The notes under the pieces: model-generated
Databases searched by the model: none
What the model was told of the DNA's origin: nothing
Seen by the model: the letters and a program-made list of their open reading frames with translations, nothing else
Shown here: one piece after another, positions 1 through 64,000 of the stretch
Numbering within the stretch: the stretch's first letter is position 1
How the letters are laid out: each line of letters starts with the position of its first letter
Made by a program: the position numbers and the translations under genes
Assembly: GCF_003633895.1 (NCBI RefSeq)
Contig: NZ_RBID01000015.1
Location: forward strand, 1 to 64,000
Direction: 5' to 3'
DNA from: Vogesella indigofera
GTDB lineage: Bacteria; Pseudomonadota; Gammaproteobacteria; Burkholderiales; Chromobacteriaceae
Length of the DNA: 64,000 nt

Positions 1-956
1 GGGGTGACGCTGATGCTGAGGGTGGAGCTGTCGCTGCTCACGCCGTCGCTGACGGTGTAGCTGACCAGCGGTACCGCGCCGTGGTAGTTGGCCGCAGGGG
101 TGAACACGTAGCTGCCGTCGGCGTTCAGCTGCAGGCTGCCGACGCCGTCGATGCTGGCGCTGGCGCCAGCGGCGTAGTTGTTGGCACCGATGCTGAAGCC
201 GGTGACGCGCACGTCGCCGTCCACGCTGCTGGTACCGCCCAGCACGCTGCCTGCCAGGGTGGTGTCTTCCGCCACGCTGACGGTTTCGTTGCCGTCAGTG
301 AAGCCGTCGGTCACCGGGGTGACGCTGATGCTGAGGGTGGAGCTGTCGCTGCTCACGCCGTCGCTGACGGTGTAGCTGACCAGCGGTACCGCGCCGTGGT
401 AGTTGGCCGCCGGGGTGAACACGTAGCTGCCGTCGGCGTTCAGCTGCAGGCTGCCGACGCCGTCGATGCTGGCGCTGGCGCCAGCGGCGTAGTTGTTGGC
501 GCCGATGCTGAAGCCGGTGACGCGCACGTCGCCGTCCACGCTGCTGGTACCGCCCAGCACGCTGCCTTCCAGGGTGGTGTCTTCCGCCACGCTGACGGTT
601 TCATTGCCGTCGCTGAAGCCGTCGGTCACCGGGGTGACGCTGATGCTGAGGGTGCTACTGCTACCAGTATTAGTGGTGTATGCAACGGTGGGTACCGTGC
701 CGTGCCAGTTACTGGCTGGGGTAAAGATGTAATCGCCATTAGCGGAAACTTCCAGCATGCCGGATTCCAGCTCGACGAAAGCGCCATCCTGAGCGTCAAC
801 GGTATAGCTGCGGCCGTCGACGGTAATGCTCACCACACTCAGCTCGCTATCAATATCGCTGTCGTTTTCCAGCACATTACCCTTGGCTGGCGTGTCTTCC
901 TCAACTGTATTGCTGTCTGCCTTCAGCACACTAGGGTCATCTACCGGATTGACGGT
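1..956 (-). repeat. 315-bp tandem repeats encoding adhesin extender domains
   Basis: Units begin at 1, 316 and 631 with the same sequence. Units 1-315 and 316-630 differ at only a handful of positions. The unit 631-956 keeps the start but diverges, and a more distant relative follows to about 1270. Each unit encodes one roughly 105-residue Ig-like domain. The repeats become more uniform away from the N-terminus, as is usual for long adhesins. Confidence 0.9.
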
Positions 957-1766
957 GATGGTCAGCGTGCTGCTGCTACCGGTGTTGGTGGTGTAGGTAA
1001 TAACTGGAACGGTGCCGTTCCAGTTGTTTGCCGGAGAGAAAATGTAATCGCCGTTGGCACCGACCTGGAGCACACCAGACTCGAGTTCGATGAATGCGCC
1101 TTCTTCAGTATCCACAGGGAAAGTACGGTCGTTGACCGTGATACCAACAACACTGAGCGCGTCGTCAGTGTCACTGTCATTCTCCAGCAGATTGCCGGTA
1201 GCCATGCCGTCTTCATCAATGAAATTGCTATCAGCAACCAGCACGGAAGGCTGGTTGAACGTCTGGGAGGCATCCAGGCTGCCGGTCGTGGCGGCAATGG
1301 TTTCAATGCTGGCATTGCTAGCAGTACCCGCCGCCAGACTGGCATCGGTAATGTCTTCGCTGACACGGCCCAGGATGGTATAGGAGCTGCCACCATCTTC
1401 ACCACCACCTGCAGCCAGGCCGGCTGCGGTCGCTTCCAGGTTCTGCAATGGATCCTGACCATCCTGCAGCGCAGCCAGGACTTGCTGCGCTTCGCTTGGC
1501 AGGGTAGCCAGTGCGGCATCGGTGACATCGGCGGTTGCAGGACCGAATACGTCATCGGTAATAGTCAGATCACGGGCTTCAGCAATTTTTACGATGTTGC
1601 CATTGTCTGCCCGCAGCTCGATGACACCATCAGCCGGTACGATCAGGCGCTCACCCACCGCTACGGTGTCGCCCACCTTCAGTACGCGCTGCGAACCATC
1701 TACCGCAACTGCGATGATCTTGCCGCTAATTGCAACGATCTTGCCTTGATTGTGGGCTACACTCAT
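1..1766 (-). CDS. LapA-like giant type I-secreted adhesin, N-terminal part (3' end outside window)
   Basis: Reading from the ATG at 1764-1766 there are 588 open codons to the window edge, so only the N-terminal part is visible. Residues 1-130 form a LapA-type retention module: a beta-rich start with a repeated GKI-type strand pattern, then an Ala/Leu-rich linker with the dialanine motif TAAG at residues 113-116 and a glycine-rich stretch. In Pseudomonas LapA this site is cut by the periplasmic protease LapG under c-di-GMP control. From about residue 165 come Ig/cadherin-like extender domains of about 105 residues with D-x-D acidic turns. A GGAG ribosome site precedes the start. Probable role: cell-surface adhesin anchored in its TolC-like exporter for biofilm formation. 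No lapD, lapG or type I secretion gene is in the window. Class assignment is strong; the full size is unknown. Confidence 0.88.
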   Translation of the reverse strand, partial: MSVAHNQGKIVAISGKIIAVAVDGSQRVLKVGDTVAVGERLIVPADGVIELRADNGNIVKIAEARDLTITDDVFGPATADVTDAALATLPSEAQQVLAALQDGQDPLQNLEATAAGLAAGGGEDGGSSYTILGRVSEDITDASLAAGTASNASIETIAATTGSLDASQTFNQPSVLVADSNFIDEDGMATGNLLENDSDTDDALSVVGITVNDRTFPVDTEEGAFIELESGVLQVGANGDYIFSPANNWNGTVPVITYTTNTGSSSTLTITVNPVDDPSVLKADSNTVEEDTPAKGNVLENDSDIDSELSVVSITVDGRSYTVDAQDGAFVELESGMLEVSANGDYIFTPASNWHGTVPTVAYTTNTGSSSTLSISVTPVTDGFSDGNETVSVAEDTTLEGSVLGGTSSVDGDVRVTGFSIGANNYAAGASASIDGVGSLQLNADGSYVFTPAANYHGAVPLVSYTVSDGVSSDSSTLSISVTPVTDGFTDGNETVSVAEDTTLAGSVLGGTSSVDGDVRVTGFSIGANNYAAGASASIDGVGSLQLNADGSYVFTPAANYHGAVPLVSYTVSDGVSSDSSTLSISVT

Positions 1767-2260
1767 TTAAACACTCCATTGACATTTTGCATGATGCAGT
1801 CAATCTACTGGAACGCGAAAATTTAGCCCATTGTACTAAAGGGCAACACGAGAAACGCCGCAAAGAACGTGTCTGCATTTTTGTGCACACGGAGTCACAT
1901 TTAGTCGGGGAAACCCCTTCTTCGCACTCGCCGAAAACAGGAGCAAGACGGTCGCTCGGAAGTCAATGCACCGGATTGACGAGCCGCACCAGCTCTCCCC
2001 CTTGCTTATCCTTATGGCCACGAATAATTCTTTACTTGTCACAAGCACCACCGGCACACCCATTCAGCATCGGCCGCCGTGCCGTATATACTTCAGCTAT
2101 TCATGTCTTACGGTACCCGCCCAGCGATGGCTCCTCTTGTTGCCAGACAATCCGCCCAGTGGCCCCTTCTTGAGACTGCCGCAGCAACAGGCTGCCGCGC
2201 GCAGCCCTGCCGGCGACAGCATCACTACGGCAACAACGAAATAGATCTCGCCATTAAGCC
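1767..2260. other. Intergenic region between adhesin and ydbH
   Basis: This 494-bp stretch separates two divergent genes and must hold both promoters. A TATACT-like -10 is visible at about 2085-2090 on the + strand. I see no RNA gene or convincing ORF. The ydbH start has no strong ribosome binding site. Confidence 0.5.
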
Positions 2261-4939
2261 ATGACCCAGCCCCCAACCCCGCCGACCACTTCACCAGCCG
2301 CCCACCACCGTGGGCGCCGCTGGCTGCTGTTTACCCTGCTCGTACTGTTGGCACTGTTGCTGGCGGCGACAGCCGGCGCCCGCTGGTGGCTGCAGCAACA
2401 GGGCCTGCAACTGCAGGGGCCGGGCTGGCGCGATGGCGGCGCCACGATCGCGCAATGGCAATGGCGGCAGCAGGATTGCGTCGCCGCCCACGGCAGTGGC
2501 CTGCGCATCGAGCGCTGGCAGCCGCTTACCATCAGCCTGCAGCAGCTCAAGCTGCAATCCTGCAGCAAGGCCGGCCCACGCGAGCTGCCGGCCCCGCCAC
2601 CCGCCGGCCTGCCGCCGTTCACCCTGCACATCGCCAGCCTGCAGGCCCCTGGCCTTCCCGCGCTGGCCGCCGCCGTTACACAGCAAAACGACCGCTGGCA
2701 GGCGCAGCTGGCACAGGGTGCCGACAAGCTGGCACTGGACTACCGGCGCGACAACGGCCAGTGGCAGGCACAGGGCACGTTGGCCGCAGCGCGGCTTTCG
2801 CCGCAGCTGCTGGGGCAATGGCAGCTGCAGGCCAGCGGACGCTGGTTGCCCGGCCAGCTGCAAGCCCGCGTGCAGGCCGATGGCCGCCAGCTGGGCTATC
2901 AGGGCGATGCCCGCCGTGGCGATGCCCGCCTGCAGGCCACGCTGCACAACCGCCAGTGGCAGCTGGAGGCCACGCTGCCGCACGCGCTGCCGCTGGCCGC
3001 CGGCTGGCTGCTGCAACCGCGCCGGGCGTTGCAGGCCAGCGGCGATCTGGACGGCGTGCACAGCCTGCAGGCCGACCTACTGGCCAGCGGGCCACAGGGC
3101 AAGCTACAGCTGCAACTCACCCCGCAGGATCACAGCCTGCAACGCGGCAGTGGCCTGCTGCAGCTGGACGGCAAAGACCTGCACGCCCGCATTCCGCTGC
3201 AATGGGCCAGCCGCCAGCTGACGCTGGCCGCCGGCGAAGCCCGCCTGCCGCAGGGCGTGCGCCTGAGTTGGCCGCAAGCGTGGCAACTGCCGCTGACCGC
3301 CAGCGGTAGCAGCCGCCTGCCGTTCCGCCTCGATTACCAGCAGCTGCAGCTGAGCAGTCACGACGGCACGCTGCGCTGGGGCAATGGCCGCTGGCAGTGG
3401 CAAGGCGCGCTGGCGCTGGCTGGCCGCCATGCCGGCTACCAGCTGGCCGGCCAGTGGCGCGGCCAGTTCGACGCGCAGGGCGCGCACGGTGTCCCGCTGC
3501 AACTGAAGGTCAGCAAGCCGCCACTGGCACTGGCGATCAGCCTGCCGGTCAACGCCATCGACCCGCGCCAGCCGGTGCTTAACGCCAGCTTTGCCGGCCA
3601 CTATCAGGACTGGCCACTCAAGGGCACCCTGGCTGCACGCCAGCAAGGGGCGGGCTGGCAAGGCAGACTCGCTGCCAGCAGTCGCCCGCCGTTCTACAGC
3701 AAAGGCGGCGCGCTGCAACTGGCGGCCAACTGGCGCGGCAGCGCCGGCAACTGGCAACTGGATAGCGGCAGCAAGCTGGACATTGCCGAGGGTATCGTCG
3801 GCAACGTGCTGCTCAAGCCGCTCAGCCTGCTGGCCACCAGCCCACTGCGGACGGACGGCAGCCGTGCCCACGGCCAGCTGGCGCTGACGGCAGGTGGCGC
3901 GGTGGCCAGCCGCTGGACGCTACCGCCGGCCAACGGCACGCTGCAACTGGCCGGCGAGCGTGCCAGCGGCCAGCTGCAACTGCCAGCCTGGCGCAGCAAG
4001 CTGCAACTGACCGCCCGCCGCCACGGCGAGGGCGCCGCCGGCAGCCTGCAGCTGGATACGCCGCTGAGCGCCGCCATGAGCCGCGGCCTGGGCGTTACCC
4101 TGCAACAGGGACAGCTGGCCAGCAAATTGCAGTGGCAATGGCAAAAACAATGGCAACTGAACGGCGACGTGCGACTGAGTGATGTGGCGCTGGACTGGGG
4201 CGGCATCCTTGCCAACGGTGGCCGTGGCCGGCTAACGTTGGCCGCACGTCCCGGCCAACTGCAGCTGCAGAGCGATGGCCCGCTACAACTGGCGCAGCTG
4301 GACGTGGGTACCCTGCTGCAGGACGTGTCGCTCACCCTGCGCTCCGATCTGAAAGACTGGCAGCTGGGCGCCGTGCACGCCAAACTGCTGGGCGGCAGCC
4401 TGCAGGCCGACAGCCTGCACTGGCCGTCCAGCGCCTTCCAGCCGGTGACCGTGCAGCAGCTGGACCTGGCCGCCGTGGCGGCGCTGCAGAATGACCCGCA
4501 GCCCACGGTACAGCTCACCGGTCGCGTCGGCGGCACCCTGCCGCTGCAACTGTTACCGGCGGGCATCGCGCTGCAAGACGGGCTGCTGCGCAACGAAGGC
4601 GAGCTGACCCTGCGCGTGCCGGCCAGCGCCGGGGTAACGGCCATGGCACAATCCAACCGGGCGGTGCAGCTGGCGCTGGACATGCTCAGCGAGCTGGACG
4701 TCAACGATTTCCAGGCCAGGCTGGCCATGTCGAGGAACGGCCTGCTGGACGCTCAGGTGACGCTGAAAGGGGTCAACCCCAGACAAAATCGCCAACCTGT
4801 GGTGCTGAATTACAGCCATAGTGAAAATGTGCTGGAACTGTTACGCAGCCTGCGTATCGGAGATGAAATATCCCGCCGTGTGCTCAGCCGCAAACAATCG
4901 GCTGCCACGCGCAACCCCACACCGGAGACTTCGCCATGA
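2261..4939 (+). CDS. ydbH: YdbH-like AsmA-family inter-membrane phospholipid transport protein
   Basis: 892 residues. One N-terminal transmembrane helix (about residues 20-42) is followed by a long, low-complexity, beta-rich periplasmic body with many alternating Gln/Leu strands, as in AsmA/TamB/YhdP/YdbH bridge proteins. In E. coli, YdbH is one of three partly redundant proteins that carry phospholipid to the outer membrane, working with the lipoprotein YnbE and the periplasmic YdbL. The stop codon overlaps the ynbE start (ATGA at 4936-4939) and ydbL follows, reproducing the E. coli operon order. A copy of the dispersed 13-base motif (4234-4246) is inside the gene, read as Thr-Leu-Ala-Ala. 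The family is clear from context; the sequence itself is weakly conserved. Confidence 0.85.
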   Translation: MTQPPTPPTTSPAAHHRGRRWLLFTLLVLLALLLAATAGARWWLQQQGLQLQGPGWRDGGATIAQWQWRQQDCVAAHGSGLRIERWQPLTISLQQLKLQSCSKAGPRELPAPPPAGLPPFTLHIASLQAPGLPALAAAVTQQNDRWQAQLAQGADKLALDYRRDNGQWQAQGTLAAARLSPQLLGQWQLQASGRWLPGQLQARVQADGRQLGYQGDARRGDARLQATLHNRQWQLEATLPHALPLAAGWLLQPRRALQASGDLDGVHSLQADLLASGPQGKLQLQLTPQDHSLQRGSGLLQLDGKDLHARIPLQWASRQLTLAAGEARLPQGVRLSWPQAWQLPLTASGSSRLPFRLDYQQLQLSSHDGTLRWGNGRWQWQGALALAGRHAGYQLAGQWRGQFDAQGAHGVPLQLKVSKPPLALAISLPVNAIDPRQPVLNASFAGHYQDWPLKGTLAARQQGAGWQGRLAASSRPPFYSKGGALQLAANWRGSAGNWQLDSGSKLDIAEGIVGNVLLKPLSLLATSPLRTDGSRAHGQLALTAGGAVASRWTLPPANGTLQLAGERASGQLQLPAWRSKLQLTARRHGEGAAGSLQLDTPLSAAMSRGLGVTLQQGQLASKLQWQWQKQWQLNGDVRLSDVALDWGGILANGGRGRLTLAARPGQLQLQSDGPLQLAQLDVGTLLQDVSLTLRSDLKDWQLGAVHAKLLGGSLQADSLHWPSSAFQPVTVQQLDLAAVAALQNDPQPTVQLTGRVGGTLPLQLLPAGIALQDGLLRNEGELTLRVPASAGVTAMAQSNRAVQLALDMLSELDVNDFQARLAMSRNGLLDAQVTLKGVNPRQNRQPVVLNYSHSENVLELLRSLRIGDEISRRVLSRKQSAATRNPTPETSP

Positions 4940-5112
4940 AACCCGTCTGGCTGATACCGCTCCTGGCACTGACCGCCTGCACCCCGCGGGTGGCACTGGA
5001 AGTGCCCAAGGAACCCATCACCATCAACCTCAACGTGAAGATCGATCACGAAATCCGCCTCAAGGTGGAAAAAGACATCGACAACCTCACCACCGACAGC
5101 AGTCTGTTCTAG
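4936..5112 (+). CDS. ynbE: YnbE-like outer-membrane lipoprotein
   Basis: 58 residues. A short hydrophobic signal ends in the lipobox LTAC, making Cys15 the lipidated residue. The mature part contains the pattern Pro-Ile-x-Ile-Asn-Leu-x-Val-Lys-Ile-x-His typical of YnbE, and ends in a charged Glu/Lys/Asp segment. It starts within the last codons of ydbH and is followed 9 bases later by ydbL. YnbE is proposed to form the outer-membrane end of the YdbH bridge. The small size and the strict neighbourhood make the call firm. Confidence 0.85.
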   Translation: MKPVWLIPLLALTACTPRVALEVPKEPITINLNVKIDHEIRLKVEKDIDNLTTDSSLF

Positions 5113-5121
5113 GAGCACAGC

Positions 5122-5445
5122 ATGAAAACGGCAGCACGATGGATGGCAATTGGCCTGCTGCTCTGCAGCAGCCTGGCAATGGCACTGGACGTGGGCGGCG
5201 CCAAGGCGCAGGGCCTGGTCGGCGAACAGCCGGATGGTTACCTCGGCGTGGTGAAGGCCACCCCGGAAGCGGTTTCGCTGGCGGCGGACATCAACGCCAA
5301 GCGCCGCGAGGCCTATGACGCCATCGCCAAGAAAAACGGCACTACCCTGGACCAGGTCGCGATACTGGCCGGCCAGAAAGCCATCGAAAAAACCCCACCC
5401 GGCAGCTACGTCAAGGCACCCAACGGCCAGTGGGTGAAGAAGTAG
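5122..5445 (+). CDS. ydbL: YdbL-like periplasmic protein (DUF1318)
   Basis: 107 residues with a Sec signal peptide (positively charged start, hydrophobic core to about residue 22, AMA cleavage). The mature protein has the DUF1318 pattern: a Gly-rich start, G-L-V-G-E-x-x-D-G-Y-L-G, an Asn-x-Lys-Arg-x-x-x-Tyr segment, and a C-terminal P-G-x-Y-x-x-x-x-G-x-W-V-K-K. AGGAGC precedes the start. It is the last gene of the ydbH-ynbE-ydbL operon and is thought to act as a periplasmic accessory or chaperone for the YdbH-YnbE pair. No strong terminator follows. Confidence 0.88.
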   Translation: MKTAARWMAIGLLLCSSLAMALDVGGAKAQGLVGEQPDGYLGVVKATPEAVSLAADINAKRREAYDAIAKKNGTTLDQVAILAGQKAIEKTPPGSYVKAPNGQWVKK

Positions 5446-6001
5446 TCACCGCCCCAGCAGCATAGCCGGGTGTCGGCCCGGCACGCCGGCCTGCCCGCGG
5501 CGCTGGCAGACAATGCCTGATGAGCGACGCGCATTGCGCAAACCCGTTGCCGGAATGGTCGTGGCTGTCGCGACGGGATGGCGTCATTGCCTGACACCGG
5601 GATGAGCAGGGGCATGCACCGCCCCAGCCTGCCCTGTAAGTGCACCCCGTACCCGCCAGCAGCAGCAGCGTGTTCATTTCAGCGATATGAGCTGCTAACA
5701 CCCCCCCTGATCCTGCGTTGCGCCTCCTTGCCGTACGACTTGTACTGTCTGCGTCGGCACGCCTTGGCTCAGGTGCGCTGCGAGGTTCTGTTAGCGGCTA
5801 AGTTGCTGCTTCAGCCATGAAGAATCGTACATGTCGCATCGCTCGCCGCTGCCAGCAAGAGGCGCAGGCGCTTGCGGCCAACCTTTGCGCCATGCGGGGC
5901 GGCTCACCCCTGCTGGCGCGGGCGCAGGCTGCCGTGCCACGCCGCGATACGACATCCGGCCCGCCCCTCATCGGGTCACGGCGCCGGCAAACTCGCACCC
6001 C
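5446..6001. other. Intergenic region after ydbL
   Basis: This 556-bp stretch lies between two convergent genes. It contains no ORF with a ribosome site and coding character, and no clear T-tailed terminator. Its one recognised element is an exact copy of the dispersed 13-base motif. Confidence 0.5.
5873..5885 (-). repeat. Dispersed uptake-like motif (GG form)
   Basis: TGCGGCCAACCTT on the + strand. The following six bases (TGCGCC) are shared with the copy at 35714, so these two sites agree over 19 bases. Confidence 0.8.
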
Positions 6002-7345
6002 CTAGAGCGCCCCCTCGGCGCGCAGCACCCGCTCCAGCGCGGCAAAGCACTCCGCATCGATGGCGCTGTGCAGATGCTGGCGCATGATGTCCAGCGTCCT
6101 GGCCACCGGTGTGGCCGGGTGGTACGGGCGCTCGGCATTGATGGCGTCAAAAATGTCGGCGGTGGTGATGATGCGGGTTTCCAGCGCAATGGCGTCGGCG
6201 CCCAGCCCGCGCGGGTAGCCGCTGCCATCCAGCTTTTCGTGGTGCGCGCCGGCCACCCGTGCCATCTCGGCAAAATGTCCGATACGCTCGAGGATGGTCT
6301 CGGTGTAGCCGGCATGGCGCTGCACCGCCGCCCATTCGTCGGCGTCCAGCTTGCCCGGTTTGTCGAGGATGGTATTGCTGACCCCCAACTTGCCCACGTC
6401 GTGCAGCAAGGCGGCGCGTTTCAGCCAGCGGCGGCGTGCCGGCGCCATGCCCAGCTCGGCGGCGATGCAGTCGGCGTAATGGCCGACGCGCTGGCTGTGG
6501 CCGGCGGTAAACGGGCTCTTGGAGTCCACCACCTGGCCAAAACCTTCGGCGATCTCGTCCATATAGTCCTCGTCCAGCGGCACCGCACACTGCGCCGGCT
6601 CCAGCGCCAGCACCGCCTGGTCGATATCGTCGGCTTCCAGCTGCTGCCAGAACGGCGCGCTGGCGCCCAGCTGACCGATCACCGCCACCAGCTGCGGGTC
6701 GAACCAGCTGCCGGCGCGCGATTGCACCTCGGTCAGCGCCGCGTGGCGGCCGTGGGTAACATGGAACACGTCCAGCACCTGCGCCAGCAGCGCAATGCGC
6801 GACGATAGCGGAATGGTCTCGCCCTGCAGGCCCAGCGGCCGCCCGGAGCCATCCCAGTGCTCGTCCAGCGCCTGGATGCCGGCGGCCACGCTGCCGTTGA
6901 AACGCAGCTGGCGCGCGATATCGGCACCGCGATGGCAACGGGTGTTGATCAGCTCGTCGGCCATTTCCTTGCCGTGACGCAGCACGTTGAGGATGGATTG
7001 TGCGCGCTGGCGCCAGCTGCTGGCGTGGGTGCCGGTGTTGCTGAACACGAAGCCCAGCATCTGCGGCAGGCTGGCACCGACCAGCTTGAAATCCTGTTTG
7101 AACTGGCGATCGTCGGTAAGGTACAGCTCGCTGATGCGCGCCGCGTTGCTGCTGCAGCCCAGGTCTTTCAGCAGGATGGTGTAGTACAGATCCCACAGCT
7201 GCTGCGCCGTCAGCCCCAGCGCCTGGCCGATGTGCATGCCGATCCAGCAGCTGCGGATGCAGTGGCCTTCCGGCTGGCCCTCGGTGATATCCAGCGCGTA
7301 GCTGAGCGCGCTGATGAGTTCGGACAGTTTCAGGGTGGTGGCCAT
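6002..7345 (-). CDS. Tandem HD-GYP-type phosphohydrolase (probable c-di-GMP phosphodiesterase)
   Basis: 447 residues from the ATG at 7345. The C-terminal half is a canonical HD-GYP domain: His-x-x-Arg-Val near the start, the HDVGK metal-binding pair, a following His, and HHEKLDGSGYP, then the I-x-x-x-A-D-I-x-D-A helix. The N-terminal half looks like a second, degenerate copy: a helix with LLKDLG in place of HDVGK and DGSGRP in place of DGSGYP. Proteins of this class hydrolyse c-di-GMP; the first half is probably structural or sensory. It is monocistronic and convergent with the ydb operon. A link to the LapA-like adhesin 4 kb away is possible, since LapA systems respond to c-di-GMP, but nothing here proves it. 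Confidence 0.87.
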   Translation of the reverse strand: MATTLKLSELISALSYALDITEGQPEGHCIRSCWIGMHIGQALGLTAQQLWDLYYTILLKDLGCSSNAARISELYLTDDRQFKQDFKLVGASLPQMLGFVFSNTGTHASSWRQRAQSILNVLRHGKEMADELINTRCHRGADIARQLRFNGSVAAGIQALDEHWDGSGRPLGLQGETIPLSSRIALLAQVLDVFHVTHGRHAALTEVQSRAGSWFDPQLVAVIGQLGASAPFWQQLEADDIDQAVLALEPAQCAVPLDEDYMDEIAEGFGQVVDSKSPFTAGHSQRVGHYADCIAAELGMAPARRRWLKRAALLHDVGKLGVSNTILDKPGKLDADEWAAVQRHAGYTETILERIGHFAEMARVAGAHHEKLDGSGYPRGLGADAIALETRIITTADIFDAINAERPYHPATPVARTLDIMRQHLHSAIDAECFAALERVLRAEGAL

Positions 7346-7375
7346 GCGCTTCCCGATTGAAATGAGCCGGCAGTC

Positions 7376-7394
7376 GCGGCCAACGTTGGCCGCA
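7376..7394. repeat. Palindromic form of the dispersed motif
   Basis: GCGGCCAACGTTGGCCGCA; the first 18 bases are a perfect palindrome. It lies between the HD-GYP gene and the LysR gene and contains the exact 13-mer at 7382-7394. Confidence 0.85.
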
Positions 7395-7507
7395 CGGCAA
7401 TGCTGCGCAGGATGCGATAAAAACGGCGGCGGCGATAGCCATTCGCAACCCGATTTCCATAGAAAACCCACAATGCATCATGGGCGACCGCCGGCTCGCG
7501 GGCCGTG

Positions 7508-8425
7508 TCAGTCGCTGCTGACCGCCAGCTCGTCCAGGAATTTTTCCAGCACCAGGTTGGGCCGCCGCCCCTTGCGCGTCACCACCGTCAGCGGCACCTG
7601 GTAGTGCAGCTGCTGCGGGCGGATAGCGCGCAGCTTGCCCTGCGCCACCCAGCTGGCGGCAAAGTGGTCCGGCAGGTAGCCGATGTAGCGCCCGGTCAGG
7701 ATCAGGAAGGCGATGCCTTCGCGGTCGCTGGCGGTGGCGCTGCCGTTCAGCGCCTGCTGGCACTGCTGCGCCTCCGGCGGCAGGCGAAAGCCGGGGATCA
7801 CCGCCGGCGCGACGGCGATGTCGGCATCGCTGATATCAGCATCGGCGCGCCAGAACAGCGGGTGGCCCTGGCTGCAGTACAGCAGCGAGTCCTCCTCGTA
7901 CAGCGGGATGTAGTCCAGCCCGGCCAGCGGGCTGACCAGCGGCACCACGCCGACGTGCAGCTGGCCGTCCAGCACTTTCAGCTCGATATCGCTGGGCGTC
8001 ATCATGCCGATATTGATGCGCACCCCCGGCCCCTGTTCGCTCAGCGCGCGCAGCGACTGGGTGATGCGCATGCGCGACTGCGTCACCAGGCTGTTGACGA
8101 TGCCGATATTCAGCTCGCCGCGCAGCTGCTGGTGCAGCTGGTTGACCTGGCTGCGAAAGCCTTCGATCGCCGCCAGCAGGCTCTGGCTGGCGTGCAGCAC
8201 CTCGCGCCCCTCGTCGGTCAGCGCAAACCCGGCGCGGCCGCGCTGGCACAAACGGATGCCGAGGCGCTTCTCCAGATCGCCCATGTGCAGGCTGATGGCG
8301 GAGCGGCTGATGCCCAGCACGCTCTCCGCCGCCGAGAAGCCACCGCACTCGGCCACGGTCTTGAACAGGCGCAGCAGGCGGATATCGAAATCGCTGACCT
8401 GGCTCAGGGAAGTCTTCTTGCTCAT
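7508..8425 (-). CDS. LysR-family transcriptional regulator (probable regulator of beta-alanine catabolism)
   Basis: 305 residues from the ATG at 8425; an in-frame TTG at 8443 would add six residues. The N-terminus is a typical LysR winged helix-turn-helix (Phe-x-x-Val-Ala-Glu-x-Gly-Gly-Phe-Ser-Ala-Ala ... Ser-Arg-Ser-Ala-Ile-Ser). It is followed by the LysR substrate-binding fold. It is divergent from the aminotransferase/dehydrogenase pair at 8795-11666, the usual arrangement for a LysR activator and its targets, so control of beta-alanine use is inferred from position. A dyad just upstream of the start may be its own operator. Confidence 0.88.
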   Translation of the reverse strand: MSKKTSLSQVSDFDIRLLRLFKTVAECGGFSAAESVLGISRSAISLHMGDLEKRLGIRLCQRGRAGFALTDEGREVLHASQSLLAAIEGFRSQVNQLHQQLRGELNIGIVNSLVTQSRMRITQSLRALSEQGPGVRINIGMMTPSDIELKVLDGQLHVGVVPLVSPLAGLDYIPLYEEDSLLYCSQGHPLFWRADADISDADIAVAPAVIPGFRLPPEAQQCQQALNGSATASDREGIAFLILTGRYIGYLPDHFAASWVAQGKLRAIRPQQLHYQVPLTVVTRKGRRPNLVLEKFLDELAVSSD

Positions 8426-8445
8426 AGTTGAATAAACACTCAACT
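8426..8445. promoter_or_regulatory. Inverted repeat at the LysR start, candidate operator
   Basis: AGTTGA and TCAACT separated by 8 bases abut the ATG of the LysR gene. A second dyad, GTGAG/CTCAC at 8450-8474, lies further up. Autoregulatory sites in this position are common for LysR proteins; binding is inferred. Confidence 0.45.
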
Positions 8446-8496
8446 TAACGTGAGAAAGATGTGATTTAACTCACCTACAGTTCTATTGCAAGCTAT

Positions 8497-8761
8497 GAGC
8501 CTGTTCATGATCTTTTGGCGGCTGCGCTGGCACGGCAAATGGTCAGATGCCAGGCGGACGGCGCCGGCCTTAGCGTTCTAAGGCCAAGCCGGCCAACAAC
8601 GCAGATGGCCGTTTGCCGAGCCAGCCCTACGGGGCCGGGTTCAGCCGGTGCATCGCGGTGTCGATCGCCCCTGGCAGTGAATGACACTGCGGCGGAGCGC
8701 TCTCCTAGCGTTGCATCCGGCAGAATCCGGCCGCAGCCGTAAAAAGACCATGAACAGGCTC
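8497..8761. mobile_element. MITE-like element, copy A (265 bp)
   Basis: The ends are GAGCCTGTTCATGATCTTTT (8497-8516) and AAAAGACCATGAACAGGCTC (8742-8761), inverted with one mismatch over 20 bases. The inside has no plausible gene. It sits in the divergent promoter region between the LysR gene and the aminotransferase. The ends resemble those of copies B, C and D, but the interior differs. No clear target duplication is visible. Confidence 0.7.
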
Positions 8762-8794
8762 AATCATCAACACAGCGCTCACAGGGGCCACGTC

Positions 8795-10135
8795 ATGAAC
8801 AACTGCAACGACCAATTTGCCGTCAGCGATCTGAATCTCGATGCCCAGTGGATGCCGTTTTCGGCCAACCGCGCGTTCAAGCGTGATCCGCGCATCATCG
8901 TGGGCGCCGAGAACAACTACTTCATCGACGACAAGGGTCGCCGTATCTTCGACAGCCTGTCCGGCCTGTGGACCTGTGGCGCCGGCCACAACCGTCAGGA
9001 GATCCAGGAAGCAGTCGCCCGCCAGCTGGGTACCCTGGACTACGCGCCGGGCTTCCAGTACGGCCACCCGCTGGCCTTCCGCCTGGCCGACAAGATCGCC
9101 GGCCTGATGCCGGACGGCCTCAACCACGTGCTGTTCACCGGCTCCGGCTCCGAATGTGCCGATACCGCGGTGAAGATGGCCAAGGCCTACTGGCGCCTGA
9201 AAGGCCAGCCGAGCAAGACCCGCTTCATCGGCCGCGCCCGTGGCTACCACGGCGTCAACATCGCCGGCACCGCGCTGGGCGGCATCGGCGGCAACCGCAA
9301 GATGTACGGCCAGCTGATGGACGCCGACCACCTGCCGCACACCCTGCAGCCGGGCATGGCGTTCACCAGGGGCATGGCCGAAACCGGCGGCGTGGAGCTG
9401 GCCAACGAGCTGCTGAAGCTGATCGAGCTGCACGACGCCTCCAACATCGCCGCGGTGATCGTGGAGCCGATGTCCGGCTCCGCCGGCGTGATCGTGCCGC
9501 CGCAGGGCTACCTGCAGCGCCTGCGCGAGATCTGCAGCCAGCACGGCATCCTGCTGATTTTCGACGAAGTGATCACCGCCTTTGGCCGCATGGGCAAGTG
9601 GACCGGCGCCGACTACTTCGGCGTCACCCCGGACATCATGAATACCGCCAAGCAGGTGACCAACGGCGCCATTCCGCTGGGCGCGGTAATCGCCTCCAGC
9701 GAGATCTACAACACCTTCATGCAGCAGGGCACGCCCGAGCACATGATCGAGTTCACCCACGGCTACACCTATTCCGGCCACCCGGTGGCCTGCGCCGCCG
9801 GCCTGGCCACGCTGGAGCTGCTGCAGCGCGACCAGCTGATCGAGCAATCCGCCGCGCTGGCACCGGTGTTCGAAGAAAAGCTGCATGCCCTGCGCGGCAG
9901 CAAGCACGTGGTGGACATCCGCAACTGCGGCCTGGCCGGCGCCATCCAGCTGGCCACCCGCGACGGCGACGCCGCCATCCGCCCGTACGAGGCCGGTATC
10001 AAGCTGTGGCAGGCCGGTTTCTACGTGCGCTTCGGTGGCGACACGCTGCAGTTCGGGCCGACCTTCAACACCACTGCGCAGCAACTGGACACCCTGTTCA
10101 ACGCCGTCGGCGACGTGCTGAACCAGACCGCCTGA
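8795..10135 (+). CDS. Beta-alanine--pyruvate aminotransferase (omega-amino acid transaminase)
   Basis: 446 residues from the ATG at 8795, which has AGGGG eight bases upstream; the longer reading frame to 8681 overlaps the MITE and is not credible. Class III aminotransferase fold: W-M-P-F-x-x-N-R-x-F start, the GSGSE phosphate loop, RGYHG, the IFDEVITAFGRMG segment with the PLP-stacking Asp, and the catalytic Lys in TAKQVTNG. Length and motifs match the beta-alanine:pyruvate transaminase (AptA/BauA) group. It converts beta-alanine and pyruvate to malonate semialdehyde and alanine. The next gene, 37 bases on, would oxidise the product. Substrate assignment rests on sequence type and this pairing. 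Confidence 0.9.
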   Translation: MNNCNDQFAVSDLNLDAQWMPFSANRAFKRDPRIIVGAENNYFIDDKGRRIFDSLSGLWTCGAGHNRQEIQEAVARQLGTLDYAPGFQYGHPLAFRLADKIAGLMPDGLNHVLFTGSGSECADTAVKMAKAYWRLKGQPSKTRFIGRARGYHGVNIAGTALGGIGGNRKMYGQLMDADHLPHTLQPGMAFTRGMAETGGVELANELLKLIELHDASNIAAVIVEPMSGSAGVIVPPQGYLQRLREICSQHGILLIFDEVITAFGRMGKWTGADYFGVTPDIMNTAKQVTNGAIPLGAVIASSEIYNTFMQQGTPEHMIEFTHGYTYSGHPVACAAGLATLELLQRDQLIEQSAALAPVFEEKLHALRGSKHVVDIRNCGLAGAIQLATRDGDAAIRPYEAGIKLWQAGFYVRFGGDTLQFGPTFNTTAQQLDTLFNAVGDVLNQTA

Positions 10136-10172
10136 TCGCCAACCGATTTCCCGCATACCGGAGAGTAAAGAC

Positions 10173-11666
10173 ATGACTACCGTCGCCCATCTGATCAATG
10201 GTGAGCTCGTCACCAACGTTGGCCGCACCGCACCGGTGTTCAACCCGTCCATCGGCGAAGCCGTGCGCCAGGTAGCGCTGGCCGACCAGGCCACCATCCA
10301 GTCCGCCATCGACGCGGCCAAGGCGGCGTTTCCGGCCTGGCGCAACACCCCGCCGGCCAAGCGCGCGCAGGTGATGTTCCGCTTCAAGCAGCTACTGGAA
10401 GCCAACCGTGACAAGATCGCCGCCATGATCAGCGAAGAGCACGGCAAGACCATCGAAGACGCGGTCGGCGAGCTGCAGCGCGGCATTGAGAACGTGGAAT
10501 ACGCTTGCGGCGCGCCGGAGCTGCTGAAGGGTGAATACAACCGCAACGTCGGCCCGAATATCGACAGCTGGTCCGACCACCAGCCGCTGGGCGTGGTGGC
10601 CGGCATCACCCCGTTCAACTTCCCGGCCATGGTGCCGCTGTGGATGTACCCGCTGGCCATCGTGTGCGGCAACTGCTTCATCCTGAAGCCGTCCGAACGC
10701 GACCCCAGCTCCACCCTGTTCATTGCCCAGCTGCTGCACGAAGCCGGTCTGCCCAAGGGCGTGATCAACGTGGTGCATGGCGACAAGGCCGCGGTCGACG
10801 CGCTAATCGAGGCGCCGGAAGTGAAGGCGCTGAGCTTTGTCGGCTCCACGCCGATCGCCGAGTACATCTACAGCGAGGGCACCAAGCGCGGCAAGCGCGT
10901 ACAGGCCTTGGGCGGCGCCAAGAACCACGCGGTGGTGCTGCCGGATGCCGACCTCGACAACACCGTCAACGCGCTGATGGGCGCGGCGTATGGTTCCTGC
11001 GGCGAGCGCTGCATGGCGATCTCGGTGGTGGTGGCGGTCGGCGACCAGGTGGCCGACAAGCTGGTGGAAAAACTGGTGCCGAAGATCGCGGCGCTGAAGA
11101 TCGGCGCCGGCACCTCCTGCGGCCTGGACATGGGCCCGCTGGTCACCGGCGCGGCGCGCGACAAGGTGAAGGGCTATATCGACAGCGGCGTGGCGCAGGG
11201 CGCCGAGCTGGTGGTCGATGGCCGCCAGCTGTCGGTGGCCGGTTGCGAATCCGGCTTCTTTGTCGGCGGCACGCTGTTCGACAAGGTCACGCCGGAGATG
11301 AGCATCTATCGCGAGGAAATCTTCGGGCCGGTGCTGTGCATCGTGCGCGTCGGCAGCCTGGAAGCCGCGATGCAGCTGATCAACGATCACGAATACGGCA
11401 ACGGCACCTGCCTGTTCACCCGCGATGGTGAAGCGGCGCGCCTGTTCTGCGACGAGATCGAAGTCGGCATGGTCGGCGTCAACGTGCCGCTGCCGGTGCC
11501 GGTGGCCTACCACAGCTTCGGCGGCTGGAAGCGTTCGCTGTTCGGCGATCTGCATGCCTACGGCCCGGATGGCGTGCGTTTCTACACCAAGCGCAAGACC
11601 ATCACCCAACGTTGGCCGCAACGCGCCAGCCACGAGGCATCGCAGTTCGCGTTTCCTAGCCTGTAA
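10173..11666 (+). CDS. mmsA: CoA-acylating methylmalonate/malonate-semialdehyde dehydrogenase
   Basis: 497 residues. The family pattern is clear: a short N-terminus with I-N-G-E, the N-F-P-A-M-V-P-L-W segment, the nucleotide loop F-V-G-S-T-P, and the catalytic Cys in SCGERCMA. The final G-W-K-R-S-L-F-G-D is diagnostic of MmsA. It oxidises malonate semialdehyde (or methylmalonate semialdehyde) with NAD and CoA to acetyl-CoA or propionyl-CoA plus CO2. It forms an operon with the aminotransferase, so malonate semialdehyde from beta-alanine is the likely substrate. It contains two exact copies of the dispersed motif (10215-10227 and 11608-11620) read in two different codon frames. GAGAG precedes the start. 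Confidence 0.93.
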   Translation: MTTVAHLINGELVTNVGRTAPVFNPSIGEAVRQVALADQATIQSAIDAAKAAFPAWRNTPPAKRAQVMFRFKQLLEANRDKIAAMISEEHGKTIEDAVGELQRGIENVEYACGAPELLKGEYNRNVGPNIDSWSDHQPLGVVAGITPFNFPAMVPLWMYPLAIVCGNCFILKPSERDPSSTLFIAQLLHEAGLPKGVINVVHGDKAAVDALIEAPEVKALSFVGSTPIAEYIYSEGTKRGKRVQALGGAKNHAVVLPDADLDNTVNALMGAAYGSCGERCMAISVVVAVGDQVADKLVEKLVPKIAALKIGAGTSCGLDMGPLVTGAARDKVKGYIDSGVAQGAELVVDGRQLSVAGCESGFFVGGTLFDKVTPEMSIYREEIFGPVLCIVRVGSLEAAMQLINDHEYGNGTCLFTRDGEAARLFCDEIEVGMVGVNVPLPVPVAYHSFGGWKRSLFGDLHAYGPDGVRFYTKRKTITQRWPQRASHEASQFAFPSL

Positions 11667-12053
11667 TGCCGGCTGCCGGCCACACCTGGCCGGCTGGCAC
11701 ACCATGCAACGCGGGCGCTGCACACGCAGCGCCCGCGTTGTCACGTTCGCCCGCGCGTGATCAAGGCCGTGCTCACCGCCTGGGCGCATCGCCACACAAC
11801 CGATCGAGTCTGCAAGACCTTCCCGTCACGAACCGAGATCGTCCATTTTTGGCGGATATTCCCGAGCCGCAGCAGGGTTTGCTTTGCGTAGCCTCGCCCG
11901 GGACAGGTCACTTCGACTGCCCGCTTGGCGGCCTGCTTGAGCACGTTCCCGAACCTGCGCCCAACACAGGAAAAAGCAACCCAGCGGACCAAAACACCCG
12001 GCAAAGAACCCGGGCACCAAGCCCCCTCCCACTACGGGCGGATACACCGCGAC
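11667..12053. other. Intergenic region after mmsA
   Basis: This 387-bp stretch lies between two convergent genes. Apart from the hairpin at 11708-11739 I see no gene, motif or repeat. Confidence 0.5.
11708..11739 (+). terminator. Terminator hairpin after mmsA
   Basis: Perfect 14-base arms (AACGCGGGCGCTGC) with an ACAC loop lie 42 bases past the mmsA stop. The T-tract is poor. Confidence 0.65.
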
Positions 12054-13643
12054 TCACAATGACTTTTCGAAGTGCGCCACCAGCTGTTTCAACGCCTTGG
12101 TGGTTCCCATCAGCTCACCCGCGGCCTGAGCAGTCTGAGCCACGTTATGGGCGTTATTTTCGGTGATGGCACTGACCTTTTCCATATTGTGGGCGACCTC
12201 GGTCGAGGCGCGCGACTGTTGTACCAGCATGGACGCCACATCCTGCGCACTGTTGGCCACGCCCAGACTCGCCTGATCAATCTGTACCAGGCTGGACGAG
12301 GTCGCGCCGATCAGCTCGCTGGCTTGCCTTGTCACCTGGCTGGCGTGGTCAATGGAGGACAAGGCGGCATCAGTGTGCTGTCGGACCTGTCCGATCGAGT
12401 CGCCGATCTCACGGGTACTGTGACTGGTACGCTCGGCCAGTTTGCGCACCTCGTCGGCGACGACGGCAAAACCGCGACCGTGCTCGCCAGCACGAGCCGC
12501 TTCAATGGCCGCGTTAAGTGCCAGCAGGTTGGTCTGATCGGCCACATCCCCGATCAGTTGGCTTATTGAGCCGATGCGCGTCACCGCGCCGTTCAATTGC
12601 TCCAGGGTAGCGCGCACCTCACCAATGGCAGCGAGCATGCTGTCGGTGCTTTGCAAGGTATGCTGCATGTGGGCACTGCCCTGCTGCACCAGCTGGCGGG
12701 CGGTGCTGGCATGATCCGAGCCGGTACGGGTGGTATCGGCAATTTCGCTGACCGAGACGGTCAGTTGCTCCAGTGCGGCGGCGATGTGAGCGATGTCGTT
12801 GCTTTCATCCGATGCCCGCTCCTGCAGGGTGGCGGCCTGGCGGCCGATATTGTCAGCCTCCTGACCGATACTGGCACTGGCGGAGACCACGTCGGCGAGG
12901 ATGGCTCGCAGATTGATGCGGGTTGTTTCCAGTCGCTGCCGTAAGTCGGCACATTCACGTGGTCCCTGGACCGCCACCATCTCCTTGAAATTACCCTCAC
13001 CAAAGCGAAGCAGCGCCGCATTCGCGGCAAGCAGTGTGGCCCGCACTCGTTGTTGCAGCCCAAGTGTGGCAAGGCAGCCAAGCAGGAATGCCAGCAGGAG
13101 CGCACCTTGCTGCCAACTGTTCGGCAACAGCAGGATACTGATGCCGCCAGCCAACAGGGTGACGCTGAAGATCACCAGCTGCAGCATCAGCCAGGATGGG
13201 GTCGTCGTTTGCGCTGTAGATGGAAAGCTGGCCTGCCCGGCGTTGATGGCGCGATACAGCAGCTCGGCTCCCCTGACCTTGTCACGGGCGGGCGTAGAAC
13301 GCACCGACATGTAGCCGATGTGTTGACCGTTTTCACTCAAGGGGGTCACGTAGGCCTCCACCCAGTAAAACGCGCCATTCTTGGCGCGGTTTTTTACCAG
13401 TCCTTGCCAAGGTTGGCCGCGCTTGATGGTGTTCCAGAGATCCAGAAACGCCACCGCCGGCATATCCGGATGGCGTACGATATTGTGCGGCTGACCGATC
13501 AACTCCGCCTCAGTAAAGCCACTGATTTCGACAAAGGCCGGGTTGGCATAGCAAATCCGGCCTTTAAGGTCAGTCTTGGTGACAATGGGACTACGCGGAT
13601 CAAGAAACAACTCCTGCTCGGTGACGGGAAGATTCTGGCGCAT
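12054..13643 (-). CDS. PAS-containing methyl-accepting chemotaxis protein (Aer-like)
   Basis: 529 residues from the ATG at 13643, preceded by AAGGGG; a longer frame to 13733 lacks support. Residues 20-125 are a PAS domain of the Aer type (Asn-Pro-Ala-Phe-x-x-x-Ser-Gly, H-N-x-V-R-H-P-D-M-P, and a W-x-x-x-x-K-N-R-x-K-N-G-x-x-Y-W-V segment). Two hydrophobic helices (about 155-205) anchor it. The rest is a standard chemoreceptor signalling domain with the hairpin tip [19 protein letters not shown]. Aer proteins bind FAD and steer cells by redox state; FAD binding here is inferred. It is a single gene with no che genes nearby. Confidence 0.9.
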
Positions 13644-14108
13644 GGCTACCCCTTCAAGCGTGACTAACGGGACTGATCGCGCCGTCGTGTTGAAGTCAGC
13701 GCCTGATCTACGTTGTATGACACTCGGCTTCACTATTCCAGAAGGTTTTTATGTGGATGTCGTTTTTTCTGTTGAAAGATGTCCACTAGGATTCTGAAGT
13801 TGGCTCAGCCTTCTGCCGCCTCGATTTTGAAGGCGCACCTAGCGCGGGCGCATGACTGGCAAAAGGGCCGCAGCGGCTTGCATCGCCTCAGATTTCACAT
13901 GACGACAGGGAACACAGGCAAAAGCTTGGCACGATAGAACACTTAAGGGACGTCAACCGGACTGGGCAAGGACGAAGCAAGATGTGGCAGTGACAAGCTG
14001 TACCCCAAGGTCAAAATGCGCCTCAGGTTGTCACAGCCCGCGTCTCGGATTTGGTACGCAAATGTCACAACAGCAGTTTGTGATACTCAGGGAAGCCTGA
14101 AAAACAAA
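13644..14108. other. Intergenic region upstream of the PAS chemoreceptor
   Basis: This 465-bp stretch presumably holds the chemoreceptor promoter. I see no gene, hairpin or repeat that stands out. Confidence 0.45.
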
Positions 14109-14146
14109 AAACCCCTGATTCAATTTTTCAATTGAATCAGGGGTTT
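14109..14146 (-). terminator. Strong terminator after the tRNA genes
   Basis: Perfect 17-base arms (AAACCCCTGATTCAATT and its complement) with a 4-base loop, followed on the - strand by a run of six T, G, five T. It ends the initiator tRNA transcript. Confidence 0.9.
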
Positions 14147-14151
14147 ATATG

Positions 14152-14228
<77 letters not shown>

Positions 14229-14298
14229 ACTGAATACTGCAAGTATAGATTGCGCCATGAAAAACAAGTGGCGAACTGCCATTTATATTTCTCAACGC

Positions 14299-14325
14299 AA
14301 AACAGTTTAGTCGCCAAACTGTTTT
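14299..14325. terminator. Hairpin between the two initiator tRNA genes
   Basis: Perfect arms AAAACAGTTT / AAACTGTTTT around a 7-base loop. The T-run is short on either strand, so it may be a weak terminator or a processing stem between the tRNAs. Confidence 0.5.
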
Positions 14326-14333
14326 ATGAATTC

Positions 14334-14410
<77 letters not shown>

Positions 14411-14462
14411 ACTGAGAAAGAGATAGTACCGCGTATATTGCGGTGCGTCAAGCAAAAAGACA

Positions 14463-14485
14463 AAAGCCCTGCAAGGCAGGGCTTT
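14463..14485 (-). terminator. Terminator after the 61-residue gene
   Basis: Arms AAAGCCCTGC / GCAGGGCTTT with a 3-base loop, followed on the - strand by TTTTG and more T. Confidence 0.85.
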
Positions 14486-14505
14486 GATTGTGGCACCACG
14501 CAATG

Positions 14506-14691
14506 TCAGGCGGCGGTCTGTACGTAGGCGTTGCCCGGGTAGACCACACTTTCCAGACCGGCGGAAGTGCGCATCGTCACTTCGTAGCGTCGGCCCAGCG
14601 GCTTGACATTGATCACTTCAAAGCGGATTTCTTCACCGCTGTCGGTTGTTTCCAGGATGCTATGGCCTGGCTCAAGTTGGTTGATTCTCAT
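14506..14691 (-). CDS. Small conserved-looking protein of unknown function (61 aa)
   Basis: 61 residues starting MRINQLEPGH, with an AAAGGA ribosome site at good spacing and its own terminator, so it is very likely a real gene. The sequence alternates charged and hydrophobic residues, suggesting a small beta-barrel, and has no Cys, signal or membrane segment. It starts with a motif like those that place a short beta strand before a Gly turn, and ends in Tyr-Val-Gln-Thr-Ala-Ala. I do not recognise the family. It is transcribed alone between the tRNA genes and metG. Confidence 0.75.
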   Translation of the reverse strand: MRINQLEPGHSILETTDSGEEIRFEVINVKPLGRRYEVTMRTSAGLESVVYPGNAYVQTAA

Positions 14692-14871
14692 GATTTTTCC
14701 TTTTTGTCATTCTTTTTCTGACGATTATCCGGCTTACTGAAACAACATAAGCTCACGCTACGATAACGTGTTTATGTTGCTATTGACTATAGGTAGTTTC
14801 ACGGAGTTCCCGTAGCACTGATCACAGCTTAAGCAGCAATTATGAAAATCTGATGAATCGCCGCCATGAAA

Positions 14872-14896
14872 AATGCCCCGTCGGCGACGGGGCATT
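14872..14896 (-). terminator. Terminator of metG
   Basis: Perfect arms AATGCCCCGTC / GACGGGGCATT around a GGC loop, 28 bases after the metG stop, followed on the - strand by a T-run (ATTTTTCATGG). Confidence 0.9.
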
Positions 14897-14923
14897 GGCA
14901 GCTCTGGCAAACAGGCAAGGCGA

Positions 14924-16984
14924 TCAGCCGATGCGCATGCCCGGTTCGGCGCCGTCGTCGGCGTCCAGCAGGAACAGGCCGGAGTTGTCCTCCGGGCCGG
15001 AGGCGCACACGATCATGCCCTGCGACACGCCGAAGCGCATCTTGCGCTCGGCCAGGTTGGCGACCACGATCACCTTGCGGCCAACCAGCGCTTCCGGCTG
15101 CTGATAGGCGCTGCGGATGCCGGAGAAGATGTTGCGCTGCTCGAAGCCGAGGTCGACGGTGAACTGCAGCAGCTTGTCGGAGCCTTCCACAAAGTTGCAG
15201 GCCAGCACCTTGCCGACGCGCAGGTCCAGCTTGGCGAAGTCGTCGATCTTGATGGTGTCGGCCAATGGTTCGTAGTTGGCCGCGGCGGCCGGTGCTTGTG
15301 TTTCCATGCTTTGCTTGTTCGCCTCGATGAGTTTTTCCACTAGCAACGGATCGATGCGCTGCATCAGGTGCTGGTACGGTTTGATGGTGTGGCCCAGCAG
15401 CAGCTGGTCGGCATCCGCCCACTGCAGCGGCGCCACGTCGAGGAAGGCTTCCACGCCTTCGGCCAGCTTCGGCAGCACCGGCTTCAGGTAGATGGTCAGC
15501 AGGCGGAAGGCGTTGATCAGCACGCTGCACACTTCGTGCAGGCGCGCGTCCTGCCCTTCCTGCTTGGCCAGTTCCCACGGTTTGTTGGCGTCCACATAGC
15601 CATTGACGATGTCGGCAATCGCCATCACCTCGCGCAGCGCCTTGGCATACTCGCGGGCCTCATAGGCGGCGGCGATGTTCTCCGCTTCACCGGCGATGTT
15701 GCCGAGCAGGCGGGTTTCGTCTTCGAGCTTGGCCGCCAGCTGACCACCGAAGCGCTTGCTGATGAAGCCGGCGGCGCGGCTGGCGATGTTGACGAACTTG
15801 CCGACCACGTCCGAGTTGACGCGCGCGACGAAGTCATTGAGGTTGAGGTCGATGTCCTCGATGCGGCCGTTGAGCTTGCCGGCGATGTAGTAGCGCATCC
15901 ATTCCGGATTCAGGCCGCAGTCGAGGTAGGACTTGGCGGTGATGAAGGTGCCGCGCGACTTGGACATCTTGTGGCCGTCCACGGTCAGGAAGCCGTGCGC
16001 GAACACGCCGCTCGGCGCGCGGTAGCCGGCGTATTTCAGCATCGCCGGCCAGAACAGCGCGTGGAAGTAGAGGATGTCCTTGCCGATGAAGTGGTACATC
16101 TCGGTCTTGCTGTCCGGCTTGAACCACGCGTCGAAATCGATGCCGGTGCGATCGCACAGGTTCTTGAAGCTGGCCATGTAGCCGATCGGCGCGTCCAGCC
16201 ACACGTAGAAGTACTTGCCCGGCGCGCCGGGGATCTCGAAGCCGAAGTACGGCGCATCGCGGCTGATGTCCCAGTCCTGCAGCCCGCCTTCGATCCACTC
16301 GTTCATCTTGTTCAGCGACTCGGCCTGCAGGTGGGCCTGGCTGCCGCCGTCACCGCGCAGGCTGCTGCCGCCGGTCCAGTCCTTGAGGAAGTCGGTGCAC
16401 TCGCCGAGGCGGAAGAAGTAGTGCTCGGACGTCTTCAGCACCGGCTTGGCGCCGGATACCGCCGAGTACGGGTTCTTCAGTTCGGTCGGGCTGTAGGTGG
16501 CGCCGCACTTCTCGCAGTTGTCGCCGTACTGGTCGGCCGCGCCGCACTTCGGGCATTCGCCCTTCACGAAGCGGTCCGGCAGGAACATGTTCTTTTCCGG
16601 ATCAAACAGCTGTTCGATGGTGCGGCTGGCGATCTTGTCGTTGGCCTTCAGCGCCAAGTAAACCTGCTCGGAGAACGCCTTGTTTTCCGGACTGTTGGTG
16701 CTGTAGTAGTTGTCGTAACCGATGTGGAAGCCGCTGAAATCGGCCAGATGCTCGGTATTGACGCGCTCGATCAGCTGCTCCGGGGTGATGCCCTGCTTTT
16801 CCGCGGCCAGCATGATCGGGGTGCCGTGGGTGTCATCGGCACAGACGTAGTAGCACTCGTGGCCACGCATCTTCTGGAAGCGCACCCAGACATCGGTCTG
16901 GATGTGTTCAACCATATGACCCAAGTGGATGGCGCCGTTGGCGTACGGCAGTGCGCTGGTAACCAGAATCTGGCGTTTAGTCAT
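14924..16984 (-). CDS. metG: Methionyl-tRNA synthetase
   Basis: 686 residues from the ATG at 16984; an ATG nine bases upstream (16993) is possible but has no room for a ribosome site. Class I synthetase: [13 protein letters not shown] carries the HIGH-type motif, the zinc knuckle has the C-P-K-C ... C-x-x-C-G pattern at about residues 145-165, and KMSKSRG is the KMSKS loop. The C-terminal 110 residues ([12 protein letters not shown]) are the tRNA-binding EMAP/Trbp111 domain that makes the dimer. It charges tRNA-Met for both initiation and elongation, and two initiator tRNA genes lie close by. Confidence 0.97.
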
Positions 16985-17029
16985 GAAATGCATCCCGATA
17001 AGCAATACGAAACCGTCGATTATAACGAC

Positions 17030-17064
17030 AAAGGTTGGCCGCAACAGCGTTGCGGCCAACCTTT
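17030..17064. terminator. Inverted pair of the dispersed motif between mdfA and metG
   Basis: AAAGGTTGGCCGCAAC (17030-17045), loop AGC, then the perfect complement (17049-17064). Two exact 13-mers (17031-17043 and 17051-17063) face each other and form a 16-base stem in the 101-base gap between the two genes. It may act as a terminator or insulator, although the T-tract is short. Confidence 0.75.
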
Positions 17065-17085
17065 ATAAACAGTGCGCCCGAAACA

Positions 17086-18327
17086 TCAGGCTGCCTGCGC
17101 CACCGGCGCCGCGCGCAGCTTCATCGCGTGGCGGACCCGCGGCCGCGCCACCAGCACGAACAGCAGCGAGGTCAGCAGCGACATCAGCGCGAAGCCGATC
17201 ATGCCGCCCGCGATATAGGCGTGGCGAAACAGCTCGATGCCGAGCGCGTAGCCGGCCATTGACAGCATGCTCATCGCCGCCGACACCGTGCCCTTGCTCA
17301 CCGTGCTGGCCATCAGCGCGAAGCGGTACAGCACCGCAAACGACAGCCCCTCGCCGAACGCCATCAGGCTCATGCCGGCCACCATATAGATGTGCGGCAC
17401 GCTGCTGAACTGGATGCCGCCCAGCATCAGCGCCAGGCCGCCGACGATGGGCCACATGCCCAGTAGTACCGAGCGCCCCAGCGCCAGGCGCTCGGTGAGC
17501 AACACCAGCGCGAAATTGCCGGCGATCAGGCCGCCGAACACCGGCAGCTGCCACAGGCCGTATTCGACGGTGCTCATGCCAAGGTCTTCCACCAGCAGCA
17601 CCGGCGACAGCGCGATCCAGCCCATCAGCGGCATCGCCAGCAGCGGGATGCACAGCAGCGACAGCACGAAACGGCGGTCGGCGAGCAGCGCCAGGTAGTC
17701 CGCGCCCATGCGGCGCAACGGCGCGCGCGTGCGGCCAACGTTGACCGTTTCCGGCATCTTCCACCACAGCCCGATCAGCGCCAGCAGCGACACGCCGGCG
17801 ATGAACAGGAAGCAGCTGCGCCACGGCGCAAACTCGATCAGTGCGGCGCCGGCCAGCGGGCCGACCATCGGCGCGATCAGCGCCACGTTGGCCATCAGCG
17901 CGGTGACCTTGACCGCGGTCTTCTCCTCGAACGCCTCCTGCACCGCGGCGTAGCCGACGGCATTGATGAAGCACAGCCCGACGCCCTGCAGCACGCGCAG
18001 CGCCATGAACGCCTCGATCGAGGTCACCAGATAGGTGGCCAGACAGGCAACGATGAAATAGACCACCCCGCCCAGCAGCACCGGCCGGCGACCGATGCGG
18101 TCGGACAGCGGCCCGGTCAGCCACGGCATCAGCGCGCCGCCAAGCAGGAAGGCGGTCATCGCCATCGGCACCCACTCGATACCGACGCCGAACTCCTGCA
18201 CCACGCGCAGCATCGCCGGCTGCGCCATGTCGTTGGCGATGTAGACCGCAAATTCAAACAGCACCAGCGCCAGCGGGAACAGCATCCGCGCCGGGGTCAA
18301 ACGGGAAATCTTGGTGAATTCAGACAA
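17086..18327 (-). CDS. mdfA: MdfA-like multidrug/proton antiporter (MFS)
   Basis: 413 residues from a TTG at 18327 with GAGG ten bases upstream; an in-frame TTG at 18351 would add eight residues. Twelve hydrophobic segments are visible. The first helix has Glu and Asp placed as in MdfA (L-F-E-F-A-V-Y-I-A-N-D-M-x-Q-P), the charged pair used for proton and drug coupling. The loop motif GPLSDRIGRRPV follows helix 2, and GYAAVQEAFEE and SKGTVSAAM are also shared with E. coli MdfA. It exports cationic and neutral lipophilic compounds in exchange for protons; the substrates here are unknown. It contains one dispersed motif (17730-17742). Confidence 0.9.
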   Translation of the reverse strand: MSEFTKISRLTPARMLFPLALVLFEFAVYIANDMAQPAMLRVVQEFGVGIEWVPMAMTAFLLGGALMPWLTGPLSDRIGRRPVLLGGVVYFIVACLATYLVTSIEAFMALRVLQGVGLCFINAVGYAAVQEAFEEKTAVKVTALMANVALIAPMVGPLAGAALIEFAPWRSCFLFIAGVSLLALIGLWWKMPETVNVGRTRAPLRRMGADYLALLADRRFVLSLLCIPLLAMPLMGWIALSPVLLVEDLGMSTVEYGLWQLPVFGGLIAGNFALVLLTERLALGRSVLLGMWPIVGGLALMLGGIQFSSVPHIYMVAGMSLMAFGEGLSFAVLYRFALMASTVSKGTVSAAMSMLSMAGYALGIELFRHAYIAGGMIGFALMSLLTSLLFVLVARPRVRHAMKLRAAPVAQAA

Positions 18328-18692
18328 AACATAACCTCGGAAAAACCACAACAGCGCAGTCTGCCGCCCTGCGCCGGTTCAGAAAAAAGGCGTCGATTCT
18401 ACGCCGAATCAGGCACTTGCACCAGCAAATCTGTCTATATCGCCACCATGACAAAAAAGTAAGCGCCACACTGTGCCAAGGTTGGCCGCAGCCACGCCGA
18501 CAGCGGCATGCACGACGCCGGCGCAGCGCTTATCATGACGGCTGCAGCCAAAACGGCGGGCAAGCCTGTTCGCCCGCGGCAAACCCGATTAAAATAGTCG
18601 GCTATTCATCCCGCTCAAGATCACCCATCATGCTTTCCCGACTCGGCAAATTGTTTGGCGTCCATGGCGACGCCGCTTCCCGGACTACTGAC
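18328..18692. other. Divergent promoter region of mdfA and mrp
   Basis: This 365-bp gap holds one exact copy of the dispersed motif and an AT-rich patch with a TAAAAT box at about 18593. The promoters for both genes must be here. Confidence 0.5.
18478..18490 (+). repeat. Dispersed uptake-like motif (GG form)
   Basis: AAGGTTGGCCGCA, preceded by GCC, in the mdfA-mrp gap. Confidence 0.8.
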
Positions 18693-19775
18693 ATGGCCCT
18701 GACCGACACCGACATTCTCGATGCCATCGCCGACCTGATCGACGAAGACACCCACAAGCCCTACCGCAAAGGCGTCAGCGTGCAGCAAAACGATGCCGCC
18801 CACCTCAATGTGCGCGTGGTCCTGCCCTACCCGGCCAAAAGCCGCTTCGCCGCCATCGCCGAGCTGTTCCGCGAACGGCTTGCGCCGCTGGCCGGCGAGC
18901 GCAAGCTGAGCATCGACGTGGTCAGCGAGATCACCAGCCACTCGGTACAGCGCGGCGTGCCGCTGCTGCCGGGGGTGAAGAACATCATCGCGGTGTCGTC
19001 CGGCAAGGGCGGCGTCGGCAAGTCCACCACCGCGGCCAACCTGGCGCTGGCGCTGGCGGCGGAAGGCGCGTCGGTCGGCATTCTGGACGCCGACATCTAC
19101 GGCCCGTCGCAGCCGCTGATGATGGGCCTGCAGGGCCAGAAGCCGGAGGTGATCGACGGCAAGCTGGTGCCGCTGCCGGCGCACGGCGTGCAGACGATGT
19201 CGATCGGCTACCTGGTGGACGAGGACCAGGCGATGGTGTGGCGCGGCCCGATGGTGAGCCAGGCGCTGCAGCAGCTGCTCAACGACACGCTGTGGAACGA
19301 GCTGGACTACCTGGTGATCGACATGCCGCCGGGCACCGGCGACATCCAGCTGACACTGTCGCAGAAGGTGCCGGTCACCGGCGCCATCATCGTCACCACG
19401 CCGCAGGACATCGCGCTCTTGGATGCGAAAAAGGGGCTGAAGATGTTTGAGAAGGTGGGCGTGCCCATCCTCGGCATCGTCGAGAACATGGCGATGCACG
19501 TGTGCAGCAACTGCGGCCACGAAGAACACATCTTCGGCCACGGCGGCGCCGACAAGATGAGCGCCCAGTACGGCGTCGACGTGCTCGGTTCGCTGCCGCT
19601 GGATCTGGGCATCCGCCTGGCCACCGACGACGGCTGCCCGACGGTGGCGGCGGCGCCGGACAGCGCGCTGGCGGCACGCTACCAGCAGATCGCGCGCAAG
19701 GTGGCGGTCAAGGTCGGTGACAAGGCACGCGACTTCTCTGGTAAATTCCCGAAAATCGTCATCCAGAACAGTTAA
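18693..19775 (+). CDS. mrp: Mrp/ApbC iron-sulfur cluster carrier ATPase
   Basis: 360 residues from the ATG at 18693, which matches the usual length and the family start (MxLTxxxI). An earlier ATG at 18630 would add 21 residues and cannot be excluded. An N-terminal DUF59/MIP18-like domain (1-90) is followed by a P-loop with the deviant Walker A GKGGVGKS, D-x-D-I-Y-G-P-S and D-M-P-P-G-T-G-D. The C-x-x-C pair (V-C-S-N-C-G) that holds the 4Fe-4S cluster is present. It assembles or carries Fe-S clusters to apoproteins as a dimer. It lies 6 bases upstream of murI and is probably co-transcribed with it. Confidence 0.94.
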   Translation: MALTDTDILDAIADLIDEDTHKPYRKGVSVQQNDAAHLNVRVVLPYPAKSRFAAIAELFRERLAPLAGERKLSIDVVSEITSHSVQRGVPLLPGVKNIIAVSSGKGGVGKSTTAANLALALAAEGASVGILDADIYGPSQPLMMGLQGQKPEVIDGKLVPLPAHGVQTMSIGYLVDEDQAMVWRGPMVSQALQQLLNDTLWNELDYLVIDMPPGTGDIQLTLSQKVPVTGAIIVTTPQDIALLDAKKGLKMFEKVGVPILGIVENMAMHVCSNCGHEEHIFGHGGADKMSAQYGVDVLGSLPLDLGIRLATDDGCPTVAAAPDSALAARYQQIARKVAVKVGDKARDFSGKFPKIVIQNS

Positions 19776-19781
19776 TCCCTC

Positions 19782-20567
19782 ATGATCGGCATGTTTGATT
19801 CCGGCCTAGGCGGCCTTTCGGTGTGGCGCGAGCTCACCGCCCAGCTTCCCGACGAACCGGTGATCTACCTGGCCGATCAGGGCTACTGTCCTTACGGCGG
19901 GCGCAGCGACGACGAGCTGATCGCCCGCGCCGAGCTGATCGCCGACTACCTGCTGGCACAGGGCGCCACCCTGCTGCTGATCGCCTGCAACACCGCCACC
20001 AGCGCCGCGGCGCGCCACCTGCGCCAGCGCCACCCGGCACTGCCGATTGTCGGCATGGAGCCGGCGATCAAGCCGGCGGCGCTGTCGACGCAAAGCGGCA
20101 AGGTCGGCGTGCTGGCAACGCAGGCCACGCTGCGCGGCGAGAAATTCCGCCAGCTGGCGGCGCAGCTGCACGACCACGCCGAGATCTACAGCCAGGCCGG
20201 CACCGGCTTTGTCGAGCTGGTGGAAAGCGGCGAGCTGGACAGCGACACGGCCCGGCGCACCGTCGCTGCGGCGCTGGCGCCGCTGCTGGCGCACAACGTC
20301 GACCACGTGGTGCTCGGCTGCACCCACTACCCGTTCCTGGCGCCGCTGATCCGCGCCCAGCTGCCGCCGCACATCGACATCATCGACCCCACCGACGCCG
20401 TGGTGCGCCAGACGCTGCGCCTGCTGCAGCAACACCACTGCCGCAGCGGCCCGCAGACGCCGCCGCACTACCGCTTCGTCACCACCGGCGACGATCACAG
20501 CATGCAACAATTCCTGCAGCAGATCCTGCAGCGCGACGACCGCGTCGAGGCACTGCAGCCGGCCTGA
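19782..20567 (+). CDS. murI: Glutamate racemase
   Basis: 261 residues. It starts with the family pattern G-M-F-D-S-G-L-G-G and has both catalytic cysteines: Cys69 in ACNTAT and Cys180 in GCTHYPF, with Asp6 near the start. It makes D-glutamate for peptidoglycan in the cytoplasm. It follows mrp after six bases, so the pair is likely one transcript. A MITE-like element begins within the murI stop codon, so the original terminator, if any, has been replaced. Confidence 0.96.
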   Translation: MIGMFDSGLGGLSVWRELTAQLPDEPVIYLADQGYCPYGGRSDDELIARAELIADYLLAQGATLLLIACNTATSAAARHLRQRHPALPIVGMEPAIKPAALSTQSGKVGVLATQATLRGEKFRQLAAQLHDHAEIYSQAGTGFVELVESGELDSDTARRTVAAALAPLLAHNVDHVVLGCTHYPFLAPLIRAQLPPHIDIIDPTDAVVRQTLRLLQQHHCRSGPQTPPHYRFVTTGDDHSMQQFLQQILQRDDRVEALQPA

Positions 20568-20714
20568 GAGCGTGTTCACGATCTCCGCGAGGCAAGACGA
20601 AAACGGCTGCGGAAGCGGCGTTTATCCAGATATAAACAAGCATGCCGAAGCCGCCGCCTGCACCGCATCACCCCATCGAGATCAAGTCGCAGTAGCACGT
20701 GAACAGGTTCTGAG
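20566..20714 (+). mobile_element. MITE-like element, copy B (about 149 bp)
   Basis: It starts GAGAGCGTGTTCACGATCT at the last bases of murI and ends GTGAACAGGTTCTGAG; the ends are inverted repeats with a few mismatches. The core (GAAAACGGCTGCGGAAGCGG, then a TTTATC hairpin) matches copy D in the same orientation and copy C in reverse. Confidence 0.75.
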
Positions 20715-20716
20715 GC

Positions 20717-20736
20717 TGCGGCCAACGTTGGCCGCA
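20717..20736. repeat. Perfect 20-bp palindromic form of the dispersed motif
   Basis: TGCGGCCAACGTTGGCCGCA, identical on both strands, two bases after MITE copy B. It contains two overlapping exact 13-mers. Confidence 0.9.
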
Positions 20737-20857
20737 GCGCAGCACGCACCAATAGCGCACATCAGTCCGCACCAAATCAAGGCAACCACCCTCCTCCGCA
20801 CCAGTGCTCAGCGCAAGGCATCGTCATGACGCCTTGATGCACAAGGCTGGCGCCCGC

Positions 20858-20873
20858 TGGCACCATTTTTGCA
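20858..20873 (+). promoter_or_regulatory. Sigma-54 promoter of amtB
   Basis: TGGCACC-ATTT-TTGCA fits the consensus TGGCACG-N4-TTGCW at all but one base, with the GG and GC doublets at the correct spacing. It lies 80 bases upstream of the amtB start, as expected for an NtrC-activated ammonium transporter gene. Confidence 0.8.
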
Positions 20874-20952
20874 AGAAAGCGCCCCAATCACAGGCATTCG
20901 TATCCGCAGCCCGCCGTGCTGCACCACGGATACGCACCATTGGAGCGCAAGC

Positions 20953-22152
20953 ATGACGGAAACAAGTGCAAACGACGTATTGTTCTTACTGATCGGGGCC
21001 ATTCTGGTGCTGGCGATGCACGCCGGCTTCGCCTTCCTGGAGCTGGGCACCGTGCGCAAGAAAAACCAGGTCAACGCCCTGGTCAAGATCCTCACCGACT
21101 TCGCCATCTCGGCGCTGGCCTACTTCTTTGTCGGCTACGGCGTCGCCTACGGCGTGCACTTCTTCAGCGACGTCAGCCACATCAGCCAGGCCAACGGCTT
21201 TGAGCTGGTGAAGTTCTTCTTCCTGCTGACCTTTGCCGCCGCCATTCCCGCCATCGTCTCCGGCGGCATCGCCGAGCGCGCGCGCCTGCACCCGCAGTCG
21301 GCGGCTACTTTCCTGCTGGTCGGACTGGTGTATCCGTTTTTCGAGGGCATCGTCTGGAACGGTCACTTCGGCCTCCAGGACTGGCTGGCGGCCAACTTCG
21401 GCGCGCCCTTCCACGACTTTGCCGGTTCGGTGGTGGTGCACGCCGTCGGCGGCTGGATCGCGCTGGCGGCGGTGCTGCTGCTCGGCGCCCGCCGCGGCCG
21501 CTACACCAAGGAAGGCCGCGTCAGTGCCCACCCGCCGTCGTCCATCCCCTTCCTGGCACTGGGCGCCTGGATCCTGATCGTCGGCTGGTTCGGCTTCAAC
21601 GTGATGAGCGCACAGAAGGTCGGCGGCATCTCCGGCCTGGTGGCGGTCAACTCGCTGATGGCGATGGTGGGCGGCACGCTGACCGCGATGTGGGCCGGCC
21701 GCGACGACCCCGGCTTCATCCATAACGGCCCGCTGGCCGGGCTGGTGGCGGTGTGCGCCGGCTCCGACGTGATGCACCCTCTGGGCGCGCTGGTCACCGG
21801 CGGCGTCGCCGGCGCCATGTTCGTCTACCTGTTCACCCTCACGCAAAACCGCTGGAAGATCGACGACGTGCTCGGCGTATGGCCGCTGCACGGCCTGTGC
21901 GGCGCCTGGGGCGGCATCGCCGCCGGCCTGTTCGGCCAGCACTGGCTTGGCGGCGCCGGTGGCGTCAGCCTGGCCTCACAGCTGATCGGCACCGCGGCCG
22001 GCGTCGGCATCGGCTTTGGCGGCGGCTACCTGGTGTACGGCGTGCTGAAAAAAGTGGTCGGCATCCGCCTCAGCGACGAGGAAGAATTCAACGGCGCCGA
22101 CCTGTCCATCCACAACATCACCGCCACCCCGGAGCGGGAGAGCAACTGGTAG
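20953..22152 (+). CDS. amtB: Ammonium transporter (Amt/AmtB family)
   Basis: 399 residues from the ATG at 20953 (GGAG upstream); the longer frame to 20869 would read through the promoter. About eleven hydrophobic helices are present. Amt signatures include F-x-G-Y-G-V, G-G-I-A-E-R-A, the first pore His in V-V-H-A-V-G-G, and the second in D-V-L-G-V-W-P-L-H-G-L-C-G-A-W-G-G. It lacks a cleavable signal peptide, unlike E. coli AmtB. It brings in ammonium under nitrogen limitation, and the sigma-54 promoter upstream supports Ntr control. No glnK gene is adjacent, so a PII partner would be encoded elsewhere. Confidence 0.94.
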   Translation: MTETSANDVLFLLIGAILVLAMHAGFAFLELGTVRKKNQVNALVKILTDFAISALAYFFVGYGVAYGVHFFSDVSHISQANGFELVKFFFLLTFAAAIPAIVSGGIAERARLHPQSAATFLLVGLVYPFFEGIVWNGHFGLQDWLAANFGAPFHDFAGSVVVHAVGGWIALAAVLLLGARRGRYTKEGRVSAHPPSSIPFLALGAWILIVGWFGFNVMSAQKVGGISGLVAVNSLMAMVGGTLTAMWAGRDDPGFIHNGPLAGLVAVCAGSDVMHPLGALVTGGVAGAMFVYLFTLTQNRWKIDDVLGVWPLHGLCGAWGGIAAGLFGQHWLGGAGGVSLASQLIGTAAGVGIGFGGGYLVYGVLKKVVGIRLSDEEEFNGADLSIHNITATPERESNW

Positions 22153-22217
22153 GCGATCCGGAAAGACCGGGACGGCCGGGACGGCTTGCCATCCGGGCAG
22201 TCGGACTCGACGCAAAG

Positions 22218-22243
22218 AGAGGCTCCGAAAGGGGCCTCTTTTT
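22218..22243 (+). terminator. Terminator of amtB
   Basis: AGAGGCTCC / GGGGCCTCT stem with a GAAA loop and a TTTTT tail, about 65 bases past the stop. Confidence 0.9.
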
Positions 22244-22298
22244 GTGGAGTGTCCGTACAGGTGCGGTGGAGCGGCAGCGGCGAGTCGCCCCGGCCGGT

Positions 22299-22778
22299 CT
22301 AGGCCAGATCGATGTCCGTAATCGGCAGCTTGTTCGTCACCTTCATCTCCCGCAATGAAATATTCGAGCGGATGCTCAATACGCCCGGCAATTTTCTCAG
22401 CACTTTCTCGACAAAATGGCTGTAATCATCGAGATCCCTGGCAACGACCTGCAACAGGAAGTCGGCCTCGCCGGTTGTGTTGTGGCAGGCGAGCACATTG
22501 GGGCTAGCCTGGATGATCCGCTCGAACGCGGCCGTGACTTCCTCGCTGTGCTGCGTACAAACGATCTGCACAAAGGCCATCACGCCGATCCCGAGCTTGC
22601 GCCGGTTCAGTACCGCTTTATAGCCTTCGATCACGCCCATCTCTTCCAGCCGTTTCTGGCGCCGCCAGCAAGAGGCCTCGCTCAGGGCCAGCTGCTCGGC
22701 AAGCCTGGCATTGGACAGCCGGCCATCCTGTTGCAGCCGGTCGGCAATGGCAATGTCCACTTTGTCTAGTGCGGCCAT
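22299..22778 (-). CDS. Lrp/AsnC-family transcriptional regulator
   Basis: 159 residues from the ATG at 22778. The N-terminal helix-turn-helix (L-D-K-V-D-I-A-I-A-D-R-L-Q-Q-D-G-R-L-S ... L-S-x-A-S-C-W-R-R-x-K-R-L-E) and the C-terminal RAM/AsnC ligand fold (V-x-A-C-H-N-T-T-G-E-A-D-F-L-L-Q-V) are complete. It is divergent from the zinc alcohol dehydrogenase at 22913. A 25-bp palindrome lies between them, so it probably controls that gene and itself. The effector is likely an amino acid but cannot be read from sequence. Confidence 0.92.
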   Translation of the reverse strand: MAALDKVDIAIADRLQQDGRLSNARLAEQLALSEASCWRRQKRLEEMGVIEGYKAVLNRRKLGIGVMAFVQIVCTQHSEEVTAAFERIIQASPNVLACHNTTGEADFLLQVVARDLDDYSHFVEKVLRKLPGVLSIRSNISLREMKVTNKLPITDIDLA

Positions 22779-22808
22779 GGCGAAACAACCTTTCAATCCG
22801 TTTTCACT

Positions 22809-22833
22809 GGCGAAATATTATTTCATATTCGCC
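22809..22833. promoter_or_regulatory. Palindrome in the Lrp/alcohol dehydrogenase promoter region
   Basis: GGCGAA and TTCGCC at the ends of a 25-base AT-rich dyad, with ATAT repeats inside, between the two divergent starts. It is a good candidate Lrp-type operator. Confidence 0.55.
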
Positions 22834-22912
22834 GTTATTCCCATCGAAAACAGAAAGGTAAATTCACGGCAATGCTTCACAATGAAGGAACACTTCAACA
22901 CAGGAGCCGCTC

Positions 22913-23953
22913 ATGAAAGCTGTTGTCTACGAATCGTTTTCCGCCCCGCCGCAACTGACGACCGTTCCCGACCCGACGCCGGAATCCGGCGGCGTCGTCA
23001 TCAAGGTCATGGCGACCGGCGTTTGTCGCAGCGACTGGCATGGCTGGGTCGGTCATGATCCGGACATTCAGCTTCCCCATGTTCCGGGGCACGAGTTCTC
23101 CGGTGTCGTGGAGGCGGTCGGCAAGCAGGTGACGAAGTGGCGGGTGGGCGACCGGGTGACGGTTCCGTTTGTGGCCGGGTGCGGCCATTGCCCAGAGTGC
23201 CACTCCGGCAACCATCAAGTCTGCGACCACCAGTTCCAGCCCGGTTTCACCCACTGGGGATCGTTTGCCGAGTACGTGTCCATCCATCAGGCGGATATCA
23301 ATCTGGTGTCCTTGCCGGAAACGCTGGATTTCACCACCGCGGCCAGCCTGGGGTGCCGCTTCGTCACCTCGTTCCGCGCGGTGGTGGACCAGGGCAAGAC
23401 CTCGGCCGGCCAGTGGGTGGCGGTTCACGGCTGCGGCGGCGTCGGCCTGTCCGCCATCATGATTGCCAATGCCATTGGCGCCAATGTGATCGCCATTGAT
23501 ATTTCGGAAGAAAAGCTCGATCTCGCCCGTGCGCTCGGTGCGGTGGCCACGGTCAACGCCGCCAAAGTGCCCAACGTGGTCGAAGCCGTGCTGGAGATCA
23601 CCCGCGGCGGCGCGCACGTGTCACTGGATGCTCTCGGGCACCCTGTCACCTGTTTCAATTCGGTCAGCAACTTGCGCAAACGCGGCAAGCATGTGCAGGT
23701 CGGCCTGATGCTGGGCGAGCACAGCACCCCGGCCATTCCGATGAGCAAGGTCATCGCGCATGAGCTTGAAATCCTGGGCAGCCACGGCATGCAGGCGCAC
23801 CGCTATGACGCGATGTTCGCGATGATGAAGTCGGGCAAGCTGGCGCCGGAAAAGCTCATCGGCCGGACGATCAACCTTGAACAGTCGATCGATGTGCTGA
23901 TGAATATGGACAAATTCGAAGTGGCAGGCGTGACGGTCGTCACGGAGTTCTGA
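22913..23953 (+). CDS. Zinc-dependent alcohol dehydrogenase
   Basis: 346 residues, medium-chain dehydrogenase family. Catalytic zinc ligands appear as Cys38 (G-V-C-R-S-D-W-H) and the H60-E61 pair in P-G-H-E-F. The structural zinc lobe is Cys90, 93, 96 and 104 (C-G-H-C-P-E-C-x7-C). The Rossmann turn H-G-C-G-G-V-G-L-S follows at about 175. It oxidises an alcohol or reduces an aldehyde with NAD(P); the substrate is unknown. An AGGAG-type site precedes the start. It is a single gene opposite an Lrp regulator. Confidence 0.92.
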
Positions 23954-24168
23954 GATGGGCGTGAGGCTTCGACGCGAAGCGTGTTCGTGCCACAAGCCAA
24001 TTTCGAGGTCCCGACGCGCGCCCGCTCAAGTGGCCACACTGAGTCCCTTGTGCTGATGGTGGCCATTATTGAGTACTAGGAATTCATCTGAAGTTCGGCC
24101 AAGGCAGCCAATGAGTAGCCAGACTCACAATGGCAGGTTTGCACAGGAGCCCTGTCCCGCTCCTGTTG

Positions 24169-25629
24169 CTACTTGCTTGCCAGCACCTCGGATTCGTGAG
24201 GCTGCCAACCACCACCCAGTGCCTTGAAGGCTGCGACCGCTGCGCGTGCCGATTCCGTTTGCGCCTGTGCTTGTGCGTCGGCGGCGCGGAGCAGGCTTTC
24301 ATCGGCTTGCAGCACCTCGATCAGGCTGACGACCCCTTTTTGATAGGCGGCAAACGAGGCCGACCGGGCGCGGCCGAGCGAGTCCACACCTTTGGCAAGG
24401 ACAGCCGCCTGTTCTTCGCGTTTGACCAGGGCCGAGAAGGCGTTTTCCACGTCCTCGCTTGCCCGTAGCACGGCAAGCCGATACGCGGCCAACCTTTCTG
24501 CTTCCTGCCCCTTGGCCAGGTCGATCTGCGCGTTGATGCGAGCAAAATCGAACAGACGCCAGCGCAGCCCCAGCACCCCGGCGGCCTGGCTGGCACCGCT
24601 AGTGAACAGATTGCCGGCGGACACGGCCGTCGCGCTGCCGATCAGTCCGCTCAGCGTGAGCTTGGGGTAATACTCGGCAAGAGCGACGCCGATACGGGCA
24701 TTCGATGCCGCCAGACGGCGCTCGGCCACGATCAGGTCAGGCCGGCGCCGGAGCAACTCGCCCGGTGATCCGGTGGCGGCAATGCGTGGGGCGAGAGGGA
24801 TGGCACCGACTTCGGCCAGCTCGGCGCGATGCGTGCCGGGTGACGAGCCCAGCATCACATCCAGTGCGTTCATCGCCGCGTCCAGCCCCGTTTCGAGCAC
24901 TGGCACGGAGGACTGAACCTGGGCAAGCACCCCTTCGGCCTGGTTCACCTGCAGTTCGGCCGCCAAGCCCTTGCCATACAACCGCCGGATGATCTTGAGC
25001 AGTTCCTGCTGCTTCTGCACCTGCCGACGGGCAACATCCAGGCGGGTTTGCAATCCGCGGATACTGATATAGATGTCGGCGGTCTGGGCTGCCACCGCCA
25101 GCCGCGTGGCCGTGGCGCCGGCTTCCGAAGCCTGATACTCGGACAGCGCCGCTTCTTGCCCGCGCCGCAAGCCACCGAACAAGTCCAGTTCCCAGCTGGC
25201 CCCGAGATTGGCCTCGTAGGCATTGCCATAGCGGTCGAATCCGGGTGTCGAACTCAAGACTTGACCCATGGGCGTTTCAACGGATTGGTAGGCCCTGGCG
25301 GCCTGGCCGCCGACATTGCCGGCAGGCAGCAAGGCGGCATGGGCCGCCCCCAGACCCGCCCGCGCTTGCACGACGCGAGCGGATGCCTGCGCAAGATCGA
25401 GATTCTGTTCCAGCGCCAGCATCACGTATCGACTCAGTTGCGGATCACCGAAACCCTCCCACCATACGGCCAGGTCGGCACGGGTGGACGCATGGCGCTG
25501 TTCCACCGTGGCCGCGCCCAGATACCGTTCAGGCATCGGCATGTTGGGCCGGACATAATCGGGACCGACGGCACAGCCGGTCAACAGGCTGACGGCGATG
25601 AGCAAGGCAAGTGGGTGTTTAGCTAGCAC
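24169..25629 (-). CDS. RND efflux outer-membrane lipoprotein (OprM/NodT family)
   Basis: 486 residues. A signal sequence ends in the lipobox LTGC (Cys19), followed by V-G-P-D-Y-x-R-P, the classic start of NodT-family channel lipoproteins. Two OEP repeats of long helices follow, with E-x-L-L-R-R-R-P-D and a C-terminal coiled region. It forms the outer-membrane duct of a tripartite pump. It is divergent from the tetR gene, and an operator (25659-25682) lies 30 bases upstream of its start. It should be switched together with the adaptor and pump genes at 26424-30604. Confidence 0.93.
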   Translation of the reverse strand: MLAKHPLALLIAVSLLTGCAVGPDYVRPNMPMPERYLGAATVEQRHASTRADLAVWWEGFGDPQLSRYVMLALEQNLDLAQASARVVQARAGLGAAHAALLPAGNVGGQAARAYQSVETPMGQVLSSTPGFDRYGNAYEANLGASWELDLFGGLRRGQEAALSEYQASEAGATATRLAVAAQTADIYISIRGLQTRLDVARRQVQKQQELLKIIRRLYGKGLAAELQVNQAEGVLAQVQSSVPVLETGLDAAMNALDVMLGSSPGTHRAELAEVGAIPLAPRIAATGSPGELLRRRPDLIVAERRLAASNARIGVALAEYYPKLTLSGLIGSATAVSAGNLFTSGASQAAGVLGLRWRLFDFARINAQIDLAKGQEAERLAAYRLAVLRASEDVENAFSALVKREEQAAVLAKGVDSLGRARSASFAAYQKGVVSLIEVLQADESLLRAADAQAQAQTESARAAVAAFKALGGGWQPHESEVLASK

Positions 25630-25658
25630 GGACAGGCTCCGGATTTGAATGAACTATA

Positions 25659-25682
25659 GTGACCATAATACATATTGGTCAC
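25659..25682. promoter_or_regulatory. TetR operator O1
   Basis: GTGACCA-N10-TGGTCAC, a perfect 7-base dyad with a 10-base spacer in the gap between the outer-membrane lipoprotein and tetR genes. The same half-sites and spacing recur at 26355. Confidence 0.85.
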
Positions 25683-25721
25683 TCATTGTCAATTTTTGAG
25701 CAGGTCTGTAAGCTACAACCC

Positions 25722-26339
25722 ATGAAGAATACACACGCCTCCCCCGTTGCGGCCCGCGGCCCGGCCGACCACGACGTACGCGATCAAATCGTTGCCGCTG
25801 CCACCGAGCACTTCAGCCGCTATGGCTACGAGAAAACCACAGTATCGGATCTCGCCAAGGCCATCGGCTTTTCCAAGGCCTATATCTACAAGTTCTTCGA
25901 GTCCAAGCAAGCCATCGGCGAGATGATCTGTGCCAACTGTCTGCGCGAGATCGAGAACGATGTCAGAGCAGCGGTAGACGCCGCGGAACGCCCGCCCGAG
26001 AAACTGCGGCGGATGTTCAAAACCATTGTGGAGGCTAGCCTGCGGCTGTTTTTCCAGGACCGTAAGCTCTATGAGATCGCTGCCTCGGCCGCCGGTGAAC
26101 GCTGGCAGGCGACGGTCGCCTACGAGGAGCGCATTCAGGGTTTGCTGCAGGAAGTCGTGCAGCAGGGGCGACTGAGCGGGGATTTTGAGCGCAAGACGCC
26201 GCTCGATGAAACCACCAAAGCGATTTACCTGGTGATGCGCCCTTATCTGCACCCACTGCTATTGCAGTACAACTTCGACAACACCGAGGAGGCACCCGCG
26301 CAACTTTCCAGCCTGGTGCTGCGCAGCCTGTCGCCATGA
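25722..26339 (+). CDS. TetR-family repressor of the efflux cassette
   Basis: 205 residues from the ATG at 25722; the longer frame to 25659 would run through operator O1. A TetR helix-turn-helix occupies residues 20-65 (A-A-T-E-H-F-S-R-Y-G-Y-E-K-T-T-V-S-D-L-A ... G-F-S-K-A-Y-I-Y-K-F-F), with a C-terminal ligand domain. It lies between the divergent channel gene and the pump operon, flanked on each side by copies of one palindrome, so it very likely represses both and itself. The inducing compound is unknown. Confidence 0.92.
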   Translation: MKNTHASPVAARGPADHDVRDQIVAAATEHFSRYGYEKTTVSDLAKAIGFSKAYIYKFFESKQAIGEMICANCLREIENDVRAAVDAAERPPEKLRRMFKTIVEASLRLFFQDRKLYEIAASAAGERWQATVAYEERIQGLLQEVVQQGRLSGDFERKTPLDETTKAIYLVMRPYLHPLLLQYNFDNTEEAPAQLSSLVLRSLSP

Positions 26340-26354
26340 TGATGCGACCAGCTT

Positions 26355-26378
26355 GTGACTATTGACTAAATTGGTCAC
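26355..26378. promoter_or_regulatory. TetR operator O2
   Basis: GTGACTA-N10-TGGTCAC, the same 24-base architecture as O1 with one half-site change, extended by CTT/AAG outside. It lies 45 bases before the adaptor gene. Confidence 0.85.
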
Positions 26379-26423
26379 AAGAACAATACTGAAAGTCCCG
26401 ATTACTTCGTCAAAGGGACTTTC

Positions 26424-27539
26424 ATGCTTTGGCATCGCCTTGCCCTCTCTACTGTCATTTGTGCTTTGCCGTTTGCCCTGGTCGCTTGCGGCGAAAAAGC
26501 ACAGACCGACCCCCGCACCGGCACACCGCTGGTGCGTGCCGCCATCGTCCAGGGGTTCAGCCCTGAGTCACGTTCCTTCACCGGCACCATCGCTGCCCGG
26601 GTACAGAGCGATCTCGGCTTCCGCGTCTCCGGCAAGGTACTGGAGCGTCTGGTGGACGCCGGGCAAACCGTTAAACGCGGCCAACCGCTACTGCGGATAG
26701 ACCCGGCCGATCTCAAGTTGGCCGCACAGGCACAGCTGGAGGCGGTTGCCGCGGCACGCGCGCGGGCGCAGCAGACGGCGCAGGACGAGGCCCGCTACCG
26801 TGACCTGCGTGGCACCGGTGCGATTTCTGCTTCCGCCTACGACCAGGTCAAGGCGGCGGCGGATGCCGCCAAAGCCCAGCTGAGCGCGGCCGAAGCACAG
26901 GCCGACGTGGCCCGTAATGCAAGCCGCTATGCGGAGCTGGTGGCGGATGGCGATGGCGTGGTGATGGAAACGCTGGCCGAGCCCGGCCAAGTTGTGGGCG
27001 CTGGACAGATCGTGGTGCGGCTGGCCCACGCCGGGCGCCGCGAGGCGGTGATCCAGTTGCCGGAAACCCTGCGCCCTGCGGTCGGTTCCAGCGGGCAAGC
27101 CACGCTGTTCGGCAAGGAAGACGTGAGCGTTCCGGCCAGACTTCGCCAGCTTTCCGATGCCGCAGACCGACTCACCCGCACCTTCGAAGCACACTACGTA
27201 CTGGAGGGCGAATTGGCCGACGCCCCGCTGGGTGCCACGGTGACCATCCGGATTCCGGATGGCCAGGCCGCAGTGAACGGCGGCATGCAGGTGCCAATCA
27301 GTGCGCTGTTCGACGCGGGCAAGGGGCCGGGGGTATGGCTGATCGATGGCAAGCCGGCCAAGGTTTCCTGGCGGCCGGTCACCGTCTTGCACCTGCGTGA
27401 CGATAGCGCGCGCATCGCCGGCCAGATCAAGCAAGGCGACCGGATCGTCGCGCTCGGTGCGCATCTGCTGCGCGAGGGCGGGCAGGTTCGCGTGGCTGAG
27501 CAAGCCGTCGCCATGGCAAGCGAAGGAGTCCAGCCGTGA
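26424..27539 (+). CDS. RND efflux periplasmic adaptor (membrane fusion) lipoprotein
   Basis: 371 residues. The signal sequence ends in lipobox LVAC (Cys22). Biotinyl-lipoyl-like halves (F-R-V-S-G-K-V-L-E-R-L-V-D-A-G-Q-T-V-K-R-G-Q; later D-G-V-V-M-E-T-L-A-E-P-G-Q-V-V-G-A-G) flank an alpha-helical hairpin rich in Ala and Gln. Beta-barrel and membrane-proximal domains follow. It links the RND pump to the outer-membrane channel. Its last four bases overlap the pump gene (GTGA). AAAGGGA precedes the start, 45 bases downstream of O2. Confidence 0.93.
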   Translation: MLWHRLALSTVICALPFALVACGEKAQTDPRTGTPLVRAAIVQGFSPESRSFTGTIAARVQSDLGFRVSGKVLERLVDAGQTVKRGQPLLRIDPADLKLAAQAQLEAVAAARARAQQTAQDEARYRDLRGTGAISASAYDQVKAAADAAKAQLSAAEAQADVARNASRYAELVADGDGVVMETLAEPGQVVGAGQIVVRLAHAGRREAVIQLPETLRPAVGSSGQATLFGKEDVSVPARLRQLSDAADRLTRTFEAHYVLEGELADAPLGATVTIRIPDGQAAVNGGMQVPISALFDAGKGPGVWLIDGKPAKVSWRPVTVLHLRDDSARIAGQIKQGDRIVALGAHLLREGGQVRVAEQAVAMASEGVQP

Positions 27540-30500
27540 GCGAAGGCCGTTTCAACCTGTCGGCGCTCGCGGTACGCGAACGCGCCATCACGCTGTTCCT
27601 GATCATCCTGATCTCGCTGGGCGGGGTGATGTCCTTCTTCAAGCTGGGGCGGGCCGAGGATCCCTCCTTCACGATCAAGGTGATGACCATCGTCACCGCC
27701 TGGCCCGGCGCAACCGCGCAGGAGATGCAAGACCAGGTGGCGGAGAAGATCGAGAAGCGCCTGCAGGAGCTGCGCTGGTATGACCGTAGCGAGACCTACA
27801 CCCGCCCGGGACTGGCTTTCACCACGCTGACCTTGCTGGACAGCACCCCGCCGTCGGAGGTGAAAGACGAGTTCTACCAGGCCCGCAAAAAGGTCGGCGA
27901 CGAAGTACGCAATCTGCCGCCCGGCGTGATCGGGCCATTTCTCAACGACGAGTACGCCGATGTGACCTTCGCCTTGTATTCACTCAAGGCCAGGGGCGTG
28001 CCGCAGCGCGAGCTCGTTCGCGACGCGGAAACGCTACGCCAGCGTCTGCTGCACGTGCCGGGCGTGAAGAAGGTCAACATCGTTGGCGAGCAGTCGGAGC
28101 GCATCTACGTCGAGTTTTCGCACGAGCGTCTGGCCACGCTGGGCGTCAGCCCGCAGGACATTTTCGCCGCCCTCAATAGCCAGAATGCACTGACGCCGGC
28201 CGGCGCGGTGGAAACCAGGGGGCCGGAGGTGTTCATCCGCCTGGACGGCGCCTTTGACCAGCTGCAGAAAATCCGCGACACACCGGTGGTGGCGCAAGGC
28301 CGCACGCTGAAGCTGTCGGACATCGCCACGGTCAAGCGCGGCTACGAAGACCCGGCGACGTTCATGATCCGTAACGGCGGCCAACCTGCGCTGTTGCTGG
28401 GCGTCATCATGCGCGACGGCTGGAACGGGCTGGATCTGGGCAAGGCGCTGGATAGCGAAGTCGGCGCGATCAACGCCGAGCAAGCGCTGGGCATGAGCCT
28501 GAGCAAGGTGACCGACCAGGCCGTCAACATCAGCTCGGCGGTCGATGAGTTCATGGTCAAGTTCTTCGCCGCGGTGCTGGTGGTGATGCTGGTCAGCTTC
28601 GTGAGCATGGGCTGGCGTGTCGGGGTCGTGGTTGCCGCGGCCGTACCGCTGACGCTGGCCGTCGTGTTTGCGGTGATGCTGGCGACCGGCAAGAACTTCG
28701 ACCGCATCACGCTGGGGTCGCTGATCCTGGCGCTGGGTCTGCTGGTGGACGACGCCATCATCGCCATCGAGATGATGGTGGTGAAAATGGAAGAAGGCTA
28801 CAGCCGCATCAAAGCTTCAGCCTACGCCTGGAGTCATACCGCGGCGCCCATGTTGTCGGGCACGCTGGTGACGGCAGTCGGCTTCATGCCCAATGGCTTC
28901 GCCCGATCCTCGGCGGGTGAGTACACCAGCAATATGTTCTGGATCGTTGGCGTCGCGCTGATCGCGTCGTGGGTGGTCGCGGTGGTGTTCACGCCGTATC
29001 TCGGGGTCAAGCTGTTGCCCGACTTCAAGAAGGCGGCAGGCGGCCACAATGCGATCTACGACACGCCACGCTACAACCGCTTTCGCCAGCTGCTGGGGCG
29101 CGTCATTGCCCGCAAGTGGATCGTCGCCGGCTCGGTGATCGGCCTTTTCGTGGTGTCGGTACTCGGCATGGCGGTGGTCAAGAAACAGTTCTTCCCGATC
29201 TCCGACCGGCCTGAAGTGTTGGTCGAGGTGCAGATGCCCTATGGCACGTCGATCACCCAGACCAGCGTCGCGGCCGGGAAGGTGGAAGCCTGGCTGGCCA
29301 AGCAAGAGGAAGCCAGGATCGTTACTTCCTACGTCGGCCAGGGCGCGCCGCGCTTCTATTTCTCGATGGGTCCGGAATTGCCTGATCCGTCGTTTGCGAA
29401 AATCGTGGTGCGCACGGACAACCAGGACGAGCGCGAGGCGTTGAAACACCGGCTGCGGCAGGCCATCGCCGATGGTTTGGCCCCCGAGGCGCGCTTGCGT
29501 GTTACTCAGCTCGTGTTTGGTCCCTATTCGCCCTTCCCGGTGGCCTACCGGGTCAGCGGCCCTGACCCGGATGTGTTGCGCAAAGTAGCGGCTGAGGTGC
29601 AGCAGGTCATGGATGCCAGCCCGATGATGCGCACGGTCAACACGGATTGGGGGGTACGCGTGCCCACCTTGCACTTCACCTTGCAGCAGGACCGCTTGCA
29701 AGCCGTCGGGCTGAGCTCCAGCGCCGTGGCGCAACAACTGCAATTCCTGCTGACCGGAGTGCCCGTCACCGCTGTGCGCGAGGACATTCGCACGGTGCAG
29801 GTCGTCGCCCGTTCGGCCGGGGATGTCCGGCTCGACCCGGCCAGGATCGGCGATTTCACCCTGGCCGGCGCCAACGGGCAGCGCATCCCGCTGTCGCAGG
29901 TGGGCAAGGTCGAGGTGCGCATGGAAGAGCCAATCATGCGCCGGCGCGACCGCATGCCGACCATCACGGTGCGGGGCGACATCGCCGAGGGCCTGCAGCC
30001 GCCGGACGTGTCCACGGCCATGACCCGGCAACTCCAGCCCATCATAGCCAAGCTGCCGACGGGCTACCGCATCGCGGAGGCCGGCGCCATCGAAGAATCG
30101 GGCAAGGCAACGGTCGCCATGCTGCCGATCTTCCCCATCATGCTGGCCATCACCCTGCTCATCATCATCCTGCAGGTGCGCTCCATCGCGGGCATGGTGA
30201 TGGTGTTCCTGACCAGTCCGCTGGGACTGATCGGCGTGGTGCCGACGCTGCTGCTGTTCCAGCAGCCCTTCGGCATCAATGCGCTGGTCGGCTTGATTGC
30301 GCTGTCGGGCATCCTGATGCGCAACACGCTGATATTGATCGGACAGATACGCGAAAACGAACAGGCCGGGCTGGACCCATACCGTGCGCTGGTCGAAGCG
30401 ACCGTGCAGCGCGCGCGTCCGGTGATCCTGACCGCACTGGCGGCGATCCTGGCCTTCATCCCGCTGACGCATTCGGTGTTCTGGGGAACGCTGGCCTACA

Positions 30501-30604
30501 CGCTGATTGGCGGCACCTTTGCCGGGACGATCCTGACGCTCGTGTTCCTGCCGGCCATGTATTCCATCTGGTTCAAGATCAGGCCAAGCCCGTCGCAAAG
30601 CTGA
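27536..30604 (+). CDS. RND efflux pump, inner-membrane permease
   Basis: 1022 residues starting with GTG inside the end of the adaptor gene. Twelve transmembrane segments and two large periplasmic loops of the AcrB fold are visible. Helix 4 carries the proton-relay Asp pair in L-G-L-L-V-D-D-A-I-I. The N-terminus (R-A-I-T-L-F-L-I-I-L-I-S-L-G-G) and the A-E-D-P-S-F-T-I-K region match the HAE1-like group of short-adaptor RND pumps. It drives proton-coupled export of lipophilic compounds through the adaptor and the channel at 24169. The substrates cannot be told from sequence. Confidence 0.94.
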   Translation: MSEGRFNLSALAVRERAITLFLIILISLGGVMSFFKLGRAEDPSFTIKVMTIVTAWPGATAQEMQDQVAEKIEKRLQELRWYDRSETYTRPGLAFTTLTLLDSTPPSEVKDEFYQARKKVGDEVRNLPPGVIGPFLNDEYADVTFALYSLKARGVPQRELVRDAETLRQRLLHVPGVKKVNIVGEQSERIYVEFSHERLATLGVSPQDIFAALNSQNALTPAGAVETRGPEVFIRLDGAFDQLQKIRDTPVVAQGRTLKLSDIATVKRGYEDPATFMIRNGGQPALLLGVIMRDGWNGLDLGKALDSEVGAINAEQALGMSLSKVTDQAVNISSAVDEFMVKFFAAVLVVMLVSFVSMGWRVGVVVAAAVPLTLAVVFAVMLATGKNFDRITLGSLILALGLLVDDAIIAIEMMVVKMEEGYSRIKASAYAWSHTAAPMLSGTLVTAVGFMPNGFARSSAGEYTSNMFWIVGVALIASWVVAVVFTPYLGVKLLPDFKKAAGGHNAIYDTPRYNRFRQLLGRVIARKWIVAGSVIGLFVVSVLGMAVVKKQFFPISDRPEVLVEVQMPYGTSITQTSVAAGKVEAWLAKQEEARIVTSYVGQGAPRFYFSMGPELPDPSFAKIVVRTDNQDEREALKHRLRQAIADGLAPEARLRVTQLVFGPYSPFPVAYRVSGPDPDVLRKVAAEVQQVMDASPMMRTVNTDWGVRVPTLHFTLQQDRLQAVGLSSSAVAQQLQFLLTGVPVTAVREDIRTVQVVARSAGDVRLDPARIGDFTLAGANGQRIPLSQVGKVEVRMEEPIMRRRDRMPTITVRGDIAEGLQPPDVSTAMTRQLQPIIAKLPTGYRIAEAGAIEESGKATVAMLPIFPIMLAITLLIIILQVRSIAGMVMVFLTSPLGLIGVVPTLLLFQQPFGINALVGLIALSGILMRNTLILIGQIRENEQAGLDPYRALVEATVQRARPVILTALAAILAFIPLTHSVFWGTLAYTLIGGTFAGTILTLVFLPAMYSIWFKIRPSPSQS

Positions 30605-30642
30605 CCCCCCAATCCAAATCACCTACACAAGAAGGAACTGCC

Positions 30643-31449
30643 ATGCCGAATTCCAAAGTTGTCGTCGTTACCGGCGTGTCGTCGGGTATCGGGCGTGCCG
30701 CCGCCATGCAATTTGCCAAACAGGGCTGCCGCGTATTCGGCACGGTGCGCAACACGGCCAAAGCGCAAGCCATACCCGACGTTGCCCTCATCGAGATGGA
30801 TATCCGTGACGACACGTCAATTCAACGTGGCATCCAGACCATCATCGATCAAGCCAAGCGCATCGACGTGCTGGTCAACAGCGCGGGCATGACCCTGCTG
30901 GGCGCCACGGAAGAAACGTCGATTGCCGAAGCCCAGACGCTGTTCGACACCAACCTGTTCGGCCTCTTGCGCACGATCAAGGCCGTGTTGCCGCACATGC
31001 GCGAGCAGCGTTCCGGTCGCATCGTCAACGTCAGCTCGGTGCTGGGTTTTCTGCCCGCACCGTACATGGCGCTCTATTCGGCCTCCAAGCATGCCGTTGA
31101 AGGACTGTCCGAAACCCTGGATCACGAGGTGCGCCAGTTCGGCATCCGTGTGGCGCTGGTCGAACCTTCCTTTACCAAGACCAATCTCGACCTCAATGCG
31201 CCGCAGACCGCTTCCAGAATCTCCGACTACGACAAGGAGCTCGGCGTCGTTTCCCAGGCAATCCTGAACAATGTCCAAAAAGCGCCCGAGCCCGATGGCG
31301 TGGCCGCCACGATTGTTGATGCCGCCTTGGGCGCCTGGAAGATGCGCCATACGCCCAAAGGTGAGGCGTCTCTGCTGGCCAGGCTGCGCCGCTTCATGCC
31401 TGCCGGCCCGGTCGAGAAAGGCCTGCGGAAAACGTTTGGGCTGGCCTGA
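30643..31449 (+). CDS. Short-chain dehydrogenase/reductase
   Basis: 268 residues. The NAD(P) loop TGVSSGIG (residues 10-17), the N-S-A-G motif, the catalytic Ser in N-V-S-S-V, and Y-S-A-S-K give a full classical SDR. A good GAAGGA site lies upstream. It follows the RND pump by 38 bases and precedes an MFS exporter, so it is probably part of the same operon and may modify a compound handled by the pump. Such SDR genes beside TetR/efflux clusters are common; the substrate is unknown. Confidence 0.9.
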   Translation: MPNSKVVVVTGVSSGIGRAAAMQFAKQGCRVFGTVRNTAKAQAIPDVALIEMDIRDDTSIQRGIQTIIDQAKRIDVLVNSAGMTLLGATEETSIAEAQTLFDTNLFGLLRTIKAVLPHMREQRSGRIVNVSSVLGFLPAPYMALYSASKHAVEGLSETLDHEVRQFGIRVALVEPSFTKTNLDLNAPQTASRISDYDKELGVVSQAILNNVQKAPEPDGVAATIVDAALGAWKMRHTPKGEASLLARLRRFMPAGPVEKGLRKTFGLA

Positions 31450-31535
31450 ATCGATCCCGCCCCTCTAACAGTGGCACGCACCTCAATGAGCCTGGCGCCG
31501 AGGGAGCGAGCACCCTAAATGACCGGAAGAGCCTT

Positions 31536-32999
31536 ATGACAGATTCAGACAGAAAGTCCAGCATGTCCTCGCGCGCCAGCATGGAACAGGCTTTGTCCAG
31601 CATGCCCCCCAGCACCGCCTCACCATGGCCGGTGTTCTGGGTGGCCAGTGTGGCGGTGTTTCTTGTCTCTATGGACGGCACCATGCTGTTCGCCGCCTTC
31701 AGCGCCTTGCGGGCCGGTTTCCCGCTGGCTACTGCGGCAGACCTCTCGTGGGTGCTCAATGCCTACACCGTGGCCTATGCTGCGATGCTAATCCCATCCG
31801 GCGGACTGGCCGACAAGCACGGGCACAAGCAGGTATTTCTCGTTGGTGTTGCGCTGTTTCTGGCGGCTTCTGTGGCCTGTGGTTTGGCGGTCAGCGTAGA
31901 GGGACTGGTCGCAGCCAGAGTTCTGCAGGCCATTGGGGCTGCATTGCTGACGCCGGCATCGCTCTCGCTCGTGCTGGCGGCGTTCCCGACAAACAAACGT
32001 GCTGTGGCGGTCAGCCTATGGGGAGCGGTCGGTGGTCTGGCGGCAGCGGTGGGCCCCAGCCTGGGCGCGTTCGTGATTGCGTCGCTCGGGTGGCAATGGG
32101 CGTTCTACCTGAATGTGCCGTTGGGCATTCTTGCCATCTGGCGCGGCGCAACACTGCTGACGGAGGCGAAGCAGTCAACCCCAGGGCGCCCGCTAGACCT
32201 GGCGGGGATGGGCTTGCTGATCGTCGGTATCGGTGCATTGGCGTTGTCCATTGTGCAAGCGGAGTCGCCAGCCTGGTCACGCCATGAGCTGCTGGCTGCT
32301 GCGGGCATCGGGTTGGCGTGCGTCGTCGGATTTGTCGCCTGGGCTCGGTCTATCACCGCGCCACTGGTGGACCTGGGCTTGTTCCGCAACGCCACATACC
32401 GTTACGTCAATCTCGCAACGTTGAGCTTCGGCATCGCGTTCTCGATGATGTTTTTCGCCTTCTTTTTTTACATGAAGTCGATCTGGCACTATTCGTTGCC
32501 GCTGGCTGGTCTGGCGATGGCGCCCGGACCGCTGCTGGTGATTCCGGTAGCCGCTGTGTCGGGCCGAATCGCGAGCCGGCATGGTCACCGACCTTTGCTG
32601 GTTGTGGGATGTCTGATCTACGCGGCCAGCGCACTGTGGTTTTTGCTGGTGCCCGGCACCGAGCCCGCGTATCTGACCGACTGGCTGCCGGGCATGCTGT
32701 TGAGTGGCCTTGGCGTGGGCATGGTGTTGCCGTCGCTGTCGGGGGCGGCGGTCAGCCACCTACCCTCCGGCCATTACGCCGTAGGTGCTGCCATCAACCA
32801 GGCGATACGGCAAGTTGGTTCAGTCATGGGTGTCGCCCTCACCGTCCTACTGCTCGGGAGCCCCGGTTTACAACGTGCTGACTTTAATACCGTCTACTTG
32901 TGCCATATGAGCTTGGCACTGCTGACCGCAGCCCTGTGCCTCCCCGTGAACACTTCGTCCGTAGCCATCGTAAAAGCGCATGCCTCAGACTGTGCCTGA
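31536..32999 (+). CDS. DHA2-family MFS exporter (EmrB/QacA type)
   Basis: 487 residues with about 14 hydrophobic helices. A helix-1 motif V-F-L-V-S-M-D-G-T-M is seen, then G-G-L-A-D-K-H-G-H-K in loop 2-3, R-V-L-Q-A-I-G-A-A-L-L-T-P-A-S-L in helix 4 and G-P-S-L-G-A in helix 5 (antiporter motif C). It exports drugs against protons. It is the last gene of the cassette, 86 bases after the SDR, with its own GGAAGAG ribosome site and a hairpin downstream. Confidence 0.9.
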   Translation: MTDSDRKSSMSSRASMEQALSSMPPSTASPWPVFWVASVAVFLVSMDGTMLFAAFSALRAGFPLATAADLSWVLNAYTVAYAAMLIPSGGLADKHGHKQVFLVGVALFLAASVACGLAVSVEGLVAARVLQAIGAALLTPASLSLVLAAFPTNKRAVAVSLWGAVGGLAAAVGPSLGAFVIASLGWQWAFYLNVPLGILAIWRGATLLTEAKQSTPGRPLDLAGMGLLIVGIGALALSIVQAESPAWSRHELLAAAGIGLACVVGFVAWARSITAPLVDLGLFRNATYRYVNLATLSFGIAFSMMFFAFFFYMKSIWHYSLPLAGLAMAPGPLLVIPVAAVSGRIASRHGHRPLLVVGCLIYAASALWFLLVPGTEPAYLTDWLPGMLLSGLGVGMVLPSLSGAAVSHLPSGHYAVGAAINQAIRQVGSVMGVALTVLLLGSPGLQRADFNTVYLCHMSLALLTAALCLPVNTSSVAIVKAHASDCA

Positions 33000-33228
33000 T
33001 TGCGAAAGGCATAGAGTAGATGGCGATTCTGTTGTCACGCCTGCACGAATGCGCCGCAGCTTCCCGAGCCTATCGCTCCTGGCTTGGGGGACTTGCCCAT
33101 CCAACGACGGAGTTCGCCGTACGATTCATGGCGACGACTTCGGCATGGTTGGGACAGGATCCCAGCTTGCCGAAAAGCGCTGGCATCTGATCGCGCTTCC
33201 TGGCCATAGCAGGTGGGGTTCAGGCAAA

Positions 33229-33260
33229 ACAAAGCCCTCCCAACGGAGGGAGGGCCTTGT
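33229..33260. terminator. Shared terminator between the MFS gene and slyD
   Basis: ACAAAGCCCTCCC / GGGAGGGCCTTGT arms (one G:T pair) between two converging genes, with TTG on one side and TTTTG on the other. It can serve both. Confidence 0.85.
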
Positions 33261-33280
33261 TTGTGAGGAGCGGGGAGGTA

Positions 33281-33757
33281 TCAGTGCTGATGCCCGTGCT
33301 CGCCATGTACATGCTGGTGGGCAATTTCCTCTGCGCTTGCCTCACGCACGTCCACTACCGTGATGGCGAAGCGCAGGGTTTTACCGCACAGTGGGTGGTT
33401 GCCGTCCAGCAATACGGTTGGGCCTTTGATCTTGGTGACGAAGTAGTAGCGCGGCTCGCCATCCGGGCCGATGCGCTGGATCTGGCCGCCGACCTTGACG
33501 CCGGGCGGGAAGTCGGCCTTGGGCATGGTGGTTACCAAGGCTTCGTCGCGCTCGCCGAAGGTGTCTTCAGTTGCGAGTTCCAGCGTGGTTTGAAAGCCTG
33601 CTTCCTGACCTTCCAGTGCGGCTTCCAGTTTGGGAAACAGGTTGTCGTAATCACCGTGCAGGTAGGAGACCGGATTCTTGCCATCGTCGTAAACCAGACC
33701 CTGGCTGTCTGTAACTTTCATGCGCAGGGTGACGGCGGTGTTTTGGGTGATTTTCAT
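33281..33757 (-). CDS. slyD: SlyD-like FKBP-type peptidyl-prolyl isomerase
   Basis: 158 residues from the ATG at 33757. SlyD architecture: a split FKBP domain (V-T-L-R-M-K-V-T-D-S-x-G ... P-V-S-Y-L-H-G) with the inserted IF chaperone domain, then G-N-H-P-L-C-G-K-T-L-R-F, and a His-rich tail (H-Q-H-V-H-G-E-H-G-H-Q-H). It catalyses proline isomerisation and binds nickel or zinc through the tail. The tail is shorter and poorer in Cys than in E. coli. It is monocistronic. Confidence 0.94.
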   Translation of the reverse strand: MKITQNTAVTLRMKVTDSQGLVYDDGKNPVSYLHGDYDNLFPKLEAALEGQEAGFQTTLELATEDTFGERDEALVTTMPKADFPPGVKVGGQIQRIGPDGEPRYYFVTKIKGPTVLLDGNHPLCGKTLRFAITVVDVREASAEEIAHQHVHGEHGHQH

Positions 33758-34538
33758 GGCGGGCAATGGCTAATAAATTGAGGCGGAAAGGGTCGCAGTT
33801 CGGCGGGGGCGTGTCAACTGGCGGGCGAGTCACCTCACTCGCGCCCGATATGCGCCGGATATCCGCTTGCAGTTGCCCCAGCTCCGTGGAGACATCGTTA
33901 GTTTGTCATCGAATGTCTGTTTGCTAGCGGCAATCGGCCACGCCATGCCTGGGGACTGGATGGCCGTTTTGGTGGGCAACCTGCCCCGCTGCCACGTACC
34001 TGGCCACAGGTCGTTCACCTCGGCAGCCGTTCAAGTGACTGCCCCCTGCCAGGCCCCCCTTGCGCAGTTGGCTTTGTAGTCGCGCACGCCGCAGGTGGAT
34101 GGCGGCAGATAGCGCTGCGGCATGACGACCGCGGCGTGGGCTTGCGGGCGAGGCCAGGCGGTAGCCCTCGCAATGCGGCGTATCCGACCTAGAATGTAAA
34201 GATGAAGCGTTGTTAATTCACCCTTGGTTCAAGGGCGCGCCTGGATGCATGGCTGTGCCACACAGTGTGTTTTTTTCATTGCGCGCTCCGTACGGAGCCG
34301 TCTTTGTCTGGCAACAGGTGGTTGTCGCAGCGGCATGGCTCCCGACACGGCGGAGCACGGCCCTGCTGGCAGCCTGATGGGCGCCGAAACCGGTATGGCC
34401 GGCGCCTTCACGCGGACTGGTTGCTCTCGCCTTCGTTTGTTCCAGCTCCATTCAGTGCCCACGATCTCGTCTTCGTCGGCAAGCCTCGGTCACAACAGTC
34501 GTCGCCGCGATGGCTGTTTATCCTACTGGAGAACCGAA
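33758..34538. other. Long intergenic region upstream of the QP-rich protein
   Basis: This 781-bp gap lies between two divergent genes. Short frames such as 33867-34079 lack ribosome sites and coding character. I see no tRNA, riboswitch or element of the two repeat families here. Confidence 0.45.
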
Positions 34539-35636
34539 ATGCGCTATCTCCTGCTTGCTTTATCCATGCTGCTGTTCCCGGCGCTGCCTAGCCACGCCCA
34601 GCTCAGTATCGGCATTGGCATCGAACTGCCCGGCATCAGCCTGGGCATCAACCTGCCGGCGTATCCGGCCATGGTCAGGGTGCCGGGCTATCCGGTTTAC
34701 TACGCCCCCCGCCTCAACTTCAATTTCTTCTTCTACGACGGGCTGTACTGGGCCTACGAGGACGACCGCTGGTATGCCAGCGACTGGTACAATGGGCCGT
34801 GGTGGGAGGTAGAGCCGGAATACATGCCGCTGTTCGTGTTGCGGGTGCCGATCCGCTACTATCGCCGGCCGCCGATGTACTTCCGTTACTGGCGTGCCGA
34901 CCGCGCGCCGCGCTGGGACGAACACTGGGGACGCGACTGGAGCGAGCGCCATCGTGACTGGGATCGCTGGGATCAGCGCTCCGCACCCGCCCCGGCACCC
35001 TTGCCGCACTATCAGCGGCAATATTCGGAAAGAAACTATCCGCGCTCGTCCGAACAGCTGCGCGAGATCCGCTCGCGGAATTACCGCTATCAGCCACGCG
35101 AAGAGGTAACGCAGCAGCATTTCCAGCAGCGAGGCAAGCCGAGCCAGCCGCGGATGGAACAGCAGCAACAGCGCCCCGACGTGCGGCAATCGCCAAGCCG
35201 CCAGCCTGCACCGGACATGCAACGGCAGCCCGCACCGAACCAGCCGCGGATGGAGCAGCAGCAACAGCGCCCCGACGTGCGGCAGTCACCAAGCCGCCAG
35301 CCTGCACCGGACGTGCAACGGCAACCCGCTCCAAACCAGCCGCGGATGGAGCAGCAACAACGCCCCGACCTGCGGCAAGCACCAAGCCGGCAGCCACAAC
35401 AGGACGCGCCACGGCAGTCCGCACCGGGCCAACCGCGGATCGAGCAGCAACAGCGACCCGACATGCCACGGCAACCACAGGGCAACCCGAACCGCTCCCG
35501 CACCGAGCAGCGGCAACAGGATTCGGAAACCAGACAGCCGCCACAGCAACGGCAGCCATCCAGAGGCAGGCCGCCAACCGAGGAAGAGCTGCTACTTGAA
35601 CAGCAGCAGCAACGCGGCCGCGACCGGCACAACTGA
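34539..35636 (+). CDS. Secreted Gln/Pro/Arg-rich repeat protein of unknown function
   Basis: 365 residues from the ATG at 34539 (GGAGA site). A signal peptide ends at S-H-A (about residue 20). Residues 21-150 are rich in Tyr, Trp and Arg (G-Y-P-V-Y-Y-A-P, Y-D-G-L-Y-W-A-Y, W-Y-N-G-P-W-W), a pattern of small periplasmic Y/W-repeat proteins. From about residue 200 there are three to four copies of a 32-residue unit (Q-P-R-M-E-Q-Q-Q-Q-R-P-D-V-R-Q ...), ending in a Gln-rich tail. This tail is disordered, basic and low in complexity, so it may bind a polyanion or the cell wall; that is inference. It has its own terminator. Confidence 0.8.
   Translation: MRYLLLALSMLLFPALPSHAQLSIGIGIELPGISLGINLPAYPAMVRVPGYPVYYAPRLNFNFFFYDGLYWAYEDDRWYASDWYNGPWWEVEPEYMPLFVLRVPIRYYRRPPMYFRYWRADRAPRWDEHWGRDWSERHRDWDRWDQRSAPAPAPLPHYQRQYSERNYPRSSEQLREIRSRNYRYQPREEVTQQHFQQRGKPSQPRMEQQQQRPDVRQSPSRQPAPDMQRQPAPNQPRMEQQQQRPDVRQSPSRQPAPDVQRQPAPNQPRMEQQQRPDLRQAPSRQPQQDAPRQSAPGQPRIEQQQRPDMPRQPQGNPNRSRTEQRQQDSETRQPPQQRQPSRGRPPTEEELLLEQQQQRGRDRHN
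35145..35525 (+). repeat. 96-bp tandem repeats in the QP-rich gene
   Basis: Units start at 35145, 35241, 35337 and 35430 (the third unit is 93 bp), each beginning CAGCCGCGGATGGA or close to it. The period is a multiple of three and the frame is kept. Confidence 0.9.
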
Positions 35637-35668
35637 GCCGCGCCCGCTGCCGGCCGATCCCGCCGAGC

Positions 35669-35693
35669 AAACCGCCGCCCTCGCGGCGGTTTT
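35669..35693 (+). terminator. Terminator of the QP-rich gene
   Basis: AAACCGCCGC / GCGGCGGTTT stem, loop CCTC, then TTTTG, 33 bases after the stop. Confidence 0.9.
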
Positions 35694-35713
35694 GCTGTGT
35701 CCTCCCCGTGCGC

Positions 35714-35726
35714 TGCGGCCAACCTT
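35714..35726 (-). repeat. Dispersed uptake-like motif (GG form)
   Basis: TGCGGCCAACCTT followed by TGCGCC, as at 5873; just past the terminator. Confidence 0.8.
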
Positions 35727-35909
35727 TGCGCCCTGCGTCGCAGCACCTCAGGGCTCAGGCACGCGGCAGCCGGGTCGCCCGACATCCCCCGCCGGCTCGC
35801 CACCACCGCCACAGCGCCGTTATATCCCCCGGCCAGCCGGGGTGCGGGGAATGTTCAAACCCCGTCGACCTTGTCAAGATAAGCGCTTCGCCATCAAGCC
35901 GAGGTCGCC

Positions 35910-36389
35910 ATGAGTCTGCAATCCGTCCGTGAGTTTTTTGCCGCCCGTCAGCTGGACATCGCCATCATCGAGCTGGAAACCAGCACCGCCACCGTGGCGC
36001 TGGCCGCCGAGGCGCATGGGGTCGAGCCGGGACGCATCGCCAAGACGCTGGCGTTCCGCCTGGGCGATGGCCGGGTGGTCTTGCTGGTGGCGCGCGGCGA
36101 TGCCCGCATCGACAACCGCAAATTCAAGGAAGCCTTCGGCAAGGGCCGCATGCTGCCGTCCGACGAGGTGGAAGCGCTGACCGGGCACCCGGTCGGCGGC
36201 GTGTGCCCGTTCGGCCTCGCCACCGACTTGCCGGTGTATCTGGACAGCTCGTTGCAGGCCTTCGACGAGGTCTTGCCCGCCGCCGGTGACGTGCACACCG
36301 CGGTGCGCATCAGCCTGGCGCAGCTGGTCGCCGTGGTCGACGGCCACTGGGTGGACGTGTGCCAGCCGCAGGAAACCGTCGCCGCCTGA
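35910..36389 (+). CDS. YbaK/EbsC-family aminoacyl-tRNA deacylase
   Basis: 159 residues covering the single YbaK/ProX editing domain. Features include the G-x-x-x-x-x-I-A-K-T-L-A-F segment, the substrate-gripping Lys in N-R-K-F-K-E-A-F-G, the G-H-P-V-G-G-V-C-P-F-G motif and a final D-G-H-W-V-D-V. Such proteins free wrongly charged amino acids from tRNA-Pro or related tRNAs; which one is not visible. It is monocistronic. A MITE-like element begins inside the last codon, so the gene end and the repeat overlap. Confidence 0.9.
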   Translation: MSLQSVREFFAARQLDIAIIELETSTATVALAAEAHGVEPGRIAKTLAFRLGDGRVVLLVARGDARIDNRKFKEAFGKGRMLPSDEVEALTGHPVGGVCPFGLATDLPVYLDSSLQAFDEVLPAAGDVHTAVRISLAQLVAVVDGHWVDVCQPQETVAA

Positions 36390-36543
36390 GAACCTGTCCA
36401 CGATCTGCCGTGACTGATATCAACGGGGCGATGCCACGTTCAAAACGGCGGCGGCATGCTTGTTACATCGGGATAAGCGCCGCTGCCTCAGCCGTTTTCG
36501 CCTTGTCCCGCATAAGTGTGCCAGATCATGAACCCTTTCTGAG
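36387..36543 (-). mobile_element. MITE-like element, copy C (157 bp)
   Basis: TGAGAACCTGTCCACGATCT (36387-36406) and AGATCATGAACCCTTTCTGAG (36523-36543) are inverted ends. The interior, read on the - strand, matches copies B and D (GAAAACGGCTGAGGCAGCGG). It starts on the stop codon of the ybaK-like gene. Confidence 0.75.
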
Positions 36544-36606
36544 CGCCAACAACAACACGGCTCCGGATGGGGCCGTGTCGCTTGCTACGGTCTGGCTAGT
36601 ACGACA

Positions 36607-38304
36607 TCAGGCGGGTTGCAGCCGGCTGGCCAGCGGCATCGCGAACGCCATGTCACGTGCCGGCGCGGTGGTGGCGGGCAGCGAGAAGAAGTCGATGGCG
36701 GCCTTCAGCTCGTGCGCCATCTGCTCCAGCTGACCGGCCGATGCCGCCGTTTGTGCCGCGGCACTGCACGTTTCCTCCGACATCTGCGCCACCTGCTCGA
36801 CATTGCCGGCAATGCCGCTGCCGGCCGCCTGTTGCTGCACCAGCGCCACCGAGATTTCGGCGATGGCGTGGTTGATGCGGCCAACGTTGTCGCCGATGCC
36901 GGCCACCGCGCCCTGCGCCTGCTGGCTCTGCTGCAGGCCGTCCTCCATCTGCCCGACCGTGCCGTGTATGCCGGCCACCACCCGCTGGCTGTTGTCCAGC
37001 ATCTCGCCGATGATGCTGCTGATCTCGGCGGTGGATTGCGCGGTACGCTCCGACAGCTTGCGCACCTCGTCGGCGACCACGGCAAAGCCGCGGCCCTGCT
37101 CGCCGGCACGGGCGGCCTCGATCGCCGCATTCAGCGCCAGCAGATTGGTCTGCTCCGCCACATCACGGATCACCTGCACCACATTGGCAATCTGCTGCGA
37201 CTTGTTGCCGAGCAGGTCCGCCTGGCGGCTGGCGTCGCGCGCCTGCTGCGCCACCTGGTGGATGGTGTGCACGGTGCGCTCGATGATGCCCTGCCCCTGT
37301 TGCGCCAGGCTGCCGGACGCCTGCGCGTCGGTGGCGACATCGCGGGCATTGTCGCTGACCGAGGCGATGCTCACCGACAGCTGCTCCACCGCGGCGGACA
37401 TCGACGCCGCGGAGCGGGTCTGCTCCTCGGCGCTGACCGCGACCTGCTCCGAGGCGGCCGCCAGTTCCGACGCATTCACCGTCAGCCGCGCCACGATGCC
37501 GTCCAGGTTGCGCACCAGCGCGATCAGCGCCTGCTGCATCTGTGCCATCGAGGCGACGATGCTGTGGCGGTCACCGCCGCGCACCGGAAGCTGCAGACTG
37601 AGGTCGCCGTTGGCGATGCGCCCGGCCAGCGCCACCACGTCGTTCGGTTCACCGCCCAGTTGCGACAGCAAGCGGCGGATGATGGTGTAGCCCAGCGCCG
37701 CGCCCAGCACCATGCCCAGCAGCATCAGCGCCAACGACACCCGCGCGCAGAAGGCGGCGTCGGCCTCGGCCGCGGCGTATTCCTGCGCCGCCACCTTCAG
37801 TTGCAGGTCGATCAGCGCGGAGATGCGCCCCGATACCGGGTCCAGCCCCGGATACAGCTGCGCGTCATTAAATGTCTGCAACGCCGCGTTATCGCCGGCC
37901 ACCACCAGTTCGCGCAGCCGGTCGACGGTATGGTCGGCCGCCTGCATGCTGCGCTCCGCCTGCTGCGCCAGCTCCAGCTCGTGCGCGGTCAGCTCGGTGG
38001 CGCGGTAGGCCTGCCACTGCTGGCGGATCTGCGTGCGCGCCTGATCCAGATTGGAGAGGAAACCGTCGCGATTCAGCGCGCCGGCACGGACCTTGTGCGC
38101 GGCATCGACAATGCTGACCGCGTAGCCGTCCGCCACCAGCTTCAGCTGCTGCAGCGGTACCACGCGATCGTTATAGGTGCTTGAAAAGTCGGCAAGAATC
38201 TTGGACTGGGTATACATGCCGTAGCCACCGAGGAAGGCGGCGATGGCGAGCAGGACGATGACCAGAAAACTGAGGCGCTGGCCGATGGTGGGATTGCGCA
38301 GCAT
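36607..38304 (-). CDS. Methyl-accepting chemotaxis protein with four-helix sensor domain
   Basis: 565 residues from the ATG at 38304, which has GGAG ten bases upstream; the longer frame to 38379 is less likely. Transmembrane helix 1 is about residues 12-34. A helical periplasmic domain of the 4HB_MCP type (about 35-185) follows, then helix 2, a HAMP domain and the cytoplasmic signalling hairpin. The tip reads [27 protein letters not shown]. The ligand is unknown. It contains a dispersed motif (36876-36888) read as Asn-Val-Gly-Arg. It is a single gene. Confidence 0.92.
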   Translation of the reverse strand: MLRNPTIGQRLSFLVIVLLAIAAFLGGYGMYTQSKILADFSSTYNDRVVPLQQLKLVADGYAVSIVDAAHKVRAGALNRDGFLSNLDQARTQIRQQWQAYRATELTAHELELAQQAERSMQAADHTVDRLRELVVAGDNAALQTFNDAQLYPGLDPVSGRISALIDLQLKVAAQEYAAAEADAAFCARVSLALMLLGMVLGAALGYTIIRRLLSQLGGEPNDVVALAGRIANGDLSLQLPVRGGDRHSIVASMAQMQQALIALVRNLDGIVARLTVNASELAAASEQVAVSAEEQTRSAASMSAAVEQLSVSIASVSDNARDVATDAQASGSLAQQGQGIIERTVHTIHQVAQQARDASRQADLLGNKSQQIANVVQVIRDVAEQTNLLALNAAIEAARAGEQGRGFAVVADEVRKLSERTAQSTAEISSIIGEMLDNSQRVVAGIHGTVGQMEDGLQQSQQAQGAVAGIGDNVGRINHAIAEISVALVQQQAAGSGIAGNVEQVAQMSEETCSAAAQTAASAGQLEQMAHELKAAIDFFSLPATTAPARDMAFAMPLASRLQPA

Positions 38305-38616
38305 GGGGGTGGCTCCGGTGGGGTTGAGCGCGTCGACAGGGGTAATCCTGATGACATCACTGTTGATATCTAGTGCCAACCCGGCCCCAGTGCAATGCGA
38401 TCTTTTGGCACCCAGTATTTTTACTTAGTTGCAAAAGACATAGCATATAAGCAATTTTATGACAAAATCCTCATGCTGCGGCGCACAAAACCCAAGACCG
38501 GTCGTGGCAAAAGCCGCCAGAACGGCATTGATGCCAATCCTGCTCAATTAAAGCCAGAATAGAATCAAGCTGTCACGGCGAAAAAGCTGTAACACCATGT
38601 CGCAATTGAATAAAAA

Positions 38617-38640
38617 AAAGCCTGCTCGCGAGCAGGCTTT
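38617..38640 (-). terminator. Terminator of gmhA
   Basis: Perfect palindromic stem AAAGCCTGCTCG / CGAGCAGGCTTT with a run of eight T on the - strand, about 20 bases after the gmhA stop. Confidence 0.93.
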
Positions 38641-38660
38641 ATATTTCATGCCGATGACAA

Positions 38661-39248
38661 TCAGGCGTAGTTTTCCGGAAACAGCTCGCGCTCCACCGAC
38701 TCGATCAGGATGTGGATCACCTTGATGTGCAGCTCCTGCACGCGGTCGGCGTACTGGCCGCCGGGGGTGCAGACGTCGATGTCGGCCAGCTCGCCGATCA
38801 CCGAACCGGGGCGGCCGGTCAGCGCCACCACGGTCACGCCCAGCGCTTTCGCCGCGTTCACCGCGGCGAGGATGTTCTTGCTGCTGCCACTGGTGCTGAT
38901 CGCCAGCAGCACGTCGCCCTGCCCGGCGTGCGCCTCCAGATAGCGGGAGAAGATCGCCTCGTAGCCGTAATCGTTACCGACGCAGCTGATGTGGCTGGGG
39001 TCGCTGATCGACGCCGCCGGCAATGCCTTGCGGTTCAGGCGGTAGCGACCGGACAGCTCCTCGGCAAAGTGCATCGCGTCGCACATCGAGCCACCGTTGC
39101 CGCAGCTGAACACCCGTTTGCCCTGGCGGAAGGCGTTCACCAGCGCATCACCGGCATCGCCGATGGCAGCCAGCGCCGCCGGATTGGCCAGCAGCGCGTC
39201 CAGCGCGTTACGGGCTTGGTGGAGGGTGTCGAGAATATGCGGCTTCAT
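38661..39248 (-). CDS. gmhA: Phosphoheptose isomerase (sedoheptulose 7-phosphate isomerase)
   Basis: 195 residues from the ATG at 39248. SIS-domain protein with the family motifs F-S-C-G-N-G-G-S-x-C-D-A-x-H-F-A-E-E-L, S-G-R-Y, and the phosphate loop A-I-S-T-S-G-S-S-K-N. The C-terminal Gln and His ligands (V-Q-E-L-H-I-K-V-I-H) are those that hold zinc in GmhA. It makes D-glycero-D-manno-heptose 7-phosphate, the first step to LPS inner-core heptose. The length equals the E. coli enzyme within a few residues. Some betaproteobacteria name a paralog DiaA; the intact active site favours GmhA. Confidence 0.87.
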   Translation of the reverse strand: MKPHILDTLHQARNALDALLANPAALAAIGDAGDALVNAFRQGKRVFSCGNGGSMCDAMHFAEELSGRYRLNRKALPAASISDPSHISCVGNDYGYEAIFSRYLEAHAGQGDVLLAISTSGSSKNILAAVNAAKALGVTVVALTGRPGSVIGELADIDVCTPGGQYADRVQELHIKVIHILIESVERELFPENYA

Positions 39249-39371
39249 GGTGCGTTCTTTCTGCAATTATCCGGAAACAGGCGTGGCAGTTTACACCAAA
39301 AGCCGCGCCCGGCACCTGTTCCGCCTCAAGCCCGGCGCCGGCCGCGTGCCGCTGCCTGACGCCGCAAAGAG

Positions 39372-40313
39372 CTACCAGCGCAGCAGCGCTGCGCGATCGA
39401 CGCCCACCGCCAGATGGCCGCCACGCTGCGGATACGGCTGCGTGGCCAGCTCGCGCGCCGACAGTGACAGCACCCAGTCGCCACCGTCGCCAGCCACCAC
39501 CACGCGGCAGCCCTCCACCCGCGGCTCGACCAGTTTCACCGTGCGCAGCGGCTGGCCGTCGCCGAGCCGGAATGCCGCCGGCGGGATGGCGTGATCGGCG
39601 GCGACGTTGTCGAAGCCGACGAAGCGCGCCACCCAGGCGCTGGCCGGCCGCGCCAGCACCTCGCCCGGGGTGCCGACCTGGATCAGCCGCCCGTGCTGCA
39701 GGATGGCGACGCGGTCGGCCAGCGCGAACGCCTCGTGGCGGTCGTGCGTCACCAGCAGCGTCGGCACCGCCATGGCTGACAGCCGCTGGCGCAGGTCGTC
39801 GATCAGCTGCTGCTTGAGATGGGTGTCGAGACTGGAAAACGGCTCGTCGAGCAGGAACAGCGCCGGCTCGCCGATCAGCGCCCGCGCCAGCGCCACCCGC
39901 TGCTGCTCGCCGCCGGACAGCTGGTGGCAGGCGGCCGCGCCACGGCCGGCCAGCCCCACCGCCGCCAGCGCCGCCTCGGCACGCTGCCGTGCGGCCGCGC
40001 GCGGCACGCCGCGTTCCTGCAGGCCGAAGGCAACGTTGGCCGCAGCATCGAGGTGCGGGAACAAGGCGTGGTCCTGGAACATCATCGCCAGCTGGCGCTG
40101 CTCAGGCGGCAGGCGGCTGATGTCGCGCCCGCCCAGCCACACCTGGCCGCGCTGCGGCCGCAACAGGCCGGCGATCACCGCCAGCAGGCTGGACTTGCCC
40201 TCGCCGGAGGGGCCGAGCAGGGCCACGGTTTCGCCGGCGGCCACCTGCAGCGACAGGCCGTCCAGCACGCGGCGGCCGGCAAACGCCAGCGCCAGGTCAC
40301 GAAGTTCGAGCAT
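39372..40313 (-). CDS. thiQ: Thiamine ABC transporter, ATP-binding protein
   Basis: 313 residues from the ATG at 40313, overlapping thiP by 17 bases. Walker A is GPSGEGKSS (a Glu replaces the usual Ser or Cys), the signature is LSGGEQQR and Walker B is LFLLDEPFSSLD, followed by the His switch T-H-D-R. A C-terminal extension of about 80 residues with beta pattern (TOBE-like) makes it longer than E. coli ThiQ (about 230). Its role as thiamine or TPP importer ATPase comes from the operon thiB-thiP-thiQ behind a TPP riboswitch. By sequence alone it resembles iron/thiamine CUT-type ATPases. It holds one dispersed motif (40032-40044). Confidence 0.9.
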   Translation of the reverse strand: MLELRDLALAFAGRRVLDGLSLQVAAGETVALLGPSGEGKSSLLAVIAGLLRPQRGQVWLGGRDISRLPPEQRQLAMMFQDHALFPHLDAAANVAFGLQERGVPRAAARQRAEAALAAVGLAGRGAAACHQLSGGEQQRVALARALIGEPALFLLDEPFSSLDTHLKQQLIDDLRQRLSAMAVPTLLVTHDRHEAFALADRVAILQHGRLIQVGTPGEVLARPASAWVARFVGFDNVAADHAIPPAAFRLGDGQPLRTVKLVEPRVEGCRVVVAGDGGDWVLSLSARELATQPYPQRGGHLAVGVDRAALLRW

Positions 40314-41844
40314 GAGTCTTCTCCGGCCACTCGATGGCCATGAATGCCAGCAGCGCCAGCAGCAGCAGCACGCTGGACAACACCAGCGCCGCCTCAAGAT
40401 TGGCCGCGCCGGGGCGGCCCAGATGCTGGTAGATCAGCGTGGTCAGCGTCAGCCATTCCGGCCGTGACAGGAACAGGCTGACCGCAAACTCGCCGACGGC
40501 GGTGGCGGCGGCAAAGGCCATGCCGCGCCGCAGCGCCGGGCGCATCAGCGGCAGGCTGACGCGCCAGAACACGCGCCACGGCGACGCGCCCAGCGTGCGC
40601 GCGGCATTGGGCAGCGCCGCCGGCAAGGCGTCGCGAGCGCTGACCACCGCCTTGGCGACAAACGGGTAGGCCAGGAGCGCATAGGCGGCCACCAGCAGCG
40701 CCAGCGTCGCGCTGTAGGCGGGATAGGCCAGCAGCAGGCCGAAGGCGACGCACACCGGCGACACCATGAACGGCAGGAACATCAGCGCGCGCAGGCCGGC
40801 GCTGCGCTGCGCCGCCAGTCCGTGCAGCAGGCCCAGGGCCGTCGCCAGCAGCAGCGCCAGCAGCGAAAAGCGCAGCGTGTTGCCCAACGCCAGCAGGGTG
40901 TCGTCCTGCAGCAGCACCCGCCACGCCGCGGCATCAGCCAGCAACGCGCGCAAGAGCACCGCCAGCAGCGGCGCGGCGGCAAACAACGCGAGCAGCAGCA
41001 GGCAGGCCAGCAGCAGCAACCGTTGCGGCCAACCTTGCACCGGCTGCCGCAGCGGCGGGCTGCGCTTGTCCGGCCGCGCCAGGCGGCGCTCGATCAGCGC
41101 GTACAGCAGCGCGATGACGGCGCCGAGCAGCAGCATCAGCAGCGCCAGTGCGCCGGCATCGGCCAGGTTCAGCTCGTAGGCGACCAGCGAGTAGATCTCG
41201 ACCTCCACCGTGGCGTACCGCTGGCCGCCGAGCAGCAGCGCGAGGCCGAAGCCGGAGAAGCAGTACAGGAAGATCAGGCACAGCGCCGACGCCAGCCACG
41301 GCCGCACCACCGGCCACTCCACGCGCCAGAACGCGCGCCAGCGCGAGGCGCCCAGCGTGCGCGCCACCATCAGCCGGCTGGCCGGCACGTGGTCGAAGCC
41401 GTCCACCGCGGCGCGGATCAAGAGCGGCAGGTTGTAGAACAGGTTGCCGTACAGCAGCAGCCACGGCGTGTCCTGCAGGTTCAGCCCGCTGACGCCGTGC
41501 GGGCCGAACAGCGCCAGCACGCCGAGGCCGGCGACCAGCGTCGGCATCACGAAGGGCAGCATCAGCACCCGCAACAGCAGCGCGCGGCCGCGGAACTCGA
41601 AGTGCGCCAGCACCCACGCCAGCGGCAGGCCGAGTAATAGAGTTAGCACGCAGGTGGCCGCCGCCTGCAGCAGCGACCAGCCTAGGCGCCACTGCAGGTA
41701 GGCATCACTCAGGAGCGCCGGACTGAATGCCAGCCCGCCCTCGTACAGCAGGCGCGACAGCGGCAGCCCGACCAGCAGCAGCAGAAATAACAGCGGCGGC
41801 AAGGCCAGCCAGCGGAAATCAGACAAGGGCAACACTTTCTGCAT
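40297..41844 (-). CDS. thiP: Thiamine ABC transporter, permease
   Basis: 515 residues from the ATG at 41844. About twelve transmembrane segments form two fused permease halves, each with an EAA-type loop (first G-A-S-R-W-R-A-F-W-R-V-E-W-P; second G-A-S-P-W-R-V-F-W-R-V-S-L-P-L). This doubled form is normal for ThiP. It lies between thiB and thiQ and imports thiamine and its phosphates. A hairpin separates it from thiB, which may lower its expression relative to the binding protein. It holds a dispersed motif (41024-41036). Confidence 0.92.
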   Translation of the reverse strand: MQKVLPLSDFRWLALPPLLFLLLLVGLPLSRLLYEGGLAFSPALLSDAYLQWRLGWSLLQAAATCVLTLLLGLPLAWVLAHFEFRGRALLLRVLMLPFVMPTLVAGLGVLALFGPHGVSGLNLQDTPWLLLYGNLFYNLPLLIRAAVDGFDHVPASRLMVARTLGASRWRAFWRVEWPVVRPWLASALCLIFLYCFSGFGLALLLGGQRYATVEVEIYSLVAYELNLADAGALALLMLLLGAVIALLYALIERRLARPDKRSPPLRQPVQGWPQRLLLLACLLLLALFAAAPLLAVLLRALLADAAAWRVLLQDDTLLALGNTLRFSLLALLLATALGLLHGLAAQRSAGLRALMFLPFMVSPVCVAFGLLLAYPAYSATLALLVAAYALLAYPFVAKAVVSARDALPAALPNAARTLGASPWRVFWRVSLPLMRPALRRGMAFAAATAVGEFAVSLFLSRPEWLTLTTLIYQHLGRPGAANLEAALVLSSVLLLLALLAFMAIEWPEKTHARTS

Positions 41845-41860
41845 CACGACAATGGAAAAC

Positions 41861-41882
41861 GGTAACGGCTGCCGCCGTTACC
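41861..41882 (-). terminator. Hairpin between thiB and thiP
   Basis: GGTAACGGC / GCCGTTACC with a 4-base loop, followed on the - strand by GTTTTCC. It is probably a partial terminator or mRNA-stabilising stem. Confidence 0.55.
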
Positions 41883-41928
41883 GTCGCGAAAACACCCCGC
41901 TGCCGGAGCGCGCCGGCAGCCCGCCGCA

Positions 41929-42945
41929 TCACGGCGCGTTCTTGATCACCAGTCGCGTCCAGCGGCTGACCCAGGCGGCGGTCTTGTGCTGCATCGCCTT
42001 CAGGTCCGGGTTGCTGAAGCTGGCCGGCTGCGCGGCGTGCTTGAACACCGGCGCCAGCGCCACGCCGGCGACCGCCGGGTACATCCACATGCTGGTCTGC
42101 AGCTCTTTCTGCACCGCCTCGCCGCGCAGGAAATCGACGAACTGCTGTGCCAGCTGCGGCTGCAGCCCGCCCTTGACTTTGGCCACACCCTCCACCTGCA
42201 TGAACACGCCGCCTTTCAGCAACAGGTTGGCGGTCGGCGATTCGGCCAGTTTTTCCTTGCTGTAGAACACTTCCGCCGCCGGGCTGGTGGCGTAGCTGAC
42301 CACGATCGGGCGCGCGCCGCCGTTGCGGGTGAAGTCGGTGTAGTAGGCCTCGCTCCAGCCCTTGGCCACCTTCAGGCCGTTATCGCGCAGCTTGCCCCAC
42401 CACTGGAAGGCGCCCTCCTCGCCCTTGCCGGCGATGGTCGCCAGCAGGAAGGCGAGGCCGGGGCTGGAGGTCGCCGGGTTTTCCACCACCAGCAGGTTCT
42501 TGTAGGCAGGCTTGGTCAGGTCGTCCAGCGTCGCCGGCAGTGGCAACTTGCTGTTAGCAAACCAGGCCTTGTCGATGTTGAGGGTGACATAGCCGTAATC
42601 GATGGCCACCGCGCCCGGCAGGCTGGCCACCGCCACGCTGCGGCCAACCTTGCTGCTGGTGGCCTCCAGCACGCCGGCGGCGTTGGCCTTGCCGATCAGG
42701 GTGTTGTCGATGCCGTACACCACGTCGGCCACCGGATTGGCGCGGGTCAGAATCAGCTTGTTGAGCATCTCGCCGGCATCGCCGCCCTTGATGATGGCCA
42801 GCTTGGCGCCGCTTTGCTTCTCGAACTCGGCGATGCGCTCTTTCGGCAGGCTGAACGAGCTGTGCGTCATCACCCGCAGCTCCGCGGCCAGGGTGCTCAG
42901 GGAAACGCCGGCCAGCGCCAGCAGCAGTACGGACTTCTTGAACAT
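41929..42945 (-). CDS. thiB: Thiamine ABC transporter, substrate-binding protein
   Basis: 338 residues from the ATG at 42945 (AGAGG nine bases upstream; the ATG at 42954 leaves no spacing). A signal peptide ends at T-L-A-A. The mature part starts E-L-R-V-M-T-H-S-S-F and has D-V-V-Y-G-I-D-N-T, V-A-I-D-Y-G-Y-V and S-P-A-A-E-V, as in ThiB/TbpA. It is the periplasmic receptor for thiamine, TMP and TPP. It is the first gene after the TPP riboswitch. It holds a dispersed motif (42639-42651) read as Lys-Val-Gly-Arg. Confidence 0.93.
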   Translation of the reverse strand: MFKKSVLLLALAGVSLSTLAAELRVMTHSSFSLPKERIAEFEKQSGAKLAIIKGGDAGEMLNKLILTRANPVADVVYGIDNTLIGKANAAGVLEATSSKVGRSVAVASLPGAVAIDYGYVTLNIDKAWFANSKLPLPATLDDLTKPAYKNLLVVENPATSSPGLAFLLATIAGKGEEGAFQWWGKLRDNGLKVAKGWSEAYYTDFTRNGGARPIVVSYATSPAAEVFYSKEKLAESPTANLLLKGGVFMQVEGVAKVKGGLQPQLAQQFVDFLRGEAVQKELQTSMWMYPAVAGVALAPVFKHAAQPASFSNPDLKAMQHKTAAWVSRWTRLVIKNAP

Positions 42946-43010
42946 TGCAGACATCCTCTTTTGGTAATGGTGCCGACCAAAAGAAGAAGCGGGACGCGGA
43001 CTGGCCGCGC

Positions 43011-43091
43011 ATCACGCTCCCTCCGCTGGCATGACCCAGATCAGGTTCTGGGGTATCTCTCAGTCTGCCTGCGGCAGACACCCCCGGTGAT
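43011..43091 (-). ncRNA. TPP riboswitch (THI element)
   Basis: On the - strand the conserved blocks appear in order: GGGGGTG, CTGAGA, ATACCC, GAACCTGATCTGG, GTCATGCCAGCG and GGAGGGA. ATCAC (43087-43091) and GTGAT (43011-43015) close the P1 stem. The aptamer ends about 65 bases before the thiB start. With TPP bound, thiBPQ should be shut off. No strong terminator lies between aptamer and ATG, so control is probably at translation. Confidence 0.95.
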
Positions 43092-43101
43092 CGAAGCGGC
43101 G

Positions 43102-43130
43102 AGTATAGCGCGTTGCGCGGCATTGCTTAA
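43102..43130 (-). promoter_or_regulatory. Promoter of the thiBPQ operon
   Basis: TATACT (-10, 43107-43102) and TTAAGC (-35, 43130-43125) with a 17-base spacer place the start a few bases before the riboswitch. Confidence 0.6.
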
Positions 43131-43153
43131 CCGCCGCGGCGCGCGGCCGGCGC

Positions 43154-43188
43154 AAAAAAATCGCCCGCCCCCAGTGCGGGAACGGGCG
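43154..43188 (-). terminator. Terminator-like hairpin upstream of the thi promoter
   Basis: CGCCCG ... CGGGCG stem (43162-43188) followed on the - strand by A and seven T (43160-43154). No - strand gene ends here, so it may insulate the thi promoter from antisense transcription of the katG side. Confidence 0.5.
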
Positions 43189-43443
43189 TGTCTAGCAGTA
43201 TGCCGACAGAAGCAACGGGACAGACTCTCAAGCGAGGCGCAGCCACCACAGCTACCCTCGCCGACTATTGAGCAATTGCCGTGCCAGCAAAAAGCGCCGC
43301 CATCACTGCCAATTCGCCACTTTGCCGCTATAAAAAGAATCACCACGACATGGCGCGTGCACCAGCACGGCGCAAATGGCACCCGATACGTGCGGCATGG
43401 CAGATAAATAGCAAAAAGCTAACAAATCAAAAACAACAATCAA

Positions 43444-43473
43444 TTTAACAAATGCATAACCGGTATCCATAAT
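43444..43473 (+). promoter_or_regulatory. Candidate promoter of the leader ORF and katG
   Basis: TTTAAC and CATAAT with an 18-base spacer in an AT-rich stretch, about 35 bases upstream of the small ORF. Confidence 0.4.
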
Positions 43474-43506
43474 CCAGTCATCAAGCGATCTGCAAGGAGC
43501 AAGACC

Positions 43507-43575
43507 ATGAAACGTTTCTTCCGCCAGCACATCACCCTCGACGAGATGTGGGCCAACCTGGTGTGGATGCAGTAA
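43507..43575 (+). CDS. 22-residue ORF upstream of katG (candidate leader peptide)
   Basis: ATG-to-TAA frame of 22 codons, starting MKRFFRQH and ending L-V-W-M-Q, with AAGGAG seven bases upstream. The product is an amphipathic peptide with a basic start and two Trp. It lies 161 bases before katG on the same strand, behind a candidate promoter. The strong ribosome site argues that it is translated. I do not recognise it; it could be a small membrane-associated protein or a leader that affects katG expression. Confidence 0.55.
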   Translation: MKRFFRQHITLDEMWANLVWMQ

Positions 43576-43580
43576 GCCGC

Positions 43581-43593
43581 AACGTTGGCCGCA
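43581..43593 (+). repeat. Dispersed uptake-like motif (CG form)
   Basis: AACGTTGGCCGCA, five bases after the stop of the 22-codon ORF. Confidence 0.8.
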
Positions 43594-43703
43594 ACCCGCG
43601 TGATGGCCAGTGCCCGGCAACCAGCCGGGTGGCCGGCGATGCTGCTCAGATCAGCAGTCAAGTCAACCCCAGCCAACCGCAGCGGACCCGCCACCTGGCG
43701 TGA

Positions 43704-45929
<2,226 letters not shown>

Positions 45930-45975
45930 GCGGCAGGCTCGGCAGGCGTGGCAAGCCGGCTTGGCCTGACAAGGT

Positions 45976-46011
45976 AAATGGCTGCTTCCGGTGACGGAAG
46001 CAGCCATTTTT
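45976..46011 (+). terminator. Terminator of katG
   Basis: Perfect 15-base arms (AAATGGCTGCTTCCG) with a GTGA loop and TTTTT tail. Confidence 0.95.
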
Positions 46012-46089
46012 CATTGCGGCGCTGCTTGGGCTTGGCCGGCGCACAAAGGTTGGCCACAATTACGGCCGGAGCGCCTTGAGTCGCCCTGC

Positions 46090-46641
46090 TTAACCGAGGC
46101 TCGCACGAAAGCGTGCCTCGGCCTCCCGAAACAGCGACTTGGCGTGCTCGACATTCCATGGTGCTTCGATGAGCGTTTCGTGGTCCCATTCACTGCGCGG
46201 TACGGGGGGAGCGAAGAAATCACCGCCATAGACGTGTATCGCACAAGTCATCTTCCCGATCGGATTCAGCACCGAGTGGATAACGTCACTATCGAGCGTG
46301 GCAACATCGCCAGCCCCCAACGACTTGGCACCGACTGCCTCTATCGTCGTTCCCGTCCGCTTCCAGAAGACGTTGTCCTCGCGCCCGGTATAGATGCCGA
46401 CCACCGAAAACATCTGGTGATTGTGCGGCATCAGGCTCATGCACGGCGCCCAGACAAAGCTGATGACGGTAAGCTCGGGCGACCTGAATAGCGGCGTAAG
46501 GCAGGCATGTTGCGGCTCGCCAAGCTCGGCCATCACCCCGGCGCTATCCGACACCGCTTCGGCCACCAGCTCACTAATCGCCTCATGGCCCCCGGAAATA
46601 GCGCTCAAGCAATCCTGGATAAAACGATCCTTGTTGAACAT
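46090..46641 (-). CDS. Cupin-fold protein, cysteine-dioxygenase-like
   Basis: 183 residues with AGGAGG upstream. The cupin metal motif H-N-H-Q-M-F-S-V-V-G-I-Y-x-G-x-E and a later D-V-I-H-S-V form a three-His site on a small beta barrel, as in cysteine dioxygenase-like enzymes. Residues 1-60 are helical. The reaction is unknown; a thiol dioxygenase or another iron-dependent enzyme is possible. It is a single gene in a stretch that looks less GC-rich than its neighbours, convergent with katG. Confidence 0.75.
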   Translation of the reverse strand: MFNKDRFIQDCLSAISGGHEAISELVAEAVSDSAGVMAELGEPQHACLTPLFRSPELTVISFVWAPCMSLMPHNHQMFSVVGIYTGREDNVFWKRTGTTIEAVGAKSLGAGDVATLDSDVIHSVLNPIGKMTCAIHVYGGDFFAPPVPRSEWDHETLIEAPWNVEHAKSLFREAEARFRASLG

Positions 46642-46977
46642 GATCTCATGCCCTCCTGATCTGGTTCATCAGACCAAAGAAGCTCCTCGCCACCGGATGA
46701 CTCTTTGGCTATTGACCAAGATATAGCCCAATCCGACCACTTGGACCGAGGCCACTCTCAGCGAGTTGCTGTAGAGAACATCCGTGCAAGAAACCATCCT
46801 AGAGATGGTGCGCGACCGCCCGCTCGTGGGCGACTGCTGCCATGCTGGCGCAGAAGAAGCCGCATGCCACCCGAAAGGTGGCGCTTGCTTATCCACTACG
46901 TCAGCCGCCCTCGTTTCCTGACGTATAACAGCCAATGGTGTACGCTAGCCGCCACGCACGATTGAAACCATGCCGCC
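46642..46977. other. Intergenic region upstream of the cupin gene
   Basis: This 336-bp gap lies between two divergent genes, with lower GC than average. I see no RNA gene or repeat; promoters for both genes are expected here. Confidence 0.45.
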
Positions 46978-47826
46978 ATGTCCAGCCGAAGCCTGAAAAC
47001 GCCACCGAAAATCGACAAAACCGCCAGCGAGCCGGAGGCGATCCCGCTGCCGTCGCCGGAAGACGAGAGCCATCTTGCCGGGCGCAGTACGCCGCAGGCG
47101 GAGCAGCTGATCGCGCTGCTCGACAACGGGGTGCCGATCTACCTGTTCAGCCGCATCAGCAGCGGCCATACCTTCCAGTCCGATTTTTTCCGTATCCAGT
47201 TCGTCACCTTTGCCCGTGCCGAGGGCAGCCAGTGGCTGCCGCTGCGCGGCGAGGCGTCGGAGTGGATGAACACCCGCAACTGCCTGCAGGTGGCGGTCGA
47301 TCACCCGTCGCACACGGTGTCGTTCGGGCCGAAATCCGGCTTCAGCCTCAGCCCGGAAATCTCCGGCCTCGGCCTGTCCGGCTATGCCTACTCGCAGGCG
47401 ATCAGCTGGCTGAAACAGCGCTACCCGGACTACCGTGTGCTGCCCAGCGTGCTGCCGGCACCGGAGGCGGAGGGCGAAGAGGCGCGCGCGCACCGCAACA
47501 GCCGGCTGGCGGCGCACGGCTTCGATTTCGAGTGGGACGACGGCAGCCAGGTGCACGGCCGTTACCACAAGGCCCGCGTGCGGCAGCTGATCAGTGGCTG
47601 GGACAACGAAAAGGTGGCCGAGGTATCGCTCAACGCGCTGCTGACCACGCTGTCGCGCCACGACGAGGAACGCGCCGAGCTGCAGCACAAGCTGCACGGC
47701 CTGCAGTCGCAGGAGCGCTCGCTGGAAACCTCGCTGCACAAGGAAAAGCAGACCAACCTGCTGCTGACCGGCATCACCTGCTTCGTGCTGATCTTCAGCC
47801 TGCTCGGCGCGCTCGGCTTCTACTGA
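46978..47826 (+). CDS. Orphan protein with C-terminal coiled coil and membrane anchor
   Basis: 282 residues. The first 35 are basic and Pro-rich without a signal peptide. Residues 40-190 form a mixed, soluble-looking domain with Trp-rich segments (S-Q-W-L-P-L-R-G-E-A-S-E-W-M). Residues 205-255 are a Glu/Gln/His-rich coiled coil, and 256-280 are one hydrophobic helix ending F-Y. It would be a tail-anchored inner-membrane protein with its bulk in the cytoplasm. I do not recognise the family. The start is set by the open frame and coding bias; the ribosome site is weak. It is a single gene followed by a dispersed motif and MITE copy D. Confidence 0.7.
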   Translation: MSSRSLKTPPKIDKTASEPEAIPLPSPEDESHLAGRSTPQAEQLIALLDNGVPIYLFSRISSGHTFQSDFFRIQFVTFARAEGSQWLPLRGEASEWMNTRNCLQVAVDHPSHTVSFGPKSGFSLSPEISGLGLSGYAYSQAISWLKQRYPDYRVLPSVLPAPEAEGEEARAHRNSRLAAHGFDFEWDDGSQVHGRYHKARVRQLISGWDNEKVAEVSLNALLTTLSRHDEERAELQHKLHGLQSQERSLETSLHKEKQTNLLLTGITCFVLIFSLLGALGFY

Positions 47827-47845
47827 GCATTCAAACGTTTCGGCC

Positions 47846-47858
47846 AAGGTTGGCCGCA
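47846..47858 (+). repeat. Dispersed uptake-like motif (GG form)
   Basis: AAGGTTGGCCGCA preceded by CGGCC, so it is nearly palindromic; 12 bases before MITE copy D. Confidence 0.8.
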
Positions 47859-47870
47859 ACGCCTCCCCCT

Positions 47871-48026
47871 AGAACCTGCTCAAAGTCTCGCGAGCTCACG
47901 CGAGACAAGGCAAAAACGGCTGAGGAAGCGGCGTTTATCCAGAGATAAACACGCCTGCCGCAGCCGTTTTCAACGCCGTATCGCCTCATGTTGAGATCAG
48001 TTGCAGCAGACATTGAACAGGTTATT
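47871..48026 (+). mobile_element. MITE-like element, copy D (about 156 bp)
   Basis: AGAACCTGCTCAAAGTCT at the left and TGAACAGGTTATT at the right are inverted ends. The core (AAAAACGGCTGAGGAAGCGG, then TTTATC...GATAAA) matches copy B. The right end overlaps the recQ stop codon. Confidence 0.75.
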
Positions 48027-49962
48027 ACGCCATTTCCACCGACAACAGTTCGCGCACGCGGGCAAACGGATAGCCGGCAAAGCGGCCGAAGCCGGGTAGC
48101 CGTGCCGCGCGCAGCGCCGTCAGCCGTGGCAGGGTGATACCGCACAAAAAGCAGGCCGCCAGATGCGGCGTCGCGGCCGCGCCCAGCTTGTCGTGCAGTG
48201 CCGCCAACGCGCCATGCAGCGTGACGGCGTCCAGTGCTGTCAGCGCCGGGGCTGCCGGCAACCGCGCCGGCTTGCCGCGACACACCAGACAATGGCCGCA
48301 CTCGCGCGGCGCCGCGCTGTCGCCGAAGTAGCTGGCCAGCGCGAAGCTCAGGCAGCTTTCCGTTTCGAACAGGCGCAGCATCTGCTGTAGCCTCGCCAGC
48401 TCGCTGTCCTCGCGCGCCTGGAACTGGCGATAGAGGCTGGCGGCCAGTGTGGCGACATCGAACGCAGTGTCGTTCACCGCGTACACCTCGGTCATCTGCT
48501 TGGTTTCCAGCGTCAGCCAGCCGCGCTCGTCCATGAATTCCAGCGCCGTCACCGCACGCTGGCGCTGGCCGGGGAAGGCCTGCAGGAAGCTGTCGAAGTC
48601 GAATGCGTACCAGCTGCGCCCCAGCTTGCTGTGTGTCAGCAACGCGGCGACAAACTCGCGGCGCTCGTCCTTGAAGTGCGCCAGCAGCGCAGCTTCGTCC
48701 TCGCGCAACTGGAAGCGATACTCGCTGTAGTAGCTGTACTGCGCCTGCAGCACGCCCTGCACCTCCAGATACACCAGCAGCGTCTTCAGCGACAGCTGGC
48801 GGATATTGCTGTCCGCCGACAGGCCGTACAATGTCATTTCCCACTGCCCGTGCTGCGCCTCGTCGCGGATGCGCTGCAACACCAGCGCAATCGACGCCTG
48901 CTGCGGCGTGTCGCCGTAGACGAAGTTCTCCAGCACGTGCAGGCCGTCGCGGTTGCCCAGCAGCGTGCACAGCGACACCTCGCCATCGCGGCCGGCGCGG
49001 CCGATTTCCTGACTGTAGTTTTCCACCGATTTCGGCAGGTCGTAGTGGATCACCTGGCGGATATTGCCCTTGTCGATACCCATCCCGAAAGCAATGGTGG
49101 CGACGATCACCGGCGTGTCGCCACGCATGAACGCGTCCTGGATCTGCTCGCGCAGCGCGCTGTCCAGTCCGGCGTGGTAGGCGGCGGCGCCGACGCCCTG
49201 CGCCTGCAGCCGTGCGGCCAACGTTTCCGCGGTCTGCTGCTGGGTGACGTACACCACGCAGGCGGCGCCCGGCGTGCGCGCCAGCAGCTTCAGCAGCATC
49301 GCGTCCTTGTCCGCCTGCGCCACCGCGCGCACGTGCAGGTGCAGATTGGGGCGGTAGAAGCCGGTGACGGTGATGTGTTCGGGTGCGATGTCGAATCGGC
49401 GCGCCATGTCCTGCATCACCGCCGGGGTGGCGGTGGCGGTCAGCAGCAGCACCTGCGGAATGGCCAGCTGCTCGCGGTACTGCGGCAGCTTGAGGTAATC
49501 CGGCCGGAAGTTGTGGCCCCACTCCGAGATGCAGTGCGCTTCGTCCACCACCAGCAGCGACAGCGGCACCTCGGCGATAAAGCGGCGGAAACGCTCGTTC
49601 TTCAGCCGCTCCACCGACACCATCAGCACCTTGATGCGTCCGGCGCGCACGTCGGCCATCACCTGCTGTGCCTCGTCGCGGCTCTGGCTGGAGTCGATCG
49701 CCGCAGCGGCGATGCCCTTCTGCTGCAGGAACGCCAGCTGGTCGCGCATCAGCGCCAAGAGCGGCGAGATCACCAGCGTCAGGTGCGGCAGCTGCGTCGC
49801 CGCCAGCTGGTAGCACAGCGACTTGCCGGAGCCGGTGGGGAAGATCGCCATCGCGGAATGGCCATCCAGCAAATGCTGGATCACCTCGCGCTGGCCGTCG
49901 CGGAAGCCGTCAAAACCGAAATACTGCGCCAGCGCGGCGTCAAGCGGGGAAGGAGGGGTCAT
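48025..49962 (-). CDS. RecQ-family ATP-dependent DNA helicase
   Basis: 645 residues from the ATG at 49962 (GGAG nine bases upstream). Helicase motifs: F-R-D-G-Q-R-E-V-I, Walker A P-T-G-S-G-K-S, V-V-D-E-A-H-C-I-S-E-W-G-H-x-F-R-P, T-A-T-A-T, then A-F-G-M-G-I-D-K and Q-E-I-G-R-A-G-R-D-G. A short zinc-binding C-x-x-C pattern (E-C-G-H-C-L-V-C) appears near residue 540, followed by a C-terminal region without a clear HRDC domain. It unwinds DNA 3'-5' in repair and recombination. It differs from housekeeping RecQ, so it may be a second RecQ-like helicase. It holds a dispersed motif (49213-49225). Confidence 0.9.
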   Translation of the reverse strand: MTPPSPLDAALAQYFGFDGFRDGQREVIQHLLDGHSAMAIFPTGSGKSLCYQLAATQLPHLTLVISPLLALMRDQLAFLQQKGIAAAAIDSSQSRDEAQQVMADVRAGRIKVLMVSVERLKNERFRRFIAEVPLSLLVVDEAHCISEWGHNFRPDYLKLPQYREQLAIPQVLLLTATATPAVMQDMARRFDIAPEHITVTGFYRPNLHLHVRAVAQADKDAMLLKLLARTPGAACVVYVTQQQTAETLAARLQAQGVGAAAYHAGLDSALREQIQDAFMRGDTPVIVATIAFGMGIDKGNIRQVIHYDLPKSVENYSQEIGRAGRDGEVSLCTLLGNRDGLHVLENFVYGDTPQQASIALVLQRIRDEAQHGQWEMTLYGLSADSNIRQLSLKTLLVYLEVQGVLQAQYSYYSEYRFQLREDEAALLAHFKDERREFVAALLTHSKLGRSWYAFDFDSFLQAFPGQRQRAVTALEFMDERGWLTLETKQMTEVYAVNDTAFDVATLAASLYRQFQAREDSELARLQQMLRLFETESCLSFALASYFGDSAAPRECGHCLVCRGKPARLPAAPALTALDAVTLHGALAALHDKLGAAATPHLAACFLCGITLPRLTALRAARLPGFGRFAGYPFARVRELLSVEMA

Positions 49963-50014
49963 CGGTGGCTCCGGCGGCAAAGGCGCAAGGAGAACACACT
50001 CCCCGGCCGCTGCC

Positions 50015-50027
50015 AAGGTTGGCCGCA
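50015..50027 (+). repeat. Dispersed uptake-like motif (GG form)
   Basis: AAGGTTGGCCGCA in the 119-base gap upstream of recQ. Confidence 0.8.
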
Positions 50028-50081
50028 AGCGCTGTCGTCAAAGCCGTACCCGCCACCTTGGCCGGCGGCGGGTCACGGCGC

Positions 50082-51698
50082 TTAGCCGAGGTGGAACCTG
50101 GTCACCGACTGGTGCAGCTCGCCGGCAAGGCCGTGCATGCTCTGCGTCGCGTCGGCGGCGGCGCGCGCCGCGGCGGCGTTGTCGCTGGCGCTGCCGGCGA
50201 TGCCCTCGACGTTGACTGCGATGTCGTTGCTGGCCACGCTCTGCTCCTTCAGCGCCAGCGAGATGTCCTCCACCGCGCGCAGCACCGCCGCCGACGCCTC
50301 CTCGATGCTGGCGATGGCGTCGCCGCCCTCGTCGGCCAGCGCGCGGCCGGCGGCGACGCGCGCCACCGTTTCCACCATCGCCTGGCTGGTATCGGCCGAC
50401 AGGCGGCGGATCTGCTCGATCTTGTCGACGATGTCGCCGGTGGCCTGCGCGGTGCGCTCCGCCAGCTTGCGCACCTCGTCGGCAACCACGGCAAAACCGC
50501 GTCCCAGCTCGCCGGCGCGTGCCGCCTCGATCGCCGCGTTCAGCGCCAGCAGGTTGGTCTGGTCGGCGACATCGCGGATCACGCCGACGATGGAGGAAAT
50601 ATTGCCGACATCCTCCACCAGCCGCTGCAGGCTTTGCGAGGCGGTGCCGACCACGTCGCTGATCACCCGCATCTCGTCCACCGCCTTGCGCACCACCGCC
50701 GCGCCGTCACGCGACAGCTGGCCGGAATTGCGCCCCAGCTCGTGCGCGTGCTCGGCATTGGCGGCGATATGGTTGATGCCGACCGTCATCTGCTCCACCG
50801 ATGCCGCCATCGCGGTGGCCGCCCCGCTCTGGCGATCGGAACCGCTGGCGACGCGGTCGACGTTGTCCATCAGCCCGTCGGCCACCGACACCAGGTAATC
50901 GGCGTTGGTGATCACCTGCCCCACCATCTCGCGCAGGTGCTGCTGCATGTCGGCGATGCTGGCCAGCAGGCTGCCCTGCTCGGCCTTGCTGACATCGACC
51001 GCGGTATCCAGCCGCCCGGCCGAAATCGCCGCCACCACCTCTACCGCGTAGGCCGGCTCACCGCCGAGCTGGCCGATCAGGCGGCGGCCGATCACGTAGC
51101 CGATGGCCAGGAGCAACAGCAGCAGGCCGACCAGGCCGGCACCCAGGAACAGCGCCTGGCGCCACACCGCATTGTCGATATGGTCGACGTAGATGCCGGT
51201 GCCGATCACCCAGCCCCAGCGCGCCGTTTTCTGCACCACCGCGATCTTGCCCACCGGCTGCGCAAAGCCGGGCTTGGCCCAGTGGTACTCGGCGACACCG
51301 CCGCCGGCCAGCGCCTGGCGGAAAGCGGCGCCGAGGTTGACGCCGTTGGGGTCGACCTGCGTCGTCATGCTGGTGCCGACCAGGTTGCGACGGATCGGGT
51401 GCCCCAGGTAGGTGAAGCGGTCGTCGGTGACGAAGAAGTACCCGTCCTCGCCGAAGCGCATCGCCATCACCGCGGCCATCGCCCGCCGCCGCGCCTCGTC
51501 CTCGCCCAGCGTCGCCGCCTGGGCCTCGTAACTTTCCACCAGTCTGGCCGCGCTTTGTGCCAGCTGGCGGGTATCGCGTACCGCCTGCTCGGTCAGGGTC
51601 TGGCCAAGGTTGAACAACGCCCAGATGGTCATCAGCACGATGCCGATGGCCGCTGCGCCCACCATGGCCATGAATTGGGCTTTTACCGTTTTGAACAT
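50082..51698 (-). CDS. Methyl-accepting chemotaxis protein with single Cache domain
   Basis: 538 residues with GGGAGAGA directly upstream. Helix 1 is at residues 10-32. A periplasmic sCache_2 domain follows ([11 protein letters not shown], then [10 protein letters not shown] and [11 protein letters not shown]). Helix 2 is at about 187-208, then HAMP-like and signalling regions with tip [22 protein letters not shown]. sCache_2 receptors often sense small organic acids; the ligand here is unknown. It is a single gene. Confidence 0.93.
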
Positions 51699-52014
51699 CT
51701 ATCTCTCCCGTTTGCTGTTTGCTCTTCGTTGCCGTGTGCAGCGTGTTTTTTTGGCCGCTGCTTGTTATGGTCAAGGTCATGCTGTCTGTCGCGGGCCGGC
51801 CGCCCGCACCTCAAAATCCGGTACTGGCGCCAGCCCTGCCACGCTTGTTACCGGCTCATGACGCGAGTGTCTGAGCCGGCGCAGACCGTCCGCTTTTGTA
51901 TCGAAACACGATCAAAAACCGCGATTGTCTGTTTAAGCCTGTGGCGACAGCATGGTAGCGGCAGCGCGCCCGGCAAACTGTGACCAATCGTAACCAGCAC
52001 CGCGACGGCCATGA
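51699..52014. other. Intergenic region upstream of the Cache chemoreceptor
   Basis: This 316-bp gap presumably holds the chemoreceptor promoter. I see no gene or repeat in it. Confidence 0.45.
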
Positions 52015-52044
52015 AAAACGGCAGCCCGCGGGGGCTGCCGTTTT
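52015..52044 (-). terminator. Terminator of ilvD
   Basis: Perfect 13-base arms (AAAACGGCAGCCC) with a GCGG loop, followed on the - strand by a T-run (TTTTTC). Confidence 0.93.
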
Positions 52045-52050
52045 GGGAGA

Positions 52051-52070
52051 TGCGGCCAAGGTTGGCCGCA
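52051..52070. repeat. Near-palindromic form of the dispersed motif
   Basis: TGCGGCCAAGGTTGGCCGCA: nine-base arms around a GG centre, between the ilvD stop and its terminator. The exact 13-mer is at 52058-52070. Confidence 0.85.
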
Positions 52071-52081
52071 ACGGGGATGGC

Positions 52082-53938
52082 TTACTTGCGTTCCACCTGC
52101 GACACGTCACGCACCGCGCCGGTGTCGGCACTGGTGGTCATCGCGGCGTAGGCACGCAGCGCCGGGCTGACCACGCGCTGGCGGTCGACCGGTTTCCATG
52201 CCAGCGCACCACGGGCTTCCATCGCCGCGCGGCGTGCGGCCAGGATGTCGTCGGATACCGCCAGGCGGATGCCGCGGTTGGGGATGTCGATCTCGATGCG
52301 ATCGCCCTCTTCCACCAGGCCGATGGCACCGCCTTCGGCCGCTTCCGGCGACACGTGGCCGATGGACAGGCCGGAGGTCCCGCCGGAGAAACGGCCGTCG
52401 GTCAGCAGCGCGCACTCCTTGCCCAGGCCCTTGGACTTCAGGTACGAGGTCGGGTACAGCATTTCCTGCATCCCCGGGCCGCCTTTCGGGCCTTCGTAGC
52501 GGATCACCACCACATCGCCGGCCACCACGCTGTCGGCCAGAATCGCCGCCACCGCGTCATCCTGGCTTTCGAACACGCGGGCGCGGCCGGTGAACTTGAG
52601 GATGGAATCGTCAACACCGGCGGTCTTCACGATGCAGCCACGCTCGGCGATATTGCCGTACAGCACGGCGAGGCCGCCGTCCTGCGAGTACGCGTGTTCC
52701 TTGTCACGGATGCAGCCCTCGGCGCGGTCGTCGTCCAGCGTCGGGTAACGCATGCTCTGGCTGAAGGCGATGGTGGTCGGCACCCCGCCCGGCGCGGCGC
52801 GGTAGAAGCGGTGCACCTCGCTGTCGGCCGCGTGGCGGCGGATGTCCCACGCTTCCAGACCGGCGCCCATAGTGGCGCTATGGATGGTCGGCACCTCGCG
52901 CTGGATCAGGCCGGCGCGGTCCAGCTCGGACAGGATGGCGACCACGCCACCGGCGCGGTGCACGTCTTCCATGTGGTACTTCTGCGTTGCCGGCGCCACC
53001 TTGGACAGGCAGGGCACGCTGCGCGAGATGCGGTCGATGTCGGTCATCTTGAAGTCGACACCGGCTTCGCTGGCGGCGGCCAGCAAGTGCAGCACGGTAT
53101 TGGTGGAGCCGCCCATCGCCACGTCCAGGCTCATCGCGTTCTCGAACGCGGCCTTGGTGGCGATGCTGCGCGGCAGCACACTGTAATCGTCCTGCTCGTA
53201 GTGACGCTTGGTGATCTCGACGATCAGGCGGCCGGCGCGCAGGAACAGTTCCTTGCGGTCGGCGTGGGTGGCCAGCATCGAGCCGTTACCCGGCAGCGAC
53301 AGCCCCAGCGCCTCGGTCAGGCAGTTCATCGAGTTGGCGGTGAACATGCCGGAGCAGGAGCCGCAAGTCGGACAGGCGGAACGCTCCACCTTGTCCACGT
53401 CCTCGTCGCTGATCTTGTCGTTGGCGGCTTCCACCATCGCGTCGACCAGGTCCAGCTTGCGCTCGCTGCCGCGCCAGTTGACCTTGCCGGCCTCCATCGG
53501 GCCGCCGGACACGAACACCACCGGGATGTTCAGCCGCAGCGCGGCCATCAGCATGCCGGGAGTGATCTTGTCGCAGTTGGAGATGCACACCAGCGCGTCG
53601 GCGCAGTGGGCGTTGACCATGTATTCCACGCTGTCGGCGATCAGGTCGCGCGATGGCAGCGAGTACAGCATGCCGCCGTGGCCCATGGCGATGCCGTCGT
53701 CCACGGCGATGGTGTTGAACTCTTTGGCCACGCCACCGGCCTTTTCGATCTCGCGCGCCACCAGCTGGCCCATATTGTGCAGGTGCACGTGGCCGGGTAC
53801 GAACTGGGTGAAGGAGTTGGCGATGGCGATGATCGGTTTCTGGAAATCCTCGTCCTTCATGCCGGTGGCGCGCCACAGGGCGCGGGCACCCGCCATGTTG
53901 CGGCCGGAAGTCGAGGTCTTGGAACGGTATTGAGGCAT
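52082..53938 (-). CDS. ilvD: Dihydroxy-acid dehydratase
   Basis: 618 residues, close to the E. coli length (616). Family motifs are in order: [48 protein letters not shown] and [10 protein letters not shown]. The three cysteines suit a cluster of the 4Fe-4S or 2Fe-2S type. It makes 2-keto acids for isoleucine and valine synthesis in the cytoplasm. It is a single gene divergent from lgt, with its own terminator and a near-palindromic motif copy downstream. Confidence 0.97.
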
Positions 53939-54147
53939 GATGTGTCCTTGAATGCAGTAATGGCTTTGTCGCTTTGATCTGGCGGCGCGTCGCGGGCCAG
54001 GCGGGATATTGCCCGGCCGGTAGAACTTGCGGGTGCCGGCATGTTCTACACAGAAGGCGTCGCGCGGCGGGTAGCAGCGCGACGACCGGTAACGCTTTCC
54101 GTATAATTTATAGTTATCCTTTTACCGCAAACGCACATACCTGACAA

Positions 54148-54945
54148 ATGCTGATCCATCCCCAGTTTGACCCTGTCGCCATCCAGCTTGGCCCGCTGGC
54201 CATCCACTGGTACGGCCTGATGTACCTCGTCGGTTTCGGCCTGTTCCTGTGGCTGGGCCATGTCCGTATCAAACAGCAGCCCGATTGCGGCTGGAACGGC
54301 AAGGATCTCGACGATTTCCTGACCTGGGCGGTGCTCGGCGTCATCGTCGGCGGGCGGCTGGGCGAGGTGCTGTTCTACCAGCCCGGCTACTATCTGGCGC
54401 ACCCGGCCGAGATCCTGATGGTGTGGAAAGGCGGCATGAGCTTCCACGGCGGCTTTATTGGCGTGCTGGCGGCGATGCTGCTGTTCGCGCGCAAGAAAGG
54501 CGTCAGCTTCTGGCAGATCAGCGATTTCGTGGCGCCGCTGGTGCCCACCGGCCTCGCCGCCGGCCGCATCGGCAACTTCATCAACGGCGAGCTGTGGGGC
54601 CGCATCGCCAGCCACGATCTGCCGTGGGCGATGATCTTCCCGCACGTCGACGCCATGCCGCGCCACCCGTCGCAGCTGTACCAAGCGGCGCTGGAAGGCC
54701 TGGCGCTGTTCGTGATCCTGTGGCTGTTCTCGGCACGGCGCCGGCCGCTGGGGCAGGTGTCGGCGGTGTTCCTGATCGGCTACGGCAGCTTCCGCTTCAT
54801 CGCCGAATTCTTCCGCACCCCGGATGCCGGCATCTTCGGCCAGTCCGACATCATCAGCATGGGCCAGTGGCTGAGCGTGCCGATGATCGTCGCCGGCCTC
54901 GCGCTGTACCGCTGGGCAGCCAGACGCGACACGGCACCAGTCTGA
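54148..54945 (+). CDS. lgt: Prolipoprotein diacylglyceryl transferase
   Basis: 265 residues with seven hydrophobic helices. It starts [11 protein letters not shown] and has the Lgt signature [14 protein letters not shown], the catalytic H-G-G near residue 103 and the H-P-S-Q-L-Y-Q-A-x-L-E-G segment. It attaches diacylglycerol to the lipobox Cys of lipoprotein precursors in the inner membrane. Its clients would include the lipoproteins encoded here (YnbE, the efflux channel and adaptor, and the product at 57477). It is divergent from ilvD. Confidence 0.97.
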
Positions 54946-54995
54946 CCCCGCTTACCCGGCCGCACCCGACAGTGGCCGGGTGCGGCCGGCTGCTG

Positions 54996-55688
54996 TCATT
55001 TGCGGCCAACCCCGGCATAGCGCGTCTCCCAGCGCGCACCCAGCCACACCAGGCCGCTGCACCACAGCCAGTACAGCAGCGCCACCGTGGCGAATACCGG
55101 GAGCGGATACACCTGCTCGCGGTTGTTCACTTGCGAGGCGACAAAGGTCAGCTCGGCCACGCCGACGATGTAGGCCAGCGAGGTGTCCTTCACCAGCGTG
55201 ATCCACTGGTTGACGAAGGACGGCACCATGATGCGCAGCGCCTGCGGCAGCACGATCAGGCGTAGCGTCTGCCAGCGGCTGAAGCCCAGCGACAGCCCGG
55301 CCTGCCACTGCCCGGCGGCGATGGCGGCAATGCCGGCGTGCACCGCCTGCGTCAGGAAGGCGCCGCCGATCAGCGCCAGCGCCGCAATCACCGTCAGCGT
55401 GCCCGGCACGTCGACGGCAAACAGCACCGGCAGCAAGAAGTAGCACCAGAAAATCAGCATCACCACCGGAATCGCGCACAGCAGCGCGGCGGATATCGCC
55501 ACCAGACGCCGCAGCAGCGGAGGCCCCAGCGTCAGCACGATGCCGCCCGCCAGCCCCAGCAGCGACGCCAGCAGCGCCGCCGTCAACCCGATCACCACAC
55601 TCAGTGCCATGCCGCCCAGCGGCCCGGCCGGCCAGCTGCCCAGCAGCAGGTAGTCCAGATTGGCGCTGATCACCTCGAGCGCCGTCAT
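54996..55688 (-). CDS. Polar amino-acid ABC transporter permease (second)
   Basis: 230 residues from the ATG at 55688, overlapping the previous gene by four bases (ATGA). Five or six membrane segments and a HisMQ-type loop (G-L-S-L-G-F-S-R-W-Q-T-L-R-L-I-V-L-P-Q-A-L-R-I-M-V-P) place it in the His/Glu/Gln permease family. It pairs with the permease at 55685-56422. The binding protein is encoded upstream. No ATPase gene follows; the next gene, lgt, faces it from the other side. Confidence 0.92.
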   Translation of the reverse strand: MTALEVISANLDYLLLGSWPAGPLGGMALSVVIGLTAALLASLLGLAGGIVLTLGPPLLRRLVAISAALLCAIPVVMLIFWCYFLLPVLFAVDVPGTLTVIAALALIGGAFLTQAVHAGIAAIAAGQWQAGLSLGFSRWQTLRLIVLPQALRIMVPSFVNQWITLVKDTSLAYIVGVAELTFVASQVNNREQVYPLPVFATVALLYWLWCSGLVWLGARWETRYAGVGRK

Positions 55689-56422
55689 CGCCCGCCCCCC
55701 AAGGTTGGCCGCGCCCGCCCGCCGGCCAGCTGTGCGCCCAGCACCAGCAGCAGGTACAGCAGCGTGGCGACGGCAAAGGCCTGGAAGGTCAGCAGCGTCT
55801 CGCTCTCCACCTGGCGCGAGCTGTACGACAGTTCGGCCACGCCGATGGCCATGGTCAGCGAGGTGTTCTTGATCACGCCCAGATACTGGCCCAGCAACGG
55901 GCGGCGCACCACGCGCAGCGCCTGCGGCAACACGATGTGGCGGAACACCTGGCGCGGCGTCATCCCCAGCGCCAGCGCCACCGCGTGCTGCCCCGGCGCG
56001 ACACTGCGGATGCCGGCGCGGATTTCCTCGGCGACAAACGCCGCGCTGTACAGCGACAGCGCGATCAGCGCCGCCACAAACTCGAACGACGGCCAGGCCA
56101 GCGTCCAGCCGGCCAGCGTCACCTCGTGCGGCGCATTCAGCCACAACATCACCGCTTCCGGCAGCAAGCCGGCCACGCCGAAGTACCACAGCAGCAGCTG
56201 CACCATCAGCGGCGTATTGCGATGCAGCGACAGAAAGGTCCGCACCGCCAGGCGCACGCTGCGCCAGCGCTGCTCATAACCGGCGGCCAGCAGCACACCC
56301 AGCAGCGTTGCCAGCCCGCACACCAGCAGCGCCAGCCACGCCGTCAGCGCCGCGCCCTGCAGCATCCAGCCGATGAAATGCGACTCCAGCCAGCCATAAC
56401 CCAGCCATGCAGGCGGTGTCAT
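55685..56422 (-). CDS. Polar amino-acid ABC transporter permease (first)
   Basis: 245 residues. Family loop A-L-G-M-T-P-R-Q-V-F-R-H-I-V-L-P-Q-A-L-R-V-V-R-R-P and the N-T-P-L-M-V-Q motif identify a GltJ/HisQ-type permease. It forms a heterodimer with the next gene, which starts in its stop codon. An AAGGGAG site precedes the start. The gene comes 75 bases after the binding protein, across a hairpin. A variant of the dispersed motif (AAGGTTGGCCGCG, about 55701) is near the 3' end. Confidence 0.92.
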   Translation of the reverse strand: MTPPAWLGYGWLESHFIGWMLQGAALTAWLALLVCGLATLLGVLLAAGYEQRWRSVRLAVRTFLSLHRNTPLMVQLLLWYFGVAGLLPEAVMLWLNAPHEVTLAGWTLAWPSFEFVAALIALSLYSAAFVAEEIRAGIRSVAPGQHAVALALGMTPRQVFRHIVLPQALRVVRRPLLGQYLGVIKNTSLTMAIGVAELSYSSRQVESETLLTFQAFAVATLLYLLLVLGAQLAGGRARPTLGGGR

Positions 56423-56443
56423 GATTTACTCCCTTCAGCAAAG

Positions 56444-56468
56444 AAAAACCGCCAGGCAAGCCCGGCGG
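56444..56468 (-). terminator. Hairpin between the binding-protein and permease genes
   Basis: CCGCCAGGC / GCCCGGCGG stem followed on the - strand by five T. It is probably a partial terminator that keeps the binding protein in excess. Confidence 0.65.
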
Positions 56469-56497
56469 CAGCACGAATCAGCCGAGTCCGTGGCGGG

Positions 56498-57301
56498 TCA
56501 GGCCTTGTCGCCGATCCTGAAATCACGCGGCAGCGGCGCCTTGGTGCCGGGGCCGAACCAGTGGTCGTAGATCTTTTTCGCTTCGCCGTTTTTCTCCAGC
56601 CCCAGCAGCACCTCGTTGACCACCTTCACCAGCCGCGCCTCGCCCTTGGGCAGGCCGATGGCCTGGAATTCGCGGGTCAGCGTAAACGGCGCGATCTCGT
56701 ACTTGTCCTTGTCCGGTGCATTGGCCAGCAGGGCCGCCAGCTTGGAGCCGTCCTGGGTGATCGCGGTCACGTTGCCGTTGCGCAGCGCGGCAAACGCCAG
56801 CGGCGTGTCGTCGTAGGACACCACCTTGGTGGCCGGGTATTTCTCGCGCAGCGTGATCTCCTGCGTGGTGCCCTTGTCCGCACCCACGCGCAGGCCGGCC
56901 AGCTGTGCCGGCGTGGCCAGCGTGCCCTTGCGGCTGATGAACTGCTGGCCGGAGGCAAAGTACGGCAGGCTGAAATCGACCTGCTTGGCGCGATCTGGCG
57001 TCACGGTGAAGTTGGCCGCAATCAGGTCGGCCTTGCCCGACACCAGCAGCGGAATGCGGTTGGCCGGATTGGTCGGCACCAGCTCCAGCTTGACGCCGAT
57101 CTTGGCGGCGATGTGGCGCGCCACGTCCACATCCAGCCCGGTGATCTGGCGGCTCTGCGCGTCGAGGAAACCGAACGGCGGGTTGCTGTCGAAGGCGGCG
57201 ACACGCAGCACGCCGGCTTTCTTGATGTCGTCGAGGCGGTCGGCCAGGGCGGAGGTAGCGGTCACGGCCAGCAGCAGGGCCAGGGTCAGTTTGCGTTTCA
57301 T
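56498..57301 (-). CDS. Amino-acid ABC transporter substrate-binding protein (SBP family 3)
   Basis: 267 residues with a signal peptide cut after S-A-L-A (about residue 20). The SBP_bac_3 fold is clear: I-K-K-A-G-V-L-R-V, P-P-F-G-F-L-D-x-x-x-x-x-I-T-G-L-D-V-D-V-A-R, G-K-A-D-L-I-A-A-N-F-T-V-T-P-D-R and G-A-D-K-G-T-T. The site resembles glutamate/aspartate (GltI or PEB1) receptors, so an acidic or polar amino acid is the likely ligand. It is the first gene of a three-gene operon that lacks an ATPase. Confidence 0.92.
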   Translation of the reverse strand: MKRKLTLALLLAVTATSALADRLDDIKKAGVLRVAAFDSNPPFGFLDAQSRQITGLDVDVARHIAAKIGVKLELVPTNPANRIPLLVSGKADLIAANFTVTPDRAKQVDFSLPYFASGQQFISRKGTLATPAQLAGLRVGADKGTTQEITLREKYPATKVVSYDDTPLAFAALRNGNVTAITQDGSKLAALLANAPDKDKYEIAPFTLTREFQAIGLPKGEARLVKVVNEVLLGLEKNGEAKKIYDHWFGPGTKAPLPRDFRIGDKA

Positions 57302-57476
57302 GGTCGGCTTTCATTCAGAGGTCAGGAGAAGATGGCCCATCATAAAACGATGACAAAGCCATACAAACAAATGAATTTTGTATTCTTTATCCACTAAAGG
57401 AATAACCGCACCCGGCCCCGCCGGCAGCGCGGCGGGCTAAACTGTGGGTATCGGCATTGCGCCACGGGACACCCTC

Positions 57477-57821
57477 ATGAACCGCCTGCTTGTGTTGCTG
57501 AGCCTCGCTTTGCTCAGCGCCTGCGCCACTTACCAGTGGCGCCACGCCACCCGCTACGACGCCAACTTCGACGAAGACAGCTTCCAGTGCAAGAAGGAAG
57601 CGGCGCAGGCCTTTCCGCCGCTGGCGGGCGAGCGCATCATCCGACCGCCGCGCTTCAGCCCGTCCTGGTTCTGCTCGCCTGCTGGCACCCGCTGCAGCCG
57701 CACGCTGCCCTACTGGCAGGACGCCGAAACCGAGAGCTACGACATCAACGAACGCGCGCGCGACGACCTTTACCGCAGCTGCCTGCAGGCACGCGGCTGG
57801 ATCCGCTACCGCGTCGACTGA
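57477..57821 (+). CDS. Small lipoprotein of unknown function
   Basis: 114 residues from the ATG at 57477. The signal has lipobox LSAC (Cys16). The mature part has four more Cys and is rich in Arg, Asp and Tyr (T-Y-Q-W-R-H-A-T-R-Y-D ... C-L-Q-A-R-G-W). The final C-x-x-A-R-G-W is common in small periplasmic lipoproteins of proteobacteria that carry disulfides. The function is not known. It is a single gene upstream of the PhnD-type operon, divergent from the amino-acid transporter. Confidence 0.8.
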   Translation: MNRLLVLLSLALLSACATYQWRHATRYDANFDEDSFQCKKEAAQAFPPLAGERIIRPPRFSPSWFCSPAGTRCSRTLPYWQDAETESYDINERARDDLYRSCLQARGWIRYRVD

Positions 57822-57866
57822 CGCCTGCGCCGCCTCCGACCGCACCGTCGCGGCCTTGCAGGCGAC

Positions 57867-57879
57867 AAGGTTGGCCGCA
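57867..57879 (+). repeat. Dispersed uptake-like motif (GG form)
   Basis: AAGGTTGGCCGCA, 46 bases past the lipoprotein stop. Confidence 0.8.
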
Positions 57880-57976
57880 AGCGCCGCGCACGGCCGGCAA
57901 TGCCGGCGCGCCACCCCCAGTTTTATGCTGACGCGATTAGGCGCGCGCGCCGATCTGGCATAAAATACGGCCACTT

Positions 57977-58026
57977 TGGCGGCTTATCGTCCGCCTGCAC
58001 CGAGCAGTCCGCGCGACTGCTTTTTT
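57977..58026 (+). terminator. Terminator in the leader of the PhnD-type operon (candidate attenuator)
   Basis: GCAGTC-N5-GACTGC followed by six T (58004-58026), preceded by a GGCGG ... CCGCC hairpin (57979-57996) and a TAAAAT box at about 57961. A second GGCGG ... CCGCC pair lies just after the T-run. It ends 47 bases before the first gene. It either terminates the lipoprotein transcript or attenuates the operon. Confidence 0.65.
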
Positions 58027-58072
58027 GATGGTGGCGGCCTGTTGCCCGCCTAACCCGAAAGACAATCCGCTC

Positions 58073-58918
58073 ATGAACATTGCCAAACTGTCCGTGGCAG
58101 GCCTGCTGCTGGCCGCCGCTACCCTGTCCCACGCCGAAGCGCTGCTGAAAGTCTCCGCCATTCCCGACGAAGCCCCGACCGAGCTGCAACGCAAGTTCGC
58201 GCCGCTGGGCCAGTACCTGGAAAAAGAGCTGGGCATGAAGGTGCAGTTCGTGCCGGTCAGCGACTACGCCGCGGTGGTCACCGCGCTCAACGCCGACCAG
58301 ATCGACATGGCGTGGCTGGGTGGTTTCACCTTCGTGCAGGCCAGCCAGCGCGGCAAGGTGGTACCGCTGGTGCAGCGCGAGGAAGATTCGCGCTTCACCT
58401 CCAAATACATCGTCAATGCCGACAGCGGCATCAGCAAGCTGCAGCAGCTGAAGGGCAAGAGCTTTGCCTTCGGCTCCGCCTCGTCCACCTCCGGTCACCT
58501 GATGCCACGCTACTTCCTGCAAAAGCAGCACATCAAGCCGGAAACCTTCTTCAAGAGCGTCGGCTACTCCGGCGCGCATGACGCCACCGTGGCCTGGGTT
58601 GCCTCCGGCAAGGTCGACGCCGGCGTGCTGAACGCCTCGGTATGGGACAAGCTGGTCGAAGCCGGCAAGGTCGACCAGAGCAAGGTCAAGCTGCTGGGCA
58701 CCACCCCGCCGTACTTCGACTACAACTGGACGGTGCGCGGCAGCCTGGATAAAAAACTGCAGCAGAAAATCCAGCAGGCGTTCCTGAAGCTGAATGCGGC
58801 CAACCCCGAGCACAAAGCCATTCTCGATCTGCAACGCGCCAGCAAGTTCATTCCGACCAAGGCCGCCAACTACAAGGGCATCGAAGCCGCTGCCAAGGAA
58901 GCCGGCCTGCTGCAATGA
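58073..58918 (+). CDS. PhnD-family ABC transporter substrate-binding protein (putative selenate/phosphonate type)
   Basis: 281 residues from the ATG at 58073. A signal peptide ends at S-H-A (about 21). The mature start L-K-V-S-A-I-P-D-E-A-P-T-E-L-Q-R-K-F-A-P-L-G and D-M-A-W-L-G-G-F-T-F-V-Q-A are typical of the PhnD subgroup annotated as putative selenate-binding proteins rather than true phosphonate receptors. It starts an operon with an ATPase (ATGA overlap) and a doubled permease. The ligand is an oxyanion by family; selenate is only a suggestion. Confidence 0.85.
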   Translation: MNIAKLSVAGLLLAAATLSHAEALLKVSAIPDEAPTELQRKFAPLGQYLEKELGMKVQFVPVSDYAAVVTALNADQIDMAWLGGFTFVQASQRGKVVPLVQREEDSRFTSKYIVNADSGISKLQQLKGKSFAFGSASSTSGHLMPRYFLQKQHIKPETFFKSVGYSGAHDATVAWVASGKVDAGVLNASVWDKLVEAGKVDQSKVKLLGTTPPYFDYNWTVRGSLDKKLQQKIQQAFLKLNAANPEHKAILDLQRASKFIPTKAANYKGIEAAAKEAGLLQ

Positions 58919-59709
58919 GCCTGCGTTTTGACGCAGCCAGCCTGAGCCTAGGCGGCAGCCGCATCCTGCAGCCGCTGTCGCTGCAACTGGCGCAGGGCGA
59001 GCAGGTGGCGCTGATCGGCCCGTCCGGCGCCGGCAAATCGTCGCTGCTATTGCTGGCCAACAGCTGCCACCGTCCCGATGGCGGCAGCGTAGAGCTGCTG
59101 GGGCAGGACCCGTGGCAGCTGCGCGCGCCGGCACTGCGCCGGCTGCGCAGCCGCATCGGCAGCGTGTACCAGCATCCGCCGCTGCCGGCGCTGCAGCGGG
59201 TGGTCACCGCGATCGGCGCCGGCCAGCTCGGCCAGCTGTCCACGTTGGCCGCACTGCGCCGCCTGCTGTGGCCGCAGGATGTCGCCGCCATCCGCGACGC
59301 GCTGCAACGGGTGCAGCTGGGCGACAAGCTGTGGCAGCGCTGCGACCGCCTGTCCGGCGGCCAGCGCCAGCGCGTCGGCATCGCCCGCGTGCTGTACCAG
59401 CAACCCGAACTACTACTGGCCGACGAGCCGGTATCGGCGCTCGACCCGCGCCTGGCCGACGATACCGTCGCGCTGCTGTGTGCCGATGCCCGTCAGCGCG
59501 GCGCCACGCTGCTGGTCAGCCTGCACTCGGTGGAGCTGGCATTGGCCCACTTCCCGCGCCTGATCGGCCTGCGTGACGGCCGCATCGCCTTCGACCTGCC
59601 GCGCGCCGAGCTCACCCCGTCGCTGCTGACGGCGCTGTACGCCGGCGAACAGCCGGCCACCGCCGACGAGCCGGCGCTGGGCAGCGGCATCCGGATCGCG
59701 CCATGCTGA
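58915..59709 (+). CDS. PhnC-type ABC transporter ATP-binding protein
   Basis: 264 residues overlapping the binding protein gene by four bases and the permease gene by seven. Walker A is GPSGAGKSS, the signature is LSGGQRQR, Walker B is LLLADEPVSALD, then the His switch in S-L-H-S-V. The family resemblance is to PhnC (phosphonate/oxyanion importers). A variant of the dispersed motif (CACGTTGGCCGCA) lies at 59241. It powers the permease at 59703. Confidence 0.93.
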   Translation: MSLRFDAASLSLGGSRILQPLSLQLAQGEQVALIGPSGAGKSSLLLLANSCHRPDGGSVELLGQDPWQLRAPALRRLRSRIGSVYQHPPLPALQRVVTAIGAGQLGQLSTLAALRRLLWPQDVAAIRDALQRVQLGDKLWQRCDRLSGGQRQRVGIARVLYQQPELLLADEPVSALDPRLADDTVALLCADARQRGATLLVSLHSVELALAHFPRLIGLRDGRIAFDLPRAELTPSLLTALYAGEQPATADEPALGSGIRIAPC

Positions 59710-61277
59710 GCGCCAGCCTGCACGACCCGGCCCGCGCGTCGCGGCTGGCCGGCCTCATCGCCACGCCGCTATTGCTGCTGGCGGCGATGGTCTACACCGG
59801 CTTCAACCCGCTGCTGCTGGCCGAGGGCGACACCGCCGGCACGCTGTGGCGCTTTGTCGCCGACTTCTTCCCGCCGAGCACCGACGGCGCCTTCCTGCAC
59901 GACATGCTGCGCGAAACCGCCACCACGCTGGCGATTGCCAGCAGCGGCCTCGCGCTGGCGGTGCTGATCGGCCTGCCGCTGGCGCTGCTGACCAGCCGCG
60001 CGCTGGACCGCGACACGCTGTGCGGCGAGGCGCCGGCCCGCGGCTGGCAGTGGCTGCAACGTCTGCTGCGCGGCGTCTTGATCGTGCTGCGCGGCGTGCC
60101 GGACCTGGTGTGGGCGCTGCTGCTGGTACGCGCCGCCGGACTTGGCAGCCTGCCGGCGGTGCTGGCGCTGGGGCTGGCCTACGGCGGCATGCTGGGCAAG
60201 GTCTACGCCGAAATCCTGGAATCGCAGCCGCCGCAGGCCGCGGCGGCACTAGCTGCCAGCGGCGCATCGCGGCTGGCCATCTTCGGCTACGCACTGCTGC
60301 CGCAGGCGGCGACCGAGCTGATCAGCTATAGCGTCTACCGCTGGGAATGCGCGATCCGCGCCTCGGCGGTGATGGGCTTTGTCGGCGCCGGCGGCCTCGG
60401 CCTGCTGCTAGATACCTCGATGCGGATGCTGAACGGCGGCGAAGTCGGCAGCCTGCTGCTGCTGTTCGCCGCGCTGGTGGCGCTGACCGAGGGCGTCAGC
60501 CGCGTCAGCCGCGCCGCCATCCACAGCCGCGCCGGTGGCGCCGGACTGGCCGCCGGCACGCTGCTGCTGCTGACCCTGTCGCTGCTGTGGCTATGGCCGC
60601 AATGGCGCGAGGCCCCGTTCGATGTCACCGGGCTGTGGCGCTTCGCCCAGGAATTCCTGCGGCCAACCTTGCGTGGCGACTTCCTCGTCCAGGTCGGCAG
60701 CGGCGTGCTGGAAACGCTGCTGGTCTCGGCGCTGGGCAGCGCGCTGGCCTTCATCGGCGGTGCGCTGCTGGCGCTGCCGGCCAGCAACCGCGGCCCGCGC
60801 TGGCTGCGCGCGCCGGTGCAATTGCTGCTCAATTTCCTGCGCGGCACGCCGGACCTGCTGTGGGGCGCGCTGGCAGTGCTGGCGCTGGGCCTCGGCCCGG
60901 CCGCCGGCGTGCTGGCACTGGCGGTGCACACCAGTGGCGTGCTGGGCCGGCTGTTCGCGCAGACATTGGAAAACATGCCACCAGACGCGGAAGCCGCGCT
61001 GCGCCACAGCGGCGCCGGCCGCCTCGCCTGCCTGTGCTACGGTCTGCTGCCGCAGGCGCTGCCGCAGTGGATCGCCTACACCCTGTACCGCTGGGAAAAC
61101 AATATCCGCATCGCCGCCATCCTCGGCCTGGTCGGCGCCGGAGGCCTCGGCCAGCAACTGTATCTGGCGCTGTCGCTGTTCCAGTTGTCCAACGCCGCCA
61201 CGCTGATCCTGGCCATGCTGCTGCTGTCGTGGGGGGTGGAGAGCTTCAGCCGCTGGCTGCGGCAGAAGCTGCTATAG
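59703..61277 (+). CDS. Fused double PhnE-type permease
   Basis: 524 residues made of two PhnE-like permease domains in one chain, about residues 1-270 and 275-524. Each has a loop motif ending in Y-R-W-E followed by G-F-V-G-A-G-G-L-G or G-L-V-G-A-G-G-L-G, and V-L-R-G-V-P-D-L-V-W or L-R-G-T-P-D-L-L-W. Most PhnE proteins are single domains that dimerise; here both halves are encoded as one gene. It is the last gene of the operon and contains a dispersed motif (60658-60670). A motif-pair terminator follows 17 bases later. Confidence 0.92.
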   Translation: MLSASLHDPARASRLAGLIATPLLLLAAMVYTGFNPLLLAEGDTAGTLWRFVADFFPPSTDGAFLHDMLRETATTLAIASSGLALAVLIGLPLALLTSRALDRDTLCGEAPARGWQWLQRLLRGVLIVLRGVPDLVWALLLVRAAGLGSLPAVLALGLAYGGMLGKVYAEILESQPPQAAAALAASGASRLAIFGYALLPQAATELISYSVYRWECAIRASAVMGFVGAGGLGLLLDTSMRMLNGGEVGSLLLLFAALVALTEGVSRVSRAAIHSRAGGAGLAAGTLLLLTLSLLWLWPQWREAPFDVTGLWRFAQEFLRPTLRGDFLVQVGSGVLETLLVSALGSALAFIGGALLALPASNRGPRWLRAPVQLLLNFLRGTPDLLWGALAVLALGLGPAAGVLALAVHTSGVLGRLFAQTLENMPPDAEAALRHSGAGRLACLCYGLLPQALPQWIAYTLYRWENNIRIAAILGLVGAGGLGQQLYLALSLFQLSNAATLILAMLLLSWGVESFSRWLRQKLL

Positions 61278-61293
61278 CCTGCCGGCTGGCTTG

Positions 61294-61337
61294 AAAACAA
61301 TGCGGCCAACCTTGGGAAAGGTTGGCCGCATTGTTTT
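61294..61337 (+). terminator. Terminator built from an inverted pair of the dispersed motif
   Basis: AAAACAATGCGGCCAACCTT (61294-61313), loop GGGA, then its perfect complement ending in TTGTTTT (61318-61337). Both arms hold an exact 13-mer. The 20-base stem with a T-rich end directly follows the permease gene. Confidence 0.93.
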
Positions 61338-61717
61338 GGGGGCGAGTTGTCGGCCGGAGCGGTGAGCCATGCCTGAATGACTTCTGTTGTCGGCCACAAG
61401 TGGAAGTTTAGGTCACCACATGGAGACTTTGGACAATGAAGCTATGCAGTTCCCTTGACCTTGAACGCTGATCGCTGCTTTTTAAAACTACAAACTACCA
61501 CTTCGGGTCGCGTGCCGTTCAGACCACGCCGACATTCCGAGAGCCCAGCGCTGGTGTAACTCATCCGTCACCATTTCAAATTAAGCACCTTAGCTACCCT
61601 CCCGTATACCGATAGATCATGCCTGGCGGGCTGGACTTGGTGCCTAGGAGTACTACTCTAAGTCATAGGAAAGTGACGTTTCCATAATGTCACAAAATGA
61701 GGCGAGAGGAGCACATC
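61338..61717. other. AT-richer intergenic region before the orphan membrane gene
   Basis: This 380-bp stretch is visibly less GC-rich than its surroundings. I see no ORF, repeat-family member or RNA in it. It probably arrived with the gene that follows. Confidence 0.4.
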
Positions 61718-62275
61718 ATGGCGGCCGAGAGGACAAATGAGGCACTCCGAGGGGAGACCAAGCAAGGCCAAGAGGGCAAAGAGCCTCCACACTGGGCTGC
61801 CAGCATCTTCGGCGGAATGGCCCTTGTTCTGTTTGTGACCATCCTCGTCTCGCCGGTCTTCGTGTTGCTCATCGTACGAGCCATGTACCATTTAGCCCAA
61901 ACTAACACGGAGCTAAACCCACTGTTCACCTGGTCCAGCATGACCATGCTTGGACTTATTTCTATGCGTTTTCTTGCCATTTACTTCGGTGCAACCGTGA
62001 TGCTAGCTGGGACAGCAGTGGCGTTCCATGCACTGGAGGGGCAGAGTCAAGCCAGCGGAGAAGTTCCTGGAGGGTTCAAAGCAGCACTCGCTACCACCTC
62101 CCCCGGTTTACTCGCGGTCGCCGCTGGTGCGGTCGTGATCTGTGTGGCGCTCATCACCCACATTCCGAACCAGTATCAGGGAGAGCCCCCCACGAAAAGC
62201 TCGACAACCCAGCCCCCTGTGTCAGACGTAGCACAACACCTCGATGATGCCACGCCGCCTCCGCCCTCTCCATGA
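61718..62275 (+). CDS. Orphan membrane protein, probably foreign
   Basis: 185 residues from the ATG at 61718 (GAGGAG seven bases upstream); an earlier ATG at 61697 is less well placed. Three hydrophobic helices (about 32-58, 78-100 and 125-148) lie between a Lys/Glu-rich N-terminus and a Pro/Thr/Ser-rich tail ending in P-P-P-P-S-P. Base use is less GC-rich than in neighbours and no dispersed motif lies within it. I do not recognise the family. It stands alone between the oxyanion transporter and the Lrp/LysE pair. Confidence 0.7.
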   Translation: MAAERTNEALRGETKQGQEGKEPPHWAASIFGGMALVLFVTILVSPVFVLLIVRAMYHLAQTNTELNPLFTWSSMTMLGLISMRFLAIYFGATVMLAGTAVAFHALEGQSQASGEVPGGFKAALATTSPGLLAVAAGAVVICVALITHIPNQYQGEPPTKSSTTQPPVSDVAQHLDDATPPPPSP

Positions 62276-62449
62276 AAGGAACCTTATGCTTCTCTCTCCC
62301 CTTGCTTAGGTTATTCGGCATGCCTGTTGCTCGGTCTGGTCAGTCAATGACCTCCACAAAGCTCTTTGAGTCCAACAGTGCGCTTTACGAGATGCTAACC
62401 AATTAATCAGCAACCGTTTTGTCGCGCAACCTGTACTGGCCTGCCCCCC

Positions 62450-62893
62450 CTATCTTGGCGGTAACACCGGCCGGTTGCTGAGCGGGGTCGACAGGATGAT
62501 GCTGGTGCGCGTCTCGCCCAGATCGTTCAGCCGCGACACCAGCAGCTCCAGATGCGACACGTCGCGCGCCAGCACGCGGAAAACGTAGGAATCGACCCCG
62601 GTCACGTGGTGGCACTCCTGCACTTCCGCCATTGCGGCCAACCTTTCCAGCAGCACCTTCTTCGCCGGTTGCGGTACGGTGATGCCGACCAGCGCCGACA
62701 GCGCGAAGCCGGCCTTCAGCGGCGCCACCGCGGCGTGGTAGCCGCTGATCACCCCCGCCTCTTCCAGCCGTTTCACCCGCTCCGATACCGCCGGCACGGA
62801 CAGCCCCACCGTCTGCGCCAGTTCGGTCAGCGATTGCCGCGCATTGTCCTGCAACGCCTGCAGGATCAGCCACGATTTGCCATCCACTTCCAT
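62450..62893 (-). CDS. Lrp/AsnC-family transcriptional regulator
   Basis: 147 residues from the ATG at 62893 (AAAGG eight bases upstream); an in-frame TTG at 62899 is the alternative. Helix-turn-helix L-Q-D-N-A-R-Q-S-L-T-E-L-A-Q-T-V-G-L-S-V-P-A-V-S-E-R-V-K-R-L-E and the RAM fold with C-H-H-V-T-G-V-D-S-Y-V-F-R-V are complete. It is divergent from a LysE-type exporter, the usual setting for an amino-acid-sensing activator of export. It holds a dispersed motif (62633-62645) read as Arg-Leu-Ala-Ala. Confidence 0.92.
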   Translation of the reverse strand: MEVDGKSWLILQALQDNARQSLTELAQTVGLSVPAVSERVKRLEEAGVISGYHAAVAPLKAGFALSALVGITVPQPAKKVLLERLAAMAEVQECHHVTGVDSYVFRVLARDVSHLELLVSRLNDLGETRTSIILSTPLSNRPVLPPR

Positions 62894-63018
62894 TTGCAAG
62901 CCTTTCTGCTGTTTGACCTAAGAATATAAACCCGACATCGCATTCTGGCGAAGATACCTCATGGCGCCCCCGGCGCTGCCGTCGCACACTAGGCCATCAC
63001 ATCGAGGAGCAAGACGCC

Positions 63019-63648
63019 ATGCAAAGCAGCCACCTGTTTGTCGAGGCCGCCCTTATCGGGCTGGCGATTGCCGCACCGGTCGGGCCGGTGGGTTTGTTGT
63101 GCATCGAGCGCACCCTGCGCCAGGGCGCGGCCACCGGCTTTGTCACCGGGCTGGGCGCCGCCACCGCCGACGCCATCTACGCCGCGATCGGCGCCGCCGG
63201 CCTCGGCACGCTGATCGCGCTGCTGACGCGCCTGGCGACACCGCTGGCGCTGGCCGGCTGCGTGCTACTGCTGTACCTGGGCATCGCCACCCTACGCCGC
63301 GACGCGGCCAGCCACGCCGCCCGTACCGCCAGCGTACACAGCCTGCCGCGCGCCTACAGCAGCGCGCTGGCGCTGACGCTGACCAACCCGATGACCATCC
63401 TGTCCTTCATCGCCATCTTCGCCGGGCTGGCCGGCGCGCGCACGCCGTCGCTGGCCGATAGCGTGCTGATGGTGGTGGGCGTGTTTGCCGGTTCGGCGCT
63501 ATGGTGGCTGCTGCTGGCCTACGGCGGCGGCCGGCTGCTGTCGCGGCTGGGCGCGCGCGGGCAGCTGATGGTCGACAAGGCCTGCGGTGGATTGCTGATC
63601 GGCTTTGCGCTGTTGCTGGCGTGGCGCACGCTGGCAGTATGGCTCTGA
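63019..63648 (+). CDS. LysE-family translocator (amino-acid exporter)
   Basis: 209 residues with six hydrophobic helices. The family start (A-x-x-I-G-L-A-I-A-A-P-V-G-P-V-G-L-L-C-I-E-R-T-L) and G-L-G-A-A-T-A-D-A-I-Y, then the N-P-M-T-I-L-S-F motif, are typical LysE/RhtB. It exports amino acids or analogues. GAGGAGCAAG precedes the start. Pairing with a divergent Lrp regulator suggests substrate-induced export; the substrate is unknown. Confidence 0.92.
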   Translation: MQSSHLFVEAALIGLAIAAPVGPVGLLCIERTLRQGAATGFVTGLGAATADAIYAAIGAAGLGTLIALLTRLATPLALAGCVLLLYLGIATLRRDAASHAARTASVHSLPRAYSSALALTLTNPMTILSFIAIFAGLAGARTPSLADSVLMVVGVFAGSALWWLLLAYGGGRLLSRLGARGQLMVDKACGGLLIGFALLLAWRTLAVWL

Positions 63649-63747
63649 GCCTGTACCGCCAGCGGCATGACGGGGAACAGCGGTGGGAGAAGGCTCAGCT
63701 CAGGGGAGGATGGCTAGTGCCGGCCTGCACTAGCCGCCGGCGATAGA

Positions 63748-64000
63748 TCAGAGCAGCTGCTGCAGGCGGCGGGTCAGCGCGCCGGGCTGCCACTGTTGCG
63801 GCCCCAGCTCGCGCAGCGGCCAGATCCCGGCCAGACTGTTGCAGAGAAACACCTCTTCCGCAGCCAGCACTTGCGGTGGAGACAAGCGCAGTTCGCGCAC
63901 CGTCAGCCCAAGGTTGGCCGCAGTGTCGATCACGCAGGCGCGCATGGCACCGGATACACCGCAGCGATCCAGCAGCGGCGTCAGCAGCTCACCACCCTGC
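63748..64000 (-). CDS. pabC: Aminodeoxychorismate lyase, C-terminal part (5' end outside window)
   Basis: About 84 codons of the 3' end are present and the frame is open to the right edge. The end of a class IV aminotransferase-fold protein is seen: G-E-L-L-T-P-x-L-D-R-C-G-V-S-G-A-M-R, then A-E-E-V-F-L-C-N-S-L-A-G-I-W-P-L-R. This E-x-F-x-C-N-S-L-x-G-x-x-P pattern is that of PabC, which splits aminodeoxychorismate to p-aminobenzoate and pyruvate for folate synthesis. A dispersed motif is at 63910-63922, read in reverse as Ala-Ala-Asn-Leu. Related D-amino acid transaminases are less likely. Confidence 0.88.
   Translation of the reverse strand, partial: QGGELLTPLLDRCGVSGAMRACVIDTAANLGLTVRELRLSPPQVLAAEEVFLCNSLAGIWPLRELGPQQWQPGALTRRLQQLL

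Follow-up and report, generated by a model that had tools for sequence, protein, structure and literature searches.

A predicted intrinsic terminator formed by two facing DUS-like words behind an ABC transporter operon of Vogesella, and a candidate DUS family in the Chromobacteriaceae

The element at positions 61294-61337 is very probably an intrinsic (Rho-independent) terminator of a phosphonate-type ABC transporter operon, formed from two facing copies of a DUS-like word, TGCGGCCAACCTT(G). Judged from the sequence, this terminator is ordinary in kind and well supported, and it is potentially bidirectional. For the word, the most likely identity is a DUS, which would be recognized by a ComP-type minor pilin, and the word family of the Chromobacteriaceae to which it belongs appears to be an undescribed DUS family. 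The window, i.e. the whole stretch of DNA that was analysed, comprises 64,000 bases (contig C4, bases 1-64000) of a Vogesella genome (Chromobacteriaceae) of 3,618,773 bases in 20 contigs.

The hairpin and the transporter genes

The features discussed below are the following.

58073-58918, plus strand: gene of a phosphonate-type substrate-binding protein (PF12974)
58915-59709, plus strand: ATPase gene (PF00005)
59703-61277, plus strand: ABC transporter permease gene (codon-model gene call; two PF00528 stretches)
60659-60670, plus strand: single word copy inside the permease gene (exact 12-mer match)
61294-61313, plus strand: 5' hairpin arm, made up of the A-tract AAAACAAT and then GCGGCCAACCTT (arm complementarity, exact 12-mer match)
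61314-61317, plus strand: hairpin loop GGGA (inverted-repeat search)
61318-61337, plus strand: 3' arm of the hairpin, AAGGTTGGCCGC (the word on the minus strand) followed by ATTGTTTT
17031-17063, no strand assigned: the other exact inverted pair of the window, back-to-back, AAGGTTGGCCGC AACAGCGTT GCGGCCAACCTT, between two minus-strand genes

The genes for the binding protein, the ATPase and the permease (58073-61277) form a probable operon. The inverted repeat behind them has arms of 20 nt each (61294-61313 and 61318-61337), which are 100% complementary and enclose a loop of 4 nt. Exact copies of the 12-mer GCGGCCAACCTT lie at 61302-61313 (+) and 61318-61329 (-), with their tails facing. Inverted-repeat and 12-mer searches thereby confirmed what had been described in the first-pass annotation, namely two exact facing word copies, a perfect 20-bp stem and a GGGA loop. 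A T-rich tail right after the ABC permease gene had also been described; the placement is right, the stem beginning 16 nt past the TAG stop codon of the permease gene, but the tail is itself the 3' end of the stem and is paired with AAAACAAT. This tail is ATTGTTTT on the plus strand, the mirror tail for the minus strand is AAAACAAT, and each consists of eight A/T-rich bases. The T-tract of ATTGTTTT is broken by a G, and GGGGG comes right after the stem. The predicted RNA fold of 61278-61350 has an energy of -46.6 kcal/mol (z -7.57), and 0 of 200 shuffles folded equally well. A simple terminator scan of 56000-64000, which requires T after the stem, returned 6 sites (5.5 in shuffles) and lacked 61294-61337, because the T-tract sits inside the stem.

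Once the polymerase has passed the end of the permease gene, the GC-rich 12-bp word pair would form a hairpin in the nascent RNA. The U-rich tract AUUGUUUU would still be in the RNA-DNA hybrid during this folding, and the transcript would be released. On the other strand, the mirrored AAAACAAT tract would act in the same way, and the element would then stop transcription from both sides. We infer from these features and from those of the other pairs described below that termination actually takes place here.

The permease gene was found in seven of the 13 Vogesella genomes, this one included; the remaining six gave short weak matches only. Among the seven, four have a pair at this place, one has a single copy and two have no exact copy. 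In G004 and G003 (94-95% identical) the pair lies at the same place. The tracts AAAACAAT/ATTGTTTT are replaced in G004 by AAAACGAT/ATCGTTTT, a compensatory change that preserves pairing, while the pair of G003 has one mismatch and one G-U. The pair of G006 (80% identical) has one imperfect copy and a different tail and begins 5 nt past the stop codon. G011 carries one word copy past the permease gene, and G001 and G005 carry no exact copy there, their downstream DNA being different. The long residence in the genome that had been proposed for the motif is thus borne out for the word, which occurs in 13 of 13 Vogesella genomes and has dialects in sister genera, and in part only for this single pair. 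The word copy inside the permease gene (60659-60670) is kept in G004, G001 and G005 and missing in the more distant G006 and G011. For the back-to-back pair at 17031-17063 a fold of -30.4 kcal/mol (z -6.75) was predicted, and both of its copies are retained in the relatives G001 and G005.

Other observations concern the surroundings. The region downstream of the hairpin, 61350-62450, is without a called gene and without an exact word; a 185-codon open frame at 61718-62275 has no Pfam match. Elsewhere in the window are a TPP riboswitch at 43000-43095 (-) and two tRNA genes, at 14155-14228 and 14337-14410 (-), which score equally.

The word and its inverted pairs in the genome

Within the window 36 matches to the word were found at no more than one mismatch, where 0.69 are expected and 0 of 100 shuffles reach that number. 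Nineteen of the 36 are exact, and 13 of the remainder are a second form, GCGGCCAACGTT. The genome contains 1050 exact copies of GCGGCCAACCTT, balanced between the strands (515 plus, 535 minus); a control with the word written backwards gave 0. All 13 Vogesella genomes carry the exact word in 485-1050 copies each and the second form in 118-477 copies per genome, and the exact word has 0-9 copies in 48 other genomes of the family. Inside the stretches around pairs in this genome, 42 of 77 single copies lie in genes.

Variation was also seen within the genus. G002, G007-G010 and G012 have about half of the exact 12-mer count of this genome. In a sample of G008, the one genome sampled among these six, the density of the CGGCCAAC core is close to that of the stretches from this genome and the 3' bases are less strictly kept, which may mean that Vogesella is not uniform in its dialect. 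The second form overlaps itself as an 18-bp palindrome, GCGGCCAACGTTGGCCGC, which occurs in the window at 7376-7393 and 20718-20735 and is frequent in relatives; this palindrome may have arisen by collapse of a facing pair, or may be a variant that is tolerated.

Conservation of the window copies was compared with relatives, and these comparisons are not independent, since the same copies recur over the relatives: exact copies in aligned genes were kept in 12 of 12 cases with G004, G001 and G005, where control 12-mers reach 0.56-0.57, and, for the distant G006 and G011, in 0 of 2; intergenic exact copies were kept in 14 of 22 (control 0.37-0.44) and, for these two distant relatives, in 1 of 4. 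The second form was kept in genes in 7 of 11 cases with G004, G001 and G005, which is no better than the control (0.55-0.58), and between genes in 6 of 6 cases with the three close relatives.

Inverted pairs with copies within 20 nt of each other number 50 facing and 93 back-to-back in this genome, and controls gave 0. By an arithmetic estimate, about 1.6 pairs of each orientation are expected if 515 + 535 copies are placed at random in 3.62 Mb. The first-pass annotation had named a lack of excess of inverted pairs elsewhere as evidence against its reading; the excess is present, with 50 + 93 pairs. The placement sample consisted of all 50 facing and 53 of the 93 back-to-back pairs. Genes were called with a home-made codon model trained mainly on Vogesella, and a pair was counted as lying in a gene at an overlap of at least 70%. 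The 50 facing pairs were distributed as 33 between convergent genes, 16 between tandem genes and 1 between divergent genes, with 0 in genes. The 53 back-to-back pairs comprised 27 convergent, 23 tandem and 0 divergent cases, 3 at stretch edges and 0 in genes; 11 of the 53 have a loop that belongs to a single repeated element, part of which lies in long regions where no gene was called, and the surplus of back-to-back pairs in this genome is in part due to this element. As the stretches were picked for their pairs, the fair comparison is that of convergent with divergent placement, which for facing pairs is 33:1 (p 4e-9). In the unselected window, convergent and divergent intergenic regions are equally common (11 and 11).

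Facing pairs in named loci, among the matches listed, were placed as 60 convergent, 34 tandem, 3 divergent and 6 at an edge (n=103); back-to-back pairs in the same loci, which did not guide the fetch, as 5 convergent, 6 tandem and 0 divergent among the matches listed (n=11). The named genomes with facing pairs, among the matches listed, are Vogesella species, Beta proteobacterium L13 and two MAGs labelled Neisseriaceae; Pseudogulbenkiania subflava (Chromobacteriaceae) has one facing-pair locus among the matches listed. A looser rule was applied to samples of five other Vogesella genomes (G008, G011, G006, G001 and G005), in which cores CGGCCAAC on opposite strands and no more than 40 nt apart were accepted, overlaps included. 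It gave 28 pairs, with 7 convergent, 14 tandem, 0 divergent, 1 at an edge and 6 inside called genes.

A clustered non-coding repeat with a back-to-back word pair was observed on contig C2 at 42858-45337 (locus L160, 4860-7340), with further occurrences at C2 68924, 233107, 233686, 348019 and 348459 and at C3 124762. The loop of its pair is AAACC....GGCTT or similar. A 280-base query from it gave 13 matching pieces in 5 stretches of this genome and no match in those named loci and stretches of relatives that were searched. An integron attC array was considered for C2 42858-45337 and rejected: the repeat units are clustered and non-coding, without cassette-like genes, and three loci of the repeat, searched against Rfam, matched no family.

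The pairs might be a by-product of uptake-driven copying that piles the word up in harmless non-coding DNA, and be without any function in transcription. Two observations favour this view. Called genes cover 82% of the window, yet 7 of its 15 unpaired exact copies lie outside them, which shows an intergenic enrichment of single copies too; and under the looser rule 6 of 28 pairs lie inside called genes. Permissive space would, however, not separate convergent from divergent regions, yet facing pairs do so 33:1. This explanation is further opposed by three properties of the pairs described next, i.e. mirrored tails that are absent from singles, the direction of the tails between tandem genes, and covariation of the first extension bases beyond the word, and it is considered highly improbable.

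Tail statistics for facing pairs were taken over 82 gene ends, convergent ones being counted from both sides, and left out 8 pairs in intergenic regions of more than 1500 bases; the same limit was used in the direction test. At positions +1 to +10 past facing pairs the frequency of T is 0.01, 0.27, 0.73, 0.11, 0.52, 0.66, 0.70, 0.72, 0.33 and 0.34, and in other intergenic DNA T has a frequency of 0.197 and A of 0.206. Upstream of facing pairs the T tail is mirrored by A, with 0.50-0.66 at the mirror positions of +5 to +8, whereas on the same side of the 77 single copies A has 0.13, 0.25, 0.23 and 0.22 at these positions. Pairs between convergent genes have both tails. Between tandem genes (n=36), T after the pair exceeds A before it in 24 cases, is lower in 5 and equal in 7. 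Runs of at least four T were found at 33 of 82 gene ends with facing pairs, 10 of 64 with back-to-back pairs and 19 of 105 without the word. Back-to-back pairs thus show no excess of T runs over the control gene ends and only a weak T-tail, and for this reason some pairs may act otherwise than as classic terminators.

The bases that extend the stem also pair. Over extension positions 2-8 taken together, none of 2000 partner shuffles pairs as well as the 50 facing pairs do. The covariation comes from positions 2 and 3 (0 of 2000 shuffles each); taken singly, positions 4 to 8 of the facing pairs show none, 363 to 1474 of 2000 shuffles reaching the observed pairing. The extensions of 39 back-to-back pairs are better paired than in all but 2 of 2000 shuffles, a test from which 14 back-to-back pairs with loops of at least 15 were omitted. 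Covariation of orthologous pairs in the named loci was left uncounted, as these loci had been fetched by the exact pair pattern and are therefore biased.

A different role for the hairpin would be to protect the 3' end of an mRNA whose termination occurs elsewhere (e.g. by Rho), or to block opposing transcription, without being a terminator. The very stable stem, the GC content of the window (0.648) and the weak T-tails of many back-to-back pairs are in keeping with this role. An RNA stabiliser needs no T-tract, though, and T and A tails that depend on gene direction are a signature of intrinsic termination, and we regard such a role as quite improbable. The terminator reading of the first-pass annotation, with its parallel to Neisseria, is upheld by the placement at gene ends, the mirrored or T-biased tails and the covarying first extension bases, the tail evidence being of the kind reported in the accessible part of PMC1852404. 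Points against this reading are the scan that lacks the site, the G-broken T-tract with its five following G, the two permease-bearing relatives without an exact copy, the ordinary T runs of back-to-back pairs, extension positions 4 to 8, and the pairs inside called genes under the looser rule. The facing copies are proposed to be kept at gene ends because they would be both uptake tags and terminators.

Dialects, receptor pilin and uptake channel

Samples of 60 kb from sister genera contain related words. GTTGGCCGAA (TTCGGCCAAC) is over-represented in G050 and more weakly in G060, and CTCGGCCAAC in G046, all with the same core; the samples of G014 and G029 yielded no over-represented word with the CGGCCAAC core. 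In whole genomes TCGGCCAACCTT was counted 40-551 times in 10 of the 48 family genomes outside Vogesella. These represent six genera, namely g5, g6, g7, g9 and g10, plus one of ten g2 genomes (G022). Its count is 0-3 in the 13 Vogesella genomes and in the other 38 genomes of the family. Facing pairs in either dialect were found in 13 of 13 Vogesella genomes (4-51 pairs), in 9 of the 10 genomes with TCGGCCAACCTT (2-39 pairs) and in 1 of the 38 others (one pair). The G046 sample has eight facing pairs of the dialect of that genome, and all eight are flanked by convergent genes; AAAA precedes 7 of them and TTTT follows 6. The G050 and G060 samples hold one pair each, both between tandem genes.

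Contig C11 of this genome encodes, at 94160-94585, a pilin of 142 aa, the candidate ComP. Its strongest matches among solved structures are major pilins, via the shared N-terminal helix. The C-terminal part matches the ComP chains 2m3k (4.4e-7, residues 43-121) and 5hz7 (2.3e-6). A match to 2nba (7.9e-10, residues 40-137) was also obtained, an entry named only as a prepilin-type protein, which we take to be a ComP. The genome's other match to the ComP_DUS profile, PF16732, gave no match to a ComP chain among solved structures. PF16732 was detected in 0 of 14 control genomes and in all 61 genomes of the family, in 60 of them above the cut-off; every one of the 61 has some match at E 0.001 or better, general pilin similarity included. 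The profile was rejected as a marker of the word, as it is also present in family genomes without the word, and its presence in 61 of 61 says nothing about the word. The uptake channel ComEC (PF03772) was found in 11 of the 13 Vogesella genomes, the misses being G009 (330 contigs) and G010 (88% complete).

ComP residues were compared in 50 of the 61 genomes, i.e. all 23 with the word and 27 of the 38 without it, and the rows of G057 and G045, which resemble other pilins, were kept in the counts. K70 was present in 21 of 23 genomes with the word vs 0 of 27 without, T103 in 20 of 23 vs 0 of 27, D104 in 22 of 23 vs 5 of 27, and G106 in 21 of 23 vs 5 of 27; since a scan for positions at which the two groups differ was used to choose these columns, they are a lead and not a test, and shared ancestry accounts for part of the tracking between residues and word. 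The ComP of G022 has the N-T-D-x-G form and lacks the K. Within g2, G022 is the sole carrier of TCGGCCAACCTT (225 copies) among ten genomes examined and has the only N-T-D-x-G form among nine ComP sequences compared, which makes it a natural case in which to study how the system is gained or lost.

The general features of a DUS were found for the word, that is, abundance on both strands, conserved copies in genes, and genes for a ComP-type pilin and ComEC. Another abundant signal, for instance a REP-like element or a site bound by a nucleoid protein or a methylase, with pairs that terminate by coincidence, is considered unlikely. Points in its favour are that nothing in the literature covered joins Vogesella and an uptake sequence, that the ComP-type profile PF16732 matches genomes without the word too, and that GCGGCCAACGTT is kept in genes like control words. 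They are set against the strand-balanced 1050 copies, the many single copies in genes, and the orthologous in-gene copies kept without exception in three close relatives, though in neither case in distant ones. Also against another signal are the distribution of dialects largely by genus, as in the Neisseriaceae, the ComP-like residues of which some track with the word, and the presence of ComEC in most Vogesella genomes. Reading the word as a DUS, we infer that it serves in actual uptake and that ComP contacts it.

The following joint proposal is accordingly put forward as likely. The Chromobacteriaceae would have their own DUS family with an invariant CGGCCAAC core, read by ComP orthologues in which K and N-T-D-x-G track with the word, and the pairs would be terminators both in Vogesella and in one or more of the dialect genera. 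The dialects proposed as part of it are TGCGGCCAACCTT for Vogesella, GCTCGGCCAACCTT for G046 and CTTCGGCCAACC for G050 and G060, each of the latter being one sampled genome per sister genus.

Comparison with known systems

REP/BIME-type palindromes are repeated inverted units between genes, and a REP-like unit is confined to intergenic DNA. Vogesella likewise has repeated inverted units between genes, but its unit is mainly a single 12-mer and also occurs in genes (42 of 77 singles).

No report of the word as an uptake sequence was found in the literature covered, to which the over-represented words of Table S1D in PMC3630211 do not belong. Titles retrieved for natural transformation of Vogesella include nothing on the topic, a search for an uptake sequence of Pseudogulbenkiania gave only PMC3630211, and none of the titles among the matches listed for fragments of the word concerns uptake sequences. 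In the accessible text of PMC3630211 (2013), Vogesella has 0 occurrences, and no obvious DUS is reported for five genomes (Laribacter, Lutiella, Pseudogulbenkiania and two of Chromobacterium). The same text states that BLAST found no ComP in C. violaceum, and it dates the origin of the system later than the divergence from C. violaceum. The abstract of PMC12061091 calls the reading of the word by ComP enigmatic.

If the proposal is true, sequence-specific uptake with dialects also exists in the Chromobacteriaceae, in addition to the two families known for it, Neisseriaceae and Pasteurellaceae. In that case the ComP/DUS system would either be older than the split between Neisseriaceae and Chromobacteriaceae or have arisen twice, whereas the accessible text of PMC3630211 dates its origin after the split. 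A second word, unlike the first, would make it possible to test how ComP reads its target. Natural comparisons exist within the family, with G022 and its dialect beside nine other g2 genomes without the word, and ComP residues changing alongside.

Pairs of uptake words in predicted terminators of Neisseria and Pasteurellaceae were described by Kingsford (2007, PMC1852404). According to the accessible part of that paper, A and T tails flank the stem; pairs between convergent genes have both, and those between tandem genes have mainly the T-tail. Close inverted DUS are also treated as terminators in the part available of PMC2397512 (2008). The DUS-pair terminators of Neisseria (GCCGTCTGAA facing TTCAGACGGC) and the USS-pair terminators of Pasteurellaceae resemble those of Vogesella in that close inverted copies of a word form hairpins past genes. 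As far as these sources go, they are alike also in their A- and T-tails and in the dependence on gene direction. Vogesella differs from Neisseria in the word and in the bacterial family, and in orientation: facing pairs are far commoner in Neisseria, according to the accessible text, whereas in this Vogesella genome back-to-back pairs are commoner, 93 vs 50. The DUS dialects of the Neisseriaceae and the words of the Chromobacteriaceae share hundreds to at least 1000 copies of a 10-12-mer per genome, a largely genus-wise distribution, an invariant core, inverted pairs and ComP homologues. In every dialect of the Neisseriaceae positions +6 to +8 are CTG and position +10 is A, according to the part of PMC3630211 available; the core CGGCCAAC of the Chromobacteriaceae is without CTG and departs from this rule. 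If the proposal is true, pairs of an uptake word have been recruited as terminators again, with another word.
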